A stretch of 64,000 nucleotides of DNA from Bryoerythrophyllum caledonicum (taxonomy: Eukaryota > Streptophyta > Bryopsida > Pottiales > Pottiaceae), in contig OZ020514.1 in NCBI GenBank assembly GCA_963971425.1, positions 18,821,406 to 18,885,405 on the forward strand. Direction: 5' to 3'. Made by a program: the position numbers and the translations under genes. The notes beneath the pieces were generated by a model, which had not been told where the DNA came from, searched no databases, and saw nothing but the letters and a program-made list of their open reading frames with translations. This document shows positions 1 to 64,000 of the stretch, one piece after another. Position 1 is the first letter of the stretch; every line of letters starts with the position of its first letter.

Positions 1-136
1 TGAAGTCTAATTCTCCAGATCTACTCATCGCAAGGAAGAAAATGAACCATTGTTTTGACCTTAGACGGAAAACAATTTTTCCTAAATTCAACATTTGAAG
101 AAAAAATTATATGGTTTTGAATTTCAAAAAGGGAGG

Positions 137-1686
137 GCGGGCACCTCACTCACCTCCAAAAACTTTTGCTATGACACTATATCAAATGTGAGATTCTCAA
201 TACTTGCAAGTAATATTATTTCAATTTGTATCGTTGATAAAAAGTTCTTGTCTTTAGTGAAAAATAGCATACCAACCCAAGTGAAACATTTTCACACGTT
301 GTCACTTATTGTCGGGCAAGTTACCAAAAAAACTTCTTCTTTTCCACATAAAACCTAGATATCTTTATATTTTTCACTTTCCTATTTTATCCACAACAAT
401 ATGTAGTGTATACCTTCTTAATTACCATAAGGATTATCAATCTAAAACATATTAAGTTCAAAAAAAAATTAAACTGCGAAACAACAAATTCTGAGCCTCC
501 ACTCCTTGCACAGTTGTTTTGAATTTGCTACACCGGTCCTCTACCTCTAAAAATTAGTGTGTAAGGAACTAATGTCATGTTCACAAGATCGTAACAGAAT
601 TAGACCTTGTGTGGTGAAAATTTTGACACCAAGTGAAGTCAAAGTCTACTGTTCCACTGAACGCAGGGAGGAAAACAAACCAATTGCATGACTTTAAATA
701 CTATAATCTTTCAATCCGTGCGGTCAAGGTTTATGAAATATTGAGAGTATCATACTTTGCAAGTCTTATTTGAGATTGTACGCTTAGGACTAAAAATCAA
801 AGTATTTGTTTCCTTCTTTGTTCATTGCACTAGAATCCAACAAGTTTGAAGTATTTTTGGTGTAAAACTGTCACAGTACGCTAGGGATTAAATTACTTTT
901 TCAAAGCAGTTTACATAAACTATTATTTATAATGTACAACCTATATTTCCTTATCAATTTCACTCCAAAAATTCTTCAAATTTGTAAAATCTAGTGCAAT
1001 AATGAAGGAAGGAAACAAAGATTTGTATATCTAATTCCAACCGTACGATCTCAATAAATTCTTAATAAATAACATGCTCATGAAATGTCAAGAACTTTCA
1101 GCGCACGTATTGGAAGATTACAGTGTTTGAAGTAGAAAAAATGGTTCATTTCCATCCCAACGTTTAGTGGATCAACGGACTTTGACCTCATTTGGTGTCC
1201 AGTTTTTACACTACACAAGGTCACGGCCATTAACATCATGGTATTTAGCATGATATTAATTATTGTACACATTTTGAAGAGGTAAAAAAGGGGTGTAGCA
1301 TGTTCAAAAATATAGTGCAAGGAGTGGAGGTTGGAAAAATGCCAATTCATGCCTTAATATTTTGGGAACAAAGTATGCTTTAGAATGAAAATTCCCACGG
1401 TCACTAAGAAGGTTTACACCACGTCTTGTAATAGAACTAATCATAGTGAAAATTATAAAGTGTCAAAGATATATGTAGAAAAAAATTGTGTTTTTCTTTA
1501 TCCTTGGCTGACTATTTGTGGCAATTTGTGAAAATATTTGACTGGGATTAAATGCATTTTTTCACTACAGACAATAAATGATAATGGACAATATAAAAGA
1601 AAATGTATACAACTTACTTGTGTTGAAAATCTCAAATATAGTAGTGTGTCCTAGTAAAAGTTTTTGGAGTTGCCGGAAGTGCCCGC
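137..1686. mobile_element. Fold-back (long terminal inverted repeat) element
   Basis: The left arm (about 137-840) is the diverged reverse complement of the right arm (about 1000-1686). Both ends begin GCGGGCAC when read inwards, followed by a shared CTCCAAAAACTTTT block. The inner arm parts share the segment around CGTACGATCTCAATAA and GATTACAGTGTTTGAAG. Only about 160 bp lie between the arms, and I see no coding capacity. Related inner-arm copies occur near 20520-20985, 53980-54260 and 59590-59700, and related outer-arm copies near 3485-3660 and 22900-23045, so this is a dispersed non-autonomous family. I could not find a convincing target-site duplication, so the exact ends are approximate. 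Confidence 0.65.
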
Positions 1687-1850
1687 AATGAATAAAAATT
1701 TACAAATGAAATATACTCTTTCATTGAAATCAAAATTCACTTGGAGTTATAAAGATATTTATCCACTTGAATTCTACTTGAATCCACATTCGTGAATATA
1801 TTCCGCTTGAATCCACATTAGTGAATATATTGCACTTGGTATTATTCGAA

Positions 1851-2740
1851 TGCTATCCATATATAATATTCACATAGTACTAGAGGAGTTACTTTTAAAA
1901 GTGGCATTCTTTTATTAAAAAAAATAAATGTTGCATTCTTTTATTTAGAAATTGACAAATTTACATTAATTCATACACATTCTTCTTCTCATTTGTCGAC
2001 TTAAATTCTGTAAATGAGTGTGTGTGTGTTATGTGTGAGTCTGTGTATGTATGTCTTAGACACACATTTAACTATGAATTGAATTTTAATAGTTCGTTTT
2101 TAAGAACGTGGTTTTAAAGATTTATTAATTTTAGTAATTTACAAAAACATTTGGAACTTTGAAATTTATGAAATTGCTATGTGGTGTATGATCAACTTAT
2201 TTGCTTGCATTTAAATTCCTCTCGATGTTACTTTTGCTTGCCAAGAAAAGGTAAGTGATTATAACATTTATATTTGATCATGGATTCCATGGGAAACCAA
2301 TGTTCGGCTTGTACATGTGAATTTATATATCTTCATATTTATATACATCTTTGTGGTAAAAATGTCAAAGTACATTTTCATTTTCATGCATGTATTTGCA
2401 AATGGAATATCATATTTGTGATCTTCAATAAAAGTCATAAGGGAACACAGTTTTATTATTTCTTGAATTATTTTGCACAGTTTTCTATTTGCAATCCTAG
2501 GGACAAATAATTTGATCACAATGCGCACCTTTAGGTTCCCATTTTCTTGTTCTACCCATGACTATACTTATATACATACATACATTTTAGTGCATAAGTA
2601 TAAATTATAGATTTTTATTAAACTGAAGTTGTATTTGCGTACTCTAAAGTATCAGAATTATCCATAAAATTACATTACAGTCATTAGCACTTTTAAAAGT
2701 AAGTTCTTAGTACTATGAGTATATTATTTATGGATAGCAC
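1851..2740. mobile_element. MITE-like element with about 53-bp terminal inverted repeats
   Basis: The sequence starting TGCTATCCATA at 1851 and running to about 1905 (including TAGTACTAGAGGAG and ACTTTTAAAAGTG) reappears as its reverse complement at 2688-2740, ending TATGGATAGCA. The roughly 780-bp interior is AT-rich. It has no convincing gene; two short open frames overlapping on opposite strands near 2270-2530 look fortuitous. The class of transposase that moved it is unknown. Confidence 0.6.
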
Positions 2741-3085
2741 TAATTTCTTTATTAAGTGAACAAAAGCATTTTAAAGTTTTGAATTCAATATTATTTAGAA
2801 TAATCAATTAGACCTAGATTGTACATTTTCCATCAATTCCTTTGGTGTTTTAAAGAATTTAAATCCACTCTGTAGGTTTTTTTTTTTATATGAAGGGTTT
2901 GTTTTTGCTGCAATAAAGTTTGATTTATTTCTCGTTTTTCAAGTACATTCGAATATTGATTTCTCCACTTGTTTTTTTTTTTACTTTACACTAGTTCTCT
3001 AAACGTGTTCAAAGTACTCCATATAGTTAGAAAATATGTTTTTGAACCTTAACATGCTATATCAATTTGGATTTCAATGAAACAA

Positions 3086-3451
3086 TACCGTAGATGAAGG
3101 GCACCTTCGATTATAATAATTCAGAAAAGGCATGCCAAATGATTTGGAAAATTATTTAGTGAAATGCCAAAATTGAAGAAAATAGTAATATACAAATCTT
3201 TGAACACAAAGGACATCAATGGAGAGTGGCTTGGAAAGCCTTGATTTTTGGAAGTGTGTGCAAAAGAGCTCCAAGTAAGGAGCTCGGGGTCTCAGGCTCA
3301 ATCCCCTAGGCTATCAAAATAGGCTAATTATAGTAATCTATGAACTCCAGCCAAAATCTTCTAGAACCTCTTTTAGAAAGCCGAATCCACTTTTTTAACT
3401 ATTATTAATTATTTGGCGTCCAAGTGTAGAAGGTGCCCTTGACCTACGGTA
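3086..3451. mobile_element. Short MITE-like element, 23-bp inverted ends
   Basis: TACCGTAG at 3086 begins a 23-bp end that recurs inverted at 3429-3451 with about two mismatches (shared block AAGGGCACCTTC). The 366-bp total length and lack of coding fit a miniature inverted-repeat transposable element. A TA is present at both outer edges and could be part of the repeat or a TA target duplication. Confidence 0.6.
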
Positions 3452-3661
3452 TATTCCATTTCTAAAAATTTGTTTATTTACGAGCACTTCCGGCAACTCC
3501 AAAAACTTTTGCTAGGCCACACTACTATATTTGAGATTTTCAACACTAGTAAGTTGTATACATTTTCTTTTATATTGTCCATAATCATTTATTGCTTGTA
3601 GCAAAAAGATGCATTTGAAGAACGGTAAAAGATTTTCACACATTGCCACAACTACACTAAA

Positions 3662-5402
3662 GATGGCTTTTAGTGTAATAGTACAAACTGTGTATTTACC
3701 TTGATACACTCTTTGTTAACAAGTTACCAAATACTATTAGCTCCCATTGTCATTAATATTATCTTTCAATCGTCCACCTATCCTAGTACCCGTTGTATTT
3801 GCCTCAATCATCCACCCACCACAATTTGTAACAAGTTGACAAATAGTGTTTGCCCCCAATCAACCGCCTATTGCCCGCCATGCATTTATTCTACCCGTCT
3901 TGTCCTCAACCTCATCTCCGTATCCTCCCATTTCCAACTATTCCAATTCACATGTCAGGCATTCCTTGAATTAAAAACATGAATATCTAATGAGAATTAA
4001 AAGTATATATGTATATTTTAGAAATGCATAGATGATTTGTGAATGAATGTTTCAAGAATATTTAATGTATATTTATATATTTAAGAAATGCATAGGTGAT
4101 TTGTGAATGAATGCTTCAAGAATATTTAATGAATAATTATATGTTAAAGAAAATGTATATGATTTGTGAATGAATGTTTCAATAATATTTAATGTATAAT
4201 TATATGTTAAAGAAAATATAGATGATTTTTGAATTAATGTTTTCAAGAATAATTAATGTATATTTCTAAATTTAATAGTGTAATAAAAGATTCTTGAATG
4301 AATGTTTCAAGAATATAATATGTATAATATGTATAATATGTATATTGAAATCTTTAAAGATTAAACAATAGTTGATGTATCTTTGTATCTCTTTAAGAAT
4401 ATTGAAATTAATATATACTAATATTTAAAGGATATTGGTTTATTTAAGGCACATTGCTATGTTTGAAGAATATTTACTATACAGTACATATGTATATTTA
4501 ACGAATACTTATTGTATATTATTATATTTAAAGATCATATAGAAAATACTTCAATAGCATTTCAAGAATATATTATGTATATTGAAATCTTTAACGATTC
4601 AAAAATAGTTAATGTATCTTTGTATCTATTTAAGGATATTGAAATAAATATATACTAATATGTAACGAAAATTGGTTTATTCAAGGTATATTGATATGTT
4701 TGACAAATATTTAATGTACATATATATATTTGACGCATACTTATTGAGTATTATTATATTTTAAGATCATTGAGAGAAAACTTCAATAGCATTTAGTAAA
4801 AATTTAGAGTTTCACATTTATTTTTCCTAAGAGGATTAAAATATCTAAATTAATGTATATTTGCAAAATTATAAAAGAATACTTAATGAATAGCTAATCG
4901 TTTTAAAATGTATATTTAATGAATATCTGATGAGTATGTAATGGAAACTTCTATTTTTATTAGATATTTATGTTGTTTTGTATTCCAATTTTCCTTTCTT
5001 TTCCCTCTTTTCTTCTAAATCAAAGTTCTAATTTTTTTAATCTAGTAGTTCTAGTTTCAGTTTTTCTCCACATGAACATTTTTTGTTGTCAATTTTTTGG
5101 GATTTTCCATTTGTTCCATATGTACGTTCTATTATTTTTAAACATTCCTTGTGCAATTTTTTTTCCTTTCTACATGCACTCAAAATCTTCTTTATTTTGA
5201 TGCTTTAAATGTACACATTGTAATTTTCTAGGTTACATACACTAAATGTAGACAAGTAAAAAACCTAATGTTGCACTACTTATAGAATTGACATTTACTA
5301 TAGTAGTTGACATTTAGTGTATAGTATTGTCACTACATCAATGGATAACTTTTAAATTTGTATATGGGTTTGCATTTGGTGTCCACTACACTAAAAGCCA
5401 TT
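3662..5402. mobile_element. Nested non-autonomous element, copy 1
   Basis: The left end reads GATGGCTTTTAGTGTA and the right end is its reverse complement, TACACTAAAAGCCAT. A second copy with the same ends lies at 21152-22456. Both contain the same left part (TTTGTTAACAAGTT, then TCAATCGTCCACCTA) and right part (GACATTTAGTGTA, TTGTCACTACA). The interior is AT-rich, tandemly repetitive and without a recognisable protein. Each copy interrupts a different repeat whose uninterrupted form exists elsewhere in the window, which supports real insertion. Confidence 0.65.
4020..4800. repeat. Tandem repeats inside the nested element
   Basis: About four units of roughly 63 bp start near 4033, 4097, 4160 and 4223, each with TGATTTGTGAATGAATG or a close variant. 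They are followed by a duplication of about 235 bp (near 4325-4560 and 4565-4795), whose copies share ATTGAAATCTTTAA and ACTTCAATAGCATTT. This is AT-rich satellite-like expansion with no coding signal. Confidence 0.65.
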
Positions 5403-5569
5403 GTTATTGTAGAGTGACAAAGAACCACCAAAAATTATATTTTTGCACATAAATTTGAGACATTATTTTGGACTTTATATTTTTCAATTACAAGACGTGG
5501 TGTAAAACTTTGGAAATAAAAAGTCCCCTTTGCAGTAAAAGTCCCTTTTGCTAAGTTTATTTTTTTTGG

Positions 5570-6425
5570 CTGCCCGTTGCCCGATGCTCCTGCCCGCTGC
5601 ACGCTGCCCGAAACGACATTTGGCGGAGCGGTGAACCACCGCGACTCCCTCACTTCTCTCCCCATTCTCTCTTCCTCTTCTCTTCTATCTTCTCCTCACA
5701 GCTCTTCTCTCTATCTATCAAACCTTTGTCTCTCAATCTCTTCTCTTTCAACCTCTCATTTAGTTTGTTTTTGCGCAACCTCCTCTCTATCAGTTTGTGT
5801 TAGGTCTACGTTGTGAGTTGAGAGGTGTGTGTGGTGAGGTTGGAGTTGTAGTTTCGTGTTGTGAGGTGTGTATTGTAGTTTCGTGTTGTGAGGTGTGTAT
5901 TGTAGTTTGTGTTGTGAGGTGCGAGGTGTGTATTAGGCGTGTGTGCGTTGTGCGGTCATAGTGTTGTTAGGTGAGTGTGTGTGTTTCGTATGTGTGTGAG
6001 TATTGTAAGGTGTGTGTGTGTTGTTAGGTTCTGTGTTCGTGAAGTTTAGTTCATTTTAGGATTTAGTTTAGTTTCGTTTTGGTTAGGGTTTCGATTAACC
6101 TTGTTTTCTTGCGAGGGGTTTGTAAATGTGATTGTTTAGTTGCGTTTAAGGTTAATTGTTTAGTGCGTTCAGGGTTTCATTTGTTAGAATGTCGGCACAT
6201 AGCATAGTGCAAGATTCTGGCAGGGTTTAGGGTTTCTACAACACATTGCAATTTTTGTGATAACATTGGAGTGTAGAGTTCCTTGAGTTTACATTTTGAA
6301 GGGTTTTGTGTTTCATTGTGCATATTTCTGTGTAGATTACTTTTGTGACATTACATTGTTCCATAAGTGCACTATGTGCAACTCTAAAGCTCAAACACAC
6401 AACAGACTCCCATTTCATTCGAAAG
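5570..6425 (+). promoter_or_regulatory. Probable promoter and 5' leader of the downstream gene
   Basis: A GC-richer block (5570-5650) is followed by a strongly CT-rich tract (about 5645-5770) and then a long TG-rich stretch (about 5810-6060) that leads into repeated TTAGGGTTT-like words (6085-6240). Plant transcription starts often sit in CT-rich patches, and AAACCCTA-type boxes are common in plant leaders. A possible splice donor, AAAG/GTAATA, lies at 6426 and could open a 5' intron holding the first palindrome cluster. No coding frame is convincing. Promoter identity is inferred from composition and position only. Confidence 0.35.
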
Positions 6426-6541
6426 GTAATAATTTTCATATCATGTGAGTTGCAATGCAGAAGTCTCAATTCAATCTCATCTAAATAATATAATCCATAA
6501 TTTATGAGGTTAGGGTTTCAGATTCAACAAGGATCACAATT

Positions 6542-7227
6542 TATTCTCGAGTCGAGGATACGAGATAGTCCGTTGGCTTACAGCTAATCCTCGAGTCGAG
6601 GATAAGAGTCAATATTTTAATTATAGTTTATCCTCGAATCGAGGATAAAAGTCAGTTAAATACAATTTAACATAAGGATATAGCTCAAATAATCCCTTCA
6701 TAGCAGTCCCACATATCCTCGAGCCGAGGATAAGTGTCAACCTTGTGCATACAACTCATTTAAGAATCTAGGGTAATTTGATCCATTCGAAAACTTACAA
6801 TAATTCTGTCATATTATACTTATGCATGATGTAATATAACAAAAAACACTTTTGTAACAGATTAAAGTATCCTCGAGTCGAGGATACTTATCAATCCAAT
6901 AGTTTCATGTCCATTCTAAAGTCAAGAATATACCCGTTACTATTAAAAAATCAGAATATACTAATTGATCTATAATAGATGCATGAAGTAAGTTGACGAG
7001 AATCTCATTCCCAAGAGTCCTTTGTATCCTCGAGTCGAGGATACAATCCAACCTCTGTCTATTTCACCAGGTATAATTCACGAAAATCAATATATTTGGT
7101 CTCCGTTATGATATAATATCTAAATTAACAACTTACAGAATGTCTTTATCCTCGAGTCAAGGATAAATGTGCGAAATGAACTTATTGAAGTTGGAAGCGA
7201 TTAATATCTATCCTCGAGTCGAGGATA
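6542..7227. repeat. Array of eight 19-bp palindromes, family 1
   Basis: Eight copies of TATCCTCGA-N-TCGAGGATA (9-bp arms around one base) start at 6542, 6586, 6629, 6714, 6868, 7025, 7147 and 7209. Those at 6629, 6868, 7025 and 7209 have perfect arms; the others carry one mismatch. Spacing is irregular (43-157 bp) and the spacers are unrelated AT-rich sequence, so this is neither a tandem array nor a CRISPR array. The last copy ends just before a strong 3' splice signal (pyrimidine-rich, ending CTACGCAG at 7274), which suggests that the cluster lies in a 5' intron. Confidence 0.9.
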
Positions 7228-8630
7228 ATGTTAGCGTTAACTTTCTTACTCGTTTTCCTAATATCTCTACGCAGCTCGCCATTCCCGATGGATCCCGTCG
7301 ACAACTACGACTACTCGGGGTCAACCTACTTCATCACGGAGTTCGAAAATCCCGTCGCCCTGTTGCCTTTCATCGACGACGTCGTCGAGAACTACGGGAA
7401 GCTGTGGTCGTTCAACCCCGACATCTTTTGATGGTCCCTCTTCATGTCGGAGAAGAACGTTCTTTCTTTCAAACTGAAAGAGGAAATTCCATATGTTCCA
7501 TTAAACAGAAATGAAAGAGTGACGTTCGTGGAGCAACGTCGACGCGATTACATCGTTCTCGGTATCAAGGCCGTGAACGATGTTGGGGAGGACCTTCCGC
7601 ACTTTCACTCTATTGTTGTAAAAGTGGGTGACACTTCTGGGCAGTTCGACTTCAACGAATTGCTTGAAGGTGCTGACAAATATGAGCAGAGGGCGTTGCG
7701 TGAAGCGTTTGAAAAATACAGTCCGTGGTCAAACGATGACGTTGAGAAGGTTAACAGGAGACTAGTACGTATTCACCAACTCCTGTAGAACTTTGAGGCC
7801 CGTCCGGTTCCGGTAGCTACCGGAAGAGCGCAACAGCCGGCGACGTTACCTCAAAAGTGGCGGATGCGACTCGAAGCACGAGTCGTGGTGCTCCACGGAG
7901 GGCTTCTGAGATGGCTTCGAATCTAGACGAACCGTCTAAACGGAAAAAGACTGCTACTGCCGGTGGGAGTTCGACCTCGACTGTTACGAGGGCTGCAACT
8001 CCGGTGAAATCGCGGAATGACCCCCAAGTAGACTTCGAGAAGATAACGGAGTCCCAAAGATTGTTCTGGGAGGAGTGCAAGTCTTGCTTCTCGTTCGAGT
8101 TCACATTCACCGTAAATATCGAACAGTGTGTGCCCGCCAAAGCACAGTTTGTGATTCGTGGGATGGAGGAGGGTATAGTCCGAAACTCCATGGACTTCCT
8201 GGTCCAACTTGGAGAAGTAAACCAGCGGCAAAAGATTTGCATTTGCCCAATCGATGACGCTAGAGAACCAATAACGCGGAAGCCCAATTCCTGGGACGAT
8301 ATCAAGAATGGGAAGTTCATGCTAATCAATGGACAACACAACGTCGAAGCTTCCAGAAGACTTCAACGTGTTGAACAATGCGGGGAGCAACGCAAACGGG
8401 ATCTTTGCCATTGGGATGCATATGTTGTGTGGACAACAGATCCTCTGAAGTTGTAGAGGATTTCAAAGTTCTACAACGACACCAACTACCTTGATCATGC
8501 CCAGCCTACGTGAAGGAATCAGATTTCAAGCTGCAGGAGAATTTGGCTCAACTCCGGTACACCCAGCTACCAACACGACGAGGGCGACTTGCGAATGAAT
8601 GGTGCCAACTTCGACCAAGAGAAGTACTTG

Positions 8631-8804
8631 GTAAGGTTCCAATTCCTTAAGTATCCTCGAGTCGAGGATTATCTTCCATGCCTTTTTGTGTACCCGCTAG
8701 TTGATTTGTTATATGCTACTTGTCAAAGTATCCTCGAGCCGAGGATACTCTTCCATGTGGTATCCATGATTACTTTTTCCAATGTTGTCTGTACTATGTT
8801 GCAG
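8631..8804 (+). other. Intron of the palindrome gene, with two palindromes
   Basis: The donor GTAAGG at 8631 and the acceptor TATGTTGCAG ending at 8804 bound 174 bp, a multiple of three, and the reading frame is the same on both sides. Two family-1 palindromes lie inside, at 8652-8670 (one mismatch) and 8729-8747 (one mismatch). Because 174 is divisible by three, the intron is also open in frame, but its composition is AT-rich and unlike the exons. Confidence 0.75.
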
Positions 8805-10127
8805 TTGTTTGCAAAGTTGATTGTCACGCGCTTCCAGAACATCAATCCCACGAGGGAAGGGAAGCAAGTGAACAAGTCATCGGACCTTACCAATGAGATT
8901 AAGGTCATCACTCTTCCAGATGACATTTTCAACCTCTGGGAAGGATTCCTCGATCAGCACAGCCGCGGAGACATCGTAAACCCCGACACAACTTGTCCAT
9001 ACAACGACGCTAGGGATTTCAAGCCTTCGCCAATCCACCGTGAGTTTTTTAAGAGGTTGGGTCATCTGTTTGACTAGGATTTAAGAGATTTGTTCACTTA
9101 CCTGGTTGACAGTGATCGCGGGCAAGGTTATCCAAAGGTCACGCTTTGTAGGACTGGCATGGTACATGGATTGTGCTACCACTAGGAGGAGTGGGCTGAT
9201 CCAAGGAAGAAGAAGCGCGTCGTCATGCAGGAGCTGGTGCACATCGACCCATCTTTATTATTTTTACTTCCAAATGGGTCGATCGACGACGCAATGTGGA
9301 AGGAGTGGAAGGAGAAACACCGTGTGTCTTCTGCTACTTACAACATGCTCCTCTGTCAACCCGACAAAGAGTTCTGGTCGATGAGGTTGACCAATGCAAG
9401 GAAGCTGAAACGAGCATCTCATCTGTTGGAGAAGTTCCCGAACGTTCTTCCGTTCTTCAAGAAATTTTTACATTTGAAGAACTTGTTCACCCCGCACGAT
9501 GGATATGTGAAACTTCGCGAGTTTAATGCAGAGAATCTGGAGTTTGGTGATTACTTCACCGCTCCAGATGATTCTAAGGAGTTTACACTGGGACTTCTCG
9601 ACCTCCGTGAGGTACCCGGCTAGCTGTCCAAGGACGACTCCCTGGACGAACCATACTTTGTAGACTTCATGAATGCCATGAATTTGCAAAAGAGTACCCC
9701 AAACATGAGCACTCCTCATGTTTGGATCTGGATCACCTCCTCTGCCAACCGCGCGTTGCAAGCTGCAAAGTTTGCCGAGAAGCGGATGGCCCGGTATTTG
9801 CCCGTCTCCTCGGCGTACCTTTCGTCAGCCAATGAGCGCCTGTATTACGGGACGTCTAGGGCTAAGGTTACGGATGTGAACCTACTCTTCCTAGTGAAGA
9901 AGAGTCATCCCCAGGCTTCCGTGCTCATCAACAAAGTGAGGCTGTTCTACTCTGCACCAGATATATTCATCTACAAAGAGAAGAATAAGTATCTGGAGGC
10001 AGAATTCTCCGTCCACGGCTCGGAATTACGGATGGAGTTTCACTTGGAGCTACTCTGGGACTTCTGCAATCGAAAGGAGAGGGTTTTCGGAATTTTTTGT
10101 GGTTCCAAATTTATGCTGTCCAATCTG

Positions 10128-10356
10128 GTACGCTCTCATTGAATCATTGTAGTCTATCCTCGAGTCGAGGATACACCTTACGGTATGCTGTCGTCTGTAA
10201 CATAGTAGTCTATCCTCGAGTCGAGGATAGACAGTTTTGTCTGATCATTAGTTTTAAAGTGGTTTATCCTCGAGTCGAGGATAGACAATTGATTTCATTT
10301 CAGAATTTATTTCCCATTATCCAATTTATAATCTTGATTTCTACTGTCTCATGCAG
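10128..10356 (+). other. Second intron of the palindrome gene, with three perfect palindromes
   Basis: The donor GTACGC at 10128 follows a codon boundary (CTG), and the acceptor CTCATGCAG ends at 10356. The 229-bp length moves the downstream frame, which then opens with MFGTSFYGLIDESFRLQ, so the splice is needed to keep the protein in phase. Three exact copies of the family-1 palindrome start at 10155, 10211 and 10265. Confidence 0.75.
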
Positions 10357-11544
10357 ATGTTTGGAACGTCGTTCTATGGACTCATTGATGAATCCTTCCG
10401 GCTTCAGTACAAGAATCAAATGCAACGCATTTTTCAGTTGGACATGAATGATTTCATCCACAAAGACTGTGCTTACCTTCAGCCTTTGCCTTCCAACGCT
10501 TGAAGTGCATTTACATCGACCGCTCAGGCTGCACCTCCGGAACGCGTTCCAAGGGCCCGAATATCGCCAAGGAGGGCTGAATGTGTTCGCCAACGTGCTC
10601 AACACTCTGCTGCTGGATCGTGGCAAGACTTCCTCGAGACCCAGAGAGCATCAGGTAGCGGTGCACCGACTCAGCAGCCTCCTCAGGATGACTCTCCCTT
10701 GCTCGTAAATCCATACGGGAGCAATGACGGCGTCGATCTTTCGATCCTTAGCTTGGATGATAGTGAGCCGTCATATCGATCTCGTACGAGATCGCCGCCT
10801 CGCGGACCTCTTGTGCTCGCGGACGAAGACCTTCCGGTGGATGGCAAAGCTGTTCATATGGAAGTTCAAGGCGGTCCTGACATATCTCCTTTGGTTGGTA
10901 CCGCCCCTACACCGGATGCTTCCGTCGCTAGTACCACCGCCGCAGCAGATGTTCCCGTCGCTCGTACCGTTGTAAAATATATCCCTGTCATCCTACTGTC
11001 CGACTCCACTGATGATGAAGGTGGAGATCGTCCCAATATATCTCAGAATGTGGGGGCACCGACCGTGGTGACAATGATAGTTACGATGGATGTAGAAGAC
11101 GCTTCCCTACCTGATGCCGCCTTCGTAGATGCAGCTGGGCATGCTCCGGCCCCTCGGCTGCCGGTGGGGGGCGCTTCTTTACTTGATGACGCCTTCGCAA
11201 ATGCAGTTGGGCATGCTCCGGCCCCTGGGCTGCCGGTGAAGTACGAACCCGGTGCTGACTTTTATGAGCACCTACGCAAGCAACACCTTCAGGAGCGGCA
11301 GGAGAGGCAGACAATCTTGGCACAGTTAAAGGCTGCCCAGAAGTCATAGGCTGGGATGGAATCTGCTTTCGAGAAGCAGCGGCCGGAGTCTGATAAAGAG
11401 AACGAGAGGATGGCGGCGTCAATCCGCGCGAAGATCCAAGCGCAGATGTTGGTGGAACTCAACCGACGTCTTGCTGAGCAAGCTCACATTTTGGTTCACA
11501 TCCCTGCTCCTCCATCCGGATCCATCGTGTCTCATCCCTCGACT

Positions 11545-11721
11545 TATCCTTGCACCGAGGATAACTCTGTGGCTGAGCCTCAGCCTCGTTCAACTGGATT
11601 GCAACCTTGCGCTTCATCTAACCCACTTGGAGAAGCCGCCGTTTTGGTTGAGGTGCCAATTCTGCTTGGGGATATTCCCTCTTCATCGTCCGGGCCTTCT
11701 GAGTACCCTCGACTGAGGATA
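11545..11721 (+). repeat. Two degenerate family-1 palindromes inside coding sequence
   Basis: TATCCTTGCACCGAGGATA at 11545-11563 is read as Y-P-C-T-E-D, and TACCCTCGACTGAGGATA at 11704-11721 begins Y-P-R-L. The intact palindrome read in this frame would give Y-P-R-V-E-D. The second copy is one base short (CTGAGG instead of CTCGAGG), exactly where the reading frame shifts from frame 1 to the frame that remains open to 11948. Restoring a 19-bp length would bring both halves into one frame. Confidence 0.65.
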
Positions 11722-12400
11722 CTCAACCTTTTAATCCAACTCCGATTTCGCCTATGGCAGATGGGGTCGGCTTTGCTGTTCGTGTGCGTGATGTCCATGT
11801 TGATGGTGCTCCTGGCGGTTTGACTCTTTCGGTCCCTACTCAACTTATAGAAGAGCCATCTCATGCGGTAGCTGCGGTGGAGGGAGAAGAGGTGTGCATG
11901 GAGGAGCGCGTCGACTACGAGCCGTCTCCCGAGCCTCGCGGGCCATAGTCATCAGAGGTGGATAAGGTTGGCTAGCTTTTTAATACATTTTTGCCCGTTT
12001 TATCACGAAGTGCAGCCTTGATTTTTTGGAATGACTGTACTCAACCTCAGACTCAGTAGGTTTTTTCTTGGATGTGTTTCCATGCAAGCGTCGGATCCAT
12101 ACGCATTTTGATGTACTTTACGAGGAGTGTATATTTTTGTATATACAATGTTATCATAATTCAAAGAATTGTTTAACGATTCATTTTCTTCAATTGTTTC
12201 TCAGATTGGATTGGATGACATTGTCCACCGTCCTCTTGCATTGAAGTCTCCAATTGGGATAGTTGTATCCCAGTCGCTATGTGGGGGGGAATTTGTGCAA
12301 GCAGTGGCAATTCCATTGCATATTATTCAATCTTCATTTTATCACGTACCTACCACTTATTGCTACCATTGACTGTATTGTGTGTTGGTCCTGTCCCTAG

Positions 12401-13203
12401 ATCTTGTTCCTAGAACTGTGTCCGTTGTTGAGAGCGCCGGACCAGCAAAGTGGCTAAATCTCGTCACGGATTTGAATGGCATTCTATGCGTGACGGATTC
12501 AGTCTCTATTGCTGTGAGGCTTACCGCGCATAGCTCACAATGGACTGATTATTTGTCGACCATTCCTACCTTGCTTGGACCAAAGGCGGTCTACTTTCGT
12601 CCTAGTGTTCGTGAGTTCTTATCGGTCATCGGAAACTTTCTGAACTCTGTCGTCATCTGGAGCTCTATGAAGAAATCCATAGTCGAGGCAATTGCGGCTT
12701 GTCTCTTTAGGGATCTGGAGCCTCCTATTCTTGTTCTAGGTCAAGAGAAATGTTCACAGATAAAAACTTCTCGGAATGTGTACCTCATGGCTAAAGATAA
12801 TAAGGAGAAGCCAATGTTTTTGAAAACCTTGTCGAAAACGTCGTTTAGCCTTCGGCATGAGTCGGTAGTCTTTAACTCCGACAACACTCTTCTCATAGAT
12901 GACAGCCTGGAGAAGAGTGTTTGTAATTTTACCGGGAACGCCATCTTCCTGCCTCCATGGAGACGCGGAGATACGAATGATAATGTCCTTACCGGGATCC
13001 TTCTTTTGTGGCTTCGCCGCTTGCATTCTGAATGTCCTCTCGAGCAGTTGAAGAATTACATCGACAGTAATCGTACAGGGGCACCTCTTTTGTTGCGTAA
13101 TAGTCCCATAATGAAGCATATCATTGATGGAATGGCGCTCTCCACAAGGAACATGGGTACTATGTACGAGATTCCCAATGTTTTTAAATTAGCTCCTAAA
13201 TAG
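12401..13203 (+). CDS. FCP1/NIF (CTD-phosphatase-like) domain exon, catalytic motif degenerate
   Basis: An open stretch of about 267 codons follows a possible acceptor (GTCCCTAG, ending at 12400) and has no good ATG, so it is probably an internal or terminal exon. In order it shows WLNLVTDLNGIL (12469: DLNG where the family has D-x-D-G-T), VYFRPSVREFL (RP box), VVIWSSMKK (the T-A-S region), FLKTLSK, and LLIDDSLEKS with the conserved Asp pair at 12898-12903, then AIFLPPWRRGDTNDNVL. This order and spacing are those of the HAD-superfamily FCP1 homology domain, which removes phosphate from Ser/Thr, classically on the RNA polymerase II tail. The second catalytic Asp is Asn and the following Thr is Ile, so activity is doubtful. 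It lies on the same strand as, and 450 bp after, the ParB-motif gene, and could be its 3' exon, a second gene or a captured host gene. Confidence 0.7.
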
Positions 13204-13505
13204 TTGTAGGAGTAACTCCTACTCAAGATATAGGGGAACTTCATATATTTAGGGGTTTTCAATGTAGGTTTAGTGCGCCGGATACATTTTGTTCTATACT
13301 TGTAGCTAAAACGTACTTGTAAATCTTGTATATATTTTGAAAATTGTTAATATATAAATCCATTCGTTTTCTCCTTCTACATATTTGTCGTGTTTGTCAC
13401 CTCTTATGATGCCATGAACTTATCTTCAAGTCAAGCATAATTTCATTGCCTTGCATGTGTTCATGTTCTTTCTCTCATTCCTTGCTTTATTCCAATGTAT
13501 TTCAG

Positions 13506-14248
13506 GTTTCAAAGTCTAGTGTTGATCCTACCGCATGCCTGAATATTGGTAGTATCTGCCCTCGGATGTTAGCGTCATTCCGGAGTACTCTGGGTCTTAT
13601 GGTGGTGACATCTCCCAGCCCCAGTAATTGAAACCATATCTTATGTGCACTGTAACTGATGTTGCCTCTGCTATCATGGACATCTCCAAGTAGAAGGTCG
13701 ATGATGGTGTTGTGGATAGCCTTCCCGAGCGGAAGGCTGGGATAGTGCCTGTTGCATCCCCTTCACCTCTTAAGCGAATGTTTGCTGAAGTTCAAGATAG
13801 AACCGATTGTACTCCTCAACGGAAGCTTTACGGAGATGATGGTGTCGATCTGAACATGGAGAAGGAGGATGTGCCTAATTCTTCCGATTGTAGATAGCCG
13901 CCTGCTAAGCAAAGCCGGTATTTCGCTACACGTTCTCAAGGTGCTATGAAGGACATAGCCCGTCACAGTCGTTCACTGAGGTGTCAAACTCAATCTGTGG
14001 GTATACAGCCAAGGCTTCGAAGCTCAAGACCGTCAACGAATCAAGTGAAGTCTGTTCCGTCTCGAGTTCGTGATGGTTGTGGGGCTCTTATTGGTCTGTG
14101 TCCTATGTCATCACTTTCTGAGAGTGTGTTGGCAGTTGACTCGGATTGGTGTTTTAAGCCTTATTCTCGAAGAAGGAAAATCATGATTGGTTATGCAAAA
14201 TTTAAAGAGCAAGAGGCATTGCGTCTGAAGGCCCAAGGACTTGAGTAA
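13506..14248 (+). pseudogene. Decayed downstream exon of the FCP1-like gene, function unknown
   Basis: After a TTTCAG acceptor at 13505 a reading frame can be followed to a stop at 14246. It contains the stretches YLPSDVSVIPEYSGSYGG, RKAGIVPVASPSPLKRMF, KQSRYFATRSQGAMKDIARH and the basic C-terminus KPYSRRRKIMIGYAKFKEQE. In-frame stops occur near 13558 (TAG), 13626 (TAA), 13692 (TAG) and 13895 (TAG), and the first 40 bp are open only in another frame. The product is basic with low-complexity patches, and I recognise no family. Its position after the FCP1-like exon suggests the same transcript, but no splice donor could be fixed. Confidence 0.45.
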
Positions 14249-14887
14249 AATGTATCTAATAGATACATTTAGTAGACAATATTATATGATGATTCTATAT
14301 GTTAGGGTTGATTATTCTAGAATCTATTCGGGAAGTTGTCTCCGTGTATAGCTAGCAGTGAGTTGTTTGGATTTTATAAATAAAGTTTTCTAAATGATTC
14401 ATTTCGTTTGTGCATATTATTCTAAATGCATGTATATTTGTATGGGGTTCTATTATTAATAATTTGTAGTTGGAATCGTTGCATGTTTACTTCGCTTTTG
14501 CCTTCTACCATGCTAACACCTTTGTTTTGTCACTTTTGATTTCTAATTTTAGATTTCCATTTTTCAGGAGCATTTAGTTTTGGTGAATGGTTGGTTCTCT
14601 ATGGTAGTAGCGAAGATAGATCTATCATGTCATACCACTTTAAATTAACAATTAACTTAATGTCTAAGTCTTTAGTTATTATTTGAAATATAACACAATA
14701 GTATGTACTCTAAGAGAACTTTCTTCCAATATAGGCACTCCCTAACTTGTTGATAATTGGCCCAAATTCAGTAAATTACCTTTTCTTCTAAGATAAATAT
14801 TTAGAGTTTTTCCATTACAATGTTGGGGGGATTGCTTGGTGATGCTTTTCCTTATGTTGTTTATTGTATTTTACAGTTTGCAATTAA
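14249..14887 (+). terminator. Non-coding gap with a possible polyadenylation signal
   Basis: There is no gene here. An AATAAA hexamer at 14379-14384, about 130 bp after the last stop, could serve as the polyadenylation signal of the FCP1-like transcription unit. A small hairpin (TGTATCTAATAGATACA) begins near 14251. The rest is AT-rich and leads to the broken edge of the minus-strand retroelement. Confidence 0.3.
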
Positions 14888-15836
14888 CTATACACGTTGT
14901 TTATTGTTCTGAAATAATAGGCTTTTAGTCTCAAAATTCACAATTTGTCTCATTTTATTGAATATAGTGTTAGTATAGTAACCCGCTATAGATTCAATAG
15001 GATACACCTGAAAACTTTGTAATTGATCTTGCAAGGTATTATGATAAGACTGAGGTCTAAACCTTGCCAAAAATGCATCTTTTAAAGTATCCCAGTCTGC
15101 TGGTCGAGGATTTAATGCTGCATACCACCTCTGAGCTTCCCCTAGTAAATTACCAGGAAAACTAGTGATATACATATCAACTGCTAAATTATTAGCTATT
15201 GCCACTACTTGGAATCTTTCCAAGTAGGAATCTGGATCCTCTCCTAAATCTCCATAGAATATGGAAAATAGAGCTATATTAAGCATCATAGGATGCGCCA
15301 TAGCAACGGGATCAACCAAGGGGTCGTCAGGAGTAGGAGGGATTGAAGGTGGTGAGGATAATGAGGACCTACTAGAGGTAGAATTAACCGTAGAAGTGTC
15401 AGAAGGAGAAGTCCTCCCAGAAGTACCTGAGGAATGTCCAGCTGGACTCTCTACTTTTGATGGTGGTTCTGAGTGTTCTTCTTCTTCACTAACACTATTA
15501 AGTTTACTTTCACCTCCTTTAGGCTCACTTTGCCCACTTACGTCAAATTCTTCCTCTTTAATATGATTATACTTAACTTCCTCTTCCTCCACACTAGATT
15601 GGTCAATCTCTTCTTGTATGTCAAAATTTAAAGTAGTAGGTCTAAAAATTCGGCTAAATGCTTCTAATATTTCCTTACAAAACTCATATTTTTCTTCCTC
15701 ATTTTCCAATGGTCTGGCATTAAGAAAGTGGTCAATAGATTCTCTTGCTTCATTTTGAGTAAATATTGGTATTTCTAATTTTGACTCAAATCTTTGGGCA
15801 AAAAAACTTGGATAGGGAGTCTCAAAGTCTGTTTGG
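14888..15836 (-). pseudogene. Ty3/gypsy-type retrotransposon gag, truncated
   Basis: Read on the minus strand from about 15836, an acidic Ser/Pro-rich N-terminal part (EEEEVKYNHIKEEE, SSRSSLSSPPSIPPTP) leads into a retrotransposon gag core near 15290-14990. The core motifs are FYGDLGEDPDSYLERFQ, AQRWYAALNPRPADWD, LKDAFLARFRP and ESIAGYY, which are typical of plant Ty3/gypsy nucleocapsid precursors that coat element RNA. Homology stops near MRQIVNF, and no zinc knuckle, protease or reverse transcriptase follows, so the element is broken at about 14930. An in-frame TAA near 15839 separates it from the upstream frames. An LTR and primer-binding site on the same strand lie upstream. Confidence 0.8.
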
Positions 15837-16169
15837 TTTTAGGAGTTACCTACTTCGTAGGTACGATCAATTGTGAAGGAGTGTGGTATGGGGATTCTAA
15901 ACAATTGTTCTAACTCATCAAGTTGTTCAACGTTAACGTTAAGTATATCTACATTAACAAGTTTTTCATCTTCCTCTTTTGAGGATTCTTCCTTTTCTAA
16001 GGAATTAGACCAAACTTTCTCGCTTTGGGTCTCCCAATTTACTTCATTTGGGCTATTAGAACAACAAGAGTGAGTAGTATATTTTTTATCTTTTTCTTTT
16101 TCCTACATATTCCTTTTCATGATTTTTTAAAGCTGCGAGTACTAACTCTTTTGGGGTAAATTGTGCTTT

Positions 16170-17564
16170 TTTTTATTCTGACTGAGGAGAATTTGGAGGG
16201 TCGGGTAGTGTCTTATATATTTTTTCCCTTTTTGTTTGTCTCAATGCCTTTACTAAGGCTTTTTCTATTTCATCATCTAGTTTGAATGGAGGAGTTGTAA
16301 CAGTGTTAAAGGTAGGATTATGTATTCCTAACACTGTAGATGATTGTTTTTTCTCTGCCCTTTTCTTATAACGTTGAGCTCTCTCAGCGTATTGTTTTTC
16401 TCTTTTCTCTTTGTCTTTTCCTGACATTAGTAATCCCCATAGAGTTTTAATCTTTAACTTTATTTTTTATTTTTTTATTTATTTTTATTTTTTAGAATTT
16501 TTAATTTAAGCAAAGATAAATGGCCTCCTCTGTAAGATTCATTTCCTTAACATCTTCATGGATATGCCTAGGATAACTTAAAGTAGTCAACAGCTCTCCC
16601 ATCTCCTCCGCAGTCACCTAGTGACTTAACTCTCCAAGTAATCCATCTATCACGTCCTCAAGTATTTTTAACTCTTTCCTATCATTAGGTGCAAGAGTTT
16701 TATAACGTTGAACTTTGGTTATTATGCGTCTTATTAGTCTAGATCTTCTACTCAGAGGACTCTCCCATGGTTGTTCCATAAAGGAATTTGGTAATGATAC
16801 CAAGTTGTTAGGGTAAAGTTTTCTACTTTGATCATTAATGGTAAAGGTTCAATAAATAATTCCCTTGGGTATTTAAATTTTCGTAAAAGACCATTAATGA
16901 TATCAATCATCTTTTTTGAATTTTTATTATTTTCCTTAATTCTTTCTATCTCCTTCCCCAAAAGGTTAAATAATTTTAATTCATTATACTTTATTTTTTC
17001 ATAGATTATTAACAATCTTTTCAATCTAGTTCTTAAGTCCTTAGGTGTTTCATTTTCAAGGTTTATTGAATAAAGACATAATAAATCAAAAGCTATAGTC
17101 ACGGAAAGTTCTGGGTCCTTAGACAAGAAATCTGGGAAAAACCTGTTAGTTTGGAAATTAAGTTTACTATAAATAAAGATATAAGTTTCTTTATCAAACT
17201 TATATCTGTTCCAATCTCCAATACCTTTAGAAATTAAGGGTTGGGATTGAAGTTTTAATCTACCGTATTGAGCAAAAAGAAATTGTAGTTGGTATTTCAA
17301 ATACAATGTCTTTTTCTAGACAATTACTTCATTAAATCCTTCACCTTTATCCCACATTTTATTTAGAATTATTTGTTTAATTTCTATCGGTAATTGTTCA
17401 AACTTTTCCTTAAAGTCTCTATCAATTTTTGGGTGCGCTACATTAAATTGAAAACCTTGACCATAATACGCACCTCTATAAACACGATATAGGGCGTTAA
17501 ATAAATATGGTCCTTTGAAGAAGTCACTTAGACTTTCTTCATTAATTTCCCATGGAAAAGACAT
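16170..17564 (-). pseudogene. 5' part of the retrotransposon coding region, broken frames
   Basis: Minus-strand frames start at an ATG (17564, MSFPWEINEESLSDFFKG). They continue through KFEQLPIEIKQIILNKMWDKG, a Leu/Lys-rich helical part (DLRTRLKRLLIIYEKIKYNE, IIDIINGLLRKFKYPRELF) and a basic segment (KEKREKQYAERAQRYKKRAE) near 16400. The frames are separated by stops near 17316, 16752 and 16618. The position just downstream of the primer-binding site and upstream of gag fits the leader or N-terminal polyprotein region of the same element. I do not recognise a domain. Confidence 0.5.
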
Positions 17565-17758
17565 GTTCTTCTAACTTTTCTTCTGATGGATTCTCTCTCT
17601 AGGTATGTCCAATTCACTTTGGATCAAACTTTTAATTTTAGTGTTTTTTATAGTAGACCTCCTTGTTCAATAATACACTTTAATTCACAATAAGACTTAA
17701 GTATTCAACCTAATTTAATGACAAGTTTCTTCAATTAAAAACTACTTGACACTTGGCG

Positions 17759-17787
17759 GTACCATCCCCAACATGGTCGCCAAAAAA
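17759..17787 (-). promoter_or_regulatory. Retrotransposon primer-binding site
   Basis: On the minus strand the sequence directly after the LTR reads TTTGGCGACCATGTTGGGGA. It resembles the TGGCGCC..TTGCCGGGGA-type tRNA-complementary site of plant Ty3/gypsy elements. It lies 1-2 bp inside the inner LTR edge, exactly where reverse transcription would be primed. Confidence 0.65.
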
Positions 17788-17788
17788 A

Positions 17789-19596
17789 TGTAAAGTGGAA
17801 AATTCACATTTGCAAAACACCCAAGACTCACACAAGTCTCTCTATGATTCTAAACTCTTTCTCGGGATGGTCCAGCGTCAACCATTAAGTAGTTTGTCTT
17901 TAATTATAGGTCAAAAAGCTATCTTTCTATTGAATTACTTAAGTTTATGCACTTGTTTTTAAGGAATTAAGCCTTAAAATACATATCACATTTAACAATC
18001 CACTCTTAAGGTATGAATCCCAAGGATTTAAGTGCTTAGGTAGAGCCTTACTCCTCTAAAGAGCCTTGCTCTTAAGTTAACTATGAATATGCACGTTTGT
18101 TAGTTTCCTATACTTTTGCCATCTTCGGCTCTTGGATACTATCCATTGCACTCATGGTTGATTCCTTAATTAATTCCATTTAGAATTCACGAACTTACCT
18201 TGTGCAATTCGTTCCACTTCTCACGTACGTCTCACGGTTCACATACTCACGTAACCACGTACTTATCACAAGTGTTAGACTCAAACAACACGCAAGTTAG
18301 ATTAAGCCTCTAAATATTTCTACTCTAAGTCCGGACTTAAGTCTAACCTATCTATTAGTCCTTAACACTTAAATGCAAAAAGAGTATCTTCACTCTTATA
18401 CTTGCATGACTTAAGTTTCGTAACTCAGACTTAAGTTTTATCATTCAGACTTAAATCTTCCCTCACTATAGACTTAAGTCCTAACACTCAGATTTAAGTC
18501 ATGTTGTTTATATTTAAGTTCTTTCTCACCCTATACTTAAGTCCTATCACTTGGACTTAAGTCCTGTCACTTATACTTAAGTCCTTTTCCACTGTAGACT
18601 TAATTTTTCTTATTTACACATGCACAAGACTCCCGTCTTATGTCTTAATACTTAAGTTTCCACACTTAAACTTAAGTCCTACATCAATTACTTATGCATC
18701 CCTCACATTAATGCATTAAGTTTCTTACTCCAAATTAATTTCTAAATGCTTTACATACACTTAGAATTATTACATTAATATTCGCAATGTCACTTTGACA
18801 TAGTTAGGATCTTTCTTAACTTTATCTCTTGAAGTTTTAATATTAAGTATTCATATTTCACTCATATGCAATACATTAAATTTAATTCATCAACACACAC
18901 AATTTCATGTCACATGATTAATTATGATAATATCCTAATTTTTACAATGAAGATCTAAATAAATAAATAATGCATTTATGCATAAGAATTTAATTACAAT
19001 TAATACCTCATGCATATAATTGCATTTACAAAGCACAATGTCAAATTTATTCTATGAAACACTAATATTATTGCAATTATACATATTAATTAAGTCACAC
19101 ACAAGACTTTACATATGCAAATTCAATAATAATGATATATTAATAATTTCACACATAACATAATATTCTTACAACATAAGAGAATTCTTCAATTACTAGC
19201 TTTTTCACCTAAGCTAGGGCTCACTCCAATCTTCCTCCAAGGAATGTCTATGGTAATGGCAAAGAATGCTAAAAATTCAAGCTAGTCATTCTACTCAAAT
19301 CCAAGAGGCACACCTCTTGGAAAAACGGTTTTGCCTATAATTAACCATTAAGATTAATTCCACTAAATCCTCACATCTATTCGTATCTAGATATGAAAAG
19401 GCACACCCTTCCCAAAGGGTGCGAGTTCAACCCTTTTCCCATTAATCCTTATATCTTGGATATGAATAGATATTTTTCAATTAATTAACTACTTAATGTA
19501 AACTTAATCATTAATTATTTGATTCTCCATATATCTACAACCCTTTTTACACTTAATTTTCTGAAAAAAACTATTTTTAGGATTTAGGCTCTACAA
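17789..19596 (-). mobile_element. 5' LTR of the Ty3/gypsy-type element, rich in GACTTAAGTC
   Basis: The LTR begins TGTAGAGCC at 19596 (minus strand) and ends CA at 17789, giving 1808 bp. Its start and a middle block (GAGTGAGCCCTAGCTTA, CCAAGAGGTGTGCC) also occur in the plus-strand LTR at 34019-35636. Between 18330 and 18680 the palindrome GACTTAAGTC occurs exactly at 18334, 18471 and 18554, and about ten more times with one or two changes. No partner LTR remains in the window on the 3' side, since the element is broken at 14930. Confidence 0.7.
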
Positions 19597-20260
19597 TCCC
19601 AAAACATCAAACCTCAACACACAATCATTACGCATTGAGCTTCGAAACAAAATAAAAAATAACATACACACAGAATGTGTCGCAACATAAACACAATAAT
19701 TCAACACACCTAAACACAATGCAGCACATTGAACATTCAAATCAAAACACCTAAACACAATGCACCACAAAAAGTATCACCAAACTACACATATCAAAAG
19801 CAATGCAAGACAATGCATTTAAACATGAATGTGTGCACTTACCTTTAAAACTAAGAAATCCGACAAAAATATTGCACGTCTTGTTCCTCGTTCACGTCGA
19901 TCCTCCGCGCACAGACGTTTCAGACTCTACGTGCTCACAAACTCACACAACCGTAATCCTCACGTCCTACAAACCCTATTCGTAGAATAACAAAGCGCTG
20001 CAGAGAAATTGCGCAACAAACCCTAAACTCCAGCGCTACAGTATACACAAACTCAACAAACCCTATAGAAAACGAAACGAACACAAAATGCAAAGATTGC
20101 GCCGACAACGCAAAGACGAAACAACGCAAAGAACAACTCACAAAACTAAAACAACAAGCCGCAACTCTAACATTGAAAACTTTGACAGCAACAAAGAGAG
20201 AAAGGAGAGTCACGCCACGACTTCGTGGAGGTACTTCCTCGGGCACCTAAAGCCGTGGAG
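19597..20260 (-). promoter_or_regulatory. Leader-like sequence with splice donor, minus strand
   Basis: Read on the minus strand this block is TG-rich with repeated AGGGTTTGT words, like the leader at 5810-6240. It contains a good donor, TTTTAAAG/GTAAGTGC, at about 19847-19842. No protein is recognisable. It looks like the first exon and 5' intron of a gene or element into which the LTR element has inserted. The gene itself is not visible. Confidence 0.3.
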
Positions 20261-20284
20261 GGTCAAAACCCTGTAGCCGTGTGG

Positions 20285-20390
20285 TGCTCCCGAGATACCC
20301 TCGGGATACCCTTTGCGATATTGGGGTGAGACCCTTGGGTATTAATGGTGGATACCCGATCAATCATTCACCTTTTTTATTGATACCCGG
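20285..20390. repeat. GGGTATCC-type hairpins
   Basis: GATACCCTCGGGATACCC (from about 20294), then GGGTATTAATGGTGGATACCC (20336-20356), and a further GATACCCGG near 20380 make several overlapping inverted copies of GGGTATC within 100 bp. They lie at the start side of the minus-strand leader-like block. Confidence 0.5.
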
Positions 20391-21151
20391 AATTTCAAGA
20401 ATTCAATTTAATCTCACTAGAACAAGTTCAAGATATCATGCGCGTTTAGTATTTCTCTACTCGTAAATTTCCTACACAATTTATGTGAGCCATTAACACT
20501 TCAATTTTGCTTATTCCGGGACAACAAGCAGGAAGCAAAGAAAAGTGATTATTTCCAATTTCAACCGTATGATCTCAATTAAGACTTATAAATTGACATA
20601 TTCTCAATATTACACAAACTTTGATTGCACGGAAGTGAACGATTATAGTGTTTAGATTAAAAACAAGATTAAAGTGTTTGGTTTTCTTTCATGCTATAAG
20701 TGGATCAGTTGGCTTTGACTTGACTCCATTTCAATTTTTGCATTACACAAGGAATAAATTCATTACCATCGTGATATATAAGTTCCTCCTACACCAGTTA
20801 TTTGGTGTTGGAGAGGGGTGAAGCACATTTAAAATAATTTTAAATTTTGATGCTACCATTTAAGATTCTATTACTTTGAATTCAAGTTTTTCTTTTTTGT
20901 GAATTTGATATATTTTACTATGAGAATCGAACACCCAATAGGTAGGTTTAGACCACATCTTGCAGTAGTAAAATTATAAAGTAAATGTTGGTACACACTT
21001 TAGCTCTAGTGGAGCTAAAGTGTGCATATTTCTTTTTAGTTTCCTACACTTAGTGATGGTGCACACTTTAGCTCTAATGGAGCTGAAGTATGCATATTTT
21101 CTTTTTAGTTCTCTTCATTTAGTGATGATGTAGAGTTTAGTTTACACTAAA

Positions 21152-22456
21152 GATTGCTTTCAATGTAAGAGTACGAATAGTGTAGTTAGCCTAGTACACT
21201 ATTTGTTAACAAGTTGGCAATTAGTGTTAGGCGCCAATGTCATGAATATTAACCCTCAATCGTCCACCTACTCTAGTTGACTTTGTACTAGCCCCCAATC
21301 AAAACCCTACCCTAGCACACAAATTTGTTAGTTGTTAAATAATGTTAGCCCACAATCTCCTGCCCCCCGGCCGCCATGCATTTATTCTTCTTGTCTCATC
21401 CTCAACCTCATCTTCTTTTCCTCCGATTTTCCACTATTCCCATTCCCATCTCTTGCATTCCTTTTACATTTTTAATGAAAATCTAATGAATTCTTAATGA
21501 AGGTTTGAAGAATATTAATGAATAGTTGTATATCTCTATATTTTAAGAACAATTCAAGAATATTTAAATATTATTTAATGAATAGTTGTAGTTCTGTATA
21601 TTTTGAGAACAATTAAAGAATATTTAAATATTATTTAATGAATCTTTAGAGTTTTAAAAGTATATTTTATGACAGTTTAATGAATATTTGTATATTTAAT
21701 GATTATTTATAGAGTATTTAATGAATAGTTAATGAATAGTTAATGAATAGTTAATGAATAGTTAATGAATAGTTAATGAATAGTTAATGAATAGTTAATG
21801 AATAGTTAATGAATAGTTAATGAATAGTTAATGAATAGTTAATGAATAGTTAATGAATAGTTAATGAATAGTTAATGAATAGTTAATAAATTTCTAATGT
21901 AAAATCAATATGTATTTTAATATTTTATGAATATTTACTGAATGTGTAATGCGTATTGAATGCATTTGTGATGGATATCTAATGAGTATTTAATTTCTAT
22001 TTCTATATTTATTGTATGTTTAAGTTTTTTTTCAAACCAAAAATCTTTGTTTTTCTCACTTTTGTTCCCAGAAGAATGTTCCAATTTTTCCAATCTTGTA
22101 CTTGTAGTTTCATTTTCCCTCCATATGTACATTCTACTTTGTCCAATTTTTGAGATTTAGTTTTTGCTCCATATCAACGTTCTATTTTTCCCAAAAAAAA
22201 TTCTTGCAAATTCTTGTTTTTCTACATGCACTCAACCCTTCTTTACTTTGATGCTCAAGATGTATACATTATCATTTTTTAGTTTTATACACTAAATGTC
22301 CACAAGTTAAAAACCTTATGTTCCACTATTTATTAGGATTGACATTTAGTGTAGTAGTTGACATTTAGTATAATATAGTTTTGTCACTACACTTATTGTA
22401 AATTATACAATTATTTTATGGGTTCGTATTTAATGTCGACTACACTAAAAGCCATC
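21152..22456. mobile_element. Nested non-autonomous element, copy 2
   Basis: The left end, GATTGCTTTCAATGTA, is a diverged form of the copy-1 end. The right end is TACACTAAAAGCCATC. Internal landmarks (TTTGTTAACAAGTTGGC, TCAATCGTCCACCTA, GACATTTAGTGTAGTAGTTG) occur in the same order as in the 3662-5402 copy. There is no coding capacity. Confidence 0.65.
21719..21887. repeat. 11-bp tandem repeat, about 15 units
   Basis: TTAATGAATAG is repeated head to tail without variation for about 165 bp, with degenerate units on both sides. It is an AT-rich minisatellite inside nested element copy 2. Confidence 0.95.
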
Positions 22457-23949
22457 TCGTGTGTAGTGGAGCTAAAGAGTGCATATTTTCTTTCTAATCC
22501 ACTTCATTTAGTGATGGTGCGCACTTAAGCTCTAGTGGGGCTAAAGTGTGCGTATTTTCTTTTTAGTTCATTGCAGGTAGTGATGGGGCACACCTCCGCT
22601 AAAAACCGAGCTGATGTGTGTGCAATGTGTATTTCTACTTCTTCAAACAATCATTTTGAACTCCGTACTTCTCTATACGGTTAAGTATTTCACAAGGGGA
22701 AATAGAAATCTTTTGAATTTTAAAAGGATTTTCAAAATATGTAGACCTAAATCTCCAATAGTAATATTAAAAAGCAAAAAAATATGACGATCTCCTAGTC
22801 TTCAGTGGATATGAAGTCTAAGTATTCTTGGTACCCTAAATCAATAATATGTGACAATGTATGAAAATGTATGAATTGGGATATAATCTTATTTTTCACT
22901 AGAAAATTAACATTTTTTCTACAATATCAAACGTTCTAATATTACTTCTTTGTATTGAAAATATCACATTCCATAGTGTGTCATAGCAAAAGGTTTTTAA
23001 GTTGCTCGACATGCGGGCAATCAAGAAGTTTCTCTTTTGGCTAGCATAACTTTTATTGCAGACGTTCAATGAGAAAATAGTTTACTTACTAATATGCCTC
23101 ATATCTTCTATCATCCTTCTACAAAATTTTGAGAATTTAAAATATGATTTGCAACCACTGGAACGTGCTAAAAAACTAATTATTCTTTTTTTGCATGTAT
23201 AAACAAATCCAAAATTACTTAAATTATGAACATTAAATTACGTTTGATGCACTAAATGATACACTTTGTATTAGTTATATTTTATATTTTGATCATCATT
23301 TTTTTGTCATGACGAGGTCATTCCATTTCTTGTTTAAATCTTTTAATATTGTTCCACTCTCTATGTTTTACGAATGACAGAGTCTTTAGTTTCACGTCAA
23401 ATCATAAAATAAATTGTGTATGGTCAAGAATTCCTCCATCTTTATGTCATGTTTAGATTGTCACACCCTAAACTCATGATAATACAATGTGAACTCAAGA
23501 ATAAGATATTTTAATCCAACTATTAGTTGCTGCACATTTTCAGTCTTTCAGTACTTAGTGGATACTAACTAATTTCAATTCCAAATCGAGACTATGGGGA
23601 CACTTGTGATTCTTGCAAAAGAATGAACATTCTAAATTGATTACAAAATAGTAACATTATGCACTTTTTCAAAACCCCAAAGAAATGATGTCCAAAGCAT
23701 GTTTGAATACATACGTTTTTGCTCAACATACAGGTGTACACATAATTTGTTTTTTGTTTTTTTAATGCTACTCGTTTGTTAAGGTCTTTACTTTCAACTT
23801 TATAGATAAGTCCTAATTGGATTGAAATACAAATTCATTCTAATCATCTCAATATGTTCTCTATATTTTCCTATACCTTAGTTGAATTGTCAATATCCGG
23901 AATTCAAAGTATTAGTAAACTGAAATGAAAAATAATTAGAAGGATAATA

Positions 23950-24066
23950 CCTAAACCAAGGACCCTAAACCCTGAACCCTAAACCTGAACCTAAACTCAA
24001 AACCCTAAATCCTAAACCCTAAATCCTAAACTCTAAATCCTAAACTCCAAACCCTAACCCTAACCT
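23950..24066. repeat. Degenerate telomere-like tract, CCCTAAA type
   Basis: About 14 imperfect copies of CCCTAAA/CCCTGAA/TCCTAAA occur in one orientation. AT-rich unique sequence lies on both sides, so this is an interstitial tract rather than a chromosome end. It lies about 700 bp upstream of the family-2 palindromes and the transposase-like gene. Because AAACCCTA boxes are frequent in plant promoters, it could belong to that gene's promoter. Confidence 0.85.
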
Positions 24067-24696
24067 TGAATCTAGGCTGAAAATGTGCGGAATATTGTCG
24101 CATGTGCGAGTATATTCGAGGTATGTACTCTTCCTAATTTAGTTGATCGAGAAATTGTTGATGTAGTTTCTAGTCGAGATTTCAAATCTGCTCTTTTTAA
24201 GGGGCTGTGGAAAAGTTTTGTCTCGCCAATTTTGAAATCCTAGCCCGCAATTGAAACGGTCGTTTGTCTGTGATTGACCTCGGCAAACCTCACCTAATTT
24301 CTTTATTTCTTTTGTTCTAAGTTTGGTTGCTGTGCAAGGCTGGTGGTTGGGAGGCTTGGAGGTGGTACAACTGTAGGAGGTTGAGGAGGGCAACATTCAT
24401 AGGTTGCGCACGTTTAAGGAGGCCTCTTGCCCGAGGCAACAACGCACCGGTTGTCTACTTCATAAGGTACACAAAGTATACTTCTTGCATTCTTTATATA
24501 TTCTAGCAAATAGGATGTGACAGTGATGCTTATTGCTCTAGTTTCAGTTGTTGCTGTGATTTTGAAGTGTCACTGCGAGTTTCTCGATTACTAATGTAAA
24601 GATTTGGATTCTAGTATACAGAAAGGCAGATTCATAGGCTGAAGAGTTTGTCCTTATTATGCCCGAAAATGACAGCAATAATCACCGAAGGACATT
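24067..24696 (+). promoter_or_regulatory. Possible promoter and leader of the transposase-like gene
   Basis: There is no convincing gene on either strand. A possible donor, CATAAG/GTACAC, lies near 24470. The location between the telomere-like tract and the palindrome cluster parallels 5570-6540, where a leader precedes palindromes and then a gene. Confidence 0.25.
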
Positions 24697-25145
24697 TTAG
24701 CTCAAATCGAGCTTATGTGCCAGACCTTATTTTGAACGGCAGTTTAGCTCGGCTCGAGCTAAATTGGCATACCATATTATTAACAACAGTTTAGCTCGAC
24801 TGGAGTTGAACTATCATACCTTAATACCAACGACAGTTTAGCTCGATTCGAGCTAAACTGTCATACCTTATTTTCTATATTAGTTTAGCTCGACTGGAGC
24901 GAAATTGTCATACCGTTTAATAGTCATTATTTCAGGTCAGGTCGGGCTAAAATGTCATTCGCAAGGGTGTGATTATTTCACATTCGCATTAAAAGTGCTG
25001 ACATGAATTTGTATTCTTGTCATATAATACCTTCTGAGTTTACCTCGAGTCGAGCTAAATTTTCCTGTTCTACAATGTCAATTCAGTTGAATCCAAGTTA
25101 TTCTTCAAGCGCCACACCTTACCTCGATTCGAGCTAAATTACCCA
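24697..25145. repeat. Array of about eight palindromes, family 2
   Basis: Copies of TTTAGCTCGA-N-TCGAGCTAAA lie near 24698, 24742, 24790, 24836, 24885, 24935, 25042 and 25123, and all but one or two are degenerate. The copy at 24832-24862 is a perfect 31-bp palindrome: arm GACAGTTTAGCTCGA, one central T, and the complementary arm. Many copies are followed by a CATACC word. The array ends about 100 bp before the first ATG of the downstream gene. The central CTCGA-N-TCGAG is shared with family 1. Confidence 0.9.
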
Positions 25146-25239
25146 CTTCCTAAGCTTCTGCATTGATGTTTATTCCTACAAGGTATTCACCCATACTTAT
25201 TGGAAGGGTTATCTAATATTTATCTCTTTGGAATGCAAA

Positions 25240-27705
25240 ATGTTGTCCTCGGAGGACAATGATGTTCATGTTGACGCTCGCGTGAACCTAGACCTTCCTG
25301 AGTTTGATGTTATTCCTCGCCGTCTCTGGGTTGAGATGACTGTTTCGCTTTACAATGGTTCGGGTGTTCGCGTTGTAGAGGGGTTGATTCGCAATGTCCG
25401 ATCCAGTGCAATTCTAAATTCGTCTGATCCTCTTTGCGATTCAAATGTTGTAATAGGAGTGTCCAGTTCTTTTGTTGAGGAGGAAGCTCCCGATGAATCG
25501 AGGTACTTGTTTAATTCTTGGCCAATTCAACAAGTCTTTTTAAACGGTGTGAGTCTCTTCCATCGTTGCCTTAGGGACGTTTACAATATCACGTTGGTTG
25601 AGCGTAACAGACCTCTAGGTGGGAGCTGCCGTTCGTACCACAATTCCTCAAGGAATACACGTCTAACAATGTCTAGGAATGTTGAATTCCTCATGATCCC
25701 TCATTCCATTAACGCAATTGCGAACAATAGTTGTTGCATTCAAAACTGTGTTCAATACTACCCTAGAGATAAAATAAAAGTCCTCCGGACGCGCTTGTAC
25801 AGTGAGATCAATGTGCAGTTCACAAATCATATCAAACTCGACGTTCACAGACAGTTTCATAGAAATGCTGCAGGTAGGAAGGTTGTGACCCTAGACGGTG
25901 TGGATATTTGTGCCCATCCCTGGATGAAAATCATGGGTATAAGTTTGAGTACTTTCTATCGGAATGCAAAGGGCGCTGCCGCTGGTCATACAGCTCATCA
26001 CCACAGGAATACCGGTTCGCGTTAGCCTAGAGGTCATATGGTTGTGGCTACTGTCGCTCTTGGAGCCATCCTCAATAGACATGCAGACCACATGCCTCAC
26101 AAGTCTCGCGTTCTCCCATCTAGCGAGAAGGCTGTGGCAAAGGTCCTCCCTGCAAGTTTTAGGTGGAAGGATCAGTTACCGCTTCTTGATGATCACCTCG
26201 CTGAATGTGGATTGCCACCAATCTCAACCTCAAGCTTGAGTAAGAATTGGCGAGTGAGCTTCCCTGAGTACTTTGCCAAGATAGGTGGAGACAACTTTGC
26301 ATGTTGTTCTACGTGCGACAAATACAAGGATAAGAAGAAGCTTACTCAACCAAGAACACAAGCGTCACTGCTATGGCAAAAGAAGATTCAGGTTCACATC
26401 GATTCTGCTTTCGCACATCGGGACTTGTACTACCTGAACTGATTTCGATCAAAGTCGTCGCCCCAAGAGGTTCTAACCATCATGCAGGATAAGATGGATC
26501 ACTCAAAGACCCCCTCCCCAATTTTTTCACATAAAACAAAGCACTTAGATGGGCTTTTGAAGTTGCCTCTTGCAGTCATAGGCATGCTTGCCCATGGTCA
26601 TGTGGACCAGCCTTACGCCCATTACGGCCTTGATTTATACTCCCATGATGCCAATTACTCGGTTGGTATGTTTGTAAAACTATTGCGTGACTTGGAGGCA
26701 CCTCCGAAATCATGGTCCCGCCAAGTCTTTCCAATATCTAGTTCTGGATGAGTTTTCCAACCATTCCTTTGCTCATGAGATCATTCATGAGCAATGAGAG
26801 TGTTCCGATGACCCCGCATCTCATCCAAGAGGTTCCTGACTTTAATAAGTTCATTGGGGATATGATTGCGAACGGTGATGAAGCTTTGTAGGGTCATACG
26901 AAGGCTCATCAGTTCAAGTTTATGTGGATTGAAGTGGTTGTCCGGTAATGAAGTAAGTATAAAATCCTTTGTCATGATGAGGATTGGCTTTCTAAGGGAG
27001 GAGAAGGTAGGGCATAGAATTGTGGAAGGAGGATTCTGAAGGGAGAAGTTTATGGCCTTGCAGAGAACCTGATGCATTGAAGCCTTCTAAGATGCGGCAT
27101 CTCCATAAGGTGGTGAAGGGACTTTCAGGATTCGTCGATCACTGCGAGCAATTATTATGGGAGTCTCTTGAAGACAGCTCGCGTTTTGAGCCGCTATCGT
27201 AGTATTGGTCCGACGTTAGAGATGCTCTGACTCTTCCAATGGATACGCCAATATCATTGGAAGGCGACTTTTGGCCAATGACGTGAATTGCCCAAGCCAT
27301 TGAAGATGAGTTTTCAGCGGAGAGTGAGGTTCGCTAGAAGTACTGTGAAGATGAGCATTTTGTTGGCTAGAGACGCGATCCTCCACCTCCTTCTTTTAGA
27401 GTTGGTCGTGATCTTTTTGCTCGCTATTTTGTTGCATTGCGGCCTTGTGATGGAGACGAGCGTCCATTTTGGATCGCTCAAGCAATTTCAGATCCTAACT
27501 CTAACCCGGATATGCCAAACGCCGTCTACATCCAATTCTTTTGCCCTATATCGCGCAATCGGGATGTTCTGAAGTTCTATAGAGATTGGGATACATATTG
27601 CAACCTTCACTGGACAGTTGAAAAGGGGATAGCCATAACATGGGAAGTACCGATTAAATCTTGACAGCGTGGAAAATTAGGTCTTCAAAGAGGGATGGAG
27701 GTCAT
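25240..27705 (+). pseudogene. DUF7869-type transposase-like gene, decayed
   Basis: One reading frame runs from ATG 25240 (MLSSEDNDVHV) to about 27010, broken by TAG near 26023, TGA at 26440, TGA at 26749, TAG near 26890 and others. Frame shifts follow before ELWKEDSEG (27020) and RPFWIAQAISDPNSN (about 27455-27510). Landmarks are HPWMKIMGISLSTFYRNAKG, SFPEYFAKIGG followed by a C-x-x-C pair (CCSTCDKYK), IMQDKMDHSKT, KLPLAVIGMLAHGH, AHYGLDLYSHDANYSVG and MTPHLIQEVPDF. I recognise these as the conserved blocks of a transposase-like family with a DUF7869/RNase-H-like core that is widespread in plants and animals. A block is missing between QVFPISSSG (26748) and IPLLMRSFM (26764), so a central deletion is likely. 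The product would have acted on its own element's DNA, and the family-2 palindromes lie directly upstream. Confidence 0.65.
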
Positions 27706-28079
27706 GTACAAGATTCAACTACAAAAATTCCGAAGGGGCAAGTAGCGATTATCAAGGCCTCCTTTGAAGCACTTGCCAGGTCCGAATCGTAATAGACTTA
27801 GATAAATGGACTTTCCTAGATTTTGGATTCTGATGCGTGATACTTCATGTAGTATGGTTAGATCCATTGGTGCTGAGATTATAGATATTTGTATTCGATT
27901 ACACATATATGACTATATGTGATGCCAATGATTGATATGAAATATTCTCTCCATTGTTTTTGCGTATCAGTGATAATTTGCAGTATGTTTTTGTTTGCTT
28001 TTTAAAATAACAATGTGGTAAATTGCTTCTAATCTTGAAAGCAATAATACCACTAATTGCCTTCATGGTGAATGATAGA

Positions 28080-28400
28080 AAGTAAATGTTGGTTCACACT
28101 TTAGCTCTAGTGGAGCTAAAGTGTGAGCAAATCTTCTTTTTAGTTCACTGCACTTAGTAATGGTGCGCACTTTAGGTCAAGTGGAGCTAAAGTGTGTGGA
28201 AATGCTTTTTTAAGTTCATTGCACCTCTATGTGATGGAGACACTTTAGTTCGAAGAGAGCTAGTGTGTGTGCAACTTTTTATCCACTTCTGAACACCATC
28301 ATTTGAAACTCGTTGGTTACTTTTCTAGCCAATGTGTACTCCGCAAGGTGAACTGAATTTCTTTTGAATTAAAAAAAAGGCTCATCAGAATATGTTTAGC
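28080..28400 (+). repeat. TTTAGCTC hairpin segment, second copy
   Basis: GTAAATGTTGGTTCACACTT at 28083 begins a segment homologous to 20981-21130 plus 22460-22740, in the same orientation. The first hairpin (CACACTTTAGCTC, 5-base loop, complement) is perfect, and two later ones are degenerate. The two segments are direct repeats on either side of the transposase-like gene. Confidence 0.7.
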
Positions 28401-29158
28401 TAATTCTCTTACAAGTGGCTATTTGTCCGTCATTTAGCTCACTTTTAGCTAACTTGGAGCATGGTGTTAATCCGGGTTAGTAGGTTGGAGAGAATTTTGT
28501 AACTTCTAAGGCTTCAGTGTGAATATTTAGCTATTCATATTCAATGAACACATGTGGTATAAAAGAAATGTCGACTAATGTGTTCTTCTTTTCAATATTA
28601 TAGTTAGATTTTTAATGTAACCCTAAACCGTAGTACTTATTTTTTTGAGGATTTTGTAGTGAACATTACCTCCCAATTTAATGGATACTCATATCCATCC
28701 ATAGTGTAAAGTTTAGATGTGCACTTTAGCTCTTATGTCCTACTTGTGTTAATTTGGGAGTCGCTAAATCTCCCAATATAACGAATATGGTGTTTTTTGC
28801 ATATGCATACAGTGAGTTGTCAAAGTATCCAGTGTTGATATCAACAAACTTTGGTAAGAATACAACCAACCCAAGTTGAGATTGCGCATTCAAAAATTAG
28901 GGTTTTTAAGTCATACAACACCAGTGTAGATACTTAAGAATGTTGTATTAGAAATATGTATAGTGTAGTCAATTTGTTAAGAAGAAGAAGTCAACATTTT
29001 TAAGAACCACTTGATTTTGCACACTAGAAGTAAAGTCCTTAAAATAAATATGCAGATGGAATATGCACTGGTGATGAAAAGAAGTGTGTAAAGAGAAAAT
29101 AGAAGAGATAAAAACAAAGTAAAACTTTAGAAAGTGTAATTGCCACAACCACTTTTGT
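28401..29158. other. No gene seen
   Basis: AT-rich sequence with scattered TTTAGCT words (28395, 28435, 28450, 28722) that look like eroded family-2 motifs. There is no coding frame worth reporting. Confidence 0.4.
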
Positions 29159-32100
29159 ATGCATCTTGAGGAGTTTGTGAATACTGGTTCGAAAGAAGAT
29201 AAGAGTTACAGCTCGCAGATTGACAAGGAGGTGGAAGAAGAGATCACGATGAGTCACAAGAGGAAGTCTAAGAATGATTTTGAGATCAATGCTTCTACAC
29301 TGATGGTCCTACGAGAGCGAATGATGGAAGGAAATCACAAGAATTTGGAGAAGGTTCGTCTTTGGCAATTTATTCATCAACGATGGACACCTGCTAACCG
29401 TCCCCGAGTGTTGGCGTATCTCCTTGGTTCTAGGAGGGGAGCATAGGGCGAGTTATTTATTGGAGACTAAGTTGTACGGTTTGACATCAAAACCGTCCAA
29501 TTGCATTGCTCAATCCTCCCTTTTGAGGGACCAATACTGGTGGGTTTTCTATTGTTAACTGAGGTAGAGCTGAGCAAGTTATTTGAAGAACCACGGGAGG
29601 CCAAAGTTGGAGGAGGTTACTCTATCAACAAAGCAAAGGATCCTTGGAAGGAATGGCTTGAATTCGTCAACCTTTGATTGTTGATGGCACCAGATGGCAC
29701 GGAGGTGTTATCACCAAGTGGTCTTGTTGCATCATATAAAAGCTGGAAGGGTGAACGACTCAACTGATTAAAAAAATTTATATGCGTGCATCCATTTCAA
29801 GATTGCAGGCAAGACCACGCGACACCACCTACCTTTCAGAGTTGTGCCCCCCTCTAACAAGTCCTATACGGGTGATAGCAACGAAAGAGGGAGGGAGACT
29901 TGACAAGAAGACGAAGAAGAAAAGGCTTCAGAGAATGGTAGAGGAACCTGAGGAGGAGTGTGATCTAGGAGAGGCACCTTTAACTAAGGAAACTCCAAGT
30001 ATGACCCCGGAGGCAGTGGAGATTCCAAATCGAGTTACCAAGATAGTAGAGGTTCCCACTCCCACTTTGGAACTTGCGGTGATTCCCAATTGGGCTCTTG
30101 AGGTCACATAGGAATCTACTTTCACAACTCCTGAGCTACCGAGGAAGGTGCCTAGTAAAGGAAAGAAGAAGGTGATGGAGGTGCAATATTATAAGGAGAT
30201 GCACCAATTAACCAGTGGTGGTACATTACAAATCAACGGCATATCTAGGAGACCAACGGAAGCTGCACAAGCACTAGTACAGCCGATTGCAGCAAGGACA
30301 TCGTCTATTTCAAGTAAAACAACGGCGGTGAATCAAGCAACGACTCCATGCTCGACGAGAAGTGTATCATCGGACCAGAAGTCATCTCAAGATCACTTTA
30401 GAGACAGTCATATTGAGATACGTGATAGTATGAGCTCCAGGATGAGAAACTAGAGTTGTTGGTGGCAGAAAAGAATGATCTCGTTGCTCAATATAAGGGT
30501 ACTAATAAGGAGATCCTCGAAGTGAAGGATAGGAATGAGAAAGCCTTTAGAAAGGGGAAGGACAAGATGGAGAAGCAACTATTGGAGGCTGAGAAAGCCA
30601 AGGAGATTCTAGACAGGGACCGAGCCAACCTACGCGGAGAACTCCAACAGTCTCAAGAGAAGATAGAGTATTGGAAAGGGTTGTATAGAGACACCTTGGA
30701 GAAATCACAACGGTTTGAGAGGATGCAGCAGGAGGTTGTGGAGCTCTAAGATTACTAGCGCAAGTTGACGGATTAGATGAATAGCTGCAACTTGCGTTAT
30801 CCAGAAGAGAAGGACGAGAGCAATCTTTTCACTCAAGAATTTAAGGCGGCCATTGTCCAACATCAGATATAACTTCAAGCGGCGGAATCAAGCGTCATTG
30901 TCATGGAGTCACCTGCGACAAAGGTGTTGAGCTTAAAGAAACAAGTTAAAGGTTTAACTGCAATTAACTCTCGATTAACTATACAAGTCGAGGCAGACAG
31001 GGTGACAAAGACCAATATGCAAGCAGCTAGCTGGGGACAGGACATTCTTAGTAAAGCCCTATTTTGTATGTTACGAGCTTATGAGTCGTAGAAGATAGCT
31101 TGTTGGAGCATGATGAAGCTTACGCCAGGGGAGAAGTTAAGTCATGATGAATTCAAACTCTTCTGGACTGTTGCTGCCAATTTTTCAAATATGAAAAGCT
31201 TGCTATGTTAGATAATTGTGAGGCAAGACCTCCAGCTAGCCGATGCAAACTAGATGTTGGTACCAATCGGTGATATTGGTACTAAGGTGCTGATGTATTA
31301 CTGGAATTTAGAGGCACAGTTGCAATTGAGGCGTGAACAAGATTAATCTACCGTGACTGAACGAGTTGCGGTAATCTCTGACCTTAATCTTCCCGGCATT
31401 CCGAGTGCTCCGGAGTTCCTAGTAGAATGGAGAAGACAGCTAGAGAAGCTGACAAGATCAATACAAATTGAGCCGACATTTTTTGAATGTCTAACTCATG
31501 CGAGAGAGCGCAAAGAGGTGGCTTTGCAAGGTGAACTAGGTGTTGGACAATAAAGGTTCGCCAAACTACGAGCGCATTATGGACTGAAGTAAATAATCGA
31601 AGGTATGAAGAAGAAGGTGGCTGATGTAGCGGATGCAGTACGGATGGCTACATTTTTTGTACCACCACCTGAGTATAGGTCGCCTGCGTGAATGACGGTA
31701 CCTGTTCCTATCACTAGATCATTGAACAAATAATGATTTTTAGGGCAATATTACAGCATGTTCAATAATCAAGAGGAGGTTCTCTTCTTGAGCTGGCAGG
31801 CCATTGATTGGTTGTTGGAGGACTTTGGGCTGTCTCCTCAAACTTGGAGACCTTGAGATACTCTTCAGCCAAGTATCTCCAAGCATTGGCCGAGTTTCCC
31901 CCCTGTGGCAGTGACTACAAGTTGTTACCAATGTCTTCTTAAAGGATTTAGGCATCATAAGTGGGCGCCATGGAGAAAATTGGACATTGTACAAAACAAG
32001 TGGCCACAGATCCCTGGAAGCTTCACCAACCATCAGGAGTGTAGGGACTCTTATAGAGCCTTTTTTGAGATTTACCACTCTCACACTGACCCTTTGTGTT

Positions 32101-32350
32101 TTAGAGTTGCCGTATACTGCAATTTCTTGGCTCACATGTGCTTGAGGTATCAGTGTGTGGTGAATGTCAATAGATTTGATGAGCAGAAGCCAGAATTCCA
32201 TTTGTGGACTAAGCTTCAGCTGCTGCGAAGTCGCTGCATGAGGATGTTAGAGTGCAAAGTCATTACCAACTTTCTCAACAACGCCAATGCTATCTTTGCT
32301 TTGAAGTATCTTTGTTTGTCCATCAATATCCAACCTCTTGGAATATAGAT
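29159..32350 (+). pseudogene. Decayed coiled-coil protein gene, transposon-associated, function unknown
   Basis: Segments on the plus strand follow each other. An N-terminal part (29159-29820, with LRERMMEGNHKNLEKVRLWQ and KAKDPWKEWLEFVNL) is followed by a charged Pro-containing part (29782-30450) and a strong coiled coil (30440-30750; MEKQLLEAEKAKEILDRDR, LRGELQQSQEKIEYWKGLY). A second helical part (30900-31550) has VEWRRQLEKLTRSIQIEP. The last part (31905-32350) is Trp/Cys-rich, with HTDPLCFRVAVYCNFLAH. From 30456 to 32350 everything is in one frame, broken by several stops, and earlier parts need two frame shifts. The C-terminal block matches the minus-strand copy near 43200-43450, so the gene belongs to a repeated family. 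It may be a gag-like or accessory protein of a large element; I do not recognise the family. Confidence 0.5.
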
Positions 32351-34003
32351 AAAGTTAGCAACATGGATTTGTATATGGAACTTTTTGCAAAGAGATCCAA
32401 GAAATTTGAAAAGGATTAAATAAGAAGAAACCATCAATGGGAAAGATTTCACCATGCAACTACAAGTAAAATTATGCATGCGAAGTAAGAATATTTTAGC
32501 AAAAGTCGTGTTGGCCAAATGAGAATGCATACCAAACACCAAAGACATGGAGAATCGGAAGCTTCCAACTCTATATACCCGGCACCAACACCCGCGGTTA
32601 TCACCTAGGGGCCGGCATGACAATATTACGTTTGAGAAGTCATTTTGGCCACAATAGCCTCTTAACTGAAAGCATAACGTTTGCGCTGCTATATATAATG
32701 TTTGGAACCCCAATGGAGTTCCAAACAATATGGGATAAATACGCGTATGACAACGTAGAAATCAGAGTATTGGAATTATCAGTAGTACATAACGAGAATG
32801 AGAATCCTTGCTGAATACAAAAAGCTTGAAGACAATAAATCCATGATATTGACAATTCATGCATGGAATGCAAGAGATAAAAAAAAAAACACAAAAACAA
32901 AAAACAAAACAAAAGCTGTGAATAAGATCTACCACCAAAAAGAATGTCAATAACCATTGGAAACTGAGTGCAAGAAGACAAGACAAATATGTTATAACCA
33001 TCAGTTTAAGATTAATGTCGAGAAAGTGTAGTCAGACCACCTTAAGAGAAGTGACTATCTTTAAACAATGAAGGAAATAATCTTTTGGAGATACCATAAG
33101 TATTGGTTCTTAATCCAGTTGTAAGTTGATTAAACATATGATAGGATTGTTGAAACCTAACAGCCATAGTGTTTTAAAGAGAGAACAATTTAATCGAATT
33201 CTTATGTCAAAACTTTTGAATAGAAAGAACAAATTAGAGATAGGATATGTCTACCATCACTCTACACAGGTCCTATACCTGACAATTAGAGTTCAGACAA
33301 AAAGAAAAATAAAATTAGAAGGACTTAGTAAATGAAGGTCATGTCAATAAAGAACCTTGATTTCTAATGTCAAAAAATATGTGAAAAATATATAAGAGTA
33401 AGTGGCTGTAAAAAAGAACAATTAGAAAGATGCACATGTTTAAAGTCTAAAATACTCAAAATAAAACTTGAAGGCAATATCATAAAGTCTAGGAACATAA
33501 AGTAGTACCTCATTTGTCAGTGTTTGAAAATGTTTAAACATAAAATAAAATAAAATAAAATTAATGGTAAGGAGAAAAATAAGAGAGAACATGATAATTT
33601 ATGAGAGGTATGATAATAAAATAAAGTTAGTGCAACACGTAGTGCAGGAAGATCCATCTACTTAAATAAAAAGAATGCTTTAAATCAAAAATTACACAAG
33701 GAGTGATGAAATAACAACCTAAGGACTAGTAAATTAACAATTGGAATGGGTTCCAATAACTAATATACTAAGGCTTATGGTTTGCTATACTTGAAAGAAA
33801 AATTAAAAAGTGAAAACAAATATACATACATGTAAATGAGCAAAAGATATTATAACTCAAGGAGTAAAGTGCAAGAACTATAAAGTACGACAAATAATTG
33901 GGATGAAGACTTAAAAGAAATATGAAGACTGAAGAATGAGACTTAGCTGAAAGATGATACTTCAGGGACAAAGGTTGCTGAAGTCAACAAGGACGTCTCC
34001 GAA
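32351..34003 (+). other. No gene seen; probable retroelement interior remnant
   Basis: AT-rich sequence without a recognisable protein. A clear hairpin, GTTTGGAAC at 32700-32708 with its complement GTTCCAAAC at 32718-32726, stands out. Because a polypurine-tract-like sequence and an LTR follow, part of this interval may be the eroded 3' interior of the retroelement. Confidence 0.35.
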
Positions 34004-34018
34004 TAAAGACGGGGGCTA
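34004..34018 (+). promoter_or_regulatory. Polypurine tract before the 3' LTR
   Basis: AAAGACGGGGGCTA directly precedes the LTR start TGTAGAGCC. This is the expected position and composition of the plus-strand primer of an LTR retrotransposon, and it argues that the LTR is a 3' LTR rather than a solo LTR. Confidence 0.5.
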
Positions 34019-35636
34019 TGTAGAGCCGAAACCGTTAATCTAGACTTTTTCAAAAATTTAAGTGTAAACATAGTTGTCTTAGAACGTAGCCGATACTTTA
34101 TATAATATAATAAAAAGAAGTTGTTGACGCGGTTTATTGGCCACCTCCTTGTGACGGAAAACCCAGTTGCCTTGATTTATGCCTTCTAGCCTCAATTCTA
34201 TTAATTGGTCATTATAGCCAAAGCGGCCTTGAGAATCCAACCCTCACCAGTTTTAATAAATAGTTTATTTTCATGATTATTTTGGCTTTTTATGAGGGTA
34301 AAGTAGACTATAAAGCCCTATACAGTAGACTACAAATAAAAAACGTGGATATTTAGAAAACTAGATATTTAGTGCTTAGTTTCAGACTTAAGTAGTTTAA
34401 TTCTTAAAGAGAACCTGTTTACTACAAAAACTTAAAAAGTAGTGTAAAAAGGTCAAAAGGTACATCCTTTGGTTGGATTGTACCTTTAAATGAAAGGGTG
34501 TGAGGATGTTAAGGGATCAACCTTAATGGTTGATCTTGAGGGAAAATCCTTTCCAAGAGGTGTACCTTTTGGGTTTTCAGTAGTGTAAAAACCTTGGGAA
34601 TTTGACATTTGTTGCCACTTCCACGAGGAGCTTTGGAGTGAGTCCTAGCTTAAAGATCAAGCTAGTCGGTGACTCTTAATGTATAAGAGTTTACTTATTA
34701 ATATATATTATTATTTATGTCTTTAAGTCTTCTGGTTGTGATTTAAGTGATGTGTATGCGTACTAATAGGTCTTTATAATTAGGTTAGGAAGGGATTTAA
34801 TCATTAAAGTCAGGTGTATGACCTTGTATGTGTGTTTTAATCATTAACTATAAGTTTGTGAGACTTATTGGAGTTAATGAAAAATTGTGTGACTTAATGC
34901 ATCAATGAGTAATATGCATAAGTACTACTTAAAGGCCTAAAATAGGAAGGTGAGAATTTAAGGACCTTAAGACCAAGTGTAGTGTGCTTAAGTAGACAGG
35001 GTCTACAGTGAGTAAGCACTTGAGCAGAAGTCAAGAATTCTAAAGTCTGAGTGTTGGGACTTAAGAAATGCAAGCATAGGTGTGGGACACCACTTGCGTA
35101 AAGGGTTAGCCATAGCACTGATAGATTTAGGTATGAGCTTTACATGTACGTTATCATATCTTAAATCACTTGTGTGTATGGATTATGAAGATAATTCTGA
35201 GAATAAGAACTATATTACGTGGACCGGTTGGACGGACAAGAGAAGAGGAGTGGATGCATGAGGTAAAATTGTGATTGATTAACGAAACGTAATTAAGGAA
35301 CCCATGCATTGAAACTTGATGGAATCTTCTATCAACTCAATGTAGCATAGGTCTAGGAGTGTGTGCATAAAGCATAATCTTAACATGAATAATGTATGTT
35401 CACTAATATAGTGGATACTAAGAGTTAATGGTGCTTCACCCTTTAAAGTGATGCTAATAGAGATCCATTTCCTTAAAGCATGATGAATATCCTTAAGTAT
35501 TAACCAGATATATAGCTTCAACTATCCAATTAGAGTCCAATTACTTAACAATAGACAAAAGGTCATCTCTGAGAGCAAATCTGGAGTTAAGAGAGTAACT
35601 TGGGTTATTTTGGAAGAGTAGAATTTTGGGTTCACA
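34019..35636 (+). mobile_element. LTR of the same family as the minus-strand LTR
   Basis: It starts TGTAGAGCCGAAACC and shares with the reverse complement of 17789-19596 an ordered series of blocks: AATTTAAGTGTAAA near the start, CCTTAATGGTTGATC, CCAAGAGGTGTACC, GAGTGAGTCCTAGCTTA, AGCTAGTC, and the end ACTTGGGTTATTTTGG...TTCACA. GACTTAAG-type words recur (34384, 34722, 34988, 35049) but are fewer and more eroded than in the other LTR. The 3' edge is uncertain: a primer-site-like TTGGTGCCATCCTATGGGA at 35754 would allow an LTR about 115 bp longer. Confidence 0.6.
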
Positions 35637-36239
35637 TCTATATTAACCTTTCATATCTTGTAGATGCTTTTTGTTAAGGCGATTGTATTGTGAGGCTTTG
35701 ATTTCACCTTGTTAAGTTGCCATTTTCTAGTCACAAGCACTTATAAAATTTTAGTTGGTGCCATCCTATGGGAAATGAAGCATGACATAGTTCTTGCTCA
35801 AGTCATTGTGCAATATCCCTTGAAATGAAAAACATCAATGATGCAAATAATTGCCCATGCCAAATATGCACGGTTTTTGTGACATCTTACTACATTTTAA
35901 TGGATCTGAATGTCCAATCCATCTTCTTCTGAGAGCACAATCCGGAAGATTGTTCATGTAACGATTAATATATTTCACGGCCAACGACGCTAACATGTGA
36001 GCGGTGAACAATGAACAATGAGCAGTGAAAATGAGGCTAAATTTAGGTTGTCATATTCCAATTTCAAAAATATTATCATATAAAGATTCTATTATTACTA
36101 AAAAAACCTTTTGGTCCTATTATCCTGGATTCTGCAAGGTCTTTGGTGATAGCTCAGTTGTAAATGGACGTTTATACTACTTTAGAAGTGAATTGTCAAA
36201 TTCCTTGAAGGGTTGTGAATAGGATTTGGTTGTGTGGTG
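35637..36239. other. No gene seen; GAGC-GTGAGC cluster at 35996
   Basis: Mostly AT-rich. At 35996-36034 a run of GTGAGCGGTGAACAATGAAC-like words matches the repeated GAGCAGTGAGC words that bound the element at 59238-60746, so it may be one end of a related element. A short open frame at 36025-36222 has no recognisable content. Confidence 0.4.
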
Positions 36240-37400
36240 CTCAACTGTGGGTTTTATTTGGATGAACTCTTTGGAGTATATGTTTATCACATGTACAAAG
36301 TTTTTGGATTTTGCGGTCTATCTACAATTGTTTCTTTTATTGTGGGAATTTTTTTGAACTTCTTAACATTGAAGGGAAGGGGCAAAGGGCACTTTGGAAC
36401 TAGATAGCGTAGTGTGCACTTGTGCAATTCTTATACTTTGAGGCATATAATTTTTGGTTGAACTAAAATGGAAATAAAGGTCTTTGGTACAAAAGCGGCC
36501 TCATTCGCACTTCTTTAATCTTGCCCATTGTGATAAAAATAATCTTGAACACATCGAAATTTTGGCGAGGGAAAAAATGGCTCCTCTTTACTGAGGTGCC
36601 TATTTGGAGATACAAATCGGTATGTATTTTTTGCCACTGAAGTTTTTACTTAAATTTCAATGGAAAAAACATGGTTTTTCCTACAAGGTTCAAGATTTTG
36701 TGGCCGCTTTGCAATAGTACCCATTGTGATAGAAAGTGTTTTTTTAATACAACAATACTTTATTTAGGTGAATAAGAGGTCCATTGTACAAAAGAGCCAA
36801 TTTAGATCTCTGTGGTTTTATGTGATTTTGGATGCTTCATTTTTTGCTTCAAGTACTATGGAAAAAACATGGTGTTTTTTGAACGGTTCTAATTTTTTTG
36901 GCTGCTTTGCAATAGTATTTGTCGTTCTAGCAAGTGATTTTTGAACTTGAGAAGTTCATAGTGGAGTAAAAATTGTCATCATTGTACGAAAAAGCATATT
37001 TGGAGCTCCAAATTTGTTTGAATTTAGGACACATGATATCTTGCTTCAAATAAAATTGGGGTCAATGTTCCATCATTTCCATAGTTTCAAAACCTCACAA
37101 GATTTTTATAAGGGAAAATAGTGCTCCTTTGTACAAAGGAGCATGATTAGGCCTACAAATTTTGATGTCAAGTTTATCCCAAATTTTTGGCTTGAAATAC
37201 TATGGAAAAAACATGGTAATATGAATGCACATTTAAGGCTTTTATAGCATAATGGCAATCAATATGGTTGTGAGATTATTTTTGGAACTTGAAAGCATGT
37301 CAATAAGAGGAAAAATGGCACTTTTGTAAATAGAACCCAAAATAGGGCTTGGAAAAAGTAAACTTGTGTTTATATGAGAAAGGGGGCAAATAACTTGCCA
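36240..37400. repeat. Diverged tandem repeat, about five units of 200-250 bp
   Basis: Successive units carry variants of CTTCAAGTACTATGGAAAAA, AACATGGT, GCTTTGCAATAGTACCCATT and TTTTTGAACTTGA. The CCATTGTGATA/GTCGTTCTAG/ATATGGTTGTG position recurs near 36525, 36720, 36930 and 37265. There is no coding potential. Confidence 0.55.
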
Positions 37401-38879
37401 TTACAACAATATCCAAAAGAATGCACGGATAGAGAGTACTGTTTTGGAGAAGTAATTGAACTTCATTGAAGCTCAAACTTAGATGAACTCATTGACCTTT
37501 GAATTTGCTTTGCTCAAGAAGCACTAGACATAGTAAAGGTGCTTGCAATTCTCTTATTCAAAGTTCTACTACTCTTTGTAACAAAATCTTCGTAGGTGTA
37601 GGAGGGAAAGTCGCAAAGAGTAATCTTGAATATTTTTTGTTTAGGATAGTCTATTAAATCCATGGTGATGATCACTCCATAGCCACGGTATAGAATGGGC
37701 ATCTCCTTCTCCAAAGTGACCTTGATGTTGCGAGTAGATTCCTATTTGTTGCGGTGGTCCATGATTGGACCATCGGACAACCGCTTGATCGTCCTACCAT
37801 GGTGCTTGGTTGGATAGAAATAACCATTCAATGGAGTTGGACTTACGTTGTCTATGACAGCTACTGGAAAAGTTTGAAAAAGTCTCCTTAGTAACGTGTC
37901 AAAATCTTTTGTCTATAGCTGAAATTTCCGCCTTAGCGAGATAGCTGGGATCTCCGCCTTAGCAAGATTAGTGCCTTGTGCAATGAGCCAAACAACAAGG
38001 ACTACAGGTCTTTGGTATAGCCACTTGCATTTTGTCCTTTTAGCACATCTCATACTATCGTGCATGCAAAACCTGAAGTCAAAATGGACAAGTTGTCAAC
38101 TTTGTAGTCCATTATCTAGCTATTGTAGGTTGTTGTTGGAGTACCTCTATTTAAGTCTTTGCAGACCTTGACTCCGCATTTCTACTACTGGTCCGCTTGA
38201 ATGCCATGACAATATTTCTCCCTATCTTGCACCGTACAATGTGCCACTCTTGTGGATTGCTCACTGTCTCAAGGACGGAGGTAGCATGAAAACAAAGGCA
38301 CATAAACAAATCAATGTGAGTACAATCTACATTTGCAGCCTAAGCTTCAATTCAGGCTGATGTTGAACTCGTTCGAACAAAAGGATGAGAGAAGTTGATT
38401 TTGTCATGCCGGTGAGAGTCCCCTTTAGAATCAGGTGGAAGATCAAGTTTCTATTTGCTTGAGCCGAACACATCGTTGCCTTCTAGGTGGGGAGCTCCGG
38501 TGGTGAATTTCTCTACGCCTGGGAGCTTCCAATTAGCTGTAGCAATCTTGACCAAGTCCTTCGTGCGCCTCGGAGCTCAAAGTTGAAGCTCGTTGTGGTG
38601 GGATCTATTGCCTGAAGCGTGACCTTGCAAGTAGGCCCAGTAATTGGAGGACTGCATCATTGCCCGCATCATATCATCGGTAGTAGCAATGTAGAGGCAA
38701 GTCCCTATGTTGCTAGACATTTGCAGATATTTCTTGTGCACCGTTTGCGCTAGGTTCTAAAAAGGCATTTTTGCTTGCTACTCCATGTTTAGGTTACGTA
38801 AATAACAACACAGAGTTATGGTTTGTAGTTCAGGGCAGGAGATAAAGAAGCATAAAGAATTGGGTTAGGATTTATTGCT
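37401..38879. other. No certain gene; probable 3' continuation of the MULE-like remnant
   Basis: Minus-strand frames are short and broken. A direct repeat, TCCGCCTTAGCGAGATAGC / TCCGCCTTAGCAAGATTAG, lies at 37929 and 37953. The strand and position make it likely that the heavily decayed C-terminal part of the transposase-like remnant and its 3' sequence are here, but nothing is recognisable. Confidence 0.3.
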
Positions 38880-39996
38880 TGCAAGTAGAATTAGCAAGAC
38901 AATTTGGGATTCATAATAAATGCTTTTACCAGCTCCATAAAGCCACTCCATTGACGATTGCGGTAGTGCAAGACATTCAACCAGTCGTCCAACTCATGGA
39001 TTGCTTCTTCAGACGCCGCGCACAAAGAGTCCAATTGATGCCTATGTATTGCTCTTTTACATCTTCAGATGTCTTCACATCTTTGTATTGTCTACAAAGT
39101 CATATATGTTGTTCTCGGAATTCTAGACGTATGAGCTTAGTTGTTTGTCTGTTCATCGATGTCACCTAGTGCAGGAGGTAGGACTACTCTTTATCAACCA
39201 TTTTGACGGTGGGATTGTCGTTTCCAAAGACCATGAGTATAACGTTCCAGTTAGCCTGGGTGCCTTCTACCATGAAGCCCTTGAAGTTAGGGTTTGCGAT
39301 GATATGGCAAGCTATGGACTTCTGTAGAGACAATCACATGAGCTTTTAGGCTTCAGCCTCCTTGCTTTGCATGTCACAGATAACGATGGTCATGACTCGG
39401 CAAGCCTCCGAGTTGTGGACGTGGTACGCCATAATGATCCAGCCCTTGACTTGTTTGACATAACAGGACATGATCAAGGAGTTCTGGAGGTCTCTACTAG
39501 TCTAGATTTGTTTGACAAGGTCGATGCCGTTCCCCGAGCTTTTTTCAAACATCTAAAATAGGTACACATTTTTCTGGTCTTAGCGCGGATAGACATTGTC
39601 TTGGATGTATGCATAGAAACTCTTCAATTTGAGCTTGATTATTTTGTCAATTAGTCCTCTATTTGCAGTTAGTCGGAAGGTAGTGATAGCAAATCTGTTG
39701 TTAGGAAAATTGAGTATCCAAAACCTCTCCAATATTGAAACGAGCGAGTCCTCGCAAAGAGGATCCGATTAGCCCTTCTAATCGAGTGCAAAAAGTTAAG
39801 TGGATAGGAACTTCTTGCTAGTAGCTAGATCTATGGCGGAGTTTGTGGCGCTAGGGGTCTTATACACTTTATTAACTACAAACTCAATGAGTCTCTCGAC
39901 GAACTCACGGAAAATGCCCTTAGCAATGAGATGTTGGTGGGTGCCGATGTGAATGCAAGCATCACCAAAATCACCCTTGTTGATGACGTAATACAA
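38880..39996 (-). pseudogene. MULE-like transposase remnant
   Basis: Read on the minus strand from 39996: HIGTHQHLIAKGIFREFVER, KTPSATNSAIDLATSKKFLS, FWILNFPNNRFAITTFR, VKGWIIMAYHVHNSEACRVM, VICDMQSKEAEA, PNFKGFMVEGTQANWNVIL (about 39295-39240), PTVKMVDKE and FREQH..LCRQYKDVKTSED. I recognise this series of blocks from a plant transposase-like family with a MULE-type core: the catalytic Asp region V-x-C-D-M, then the N-W/V-D-K-E block before the next conserved His. There are more than ten stops and several frame shifts, so it is dead. Assignment to the MULE class in particular is my inference from the order of motifs. Confidence 0.5.
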
Positions 39997-41179
39997 TTGG
40001 CAAAAACAAGAACCTAGGCAAGAGAGGGGACTTATAGATCGGGCAATATAAATTGGAATTTGGGGATGGTTTTTCTCTTATGGCAAATATGTGTGTAAAA
40101 GTGCCTATCTCTTCTGTTTCGTTATGTAAACCAGTGCGGTGCAACCTCAAGAAATCTTTGTTCATGTACTTCAAGTGGCCAACACACAAAGAAGATCTAA
40201 TGGTAAGTTCAGAGTCATTCACAATGTTAGTAGTACAAGTCTTTGTCCATGTATGTGCGTTATACCTCTTGTCTATGCCTTCCATCTGCCAACCGTATGA
40301 AGAAGACAACATGAACGGAAGGGGACAAACTCAAATAAAACATCTCGATTGAAATGTGGGGAAAGGTTCTTGATCTTCTTGCAATGAAAGATAATAGTTT
40401 CAAGAACTTCATGTCATTATTTCTACGTGGTCGATTTTGCAATTGCTTGAGACATTTAGGAACAATACAAGACTTCAACCTAGGAGGTAAGGGTGAATTT
40501 TGAGACGATTGGCTTGTAAATGACACCAATCCTTGTTGAATAGTATTCTTGACCAATTGGGAATAAACTTAATGTGGTTTAATTTGTTTGTTAGACAAGT
40601 ATGTAATAAAGAGAACCGAGTTTCAATTTTAATACCCATGAGTGAGTTCAATTTTGAGTTAATTGAAGTATATATGCTTCCATACTATGACTATAATAAC
40701 ACCACCAATCTCTTATTTAGTCATATATAATATCAAAGGCTAACTTGCTATTTCGTAACAAAGGTCTTAAGCATTAATAGTTTCGATTTTTGTCTCCTAA
40801 TAAAATTCCCCCTTTTGTCAATTCATGGCAACTTCCAAACTGCATGGTTTTCAAATGATTCTCGTCCAATCGTACTTGGACTAAAATTTGATCAACCATT
40901 GGTAATCCTCTTCCCTTAGCTTTACTCCAATCAGAGTTCTTCGAATTGCCTTTAGAAAAAAATAATTTCTTCATTGATTTCCAACTTTGTCATGAAACTA
41001 ACCAATTTTACAATTCCTCCTCAAGTAATATGATCTCCCATAATTTTTTATAAACAAAATCCATAGCTTATCAATTAACTTCCTATTCACACTCGACAAA
41101 ATCTCTACTAAAAATCTCTCAGCATTGCTCATACATCTACCTAAATAATAGACGGTAGTCTGTCTATCCTCCGCTCCCT
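39997..41179. other. No gene seen
   Basis: AT-rich sequence; overlapping short frames on both strands around 40053-40352 look fortuitous. The 41095-41170 part leads into the telomere-like tract. Confidence 0.4.
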
Positions 41180-41535
41180 AACCCTAAACCTAACCCTAAC
41201 CCTAAAAACCCTAAAAACCCTAAAACCCCTAAATCCCTAAAAATCCTAAAAATCCTAAAATCCCTGAAACCCTAAAACCCTAAAAACCCTAAGATCCTAA
41301 AATCCTAAGACCCTAAAATCCTAAAACCCCTAAAACCCTAAAAACCCTAAAACCCCTAAATCCCTAAAAATCCTAAAAATCCTAAAATCCCTGAAACCCT
41401 AAAACCCTAAAAACCCTAAGATCCTAAAATCCTAAGACCCTAAAATCCTAAAACCCCTAAAACCCTAAAAACCCTAAATTCCTAAAAACCCTAGACACCC
41501 TTAAAACTCTAAAAACTTTAAAACCCTGAACCCTA
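41180..41535. repeat. Telomere-like tract with higher-order duplication
   Basis: About 350 bp of CCCTAAA variants (CCCTAAAAA, CCCCTAAA, TCCTAAAA) in one orientation. A block of about 120 bp is duplicated: CCCTAAATCCCTAAAAATCC recurs at about 41228 and 41351 with the same following variant order. This indicates local duplication after the units had diverged. It is interstitial and lies just upstream of the helicase remnant. Confidence 0.9.
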
Positions 41536-41556
41536 AGCTTAAGATTTTGCCGTAAC

Positions 41557-41876
41557 ATGTGCGCTGTTGTTGGTGAACGCCATGAGGATTTGGGCAACCG
41601 TTCATTTCCAGAGTGGCTCGAGGCACTGGGGGAGGATAGGCTGGAGAAGGTAAAAGATTACATGATTAGGTGTCCACCGGCAATGATTGTCGGCAATCAC
41701 ACCTTGAACGGCTTATCAATGTTGTCTTTGGAAGAATTGTTGACGTCGAAGCAATTGCGCGCGAGTACTTCAGCGGTCGTGTCATTCTTGCCGCACGAAA
41801 TAACGACATTTTGCTGATTCATGTACGACATTCTTTGGGATGCAAATTGCAATATAAAATATATTACGTCAAATAA
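41557..41876 (+). pseudogene. PIF1/Helitron-like helicase fragment, frame-shifted
   Basis: The first frame gives FPEWLEALGEDRLEKVKDYM and CPPAMIV (41600-41690). A second frame from about 41690 gives HLERLINVVFGRIVDVEAIA, REYFSGRVILAARNNDILLI and then erodes. The series F-x-x-W-L...P-x-x-M...L-I-x-x-V-F...Y-F-x-x-R-x-I-L-A-x-x-N is typical of the region just before the C-terminal helicase motif in PIF1-like helicases of plant Helitrons, which unwind DNA during rolling-circle transposition. Only about 100 residues remain, with one frame shift near 41690. No Rep domain or Helitron end was seen nearby. Confidence 0.6.
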
Positions 41877-41985
41877 ATTTTATTCTCAGGTGCACTAATT
41901 AAAAACCTTTCACGGTCGGAACGACGGGTACCAATACTAGTTGACAATAACAAATCCATGCTACAACGACATCCCATACTCCACT

Positions 41986-44900
41986 CCAATTGGTGCTCCC
42001 TTCTTTCATATTTCAAATTCTTCTCATTCTACACTTCTCACCTTTTTTAATACTTATTTTATTTTTTTGATTATTTTATATTTTTGTTCATTTTATCAAA
42101 CGCATGTTTGATTACTCTTTAATATGTAATTTTTCTCCAATCTATTTCAATGCTGCAAGATACTATTTACACCAATTGGCTGTCTCATTAATTATTTCCT
42201 GAACCCATGGGCAACAATTTTTCAATTGGACTTCTTTCACATCCACTACAATTATTACCAATGGCATGTTTCCATGCCCGTTTGTCTTCTCCATAGGCTC
42301 ACATCTTCATTAGGTACGGTTACTTAAAAACAACTAGAGTCGCACAATCTACAATTGTCTCATACACACTTACTTTCCAAATTATATTTATTACTCCAAA
42401 TTGTATCAGAGCACAATTATGGAAAAGAAAATTTCAAAAAATTCCCAATCACCAAGAAAGAGCTCCTACACTTCTTGCATGAAGATTGATTTATAATTGT
42501 GCTTCATCTTGGTCTAGTATTTCCCAACTTGGTTGAGGTCGTTACCACCAAACACTATTCAGGCCTGTTGGTATGTGGATTCAACTAACCACTTTCTAAT
42601 TTGAAATCTATAATCACTAAGAGCCTATTTACATCATTGAATGCTAGTCAATCTATAACTCATTTGACCTAATCAAGATATAATCAAAAAGAAATTTTGT
42701 GAATGTATTGGCTTACTACATAGCCCTACTTCCATCTAATTGCGTCCCTACAAACACACTTCTTCTGTCCAATGGTCTTCGCTACACAATTAGACTTTGT
42801 TCGGTTGTGTACGCTCCTTCTGAACTTGTCGCACTTGGAATCCGTTTTCTTGTGCCTGTCTGTGCACTGCATGGGACTAAAGTTAGTTGTGCATTTGGTT
42901 TCCGTGCCAATGAAATCCTCTTGTTGTGCTGCCATTTACGCACCATCCTCCGCCAACCTGCTCGCACCACTTGTATGTTTTTTTCATGGTCTTCATCCAG
43001 AATAATATGGAAAGCTTTCTAGCAAAGGCCATGTTTATTATCTATCATCACTTGATGAACACTCGGTAGAAATTAGGCGATACATATAAGCTCTAAGATA
43101 CACACCTTCTTTGTAGACATTTAATGAATCTGGGCATAAATCTACATGTCTTGCATATTCTTTGTGCCCAATTTGATATAGAACACAAGGTCAAACTTTA
43201 AGCACCAATAGGTAAGAATCTTACAGAAAATGGTTGCCTGGAAACACATTGGATCATTGAACCAATGTTTCACTAAGAATTGAGTGTACACCTCCACCCA
43301 TTGGTCTTCACTGAATATACCACCACCCATTATTGGCCAAATGTACCAAACTGCATCTAATTTGGCATCTCTCCACCAATTATAACAAGGTGAAGAATCA
43401 CAGTGACGGAGATCAACAAACACCAAACAGAACGTCCTCAATTGGCGCAAATGACTCTTTCGCTGGATTTGGATTTCTATGGCCCTTGCGGACTCTTTAA
43501 CGTTGTGATCTTTGCCAATCCAATGTAAGGCCTCTCAACTTAGAAATTGAATTGGTCCTCCAGCTAAACAAACAGTCTATTCCATTGGCCTAAAAAGCAA
43601 CCATCTGGATCGTTGGAGACTACCATTGGTTGCTATGCGTCCAAATCTTTAGATACTCAGATCAACAACTCCGGCCGATTGGTAAATTCATACTTGGTCT
43701 TTAAAGTAGCATCTTTGTTTAATGTTCAATGGAAGAAGCATGGAAAAATTTGAAACTGCCTCCACTTGGTTCAATTGTTTTCCAATTGCCCGATAGGTGT
43801 AGAGATATTGTGATAGATGAATGCTCGTCTAGTACTTGGTACTCACCACATGCTCCTAATTTTATTGGATTAAATCCACCACCTATCCTTTTAAATGAAA
43901 GATTCCGACTAAGAATTGAACTTCATATTTTGAGTCTTCTTGCGGCAGTATGTGCCAATTTTTTTATGAATTCCTTAGATACTGATTTGGACAATTCTTC
44001 ACATAATAGCTCTCTGGCCGTCTTACCACAGGTCTCTTCCAACCTGCAATGCTCCAATCTGAAGTGTGTCCATTTCCTAGTGGTAGAGCAACACTTGCGC
44101 TCCAACGTAAATTATCATGAAGACTTGACCATAATTGACTAATTGGAGATCCCTTTGTGCCAAAACTGCTACTAGTATGTCCACCATTGAATAGTGTTTG
44201 GTTAAATTCCAAATACGTTGAAATTGGTCATGATTTAGCAAACCCTAATAGGTTAGATTCACTATGAGGAAAAGTTCCTGACAATCCCATAAATTTGCAT
44301 GTTGGGTACTCCTTGTTGGTGATAAATAAGCCTTTAACGCTAGCATGTTGTCCACCTAAATTGTTTGGTCTGCAGGATTGGCCACAACCACCACAACCTT
44401 GTGCTCAGCCAATTGATTGACTCCAAATTCCGCGAGATTGTTCTCATCCTGCACTCTAAAGTGATCCAAACGCTTTTGTATCTCCTTAATAACCATCCGA
44501 TTGGCGTCAATTACGTCTTTATTTATGTATCTCTCCATCATTTTCAGCTACTAAAATATTGGCCTTTGCAAATGCCTTGCGTAATTGCACCTACGACTGC
44601 ACCGCTTTCTCTAATTTGGACTTGAGCCCTGTCTTCTTCCTCATTTTGAGACCCAACTGCTCATCCAATTGGTAGTTGCTAATTCGAAGCTCCTCTCGAA
44701 TTCGTTGAGCCTCCTATTTGTTTGCCCATTGTAGGTCCTTCTCATCTTATTGGAAAATCAAGAAATCCACCTAAGCCTACAATCCTGCCATCAACTAGTC
44801 TTGAGATACGGTTGCGATTTATTGAAGTTGTCTTTCTCAACCTAATGCTCTCTTTTCAGCGTTCCAAATTCCGCTTCCAATTGGGGGTGTATTATCTGCA

Positions 44901-45888
44901 ATTACTTATATTGCTCTTTGTAATAAAGTTCTGTTATGATCACCTTTTCGCTCCAATTGATGATAGTGCACAAAATAACACTTCAAAGACTCTTCCAATT
45001 GACTTGCAAATAACCTATATCTCCATTCAAGAATCACTTGAGCAAATTTGGACAACTACGGTTTTTCCCTTGACAAGTTGGCACACACACATAGTCTACA
45101 CTAAAGTTTTCTCACTAATTAATTTCTTCAAATTACTTCAACTTCTAGAGTGCACTCCAACTCTTTGCTTCCTCATTCACTACCATTTGGACACATTTAC
45201 TCTTCTTAGTCCTTACCTAATGGCTAATTCACTCTTCATGTCCTTTCACTTGTCTATTCCCATGAATGGTATCAATGCCCTCATAAAATCCCAACAATTT
45301 GCCAATTGACGACTTGTCCTTCCGCTCCCATTTTACAATACATCTCCTTTCCATTGTGGATATTATTGACCTCCATTAATCTTTTCCACTTATTGGAGCA
45401 AAAGTAAAAAAATTAATTATATATACTTATCATTATTTTTTTAATATTTTTCTTTTCCTATACATAGTAACAATATTTATTTTTATTTATGATTTTACCA
45501 ATTTGTTTTTTTTTCACTTCTTATATCACTTAAATTTTTACGATAAATGTAATCTCTTCTTTACACCAAATTGGAAGCCGCCTTTGCCTTACACATGATA
45601 AACCTTTAGACGTTACTTAATGATGCAGATAGGAAGCTTGTTATCTCAAAAATATGCAATTGGAGAGACGCATTAGTATTAACATCAACCACCTCATAGG
45701 GACCTAATTAACAAATTTGTATTCTGCTAAAAAACTCAAAAAAACAATTGTCGTACAAAAGTATTGAATCTCTGACTTCAAATTCCTTGGAACATAATTT
45801 AGAATCATAAGATGACTTACATTTTCGTTGAGCAACAAAAGTATCATAAAAGGCCATTCTTCTCTCATCATCAAGGGATTCCAATTGG
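41986..45888. repeat. Region saturated with CCAATTGG and half-sites
   Basis: Exact CCAATTGG occurs at 41986, 42172, 44665, 44877 and 45881. Dozens of one-mismatch or half-site forms (CCAATTGA, CAATTGGA, ACCAATTG, ATTGGCC, CCATTGG) are scattered through coding and non-coding parts alike. I do not see this density elsewhere in the window. The copies are not tandem and the spacing is irregular. Confidence 0.6.
42726..44760 (-). pseudogene. Minus-strand relative of the coiled-coil gene, decayed
   Basis: On the minus strand a helical part with many stops (about 44760-44350; IKEIQKRLDHFRVQDENNLA, FGVNQLAEHKVVVVV) is followed by FMGLSGTFPHSESNLLGFA (about 44300), a Trp-containing part (44212-43960), and at 43450-43142 the block DAVWYIWPIMGGGIFSEDQW, NDPMCFQATIFCKILTYWCL. 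The last block aligns with HTDPLCFRVAVYCNFLAHMC of the gene at 29159-32350, so both have the order coiled coil then Cys/Trp-rich domain. A further part near 42970-42782 (QNKRISLARKPNAQ-like) is open. The function is unknown. The frame is so broken that coordinates are approximate. Confidence 0.45.
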
Positions 45889-47369
45889 AAGAGCTAATCT
45901 TACAAACTAGTCACGTCATCTAAAGAATGGTCAATAGCCATTCGGTGATATTTTACCCTCCTTTATTTTGTTTAGTAGTTGAGACTATAGAACCCCTTAC
46001 AATTGAATTTTTAGACACCTACAGTATTAGTAAAATTTTGTCATGAGGATACAACCTTAATCTAATTTACTCAAACCTCAACTAGAGTACCTTCTCTTAT
46101 TTTGAACAAAATCCAATTCACTTTGTTTCACCTTCACTTATATTTGATCTCAACTTCGTCCTTAAATTGCATCAACCAGCTCACATCCAATTATTATAAT
46201 TATTATTATTTTGCTTTTTAAAAATAAAAATCTTAAGTGTTTTATTTCTGTAAATTCAGCTGCTATTGCAACTTGTAGAATGACTACATCGATCAATATT
46301 CTAAACCCATACACACAGAATTGGAGCGAGTGTATAATATGTGCAGTCACATGCAAAATATCTTATACACCCAAATTTACCAATTAAGCAGAATTAACAG
46401 AAGATACAACGTGATTTAAGTCAATCCACTTTCCTTCAAACTAATCACACAGCTATTTCCCTAGGTTGTTCAGTGGGACGTATGTTCAGGAGCTCCTGTG
46501 GACGTCTTTAACTTAGAGGATTTTTTTTTCAACTTTTTCTACCTTTATTGTTGTCTTATGCTACCGAGTTGTTGTGGCCATCTGGTGTAAATGTTCATTG
46601 ATTTCTCCCACTTCTTTACATGGGCACGTGGCACTCATTTTTAGATGGGCATATCCCATACCACATGATCCTTACGCCCAGGAGGGGGTAGTACTACTTA
46701 ATGGGCTTGTTGAGTTGTTTCGGACCATTTCTTTGGTCGTCTTTGGCTTTAGAAGGTTCAGTTTGCCTCTTGAGCAGCTGTGTTTGAAGGAGTGTTGAGG
46801 GGGTGGGTGTGGTGGCGTCCTTGGATGCTATTGCATTTTTCTTGTTGGTGTTTAAAGAACGTCAAAGTGTACTCTGATTGAGATGTGAGCTTGTGACCAC
46901 CACCCTTGCACCGTGCACATGACTCTTCAGGCATTCAAAACAATGAGGGCGGAGTGGAATGCATAGTACAATGAGCTGGACCGTTCAAGAGTTTGTTGCA
47001 AGCTCTATGACCATGTCTTTGCGGACAAGCCGGCGAGGATCTTTGGCCTCCTCAAATATATTTCCAACGGCACAACTATCGATGTTGCCACCTGCAAATT
47101 TTGGTTGCTAACGTGCTCATCTATCGTGCACTCATCAACTGCTTAGAGAAGGTGCCGCATTGACCTACCCTTTCGTCAAAGTTTTTGTAACTCAAAGCGC
47201 CAAAAAGCAACGCCATTCTATCAAATCCCACTTGCTTTCACACATCGTCTTCTACTAGAATCGATTCTTGTGGAGCTTCTTTACATCAATCTTAAAAAGA
47301 GACCCTAGCCCTTTCTAAATTGGAACCTCCACTGTAGCAAATCCTCAAATTTTAGGAACAAATCCCTAG
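44761..47369. other. No gene seen with confidence
   Basis: The plus-strand open frame at 44722-45309 is rich in Leu/Phe/Ile and CCAATTGG words and is opposite the decayed minus-strand gene, so I treat it as fortuitous. From 45330 to 46460 the sequence is AT-rich without a gene. From 46460 to 47369 it is GC-richer, and plus-strand fragments (HVFADKPARIFGLLKYI near 47000) may be the eroded N-terminal part of the hAT remnant. Confidence 0.35.
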
Positions 47370-48781
47370 AGTAGGCCACATTGGAACACGGCTTTGCGAA
47401 GGCGAAGATAAAGAAGGTGGACTGCGCATGGGCTTTGTTCTTCTACGAGCATAACATTTTGTTTGCCGTGGCCTGGTCTACAAGTTTTAGAGAGGCGGTC
47501 AAAGAATTGTTGACCTACAACTCCCCTACCTACCTTAATTATACAACAATCTTCAAATACAACTATTGGATGACAAGAAGAAGGAACTCTCCAGTGACAT
47601 GATGTTGAAGATGGGGTGCTTTATCCACAGCTTTGGTTGCACTATCTATGTTGATGGATAGGCTTTTGTGATCAACCGGCTATTGATGAATATCATGCAA
47701 GTTTGCCACGCAGGAGAGGAGTTCCTTGCGTCCGTAGACCCCTCTGGGGAATTTAAAGACTACAAGTATGTGGTGAACAACATGACAAAGTACGTGGAGG
47801 TTGTGGTTTCTACTATTGTCATATAAATCTGCACCGACAACTCTGCGATGATAAGAAGGTGGTCAAGAAGGTGCAAGAGAAGTATCTCTACATATACTTC
47901 CAAGAGTGTTGGGCCCATATTATGAACCTATTTATATGTGCTTTCGAAAAGCAGGCATGGGCCAAGAAATTTGTGAGCAAAGCAAAGACCATCGTGGACT
48001 TTGTGAAGAAGCTGCATATACCTTTGTCGGTCTTTTCCTTCTATGAGAAGAACCTCTCCTTCACCAAACCTTGTGCCATGCGCTTTGCCACAAACTATGT
48101 GATGATTGATTGTTTATAGAAGGTGAGGAAGGTGCTGGAGGTCACCATTGTTAACACAAAGTGGAACTAGTATGTTAGGACATTAGGGAGCGAGAAGAAG
48201 TTCAACCATTGTGAAAAGGCAAGGAACACAAAGAAAGTTGTGCACTGCGAGCAATTTTGAGGAGCATGCGACAATGTTTGTGAGCTCCTAAAATTGGCCG
48301 TCCTCGCGTTGAGGGAGTTCAACGAGAAGAGCCCTTGCATGGCCAAGACGCATGTCATAATGACAAACCTTAAGAAGCATGTGCGGTCACTACGAAATGT
48401 ACCAATGTCATTGCCCCCCTATGTTGCAAACCAAGTGGAAGAGCTTCTTGAAATATGGTGGTCTTTGCTAGGCACCGACCTCCACTATGCAAAGGCACTA
48501 TTGAACCCATACCTCATCAATGATAGGATGCTCCACAATAAATGTGATGCAAGGATTGCGATGCACAAAATATTTGAGAGTTATGTGGCTGGCAACACTA
48601 ATGTGTTTGGTGACGAGGATGACAACTACGGCCTAATAGACTGGCACTTGCACAACCATTGGCAATTCAACACTACATCGGTGCCTGTTGCGGTGCCCAA
48701 CAACATGGAGAGAGGAGAGGTTGAAGCCAAAGACAACAAGGTGGCATTATTGGTGCCACCAAACCTGCCCACAAAAGAATG
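47370..48781 (+). pseudogene. hAT-type (DUF659-like) transposase remnant
   Basis: The plus strand, across two frames, gives CAWALFFYEHNILFAVAWST, FREAVKELLTYNSPTYL, FGCTIYVDG, INRLLMNIMQVCHAGEEFLA, SVDPSGEFKDYKYV, ICTDNSAM, ECWAHIMNLFICAFEKQAW, SFYEKNLSFTKPCAMRFATN and LLGTDLHYAKALLNPYLIND. This order (F-x-x-x-N-I-x-F..., C-T-I-x-x-D-G, S-V-D-x-S-G-E, T-D-N-x, C-x-A-H, T-R-F-x-T) is that of the DUF659/hAT transposase core, including the catalytic Asp region and the C-x-x-H helix. Stops near 47661 and 47826 and a frame shift near 47840 inactivate it. No terminal inverted repeats were found. Confidence 0.7.
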
Positions 48782-50120
48782 ATGCAGAGTTGTGATGATA
48801 ATGGCATCATTCCATTGCAAACTCCTGCCACGTTTATTGCGGCAGCATCTCCAATTGAAGTTTTTATTTGCGTATTGGTTCCAAGGAGTGAAAGTAGCCT
48901 CCATCGTGTGGTGGAAATCGCTCATATAGGAGGCGGGTAAGAAGCTTCACCTCATCATCAAGAGAAATACCAAGTGGTTGTTGAGTCCATCAATGACAAC
49001 CGCCCAATTACGCACCATTTGAGGCCTCTCAAGCATGATGCAAGACCTCCATGTGTGAGCTTGGAAGGGGCCATTGGGATCATGCCTTGACCCTTGCTTT
49101 TGTTGAAATTTGAGCAAGACTCTTTGCCAAATAGGGTAGTTTAGTAGATGCCATGATGCGGGCTGCTGATTAACGTGGAAAACTCTGCACTATAGCTCCG
49201 TTTCGCTGCAAAGAATTTGCAATGCAAACCGCTCGTCGATTTCTTCTTCATTAGAAGAGTGTCAATAAGAGCTCGTTAATGAATGAGTTTGGCATCCTTG
49301 AGACGACTGAAGAATACATGACATCTACTTGCTACAATGGTGGCGAAAGCCTCTTAAACATTAGCAAAGTGTAGCAAGGTATGCGCCTCAAATGGTAAAA
49401 GGCGACGTTTGCAATGAAGACCAGATTCTAAGGTCAAGGATGGGCAACACTGGAAGAAGACCAAATCGACAATATTGCACCTTAGCAAAAGCCCAAGGAG
49501 CAACCAAGACCGCATAGCGAAAGATGATGACAATGCTACAAGTGTAGTGGAGGTCCAAGGAGGCACGATATGGACACTAGAAGGTGATAGAAAATGACTT
49601 GCAATTATGCAAAAATTGACCCAAGTATGCTTCCATTTCTTAGTGCAATGCACGTTTTCATCCAAGGTCATATATTTGGGCTCTTTGAAATTTGTGGTAT
49701 TATGTTGTGCACTTTGTTCCAATTCAAACTTTACTTCTTGTGGATACAATGGATTTATTGGCAAACATTCATAACTTTTCACACATCGTCTCTAAGTTCA
49801 AACCATCTAAAATGCACGGCAATTAAAACAATGCAGTTTGATGACTCATTTAGCAACGACATCAATAATTTTTGTTGTTTCAGGTTCAACAATGGCTTCA
49901 ACTATCATCCAAAGTCTCGGAGCTTGCTTAAAGAGCCTTGTGCAATGCGTCTTTAGCAACACTGGTTGGCGCTCTAAAAAGCTAGTTGCGGGAGCTGCGA
50001 CTACTCACTAGGGCTTGCCTCCACTTTGTTGGCCCCTTCATTTTGCAAAAGGGAGCGTGGAGGAAATCGCCATCCAAGTGGTTGCCATGACGACATTCAT
50101 GAATCGCATGAATTGCATCA
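48782..50120. other. No certain gene; eroded repeat sequence
   Basis: Short frames on both strands, none recognisable. A plus-strand fragment near 49906-49950 (LLKEPCAMRL) resembles the FTKPCAMRF motif of the hAT remnant and could be a second, smaller hAT scrap. Confidence 0.3.
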
Positions 50121-52023
50121 TTATGATGCTAGAGTATGCCCAACACGTTTGTGGATCGTCAAGTTGATTACTTTGGAGTGAATCTCAAAGTCCAGGGTGC
50201 GCTTCATATTGTTGGCTCTCATGTTGCATAACGATGCTCGAACGGCAAGCCTATGCCAAGCTTGTTGATTTCTCTTTTCCTTGAGCCATGTAACCAGAGC
50301 CCGATTCAATGATGTGGTCGAGAGAGCCGATAAGGTCGAAGCCAAATCAACGCACACCATTAGTGCGTCCAGGTCATTCACACGCTTCTACACTCCCTGT
50401 GCAACCAGCTCGTTCACAATGTCTTCTCTGTCCAATTCTACCAATGTTTTTCCCTTCTTTGAGATGATAATGGACTTTGTATTCTCAAAGGCATATGCCA
50501 TTACTTCCTTCATGCAAAGGTGGTGGTCGAGCGGGATGCTCTCTATGCAAAGTTGTTGGACCTCCTTCTTCTAACGTGCATCAATCCTTCTCTCTTCTGC
50601 ACTCGCCTCTCCAGCAACAATCTTGGCCACCGTCTCTTGCACCTTGGAGTCAAATGCCTCCAAGCATACCCGTTATTCTCCAAATCTATTTGACAACAAT
50701 GTTTGTACGCCCTTTTCCGCCGTTACAGGGCTTGCTTTCGACTGAGGCTGCCAAGTGTCAAGTTTGTCGTCACGATCTATAAGCAACAATAAGAAATCCT
50801 CCATTGACGAGCCTAAGGATTTAAATATTTAGGATTCAAACATTCAAATATCCAAAGGCGTTCTTGGCGTTGCTACACGCTTGGCCTGGTGCACCAGAAG
50901 GTCATCTTCATGGACAACAAAGGCTCCAGTAATCTTTGAGATCTTGGTGTCAACTTCTTTCAAATCTAACTCCTCTTCTAACCCACAAATCTTGCGCATG
51001 AAGGCAACTGTGCGTTTTCTCTTGCTCGCATCAATGTTCTCCTCCAAGATAGCCCTTCTTCCATTACACTCTCGTAGCTCTCCCCTCAACTTATTTGATT
51101 TATGCACGGTCTCATGCTACTACATCCTCCAATTCAGCCATGTACTTCTTAAAGTCCTCCACGGTCTCTTCTACGGCCTATATGTCCTCCAATACTTGCT
51201 CTATCTCTTTCAGGACTTTCTTGTGTCATTTCTTGAGGTTGTCTGATTCATTCTTCTCAGCCTCATCTAAAGTGTGTTTGAACATGTTGTAATCTTTGTT
51301 ACAGTGTGTCGATTGCTCCTCTACTCTCGCGAAGGATGCCTTGATCTTGTCCCTCTTTATCGTCAAAGGTTCCAGCTTAGAGACAATCCTTGTATTCTTC
51401 TCTTGTTGAGAGTTAAATTGGATCAATATAAGGTGTTCTTCGGAAGCAGAGAGGCGGCAACTTGAGGCCGCAATTGTAGGAAGAGAGCCAAGGGAGTCCC
51501 CATTGTTCTTTAAACTTGGGCTCAACAATCAAATGCCATGCCTTTCAATTCCATGTACCGAGTTGTCCATTGATGTTGGTTCTTTGCTACTATTGGTGTA
51601 GAGCACAAGCTCAATCATGCTTGCTTCTCTTACACAACATGTTTCAAATTGTCCTTCCCGTGTAGGCACCGCCTCTGTTTCTGGCATGTACAAATTGGGG
51701 ATGTCACTTCCCCCATGAGCGGATTCCTTGGCACGAGGTAAGGTCTTCTCGTCCACCTTCTTATCCAACCTCAACACTGCGTAGACCATCGTGGCAAATC
51801 CGTAGCTCATCTTGCCCTTTGGAAATGCCTACTCGAGAAACAATGCTTTCTGCACCTCATGAGGATGGCGAACAAAGTGAGGATTGATTGAATGGTCAAT
51901 GTTTATCCCATTTTGCTTGTGATTATGCGGCCATTGGTCCTCGTTGAACACCTTATTAATGTGGCACATCATCACAAACTTCCTTGTTGTAATTAAGATC
52001 CACGGCTTTTCCCCTCCTCTCAA
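50121..52023 (-). pseudogene. Minus-strand coiled-coil protein gene, decayed
   Basis: From 52023 down to 51226 one minus-strand frame, with two stops, gives VMMCHINKVFNEDQWPHNH, INPHFVRHPHEVQKALFLE, FATMVYAVLRLDKKVDEKTL, and a helical part LIQFNSQQEKNTRIVSKLEP, KASFARVEEQSTHCNKDYNM. A frame shift leads to RGELRECNGRRAILEENID (51090) and KICGLEEELDLKEVDTKISK. The last part, with LDALMVCVDLASTLSALS, ends at 50121. The heptad-rich, Lys/Glu-rich composition suggests a long coiled coil. The architecture resembles the genes at 29159 and 62833, but I see no shared motif strong enough to prove kinship. Function unknown. Confidence 0.45.
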
Positions 52024-52479
52024 CTTGATTGCGCCTTCACATCATGGTCTAGTGTAAGTTCTAGCAAAGAGGTTGGGGCTTCCCTTTTAACTTCATCCCA
52101 AAGCCTTAGGGACCCTCGATGTCTGTACGAGTCTTCTTTTCCTTGTTGTCTTTATCACCATTCTTGGTAACGAGTGCAATAGACAAAGCCATGGTAAACG
52201 AGACGCATGTAGTCTCCATTAGTCCTATTAATCTCTAGGCACCCAATGTTCGATGCTTCTAACAAGATGCAACATGTATAAGTAATATGGTGCAAGAATG
52301 TATTGGGCAGCCCTCCTTGTTGCTGCACTACAAAAAGAGGGGGCAAAAAATCAGCTCTACCAAATGCTTATGACTCCCAAATTCCTCAACCAAAGTTGTG
52401 TCTAGGCGTCCCAAGAGGCAAACCTTGAATGCTCAATCCAAAGAGGAAGAGCACAAGTAATTAAAAAAGGTGCCGATCG

Positions 52480-52775
52480 GGCTTAGAGGTCGAGAGGTTG
52501 GGGGATTTGGCTTCCATGGGCAACCGGGTCGGTTGCTCAACCCGTCGCTCCTTAAAAGGTGTTTCCTCTCAAGGTCGCCGAGAGCGACCCCTTCTAGCGG
52601 ATGACTGCCCAAGCGTCCAGTTCAATTGCCTTTTGGGAGGGAATGCTCTGCTAAGATTGTTTGGGGGCAACCTCATCTAAGAGGAGACTGCCCAAGCAAA
52701 CGGGCCACTCGCTCGGGGGCGATTACTTCCAGGGGACAACTGGCCCGGTCGCTTTTCAAGAGGGATCGCCAATGA
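52480..52775. repeat. GGTCGC/GCGACC and GGTTG/CAACC inverted repeats
   Basis: A perfect hairpin, GGTCGC at 52573-52578 and GCGACC at 52584-52589, neighbours CAACC-GGGTC-GGTTG at 52521-52535 and GGTTG-CT-CAACC at 52531-52542. Further GGGGCGA, GGTCGC and GACTGCCCAAGC words (52606, 52687) fill the block. It is GC-rich compared with its surroundings and lies upstream of the minus-strand gene ending at 52023. Confidence 0.65.
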
Positions 52776-53979
52776 AACAATCCTCAATATGCGACATACT
52801 CCCTTGTCCCATAGATTTTGTTCATTTGGTTTTTATATACCTTTGACTTTTGGGAGAAATTTAGGTTATACATTGTTACTCACATGAATGATTTTTTGTT
52901 ATTGTATTTAATTTTTCAAAATGCAAATCTATATTTTATTATGTATTTTCATTAAGGGACTTATAAAGAAAATTATACCACATATAGTTATGAAGGCCAA
53001 AAAGAAGTAACTCAAATTTTTTTTATTTGTGACATGTACCGTAAGTGACAATTTTTAAATCTTTGGATATTTAATTGCAAGAGAAATCTTAATGAATATC
53101 ATGATATTTAGTTGCAAATAAAATGTCGTATGGCACAGAAATGATTTATTATAACCTTAGCATAATGAAGTGAATTCTATATTGGATATGACTTCATAAT
53201 AATCCATATTATAATTCGCAAAATATTTCCATGTTATGATTTGGCATACTCTTCAATATCATTTTTAAATGATGATTTTAAAATGATTTTCAACATTAAA
53301 ACCATACTCTTCAATGTAATCCATATGTTTAATATGATTTGGCATCCATATGTTTCAAATGTAATCCATATTATGATTTGGCATACTCTACAATATAGTG
53401 TAATAAATAAGTATCATGTAAGTTGAAAATTTATCAAATTATAAAATCCAAATTTTATTTAATGTTCGTGTACACACTACCTTTTTTGTATAATATATAT
53501 ATAGAGTTTTAAGACATTTATTTTAAATCATTTACATCATGTATGAGTCTACGACCTCAAATTTGTCCTATTAAATGCCACTTTTGTTTCAATTATTGTA
53601 AAATTTCATAAAATTAATTTGGATAATATTTTTTATTCCAAAAAATTGACAGATGAAGCTCAATATTTCATGCATAATAATCTAATCTCAATATTCTATA
53701 CACGCCAATTTTTTATAAAAGTAGCCTCTACTGATTGTAACCTATTTGTTAACATACAAGAAATTTGGTGTTTAGGAAACGTTATGTTCTTGTCATGAGT
53801 ATAGAGTTTTTTATGATAATAAAATTTAGCATGTTATAAAATTAGTGATTATATAAAGGTTCATTATTTGACATGAAGCTTAATCCAAAATAATTTCATC
53901 TAAAAGTAAATGTTAATTAATGATACTTGAAACTTATTATAAAATAATTAAATTTGATATAAGGTAAAATTAAGTCAAT
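52776..53979. other. No gene seen
   Basis: Very AT-rich. A short direct duplication (TATGATTTGGCATACTC at 53235 and 53374, with ATTTGGCATCCATATG between) is the only structure seen. Confidence 0.5.
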
Positions 53980-54260
53980 GATGTTGTTTTAAATCGTAAG
54001 AGCCCACAACACTTTTCCACGTGAAAGACTCCAAAACTGCAACTTTGAATAAATGACAAAAAAAAAAAATTAGGTCTAATTTTGGAATTTTAGACGTGAT
54101 ATATTTTAATATAATTCTATTTAAACTCACCATAGTTTTTGGGCTGCAATCCATCACACCAACTGAAAGATTATAGTGTTTGAAGTCAAAAAAATGGTTT
54201 ATTTGATTCATTGTGTTGAGTAGATTAGCTGACTATGACTTCACTTGGTATCGACTTTTT
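53980..54260 (+). repeat. Dispersed repeat, fold-back family arm
   Basis: GAAAGATTATAGTGTTTGAA, then AAAATGGTTTATTTGATTCA and GTAGATTAGCTGACTATGAC, match 1100-1210 and 20640-20730 in the same order and orientation. A further partial copy (GTGTAAAAAGGATGTAGCAT) is at about 59670. Confidence 0.6.
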
Positions 54261-54387
54261 GCAGTATAGAAACACATTACCCTTTGCCTTTGTACAACAT
54301 GACTTTGGTTGCTTATATACAATTTTTTGGCAATAGAGAACTTAGAAGCAATGTAGCATTTCAAAGTAGAGAAGTATTTCCAAAGTA

Positions 54388-57045
54388 AACCTCCTCGGAT
54401 CGAGGAGGTTAACTTTATGAGTATCTTCCTACATGGAGTGTACCTTCAACTTGTCCAAGTAAGGTCTCATTGTATATCCTCCCTGAACCAAGAGGACACA
54501 CTCCATGTAAGGAGATACACCTCAAATAAACCTTCTTGAATCCATAAGGTTTATTTTGGCAATACCTCCCTACAAAGGGTATATCCAAAACTTGTCCAAG
54601 CAAGGTCTCCATGTGTATTCTTTCTTAACCGAGGAGGTACACTCCTTGTAAAGGAGTACACTCCAAGTGAACTTCCTTGGACGGAGATTGTTTACTTTGG
54701 AAATACCCCTCTACATAAAGTGAATTCTAAACTTGTCCAAGCAAGGCTCCTTTGTATATCCTTCCTGAACCAAGAAAATATACTCCATGTAGGGGGATAC
54801 ACCCTAAATGAATATCCTCAGATCAAAGAGATTCAATATATAGGAGTACCCCCCTACATGGAGTGTATCCTCCGCTTTAGAAAAGGTACATGAAGCTATT
54901 CTGCCTATACCACAGACGTACATACTATATACAAGGGTACTCTAAAAATAATCTCTTTGGTCCCAAGAGGTTCATTTGGGATGTATCCCCCTACACAAAA
55001 TGTACCTCCTTCATTCATGGAGGGTATGCTAGGAGGTTTCCAGAGGATATGCTAAGTACGCCACATAACTTTTAGAATACAACTCCAAATCCAAAATTCT
55101 CTACGGATTTGGATCAGAAGTGCCAAATTAGTTGGTTTTAATGTGCTTTGTCAAAAAGAAGTTCATTATTTTGCCTAGACAAGTTGAGGGTACACTTTGT
55201 GTAGGAGGTACTTCTAAAACAAACCTCCTTGGTCCAAGGAAATGCATTGGGGGGGTACCTCCCTAGACGGAGTGTGTGCCCTTGGTTTTGGGAGGGTACG
55301 CTTGGGGGATTCTAGAAGGTTTGCTAGTACGTTAGATAACCTTTAAAAATACAACTCCAAATCCAAAACTCTCAACGGATTTGGATTCAAAAGTGCCAAA
55401 TTAATTGGTTTTGATGTGCTTTGTCAAAAAAAATGTTCAATTTTTTTTTGCCTAGACAAGTTCAACGTACATTCTATATATGGGGTACTCCTAAAACAAA
55501 CCTCCTCGGTCCAAGGAAGTGCATTTGGGGGGTACCTCCCTAGACAGAGTGTGCGCCCTTGGTTTAGGGAGGGTACGCTTGACGGATCGTAGAGAGTATG
55601 TTGGGAATGATAGGTAACTTTTAAAATACAACTCCAAATCCAAAACTCTCAACGGATTTGGATTCAAAAGTGCCAAATTAGTTGGTTTTGATATGTTTTG
55701 TCAATAAACAAAAAAGTATATCTTATTTTTTCAAAACATAAACGTTGAGTTTTCCTAGCGTAGGTCCTCCATACGGAAGGGATACATGGAGGATTTTTTG
55801 GCCTCAATCTTTGGCGGAGAACAAGATCGACATAAAAGAAATCTCTCCAAAATTTTGTGCGTCACACTTATACAATACAACTCTAAATCACATCATATTA
55901 GAACGCCAAATGGAATGGATGTTGTTAATGATGCTCATTACATCATCATTAGAGCTCTCTGAATTGTATCCTCTCAATACCAAAGAAGAGTGTTCAATGC
56001 ATCAAGGGATTATACCTTCAATGCACTCCTCTGATAGAGTGGTATCTTGATCGAGTACCCTTTCGATCTATACGCATACCTTCAGCACCAAGTGCAACGA
56101 TGATGCATGTAGGACTTGCCCCCTGCATGCTTTGGGCGTACCCATTCTATTCCAAGGAAATACTGACAATGCATTCAAGGTGTACGCCTAAGTATGCTTC
56201 AGGAGTATCTCGTCGGTACCAAGGAGGTATGTACGATGTATCAATGGCGTAGGGCTTGTATATATGTTCGACAATTGACTAACGTACTCTTTCTACAACT
56301 CTCTTAGACAATGAACTATTTCCAGATTCTCCATGCTTGTCGGAGCTCCTCACAAACCTCCTTGCCGCCACTCCTCACACCTCTACCGACCTCCTCAAGT
56401 TAATCTTGTAAGCCTCAACTCTATTGCAAACCTCCCGAGACCTCTTTCGCCGACCTCTGACAAGCTCCTCCTCTATTTGATGTATCGCATCCAACCTCTT
56501 CAGCCGCTCATCTTCGCCAATCTCCAATTAATGTTTTCCCCTTCAGATCCCCTCTCACACAAACCACTCACATCCTCTTGCACCCTTCCTCACCCACATC
56601 ACTCACCTCACACACGTCCTTTCACAGCCTTTCACATTCCCACTACCCCCTTATACCATAACTTGTCACCTAAACTCTTTGCAACTCTCACCGCCCTCAT
56701 GCACCTCTTTTCAGACCAAAAAGACATAAGCTACCTAAGTTTCCGAAGATTATATTCTTCCCCGGTCCTCCAACGAGCTTTCGTTTGGTCATGAATACAC
56801 TGCCTTTTTGGATCTTTGTAATCACGACAAGGGCCGACGAAAGACCCCCTCAGTACCATTATGAAGGTCGTCTACCGCCTTGGTTTTTTCCACCATCATG
56901 AATTTCCTTGATACTCTCTTGGTACCTATGGGGGTTACATCAAGGTGCAAACACCCTCTCAAGTATCTTCTTGGTCCAAGAGGATACTCAAAGGGAGACA
57001 CCTTTCATAGTAGGTATCTCCTCAGTACCAAGGGGGTATTTATCA
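54388..57045. repeat. Region of CCTCCTTGG-TACC-AAGGAGG palindromes, family 3
   Basis: The best copy, AACCTCCTCG-GAT-CGAGGAGGTT, is at 54388-54410. Degenerate copies and half-sites recur throughout, for example CCAAGAGGACACACTCC (54486), ACCTCCTTGGTCCAAGG (55222), ACCTCCTCGGTCCAAGG (55499), GGTACCAAGGAGGTA (56214), CTTGGTACCTATGG (56917) and GGTCCAAGAGGATACTC (56971). Outliers lie at 58909 and 58968. Paired TACACTCC/GGAGTGTA words add further inverted pairs. Confidence 0.7.
55068..55735. repeat. Tandem repeat, units of about 271-279 bp
   Basis: CTTTTAGAATACAACTCCAA begins unit 1 at 55068; the same word starts units 2 and 3 at 55339 and 55618. Each unit contains CAACGGATTTGGAT, GTGCCAAATTAGTTGGTTTT and CCTAGACAAGTT. 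Units 1 and 2 then carry a family-3 palindrome, while unit 3 is partial. Confidence 0.85.
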
Positions 57046-58857
57046 TGTTAAAAAATACAATGCATCACCTAAAGAAATATGCATTCCATTATATGTAAGA
57101 ATATATAATGCGTTACATAATCGCAATGGCCATTAGAATGAAATAGTTTATTACCACATTTCAGAAATTCTCCCTAAACTCAAGAGATCAATCCATCACA
57201 AAGGTGCGCATATATCCAAGTCTACGTTTGATCCAGTGTCACATCCGATCTCAAAAACTCCATCGTTGTTGCTTGCATTTATGTCCTCAATGTCTTCAAA
57301 TTAGATTTCATCTTCTTCTTCCTCGCCCTTATTCCCACGACATTCATAATCAAAATAGAAAGGAGCGGAATCAAGTTTGCCAAGGTTATTCTTGCACCCT
57401 CAAGCAGAGGCAACAAGTGTATGAAAATGCATGGCTTGTTAATGACCTCGCGTTCCGGCACCGGATCCAAAATCGTCCAGAAAGCGTCATGATTGTGGCT
57501 ATTGCAAATCTATGCATCCAAGAATTTGGTGGCCTACTTTTGTGCCTCCCAATCCAAATGTTTGCATAGAGTAATTTGGGTGATTTAGGTGTCTATTGGG
57601 AGTGAAATGATTGTAAACCTATTATGATAATTCCCGTTTCTAATAAAGATGCATATATCACTATTCCACTTTTCTATGGATGATTTTGTGCTTGTTGTTT
57701 TTTCCAATTATTTTCTTCTATTCCATATTTTATTCTGATTCTTTTCTCTTGTATTAAGGTCTAGAGTAAATTAAGCCCTACAAGACTAAGCCACTCGGAG
57801 AACGATTTTAATTTTGGACAAGTTCCTAAAATTTGAAAAAAAATCCTTTTTGGAAATTTTATTTACACTAGATTGTCTTTGATGAGAGCTTTGTGGAATT
57901 ATTTTTATTATTTATGTTGGATTTATGGTTTGAAAGTTGTTACCACTCAAAGTAAGAAATGGGGACGTCGGGTAGCCTAGGCACCCCCGTGAACCAATGA
58001 AACACAAGTGCTAGAGAGGGGCAGTAAGTAGGGGCAGCAAGGGTGGAAGAAGGGTGGAGCACCCCCAAATCATGGAAGAGAAAAGTGCAAGACAAGATCC
58101 TACAAAGTCTAAGAAGTATGGACAAATTAAAGATAAATTAAAAAGAATGATCTTGACTTGAAGTGAAATCTTATAAGACCATGACTTTGAAAGGAAGAGG
58201 ATAAATGAAGTGGCTCTTTATTTCATGAAGGGTCTCCAATTTTAAGCCCTCCCTTCCTCCATAATGCTTGAATAATTCAATAAATTCATGACAACTAGAT
58301 TTTTGCACAATTTACAAAAATTTATTTTTCTAAAATGAGTGGAAATAGAAATGATACATGTGAGCCACTGGAATGCTCAAATTTGTAAAATTTGATGAAG
58401 CAAGAAATAGATTACGATTGTTTTACTCATTCTCATGGTTTTATACCCCCTTCATGAAAGTATTTATTTCCACATGTTATTTCCTTCAATTTGATCCCAA
58501 ATTTTGCACACAACTACCTAATACCATATAAATCATATCAATAATAGTTTCAAACTCACTTTAGTGTCAATGATACAAAATATGCTCAGTCAAAGTGTGA
58601 TGGTTTTGCCGGGCAAGGGGGAAAAAAACTATATTTTGCACTTCACTTGCTAAAATATTCACATCGGTGCAATGGATTATTACCAAAAAAGTAAGGCATT
58701 TTTATATTTAAGTCTATCTTAGGATATTGCGGTTTGAATTCCAAAATATCACTTCAAAATGTGATTTTGTGCTTTCTCTTTACAGTAGCAATTTCCGACT
58801 AGTTTTTGAGGGAAATTGTCAAATGAATTTTAGGGGTTAAAGAAAATTCAAAATACG
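56300..58857. other. No gene seen; C-rich tract then AT-rich sequence
   Basis: A CT-rich stretch at 56335-56660 is open in one frame, but its Pro/Ser/Leu-only content looks like composition rather than a protein. Minus-strand frames at 57310-57190 end in DTGSNVDLDICAPL and may be the end of an acidic protein, but nothing upstream supports it. The rest is AT-rich. Confidence 0.35.
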
Positions 58858-58990
58858 CTATGAACATTTAGTATGATGATCTGGAAAGAAGTGTGCATAT
58901 CTTTCCAATACCAAGGATTATGCAATAAACATTTAGTACAATGATCTGGAAAAAAGACGCATACTCTCTCGGTACCAAGGAGGTACGCGT
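58858..58990. repeat. 65-bp duplication with family-3 motif
   Basis: Two adjacent copies share AACATTTAGTA, ATGATCTGGAAA and a CCAATACCAAGG / CGGTACCAAGGAGGTAC ending. The second copy holds one of the better family-3 half-palindromes. Confidence 0.65.
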
Positions 58991-59237
58991 GGAAATACGT
59001 TCTTTGAGAAAGGCTTGAGGTAAATAGAAGAAAATCCATTATCATTATCATATTATAATGTTGACGTCACTTTTCAAAAAATTGATAAATTTGATGTTAG
59101 CCCTAATTTCTATAGAGATATAGTGACAAAAATTTTGTTGCTTAGATTTGTGTTTTGTAAATATAGTCCACGGTAATAAGGTCCTCTTAATTCAAAAAAT
59201 GCACCTCAAAAAATTAAAGATCATCTCTCTTTTTTTT

Positions 59238-60746
59238 GCTCTTCGCTCTCCGCTCACCGCTCACATACGAGTTTTTTCCACCCAAAATCTTCATTTTTTT
59301 CTTGAGAGTTGATTGGTATTATGGTACTCACTTTCAAACCGTGAATCCAAAAAAAAATGTATGTCTCCACTAAGCTCTTATCAAAGACCTAAGACAATAT
59401 AGTATAAATTTTTCGAAGAAAATAGTTTTTTCTTCAAATTTTAGGTACGTATCCAAAATAAAAAAATGTCCCACCAAGGTTTAATGGGCTATTGGATGAA
59501 TAAATCATTGCCCAATGAGTTTTTTTTGTCTAAGTTCATCCAAATTCCATACAAACTCAACAATGTTTATGTTGTTAGCTCGGAGTATGATTCATTTTTG
59601 CAAAAAATGGATTAATTTACTCTCATGTCAAGCGTAATACTAGTTCTTTGTACACCAACATATGAAGGTGTAAAAAGGATGTAGCATATTCAAAAAAATT
59701 CATAACATATTATTTTGTAGAAAAATTAATATCAACAAATATTATGTTATTTAGTTGAAAATAAAATGTTGTATGGAGCAATAAATACTAGTCATACATA
59801 TGTGAAGATGCAAGGTAAATTGTATTAAGAGGTTATCAATGGTACAATGAGAAATATGGCCTTTATCACTAATTGGCCTATGCTACTCTATCAAAAAACG
59901 TGGCATCTATCAATAACTTCCTCCATCGCCATGTGGACGCAATATTTTTTTGGAATTGTCCACTTGAACAGAGGCGATAAAAAGTAATTCACGAATTTCA
60001 TCAGTGTAGCACATCGCTTGCGATCTTCATTTGTCACTTAGTCCAGACTTGCTTCAAAGGCTAACCCATCATCATGCAATCGTAAGTACAACCGCCATTA
60101 AAGCTCGAGTCTTCAATCTGGCGCAAATAGAAGTCATCCGCGACATGACCGCCTAAGTCCGCCAGGCTATTTTTTCCCGCGACATATGTCTGGCTTCGCA
60201 AATCCATATTTGGTCAAATTTTGAATTGTTACTTGGTCGACGACAGAGGCAACACATATACGATATCCAGAGCCAACCACCAACGACCAATGCGGTCCTT
60301 GTCTCTCGCTCTCGTGGTTTTGTACATGTAGAACGTGGCCTTTGGATTGGATATTGTGCTAGAGAGCCCCCAATCACACACTCCCATGTATTATTTTTCA
60401 AAAAAAGCTAGTGGAAAGTAGAGGAGTATGTTGTTTAATGACAAGTCATTCTGCACATAATGGGCCTGATGTACGTGGAATATAATGTGGAGAAAGGTCC
60501 ACACAAGATAAGTGCGCTTAGCTCTGAAGACCTCAACACGCTACCTCCCTTCAATCATGTTGTTGCGGAATTGATGTGTGAGCATTGCCGCTTGGATTGT
60601 CTCGTTGACATTTGATTCAAAAGCAACATCCAGATTGAGCATCTGCCGCAACGTATCGTCGTTCCAACACAAGGGATAGCCCTCAAAATGCTCGCAGGAA
60701 TGCTAGAATGTGAGCAGTGAGCAGTGAGCAGCGAGCAATGAGGAAT
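59238..60746. mobile_element. Element bounded by inverted GAGCGGTGAGC-type repeats
   Basis: The left end (59238-59272) read in reverse complement is ATGTGAGCGGTGAGCGGAGA, followed by GCGAAGAGC. The right end (60706-60742) reads ATGTGAGCAGTGAGCAGTGA, followed by GCAGCGAGC. The two are clearly inverted relatives. The interior carries a minus-strand kinase scrap. The element type is unclear: a gene-capturing DNA transposon would fit, but no target duplication was found. Confidence 0.45.
60153..60490 (-). pseudogene. Protein-kinase-like catalytic-loop fragment
   Basis: The minus strand gives HYVQNDLSLNNILL (about 60460-60420), matching the kinase catalytic loop H-x-D-x-x-x-x-N with His replaced by Gln. 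After one stop comes GVCDWGLSS (about 60367), matching D-F-G with Trp in place of Phe. Further on, DKDRIGRWWLALDIVYV may be the helix after the activation segment. The order and the roughly 20-residue spacing are right for a Ser/Thr kinase C-lobe. Neither the ATP-binding loop nor an intact frame is visible, so this is a fragment inside an element with inverted ends. Confidence 0.55.
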
Positions 60747-61291
60747 CATTAGTTCACGTGCCTACTACCACGTAATTTTGTAAATATGTATTTTTGAAAG
60801 TGATTGATAAACCTATGGCCGTCTCAAAAATAATGTTTTTAATTGGAACAATGGAAGGTATTATCGTCATATACATCATTTTTTTGCGAAACTTTGGTGA
60901 CTACAAATGGATGATTTTGCAAGATGGATGAATGTAAATAAATGTAGATGAGAGTGGATGAATGATTCTATCCAAACAATCAGGCTAGACTAGAATAATT
61001 ACAAGTCAAAATAGATTTGAATTTGAAAGAAGCTCAAGTATCATTCAAAATGGGAGTGAAAAACAAAAATCTTAGAAGGAGAAATTAGGGAACTTGGTGC
61101 CAAGGTGCCCTATGAGGCGGACTGAAGATCTTGCGATACACTGTGAAAAGGGTCACTGCTACTCACACCTTGTAAGTTCACGAGAAATGGTCAAACCAAA
61201 TAGACAAAGGAAACACCTTGAATTCATAATTGCTAGAACTCCGTTCAATTGTATTGAATGACATGAATAAAAAAACATAGACGATATTATG
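60747..61291. other. No gene seen
   Basis: AT-rich, with no reportable frame. It forms the 3' flank of the methyltransferase-like remnant. Confidence 0.45.
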
Positions 61292-62242
61292 TCAAGACTC
61301 TAGAAAGGTATTCCTACTTGTAATACAATTGGTTGAGGTTGAACTCTCACAGGCACTGTTGCAACTATCGCTTGTACTTGCCTCCTCTGCCTCCAAGTCT
61401 AAGTACATCTTGACATTCTTGTTAAACCTTGGAGATTTAGGTTTACGCACAAGTGTTTCAAAGCATGCTAGTTCCCTAGCAACAGGCTCTATGTAACAAG
61501 GTAGGGAAAATACCGAGCTTGAAGGAGACGGGAACAAATTCAGTAACCTGCCATAGAAGGAATCAAACTACAAATTAACTTAATCATATCGAACATTGCA
61601 TTGAAGTGCAATAAACAAAGTGAAGGAGATTACTTTGCTACATTTGTGTGTAAAAAACTTTGAAATAGGCTTAGACTTACGTATACATCCTATTTTTGGG
61701 GATTTTCTTTAGTGGCCTCTTGTCAAGTATAACTGGAGAAGTTTGGTGCTTCCGTTTATGCTGCACTGAATCTCTTGTTGTTGGGGCATTGAGGGATTTT
61801 ATAATCTCTTCATAAATTTTGACATCAGCCTCCAACGCCACAAGGTGGCGGCTAGTTCTTCGACATGCATAAATTGAAGCTCCTGCATGAGAAAATTCCA
61901 GCATTAGTGATCAAGAAATCAGTAGAGTATGGAAAGAAAGCCGAAAGTTATGTGGGGAGTACCGGTGGACGCATTGCAATCGAGAACAACATCCCCAGGT
62001 TTGGAGAAGCTCTCCACGAGCATCTAAAGCAAGACTGGGCTCTTCTCCTAGGCTCCTCTCCAAAGCTTCTGCTCAGTTTTTGAGGCTGTGTTGGCGTCTA
62101 TTAAATTTTGGAGGACGTCTTCATTGACGAGGTTTGTCTCAAGAGCACTTAGGGTCCGATTCTTCTCAAAGGAGAACTTGGAGTCCACCATGTTCTTTTT
62201 GAAAGACTCCTTGATGTAGAGGAGTATCAAGAACCTTTTTGT
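61292..62242 (-). pseudogene. Spliced methyltransferase-like gene remnant (3' exons)
   Basis: Three minus-strand exons can be joined with good splice sites: 62242-61963 (acceptor TTTTTGTAG before it), 61882-61681 (80-bp intron, acceptor CTCATGCAG) and about 61551-61292 (donor GTAAGT, acceptor TATGGCAG). Joining the first two gives FSKPGDVVLDCNASTGASIY, then ACRRTSRHLVALEADVKIYE. This pairs an SAM-binding motif I (V-L-D-x-x-x-x-x-G) with the R-H-x-V-A-L-E-x-D strand, in the order seen in N4/N6-type DNA methyltransferases and their relatives. Two TAG codons in exon 1 (around EKSPVLL) inactivate it. The C-terminus is Ser/Thr-rich. The catalytic D/N-P-P-Y/W box would lie upstream and was not found, so the substrate is unknown. 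Confidence 0.6.
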
Positions 62243-62832
62243 CTACAAAAATAAAAGCATAAGATAAAGATGTGAGGTAAGTGAGAAAACAACTTGTAAA
62301 TAAAAAAAGGAGCCGATACTGTGGGAAGGCGTTCCCACACACTTCTGGACCTTAACACTAAATCCGGAAGAAAATGAAGAAAATAAAAAAAATTAGGTAG
62401 TTAATTTAGCTATAGTAGCATAAATAATTTCATTGTAGACATAAGGTTTTAATGCTGAGCCGGAATCTTCAAAAGAGGCAGTTACAACATTCTCCCGGAA
62501 AACCGGAAATATAAGTACGGCATCATCCGGATCCGGAACCGCCATTATGACGCGTAACGATATCCGTACAGCGCATTAGATATATAACGCAACTGCCAGC
62601 CCTGGGCACCATTCTTTTAGGGTTTTCTGTGCTCGTTGTTTTCTTCTCTTCCGCATTGTGTTCTCTTGCAATTCTTTAGTGCAGAGGTAGCGTAGACACA
62701 AGGGACTTGGTGAGGTCAGTGCGTGCAGGGTTTCCGATCACCATTGCGAGGCGCAAGTTCACTGAGAGGTGGGCCTGAACGGCGGGAAAGAAGAGCAAGG
62801 CTCCAGCAGGTGGAACCCTACTACTACAGAAG
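62243..62832. promoter_or_regulatory. TCCGGA-rich leader of the downstream gag-like gene
   Basis: CCGGA-type words cluster here: TCCGGA at 62363, CCGGAA near 62460, CCCGGAAAACCGGAA from about 62496, and the perfect 12-bp palindrome TCCGGATCCGGA at 62526-62537. A GC-richer block with TTTTAGGGTTTT (62617) and a CT-rich patch (62640-62670) precedes the first ATG at 62833 and could hold the transcription start. The layout (palindromes, leader, gene) parallels the other loci. Confidence 0.45.
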
Positions 62833-63978
62833 ATGACGCCGGAGTGGCCAACCCCCGAGAAGGACTATAGGGTCTTGGAGACCTACCTCGAGGTGATGGG
62901 GTGCAAAGGCCTCCTTAGAGTACCCTGGGCTTTCTAGAGCGAGGTCATGGTGGCGGAGCTCCTGGGAAAGCCACCGAGCCAGCACGATGGGCACATTTGA
63001 GCGCATCCGGAGGTCTGGACCATGGCAATTTGGAGCGACGCCTATGGTCTCCGGCCCGGGACCGTCAAGGTGGCGGAGCACGACGACAACATCTTGATGG
63101 GGGAGTTCCTGTCGAAGGCAAATCCTAAGGACGGGTACGTGTTCAACGACCTCACCGATCCGGATGCGAGGTTAGTAGTGGCATTCCTTAACCCTATATT
63201 CCACCCGGAGAAAGCTAAACGGATAGCGGCCAAGTTAGCTAGCCTAATACTGGGAGCGATGAGAGGAAAACTGTCTGTAGACAAAGGAGCCTTAACGGAT
63301 GAGCAGATAGATCGCATGGTCAAGAACCTGCCAAAAGCCCGGAAAACCCCAACACCCCTCTCAACCTACGTAGCCCACATGTACGCAAAGCAAAAGATGC
63401 TGAGTTCGGAGAAGTAGGACGAGTACGACAACCTACTTAGCATCCAGTCATACAGAAGGATGGAGACGCAGGAGGAGCAGGAAGTTTCAGAGGGGTCCGA
63501 GTCGGAGAAGTCGTCATTTTCTCTTCTCATCAGGAGATCCCGGAAGCGGAGTCGGACAGTTTAGAAGGTTCCGGAAGCCGCCGGACCCAGCCAGCCTCCG
63601 GTAGCAGTAGAAGCTCAGAGCCCTATTGAGGCACCACCACCCAAAGAAGCCGCATACGAACGGTTCATGACCGGGTTAGAACCGGGACCGAACTGGTCCC
63701 CTAACATCATTGGCGACATTCCGGTGGATGTTTCAGAGCTCTGCAGACATATCGTCTGGCGGACCAAGATCCAAGAAGGAGAAATCCGGGCACAAACAAC
63801 CATGATACTGGCTATCATGGAAGAGGTGGGGACGGAGCACTCCAATGACCTCATTCCACAACTCGCGCAGATGAAGGCCAAGGAAGGTTCGATCAAGAAG
63901 TTAAAGCATGAAATTGCCAACTTCACCCAGACCAACATCCGGCTCTGGAAGCAAGTGCAGCAGGCGGGGGCCGCGTGA
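62833..63978 (+). pseudogene. Gag-like or accessory protein gene with four in-frame stops
   Basis: One frame of 381 codons runs from ATG 62833 (MTPEWPTPEKDYRVL) to TGA 63976, with internal stops TAG 62935, TGA 62998, TAG 63415 and TAG 63562 and no frame shift. The N-terminal half is globular (VEHDD-like acidic patch, DGYVFNDLTDPDARLVVAFL, NPIFHPEKAKRIAAKLASL). The middle is Ser/Pro/Glu-rich and probably disordered (EEQEVSEGSESEKSS). The C-terminus is helical (EGSIKKLKHEIANFTQTN). This plan, a helical domain followed by a coiled coil, resembles the genes at 29159 and 42726. I do not recognise the family. Its decay by stops alone suggests a relatively young pseudogene. CCGG words are dense in the coding sequence too. 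Confidence 0.55.
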
Positions 63979-64000
63979 GATGCGGCCCATCAAGCGAGAT

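Follow-up and report, generated by a model that had tools for sequence, protein, structure and literature searches.

A palindrome repeated in the introns of a broken ParB-like gene, a candidate RNA hairpin tag of a transposon-like gene family

Background

One broken gene in a 64,000-nt stretch of the Bryoerythrophyllum caledonicum genome (hereafter the window) carries the same short palindrome many times over, in its introns and upstream of its coding part, which raises the question of what exactly is conserved in this repeat and what might read it. The gene is probably carried on a transposon; its layout and the location of the repeats are given in Table 1.

Table 1. Features of the broken gene, its palindromes and the neighbouring open frame (positions in the window)
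Feature	Position	Strand	Remarks
Probable leader intron, eight palindromes	6426..7274	+	putative; donor-like GGTAATAA, acceptor CGCAG
Coding exon 1, interrupted by stops and one frame shift	7288..8630	+	from comparison with L002
Intron 1, 174 bp	8631..8804	+	GTAAGG...TTGCAG; same codon as the L002 intron
Coding exon 2, broken	8805..10127	+	amino-methyltransferase-like fold predicted in second half
Intron 2, 229 bp	10128..10356	+	GTACGC...ATGCAG
Coding exon 3, broken, end approximate	10357..11950	+	
NIF-type (FCP/SCP) phosphatase-like open frame	12373..13203	+	Pfam PF03031, E 9.7e-10, above cut-off
Palindrome 1	6542..6560	.	one change, T-G pair
Palindrome 2	6586..6604	.	end mismatch
Palindrome 3	6629..6647	.	
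Palindrome 4	6714..6732	.	
Palindrome 5	6868..6886	.	with outer pairs a 25-bp palindrome, 6865-6889
Palindrome 6	7025..7043	.	with outer pairs 7022-7046
Palindrome 7	7147..7165	.	one change
Palindrome 8	7209..7227	.	
Palindrome 9	8652..8670	.	starts 21 nt past 5' splice site
Palindrome 10	8729..8747	.	
Palindrome 11	10155..10173	.	starts 27 nt past 5' splice site
Palindrome 12	10211..10229	.	with outer pairs 10208-10232
Palindrome 13	10265..10283	.	
Decayed palindrome in exon 3	11545..11563	.	
Probable decayed palindrome in exon 3	11704..11721	.	deletion in core

Results and discussion

Copies of the palindrome in the window

The palindrome TATCCTCGA-N-TCGAGGATA occurs in 13 copies with 0 or 1 mismatch, all within 6542-10283 of the 64-kb window: eight in 6542-7227, two at 8652 and 8729 and three at 10155, 10211 and 10265, where the initial annotation had placed them. 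Seven of the 13 are exact, again in agreement with that annotation. With up to 3 mismatches allowed, 0.02 matches per 64 kb are expected in shuffled sequence, none of 100 shuffles of the window attained 14 matches, and no match was found in the window outside this gene. The initial annotation also confined the repeat to introns, which holds for these 13 copies, located in introns or leader, but not for two decayed ones found in the open frame of exon 3: that at 11545 has one fault under the pairing model (see below) and 3 mismatches to the letter pattern, and a probable one lies at 11704. A match at 13421 was left uncounted: it has 4 faults, a level at which the window contains 11 matches, compared to 4.8 expected under a simple model.

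The spacers had been described as unrelated, and mostly they are, except that the copies at 8652 and 8729 share flanks, as do the three copies of intron 2. In addition, three 66-nt segments, terminating in the copies at 6714, 6868 and 7025, show 62-71% similarity to one another. These resemblances, searched for with 20 of 30 repeat families listed, indicate that some copies were made by local duplication. As for the arms remaining perfect in a broken gene, changes are indeed few (4 of 208 arm positions differ), but this is weak as proof; a young pseudogene would presumably carry few changes in any case.

Conservation in relatives

The closest comparison was provided by L002, a public contig binned as a cyanobacterium and yet bearing a spliced gene, the protein of which is 65-72% identical to the product of the window gene. 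By comparison with it, exon 1 of the window gene encodes an N-terminal domain followed by a ParB/sulfiredoxin-fold domain (about 8100-8500). L002 has five palindrome copies in the same two introns; the stretch directly before its ATG, which matches the window leader, contains four copies. Outside the palindromes, the introns of the two loci resemble each other no more than shuffled sequence does. Relatives carrying copies in the same introns within unrelated surroundings had been predicted, and this is what L002 and the translated introns of other family members display. DNA was read for 18 sites in two loci only, and other relatives were judged from the translation of frames that run on into an intron.

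Such a translated intron can encode the palindrome in 28 of the 33 related frames that extend at least 8 residues into intron 1 (27 of 32 when L002's own protein is set aside), while no palindrome-encoding stretch occurs in 19,439 coding residues. Position is conserved as well: of 21 non-redundant cases, 20 have their first palindrome starting 17-32 nt past the 5' splice site, and 18 fall at 18-30 nt, an interval chosen after inspecting the data, compared to 4.0 expected when over-run length is allowed for. For intron 2, distances of about 28, 19 and 24 nt between donor and palindrome were counted from the peptides of P0002, P0004 and P0028, respectively. The peptides encoded between donor and palindrome are near-random, with an identity of 0.095 vs 0.083, and median identity of the relatives in the compared region is 58%. 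Position 5 of the palindrome changes symmetrically, being found as C-G, G-C or T-A.

An origin of the introns as copies of one introner-like element, of which the palindrome would be the remnant, might account for the motif being shared by both small introns and the leader, and for its place near the 5' end of the small ones. It would not predict the lack of likeness between window and L002 introns outside the palindromes, nor the palindromes in exon 3, and no longer repeat common to different introns appears among the 20 of 30 repeat families listed; we consider such an origin very improbable.

Outer pairs and hairpin structure

The length of 19 bp initially given to the palindrome proved too short, the repeat extending into three outer pairs that are complementary beyond chance. 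The motif can be written TATCNTCG-NNN-CGANGATA with paired N. The outer pairs are complementary in 36 of 54 cases vs 20.7 in permutations keeping column composition (p 2e-5), and in 31 of 45 (p 4e-5) without three local duplicates. The next three pairs outward show no excess (11/54). At outer positions 7-9, an excess on a looser background (p 0.018) disappears when column composition is preserved (p 0.26), and flank pairing from the relatives' translated introns amounts to 20.2 vs 17.8 (p 0.18). In the sequences compared, the conserved object is an 11-bp stem in which three varying outer bases per side pair beyond chance.

Cells changed on both sides number 15 vs 5.7 (sd 2.0) and the covariation score is 0.173 vs 0.072, neither value being reached in 500 shuffles, and every slid version scores lower. 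Stricter measures gave 3 pairs with two-sided change vs 2.6 (330 of 500 shuffles as high) and 9 further pair types vs 7.8 (136 of 500); they have little power because nearly all variation sits in the three outer pairs. The covariation measures that stand out are those which relatedness can inflate. A comparison with Rfam returned two weak matches below gathering score for window 5400-14800 and none for L002.

Template-switch repair of imperfect palindromes could also generate pairing. A mutational process of this sort, or mini-palindromes that are themselves mobile, would spread or mend palindromes where coding constraint is weak, and would fit the visible local duplication, the predominance of intronic and leader copies, those in an exon being decayed, and complementary flanks. 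It would not account for the core being kept across such diverged relatives, for the conserved spacing to the splice site, for pairing that ends after the third outer pair or for the lack of any further match at up to 3 mismatches in the 64 kb, and it appears unlikely. The initial annotation also offered a source or target of small RNA, to which the occurrence of repeated identical 19-25-mers in one gene would correspond; for processing by Dicer an isolated 11-bp stem is short, the donor spacing would be left unexplained and no other observation made here favours small RNA. This proposal is the least probable of those considered.

The predicted protein product

The product resembles a ParB protein joined to an amino-methyltransferase, according to structure models. 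A ParB/Srx-fold (ParB-N) domain is present in the predicted structure of the intact relative L002, in which low-confidence helices follow residue 416 and the exon junction lies outside the model. The amino-methyltransferase-like fold of the exon 2 part was found in a low-confidence model of P0002. Neither exon 1 nor exon 2 matches a Pfam or NCBIfam family, and sequence searches against PDB gave nothing convincing.

From their sequences, family members seem to be devoid of the usual catalytic motifs. The usual CTP motif of ParB is GERR; its place reads INGQHS in 51 of 52 members and INGHHS in the remaining one. The catalytic motif of methyltransferases is DPPY/F/W; by eye, DPP is absent from all four exon-2 relatives, which read [LM]DxxxxPxx, and the motif I region reads GxYxGxK.

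A linked phosphatase-like frame and dispersed near-copies

The NIF-like frame located downstream probably belongs to the same unit, and relatives of both genes occur on contigs of equal size and source (P0002 and P0059, 7391 bp; P0032 and P0064, 8588 bp). In NIF/FCP phosphatases the catalytic motif is DxD; the second Asp is Asn in all 33 NIF homologues with the motif, 11 of the 44 lacking that stretch, and the window frame reads DLNG. Around the 44 homologues, one weak palindrome match was found inside the domain (P0058) and none beside it. A Pfam scan of two L002 exon frames and three window frames returned only PF03031 above cut-off, and no transposase was found among the frames scanned close to the gene.

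Local alignment of upstream and downstream flanks gave no convincing terminal repeats, the best inverted match (66% over 122 columns) being in AT-rich sequence far from the gene, so that the mobile nature of the unit rests on its dispersed near-copies. Indeed, P0033, P0039, P0041, P0047 and P0051, on five contigs that differ in length, share 63-90% of aligned residues pairwise, and other groups of relatives are dispersed likewise.

Candidates from other sources were discarded. The exon 1 profile finds no relative in viral contigs, which speaks against a viral origin; in these contigs a pattern with 18 fixed bases has no match, and a looser one hits three contigs at one site each, tentatively taken as chance. 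A single site in Natrialba (L001) was likewise attributed to chance, since a search space of 257 billion bases should contain about 3.7 exact matches.

RNA hairpin or DNA site

The explanation that we tentatively favour from these sequence comparisons is that the palindrome acts in cis as a conserved tag of a single transposon-like gene family, forming a hairpin in the transcript that would be read by the gene's own product and would steer splicing or output. The primary transcript would fold into an 11-bp stem (eight nearly fixed and three varying outer pairs) closed by a 3-nt loop, with one copy at a fixed place in intron 1, starting about 21-24 nt past the donor, another similarly spaced in intron 2, and extra copies accumulating in the leader intron. 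The likeliest reader would be the ParB/methyltransferase-fold product. By binding the transcript of its own gene it would control splicing or output; for instance, retention of intron 1 may yield a short protein in which the ParB-like domain is preserved.

The presence of the palindrome, its conservation in relatives, its pairing and its spacing come from sequence and the folds from prediction; what we infer is that RNA and not DNA is read, which protein reads it and how splicing is affected. An RNA hairpin is suggested by the pairing of the outer bases and by the conserved spacing from the donor. A position near a splice site would not be required, since the eight leader copies are distant (at least 116 nt from the presumed donor) and the two decayed copies are exonic. 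A narrower proposal, in which the family's transcripts are tagged by a fixed hairpin ca. 21 nt past 5' splice sites and a ParB/methyltransferase-fold protein with apparently dead motifs has turned into the reader of this RNA tag, so that self-recognition would rest on RNA where bacterial ParB proteins read DNA sites, is rather doubtful.

The initial annotation had suggested binding sites for a protein. Protein binding remains a leading reading, and the gene itself is predicted to encode a ParB fold. The outer pairing and the splice-site spacing had been missed. Binding could also take place on double-stranded DNA. In that case the ParB-fold protein encoded by the gene would bind the palindromes as a dimer, at dyad sites, and the array, parS-like or VANC-like, would mark the element's DNA for escape from silencing or for modification. 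A DNA-binding system would be expected to display both repeated copies and a ParB fold. Such an operator does not predict outer bases that vary and yet pair, nor a kept distance to the 5' splice site, and in the family INGQHS or INGHHS replaces the GERR motif and a helix-turn-helix domain is not evident from the low-confidence helices of the predicted structure. It is a plausible competitor. We grade the double-stranded DNA form nearly as likely as the RNA hairpin.

Comparison with known systems

The bacterial ParB-parS, Noc-NBS and KorB-OB systems likewise combine a ParB-N fold with short palindromic sites, whereas the present family is eukaryotic and spliced, has INGQHS in place of the CTP motif and has outer bases that vary but pair.

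Algal transposons (Sola1 of Ectocarpus, green and red algal elements) are described in passages of PMC12477816 as bearing ParB-like and DNA methyltransferase accessory proteins, proposed there to bind their own element; the ParB passage of that paper gives no target site and the word palindrome is absent from the paper. The family described here is similar in having a ParB-like followed by an amino-methyltransferase-like fold within one eukaryotic family with near-copies on many contigs. It differs by the lack of a transposase among the frames scanned nearby and of any methyltransferase catalytic motif seen, and by the linked NIF-like frame and the palindromes.

In Arabidopsis VANDAL elements, the VANC21 motif is YAGTATTAY, arrayed in one orientation according to the motif description in PMC5735166, a paper from which the word palindrome is absent. 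As depicted in that part of the paper, the element bears many copies of a short motif within its introns and upstream regions, itself encodes the reader of that motif (as proposed here) and has motif variants that differ between lineages; the present motif is, in contrast to that of VANC, palindromic, paired at its edges, spaced from splice sites and associated with a ParB-like fold.

Intron retention giving a short regulatory protein, which is suggested here by the model only, is used by the P element transposon, where passages of PMC7776569 attribute IVS3 control to an exonic silencer and the host proteins PSI and hrp48, as opposed to intronic hairpins here. Among the matches listed for openly licensed PubMed Central papers, no earlier report of the motif was found, and its letter strings led to biomedical or laboratory-tool titles.

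Conclusions

For accessory proteins of ParB and methyltransferase fold, the palindrome is a concrete candidate target that is clearly defined in sequence, pairing and location. If read as RNA, it would represent a new means of self-recognition and self-regulation in a mobile element; were it read as DNA, the palindrome would be the eukaryotic equivalent of parS.

Palindrome copies in the window

The pattern TATCCTCGA-N-TCGAGGATA is matched 14 times with up to three mismatches in the 64-kb window (0.02 in shuffled sequence), and 13 of these matches carry 0 or 1 mismatch, seven being exact. The initial annotation had listed 13 palindromes between 6542 and 10283, all of which were recovered at their positions, each with 0 or 1 mismatch. 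Its view that they are confined to non-coding parts of the gene holds for these 13 but is not quite right overall, since one further copy and probably a second lie in exon 3 (see table). A match at 13421 was left out because it has four faults, and such matches number 11 in the window when a simple model expects 4.8. A repeat search of the window indicated that local duplication accounts for some of the copies. Intron 1 and intron 2 both begin with GT and end with AG, and we infer a leader intron at 6426-7274.

The CpG observed/expected ratio is 0.97 in exons 7287-8630 and 8805-10127 versus 0.66 for the whole window, and the broken copy therefore does not look as if methylation had depleted its CpGs. 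In the phosphatase-like frame, the Asn of DLNG is common to all 33 homologues holding the motif.

Exon 3 palindromes and neighbouring features of the window
Feature	Position	Strand	Remark
Inverted repeat, 152 nt	1550-1701 / 3465-3616		arms 89% complementary and separated by 1.8 kb; may be the termini of a different element
Tandem repeat	3986-4328		five diverged copies, step ~64 bp, AT-rich
14th palindrome	11545		match at up to three mismatches; open frame of exon 3
Probable 15th palindrome	11704		with a deletion; open frame of exon 3
NIF/FCP phosphatase-like frame	12373-13203		DLNG replaces DxDG
Retrotransposon gag domain PF03732	14888-15838	-	E 7.7e-10; downstream of the gene, opposite strand
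DUF7869, weak match	26443-26748	+	E 2.8e-4, under curated cut-off; perhaps a further transposon remnant
DUF659, weak match	47757-48116	+	E 6.5e-4, under curated cut-off; perhaps a further transposon remnant

A relative carrying the same palindrome

Scanning the exact pattern across genome contigs of prokaryote species returned two loci. At L001 there is a single site, which we attribute to chance. The second locus, L002 (contig CADCWO010000074.1, 4235 bp), was assigned to a cyanobacterial bin but is evidently from a eukaryote. An uninterrupted homologue of the window gene (tblastx pieces 65-72% identical) runs on the minus strand of the contig; it has an intron at the codon that window intron 1 interrupts, and this intron must be spliced, since it contains an in-frame stop. 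Of the five palindromes at this locus, intron 1 holds one and the leader the remaining four; the contig stops short of intron 2. Exons of the two genes share 70-75% DNA identity; with the palindromes removed, intron 1 is 62% identical (shuffled sequence, 64%) and the leader intron 66% (shuffled, 65%), the window leader intron having been entered two bases too long with no material effect. The public record, in which a spliced eukaryotic gene from a cyanobacterial MAG is annotated as a cyanobacterial protein, looks like contamination.

Translated introns and spacing to the 5' splice site

Two protein searches gave 56 homologues, 52 of exon-1 type and four of exon-2 type, the latter being set aside for the over-run count. 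Many of these frames include translated intron because gene callers read through the splice donor, and what they provide is peptides compatible with the motif, not DNA evidence. On back-translation, 30 stretches could code for the palindrome when one mismatch in 16 was tolerated; shuffled proteins gave 1.9. Over-runs of at least eight residues past the donor are present in 33 of the 52 exon-1-type proteins, the other 19 ending too early to judge, and 28 of the 33 contain a compatible stretch (27/32 without P0001, the protein of L002 itself); the five without one are P0006, P0013, P0019, P0021 and P0031. The coding part (19,439 residues) holds no such stretch, and the leader part (207 residues) holds two. 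The motif also follows the donor in three exon-2-type proteins, the fourth (P0029) stopping too early to judge. Over-runs begin with Val in 46 of 47 cases, matching the requirement of a GT donor. Position 5 of the back-translated palindrome varies together with its partner (C-G, G-C or T-A), with exceptions in P0027 (C-C), P0046, P0048 and P0049 (T-G) and the P0012 leader (unpaired), and a few other homologue palindromes have one fault elsewhere.

The first palindrome starts 17-32 nt from the donor, most commonly 21 or 22, in 20 of 21 non-redundant members (28 with seven near-identical ones), the exception being P0020 at 80 nt. It lies within 18-30 nt, an interval picked after looking at the data, in 18/21 members versus 4.0 for random placement in the same over-run (p ~5e-5), and in 14 of the 16 with over-runs of at least 23 residues versus 2.6 expected. 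The spacer peptide is not conserved (identity 0.095 against 0.083 by chance), unlike the compared coding part, with a median identity of 58%. Window introns 1 (21 nt) and 2 (27 nt) fit the family; the leader copies fall outside this spacing, the nearest being 116 nt from the presumed donor.

Pairing beyond the palindrome core

Pairing was assessed on 18 sites read as DNA, 13 from the window and five from L002, one base pair at one site making a cell. The three bases flanking each arm are complementary in 36/54 cells, where 20.7 would be expected at preserved column composition (p 2e-5), and likewise after removal of three local duplicates (31/45 against 17.3, p 4e-5), in the window only (24/39, p 2e-4) and in L002 only (12/15, p 0.02). 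No excess was found in the next three bases outward (11/54), and that at positions 7-9 on a looser background (p 0.018) was gone with column composition kept (p 0.26). In the alignment, cells changed on both sides (15 against 5.7) and the covariation score (0.173 against 0.072) were matched by none of 500 shuffles and were lower if the strands were slid, two measures that kinship among copies can inflate. Pairs showing two-sided change (3 against 2.6; 330/500 shuffles as high) and further pair types (9 against 7.8; 136/500) do not stand out because variation is almost all in the three outer pairs. The outer-pair test on the relatives' translated introns gave p 0.18. Predicted RNA folds of the 25-mers have stems of up to 11 pairs and a 3-nt loop.

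Nature of the element and possible role of the tag

The window copy is broken and near-copies lie on a large number of contigs, both of which suggest a mobile element, although element ends were looked for around the window gene and none found. According to a 2025 paper (PMC12477816), the Ectocarpus Sola1 transposon has a ParB-like plus methyltransferase accessory gene, similar proteins exist in green and red algae, and these are proposed to bind and modify their own element; the window gene resembles such genes by predicted fold.

Judged from the sequences compared, the tag is conserved, repeated and palindromic, pairs beyond its core and, within the two small introns (1 and 2), lies close to the donor. 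Because pairing exceeds the core and this spacing is held in both introns, we tentatively favour an RNA hairpin, which would act in the primary transcript. A DNA site is almost equally probable, in line with the repetition of the copies, the predicted ParB fold of the product and, by analogy, VANC as described in PMC5735166. Under the hairpin reading, retention of intron 1 would yield a short protein keeping the ParB-like domain, an arrangement whose likeness to P element IVS3 control (PMC7776569) extends no further than its plan. Whether the tag is read as RNA or as DNA, its reader is likely to be the element's own protein.
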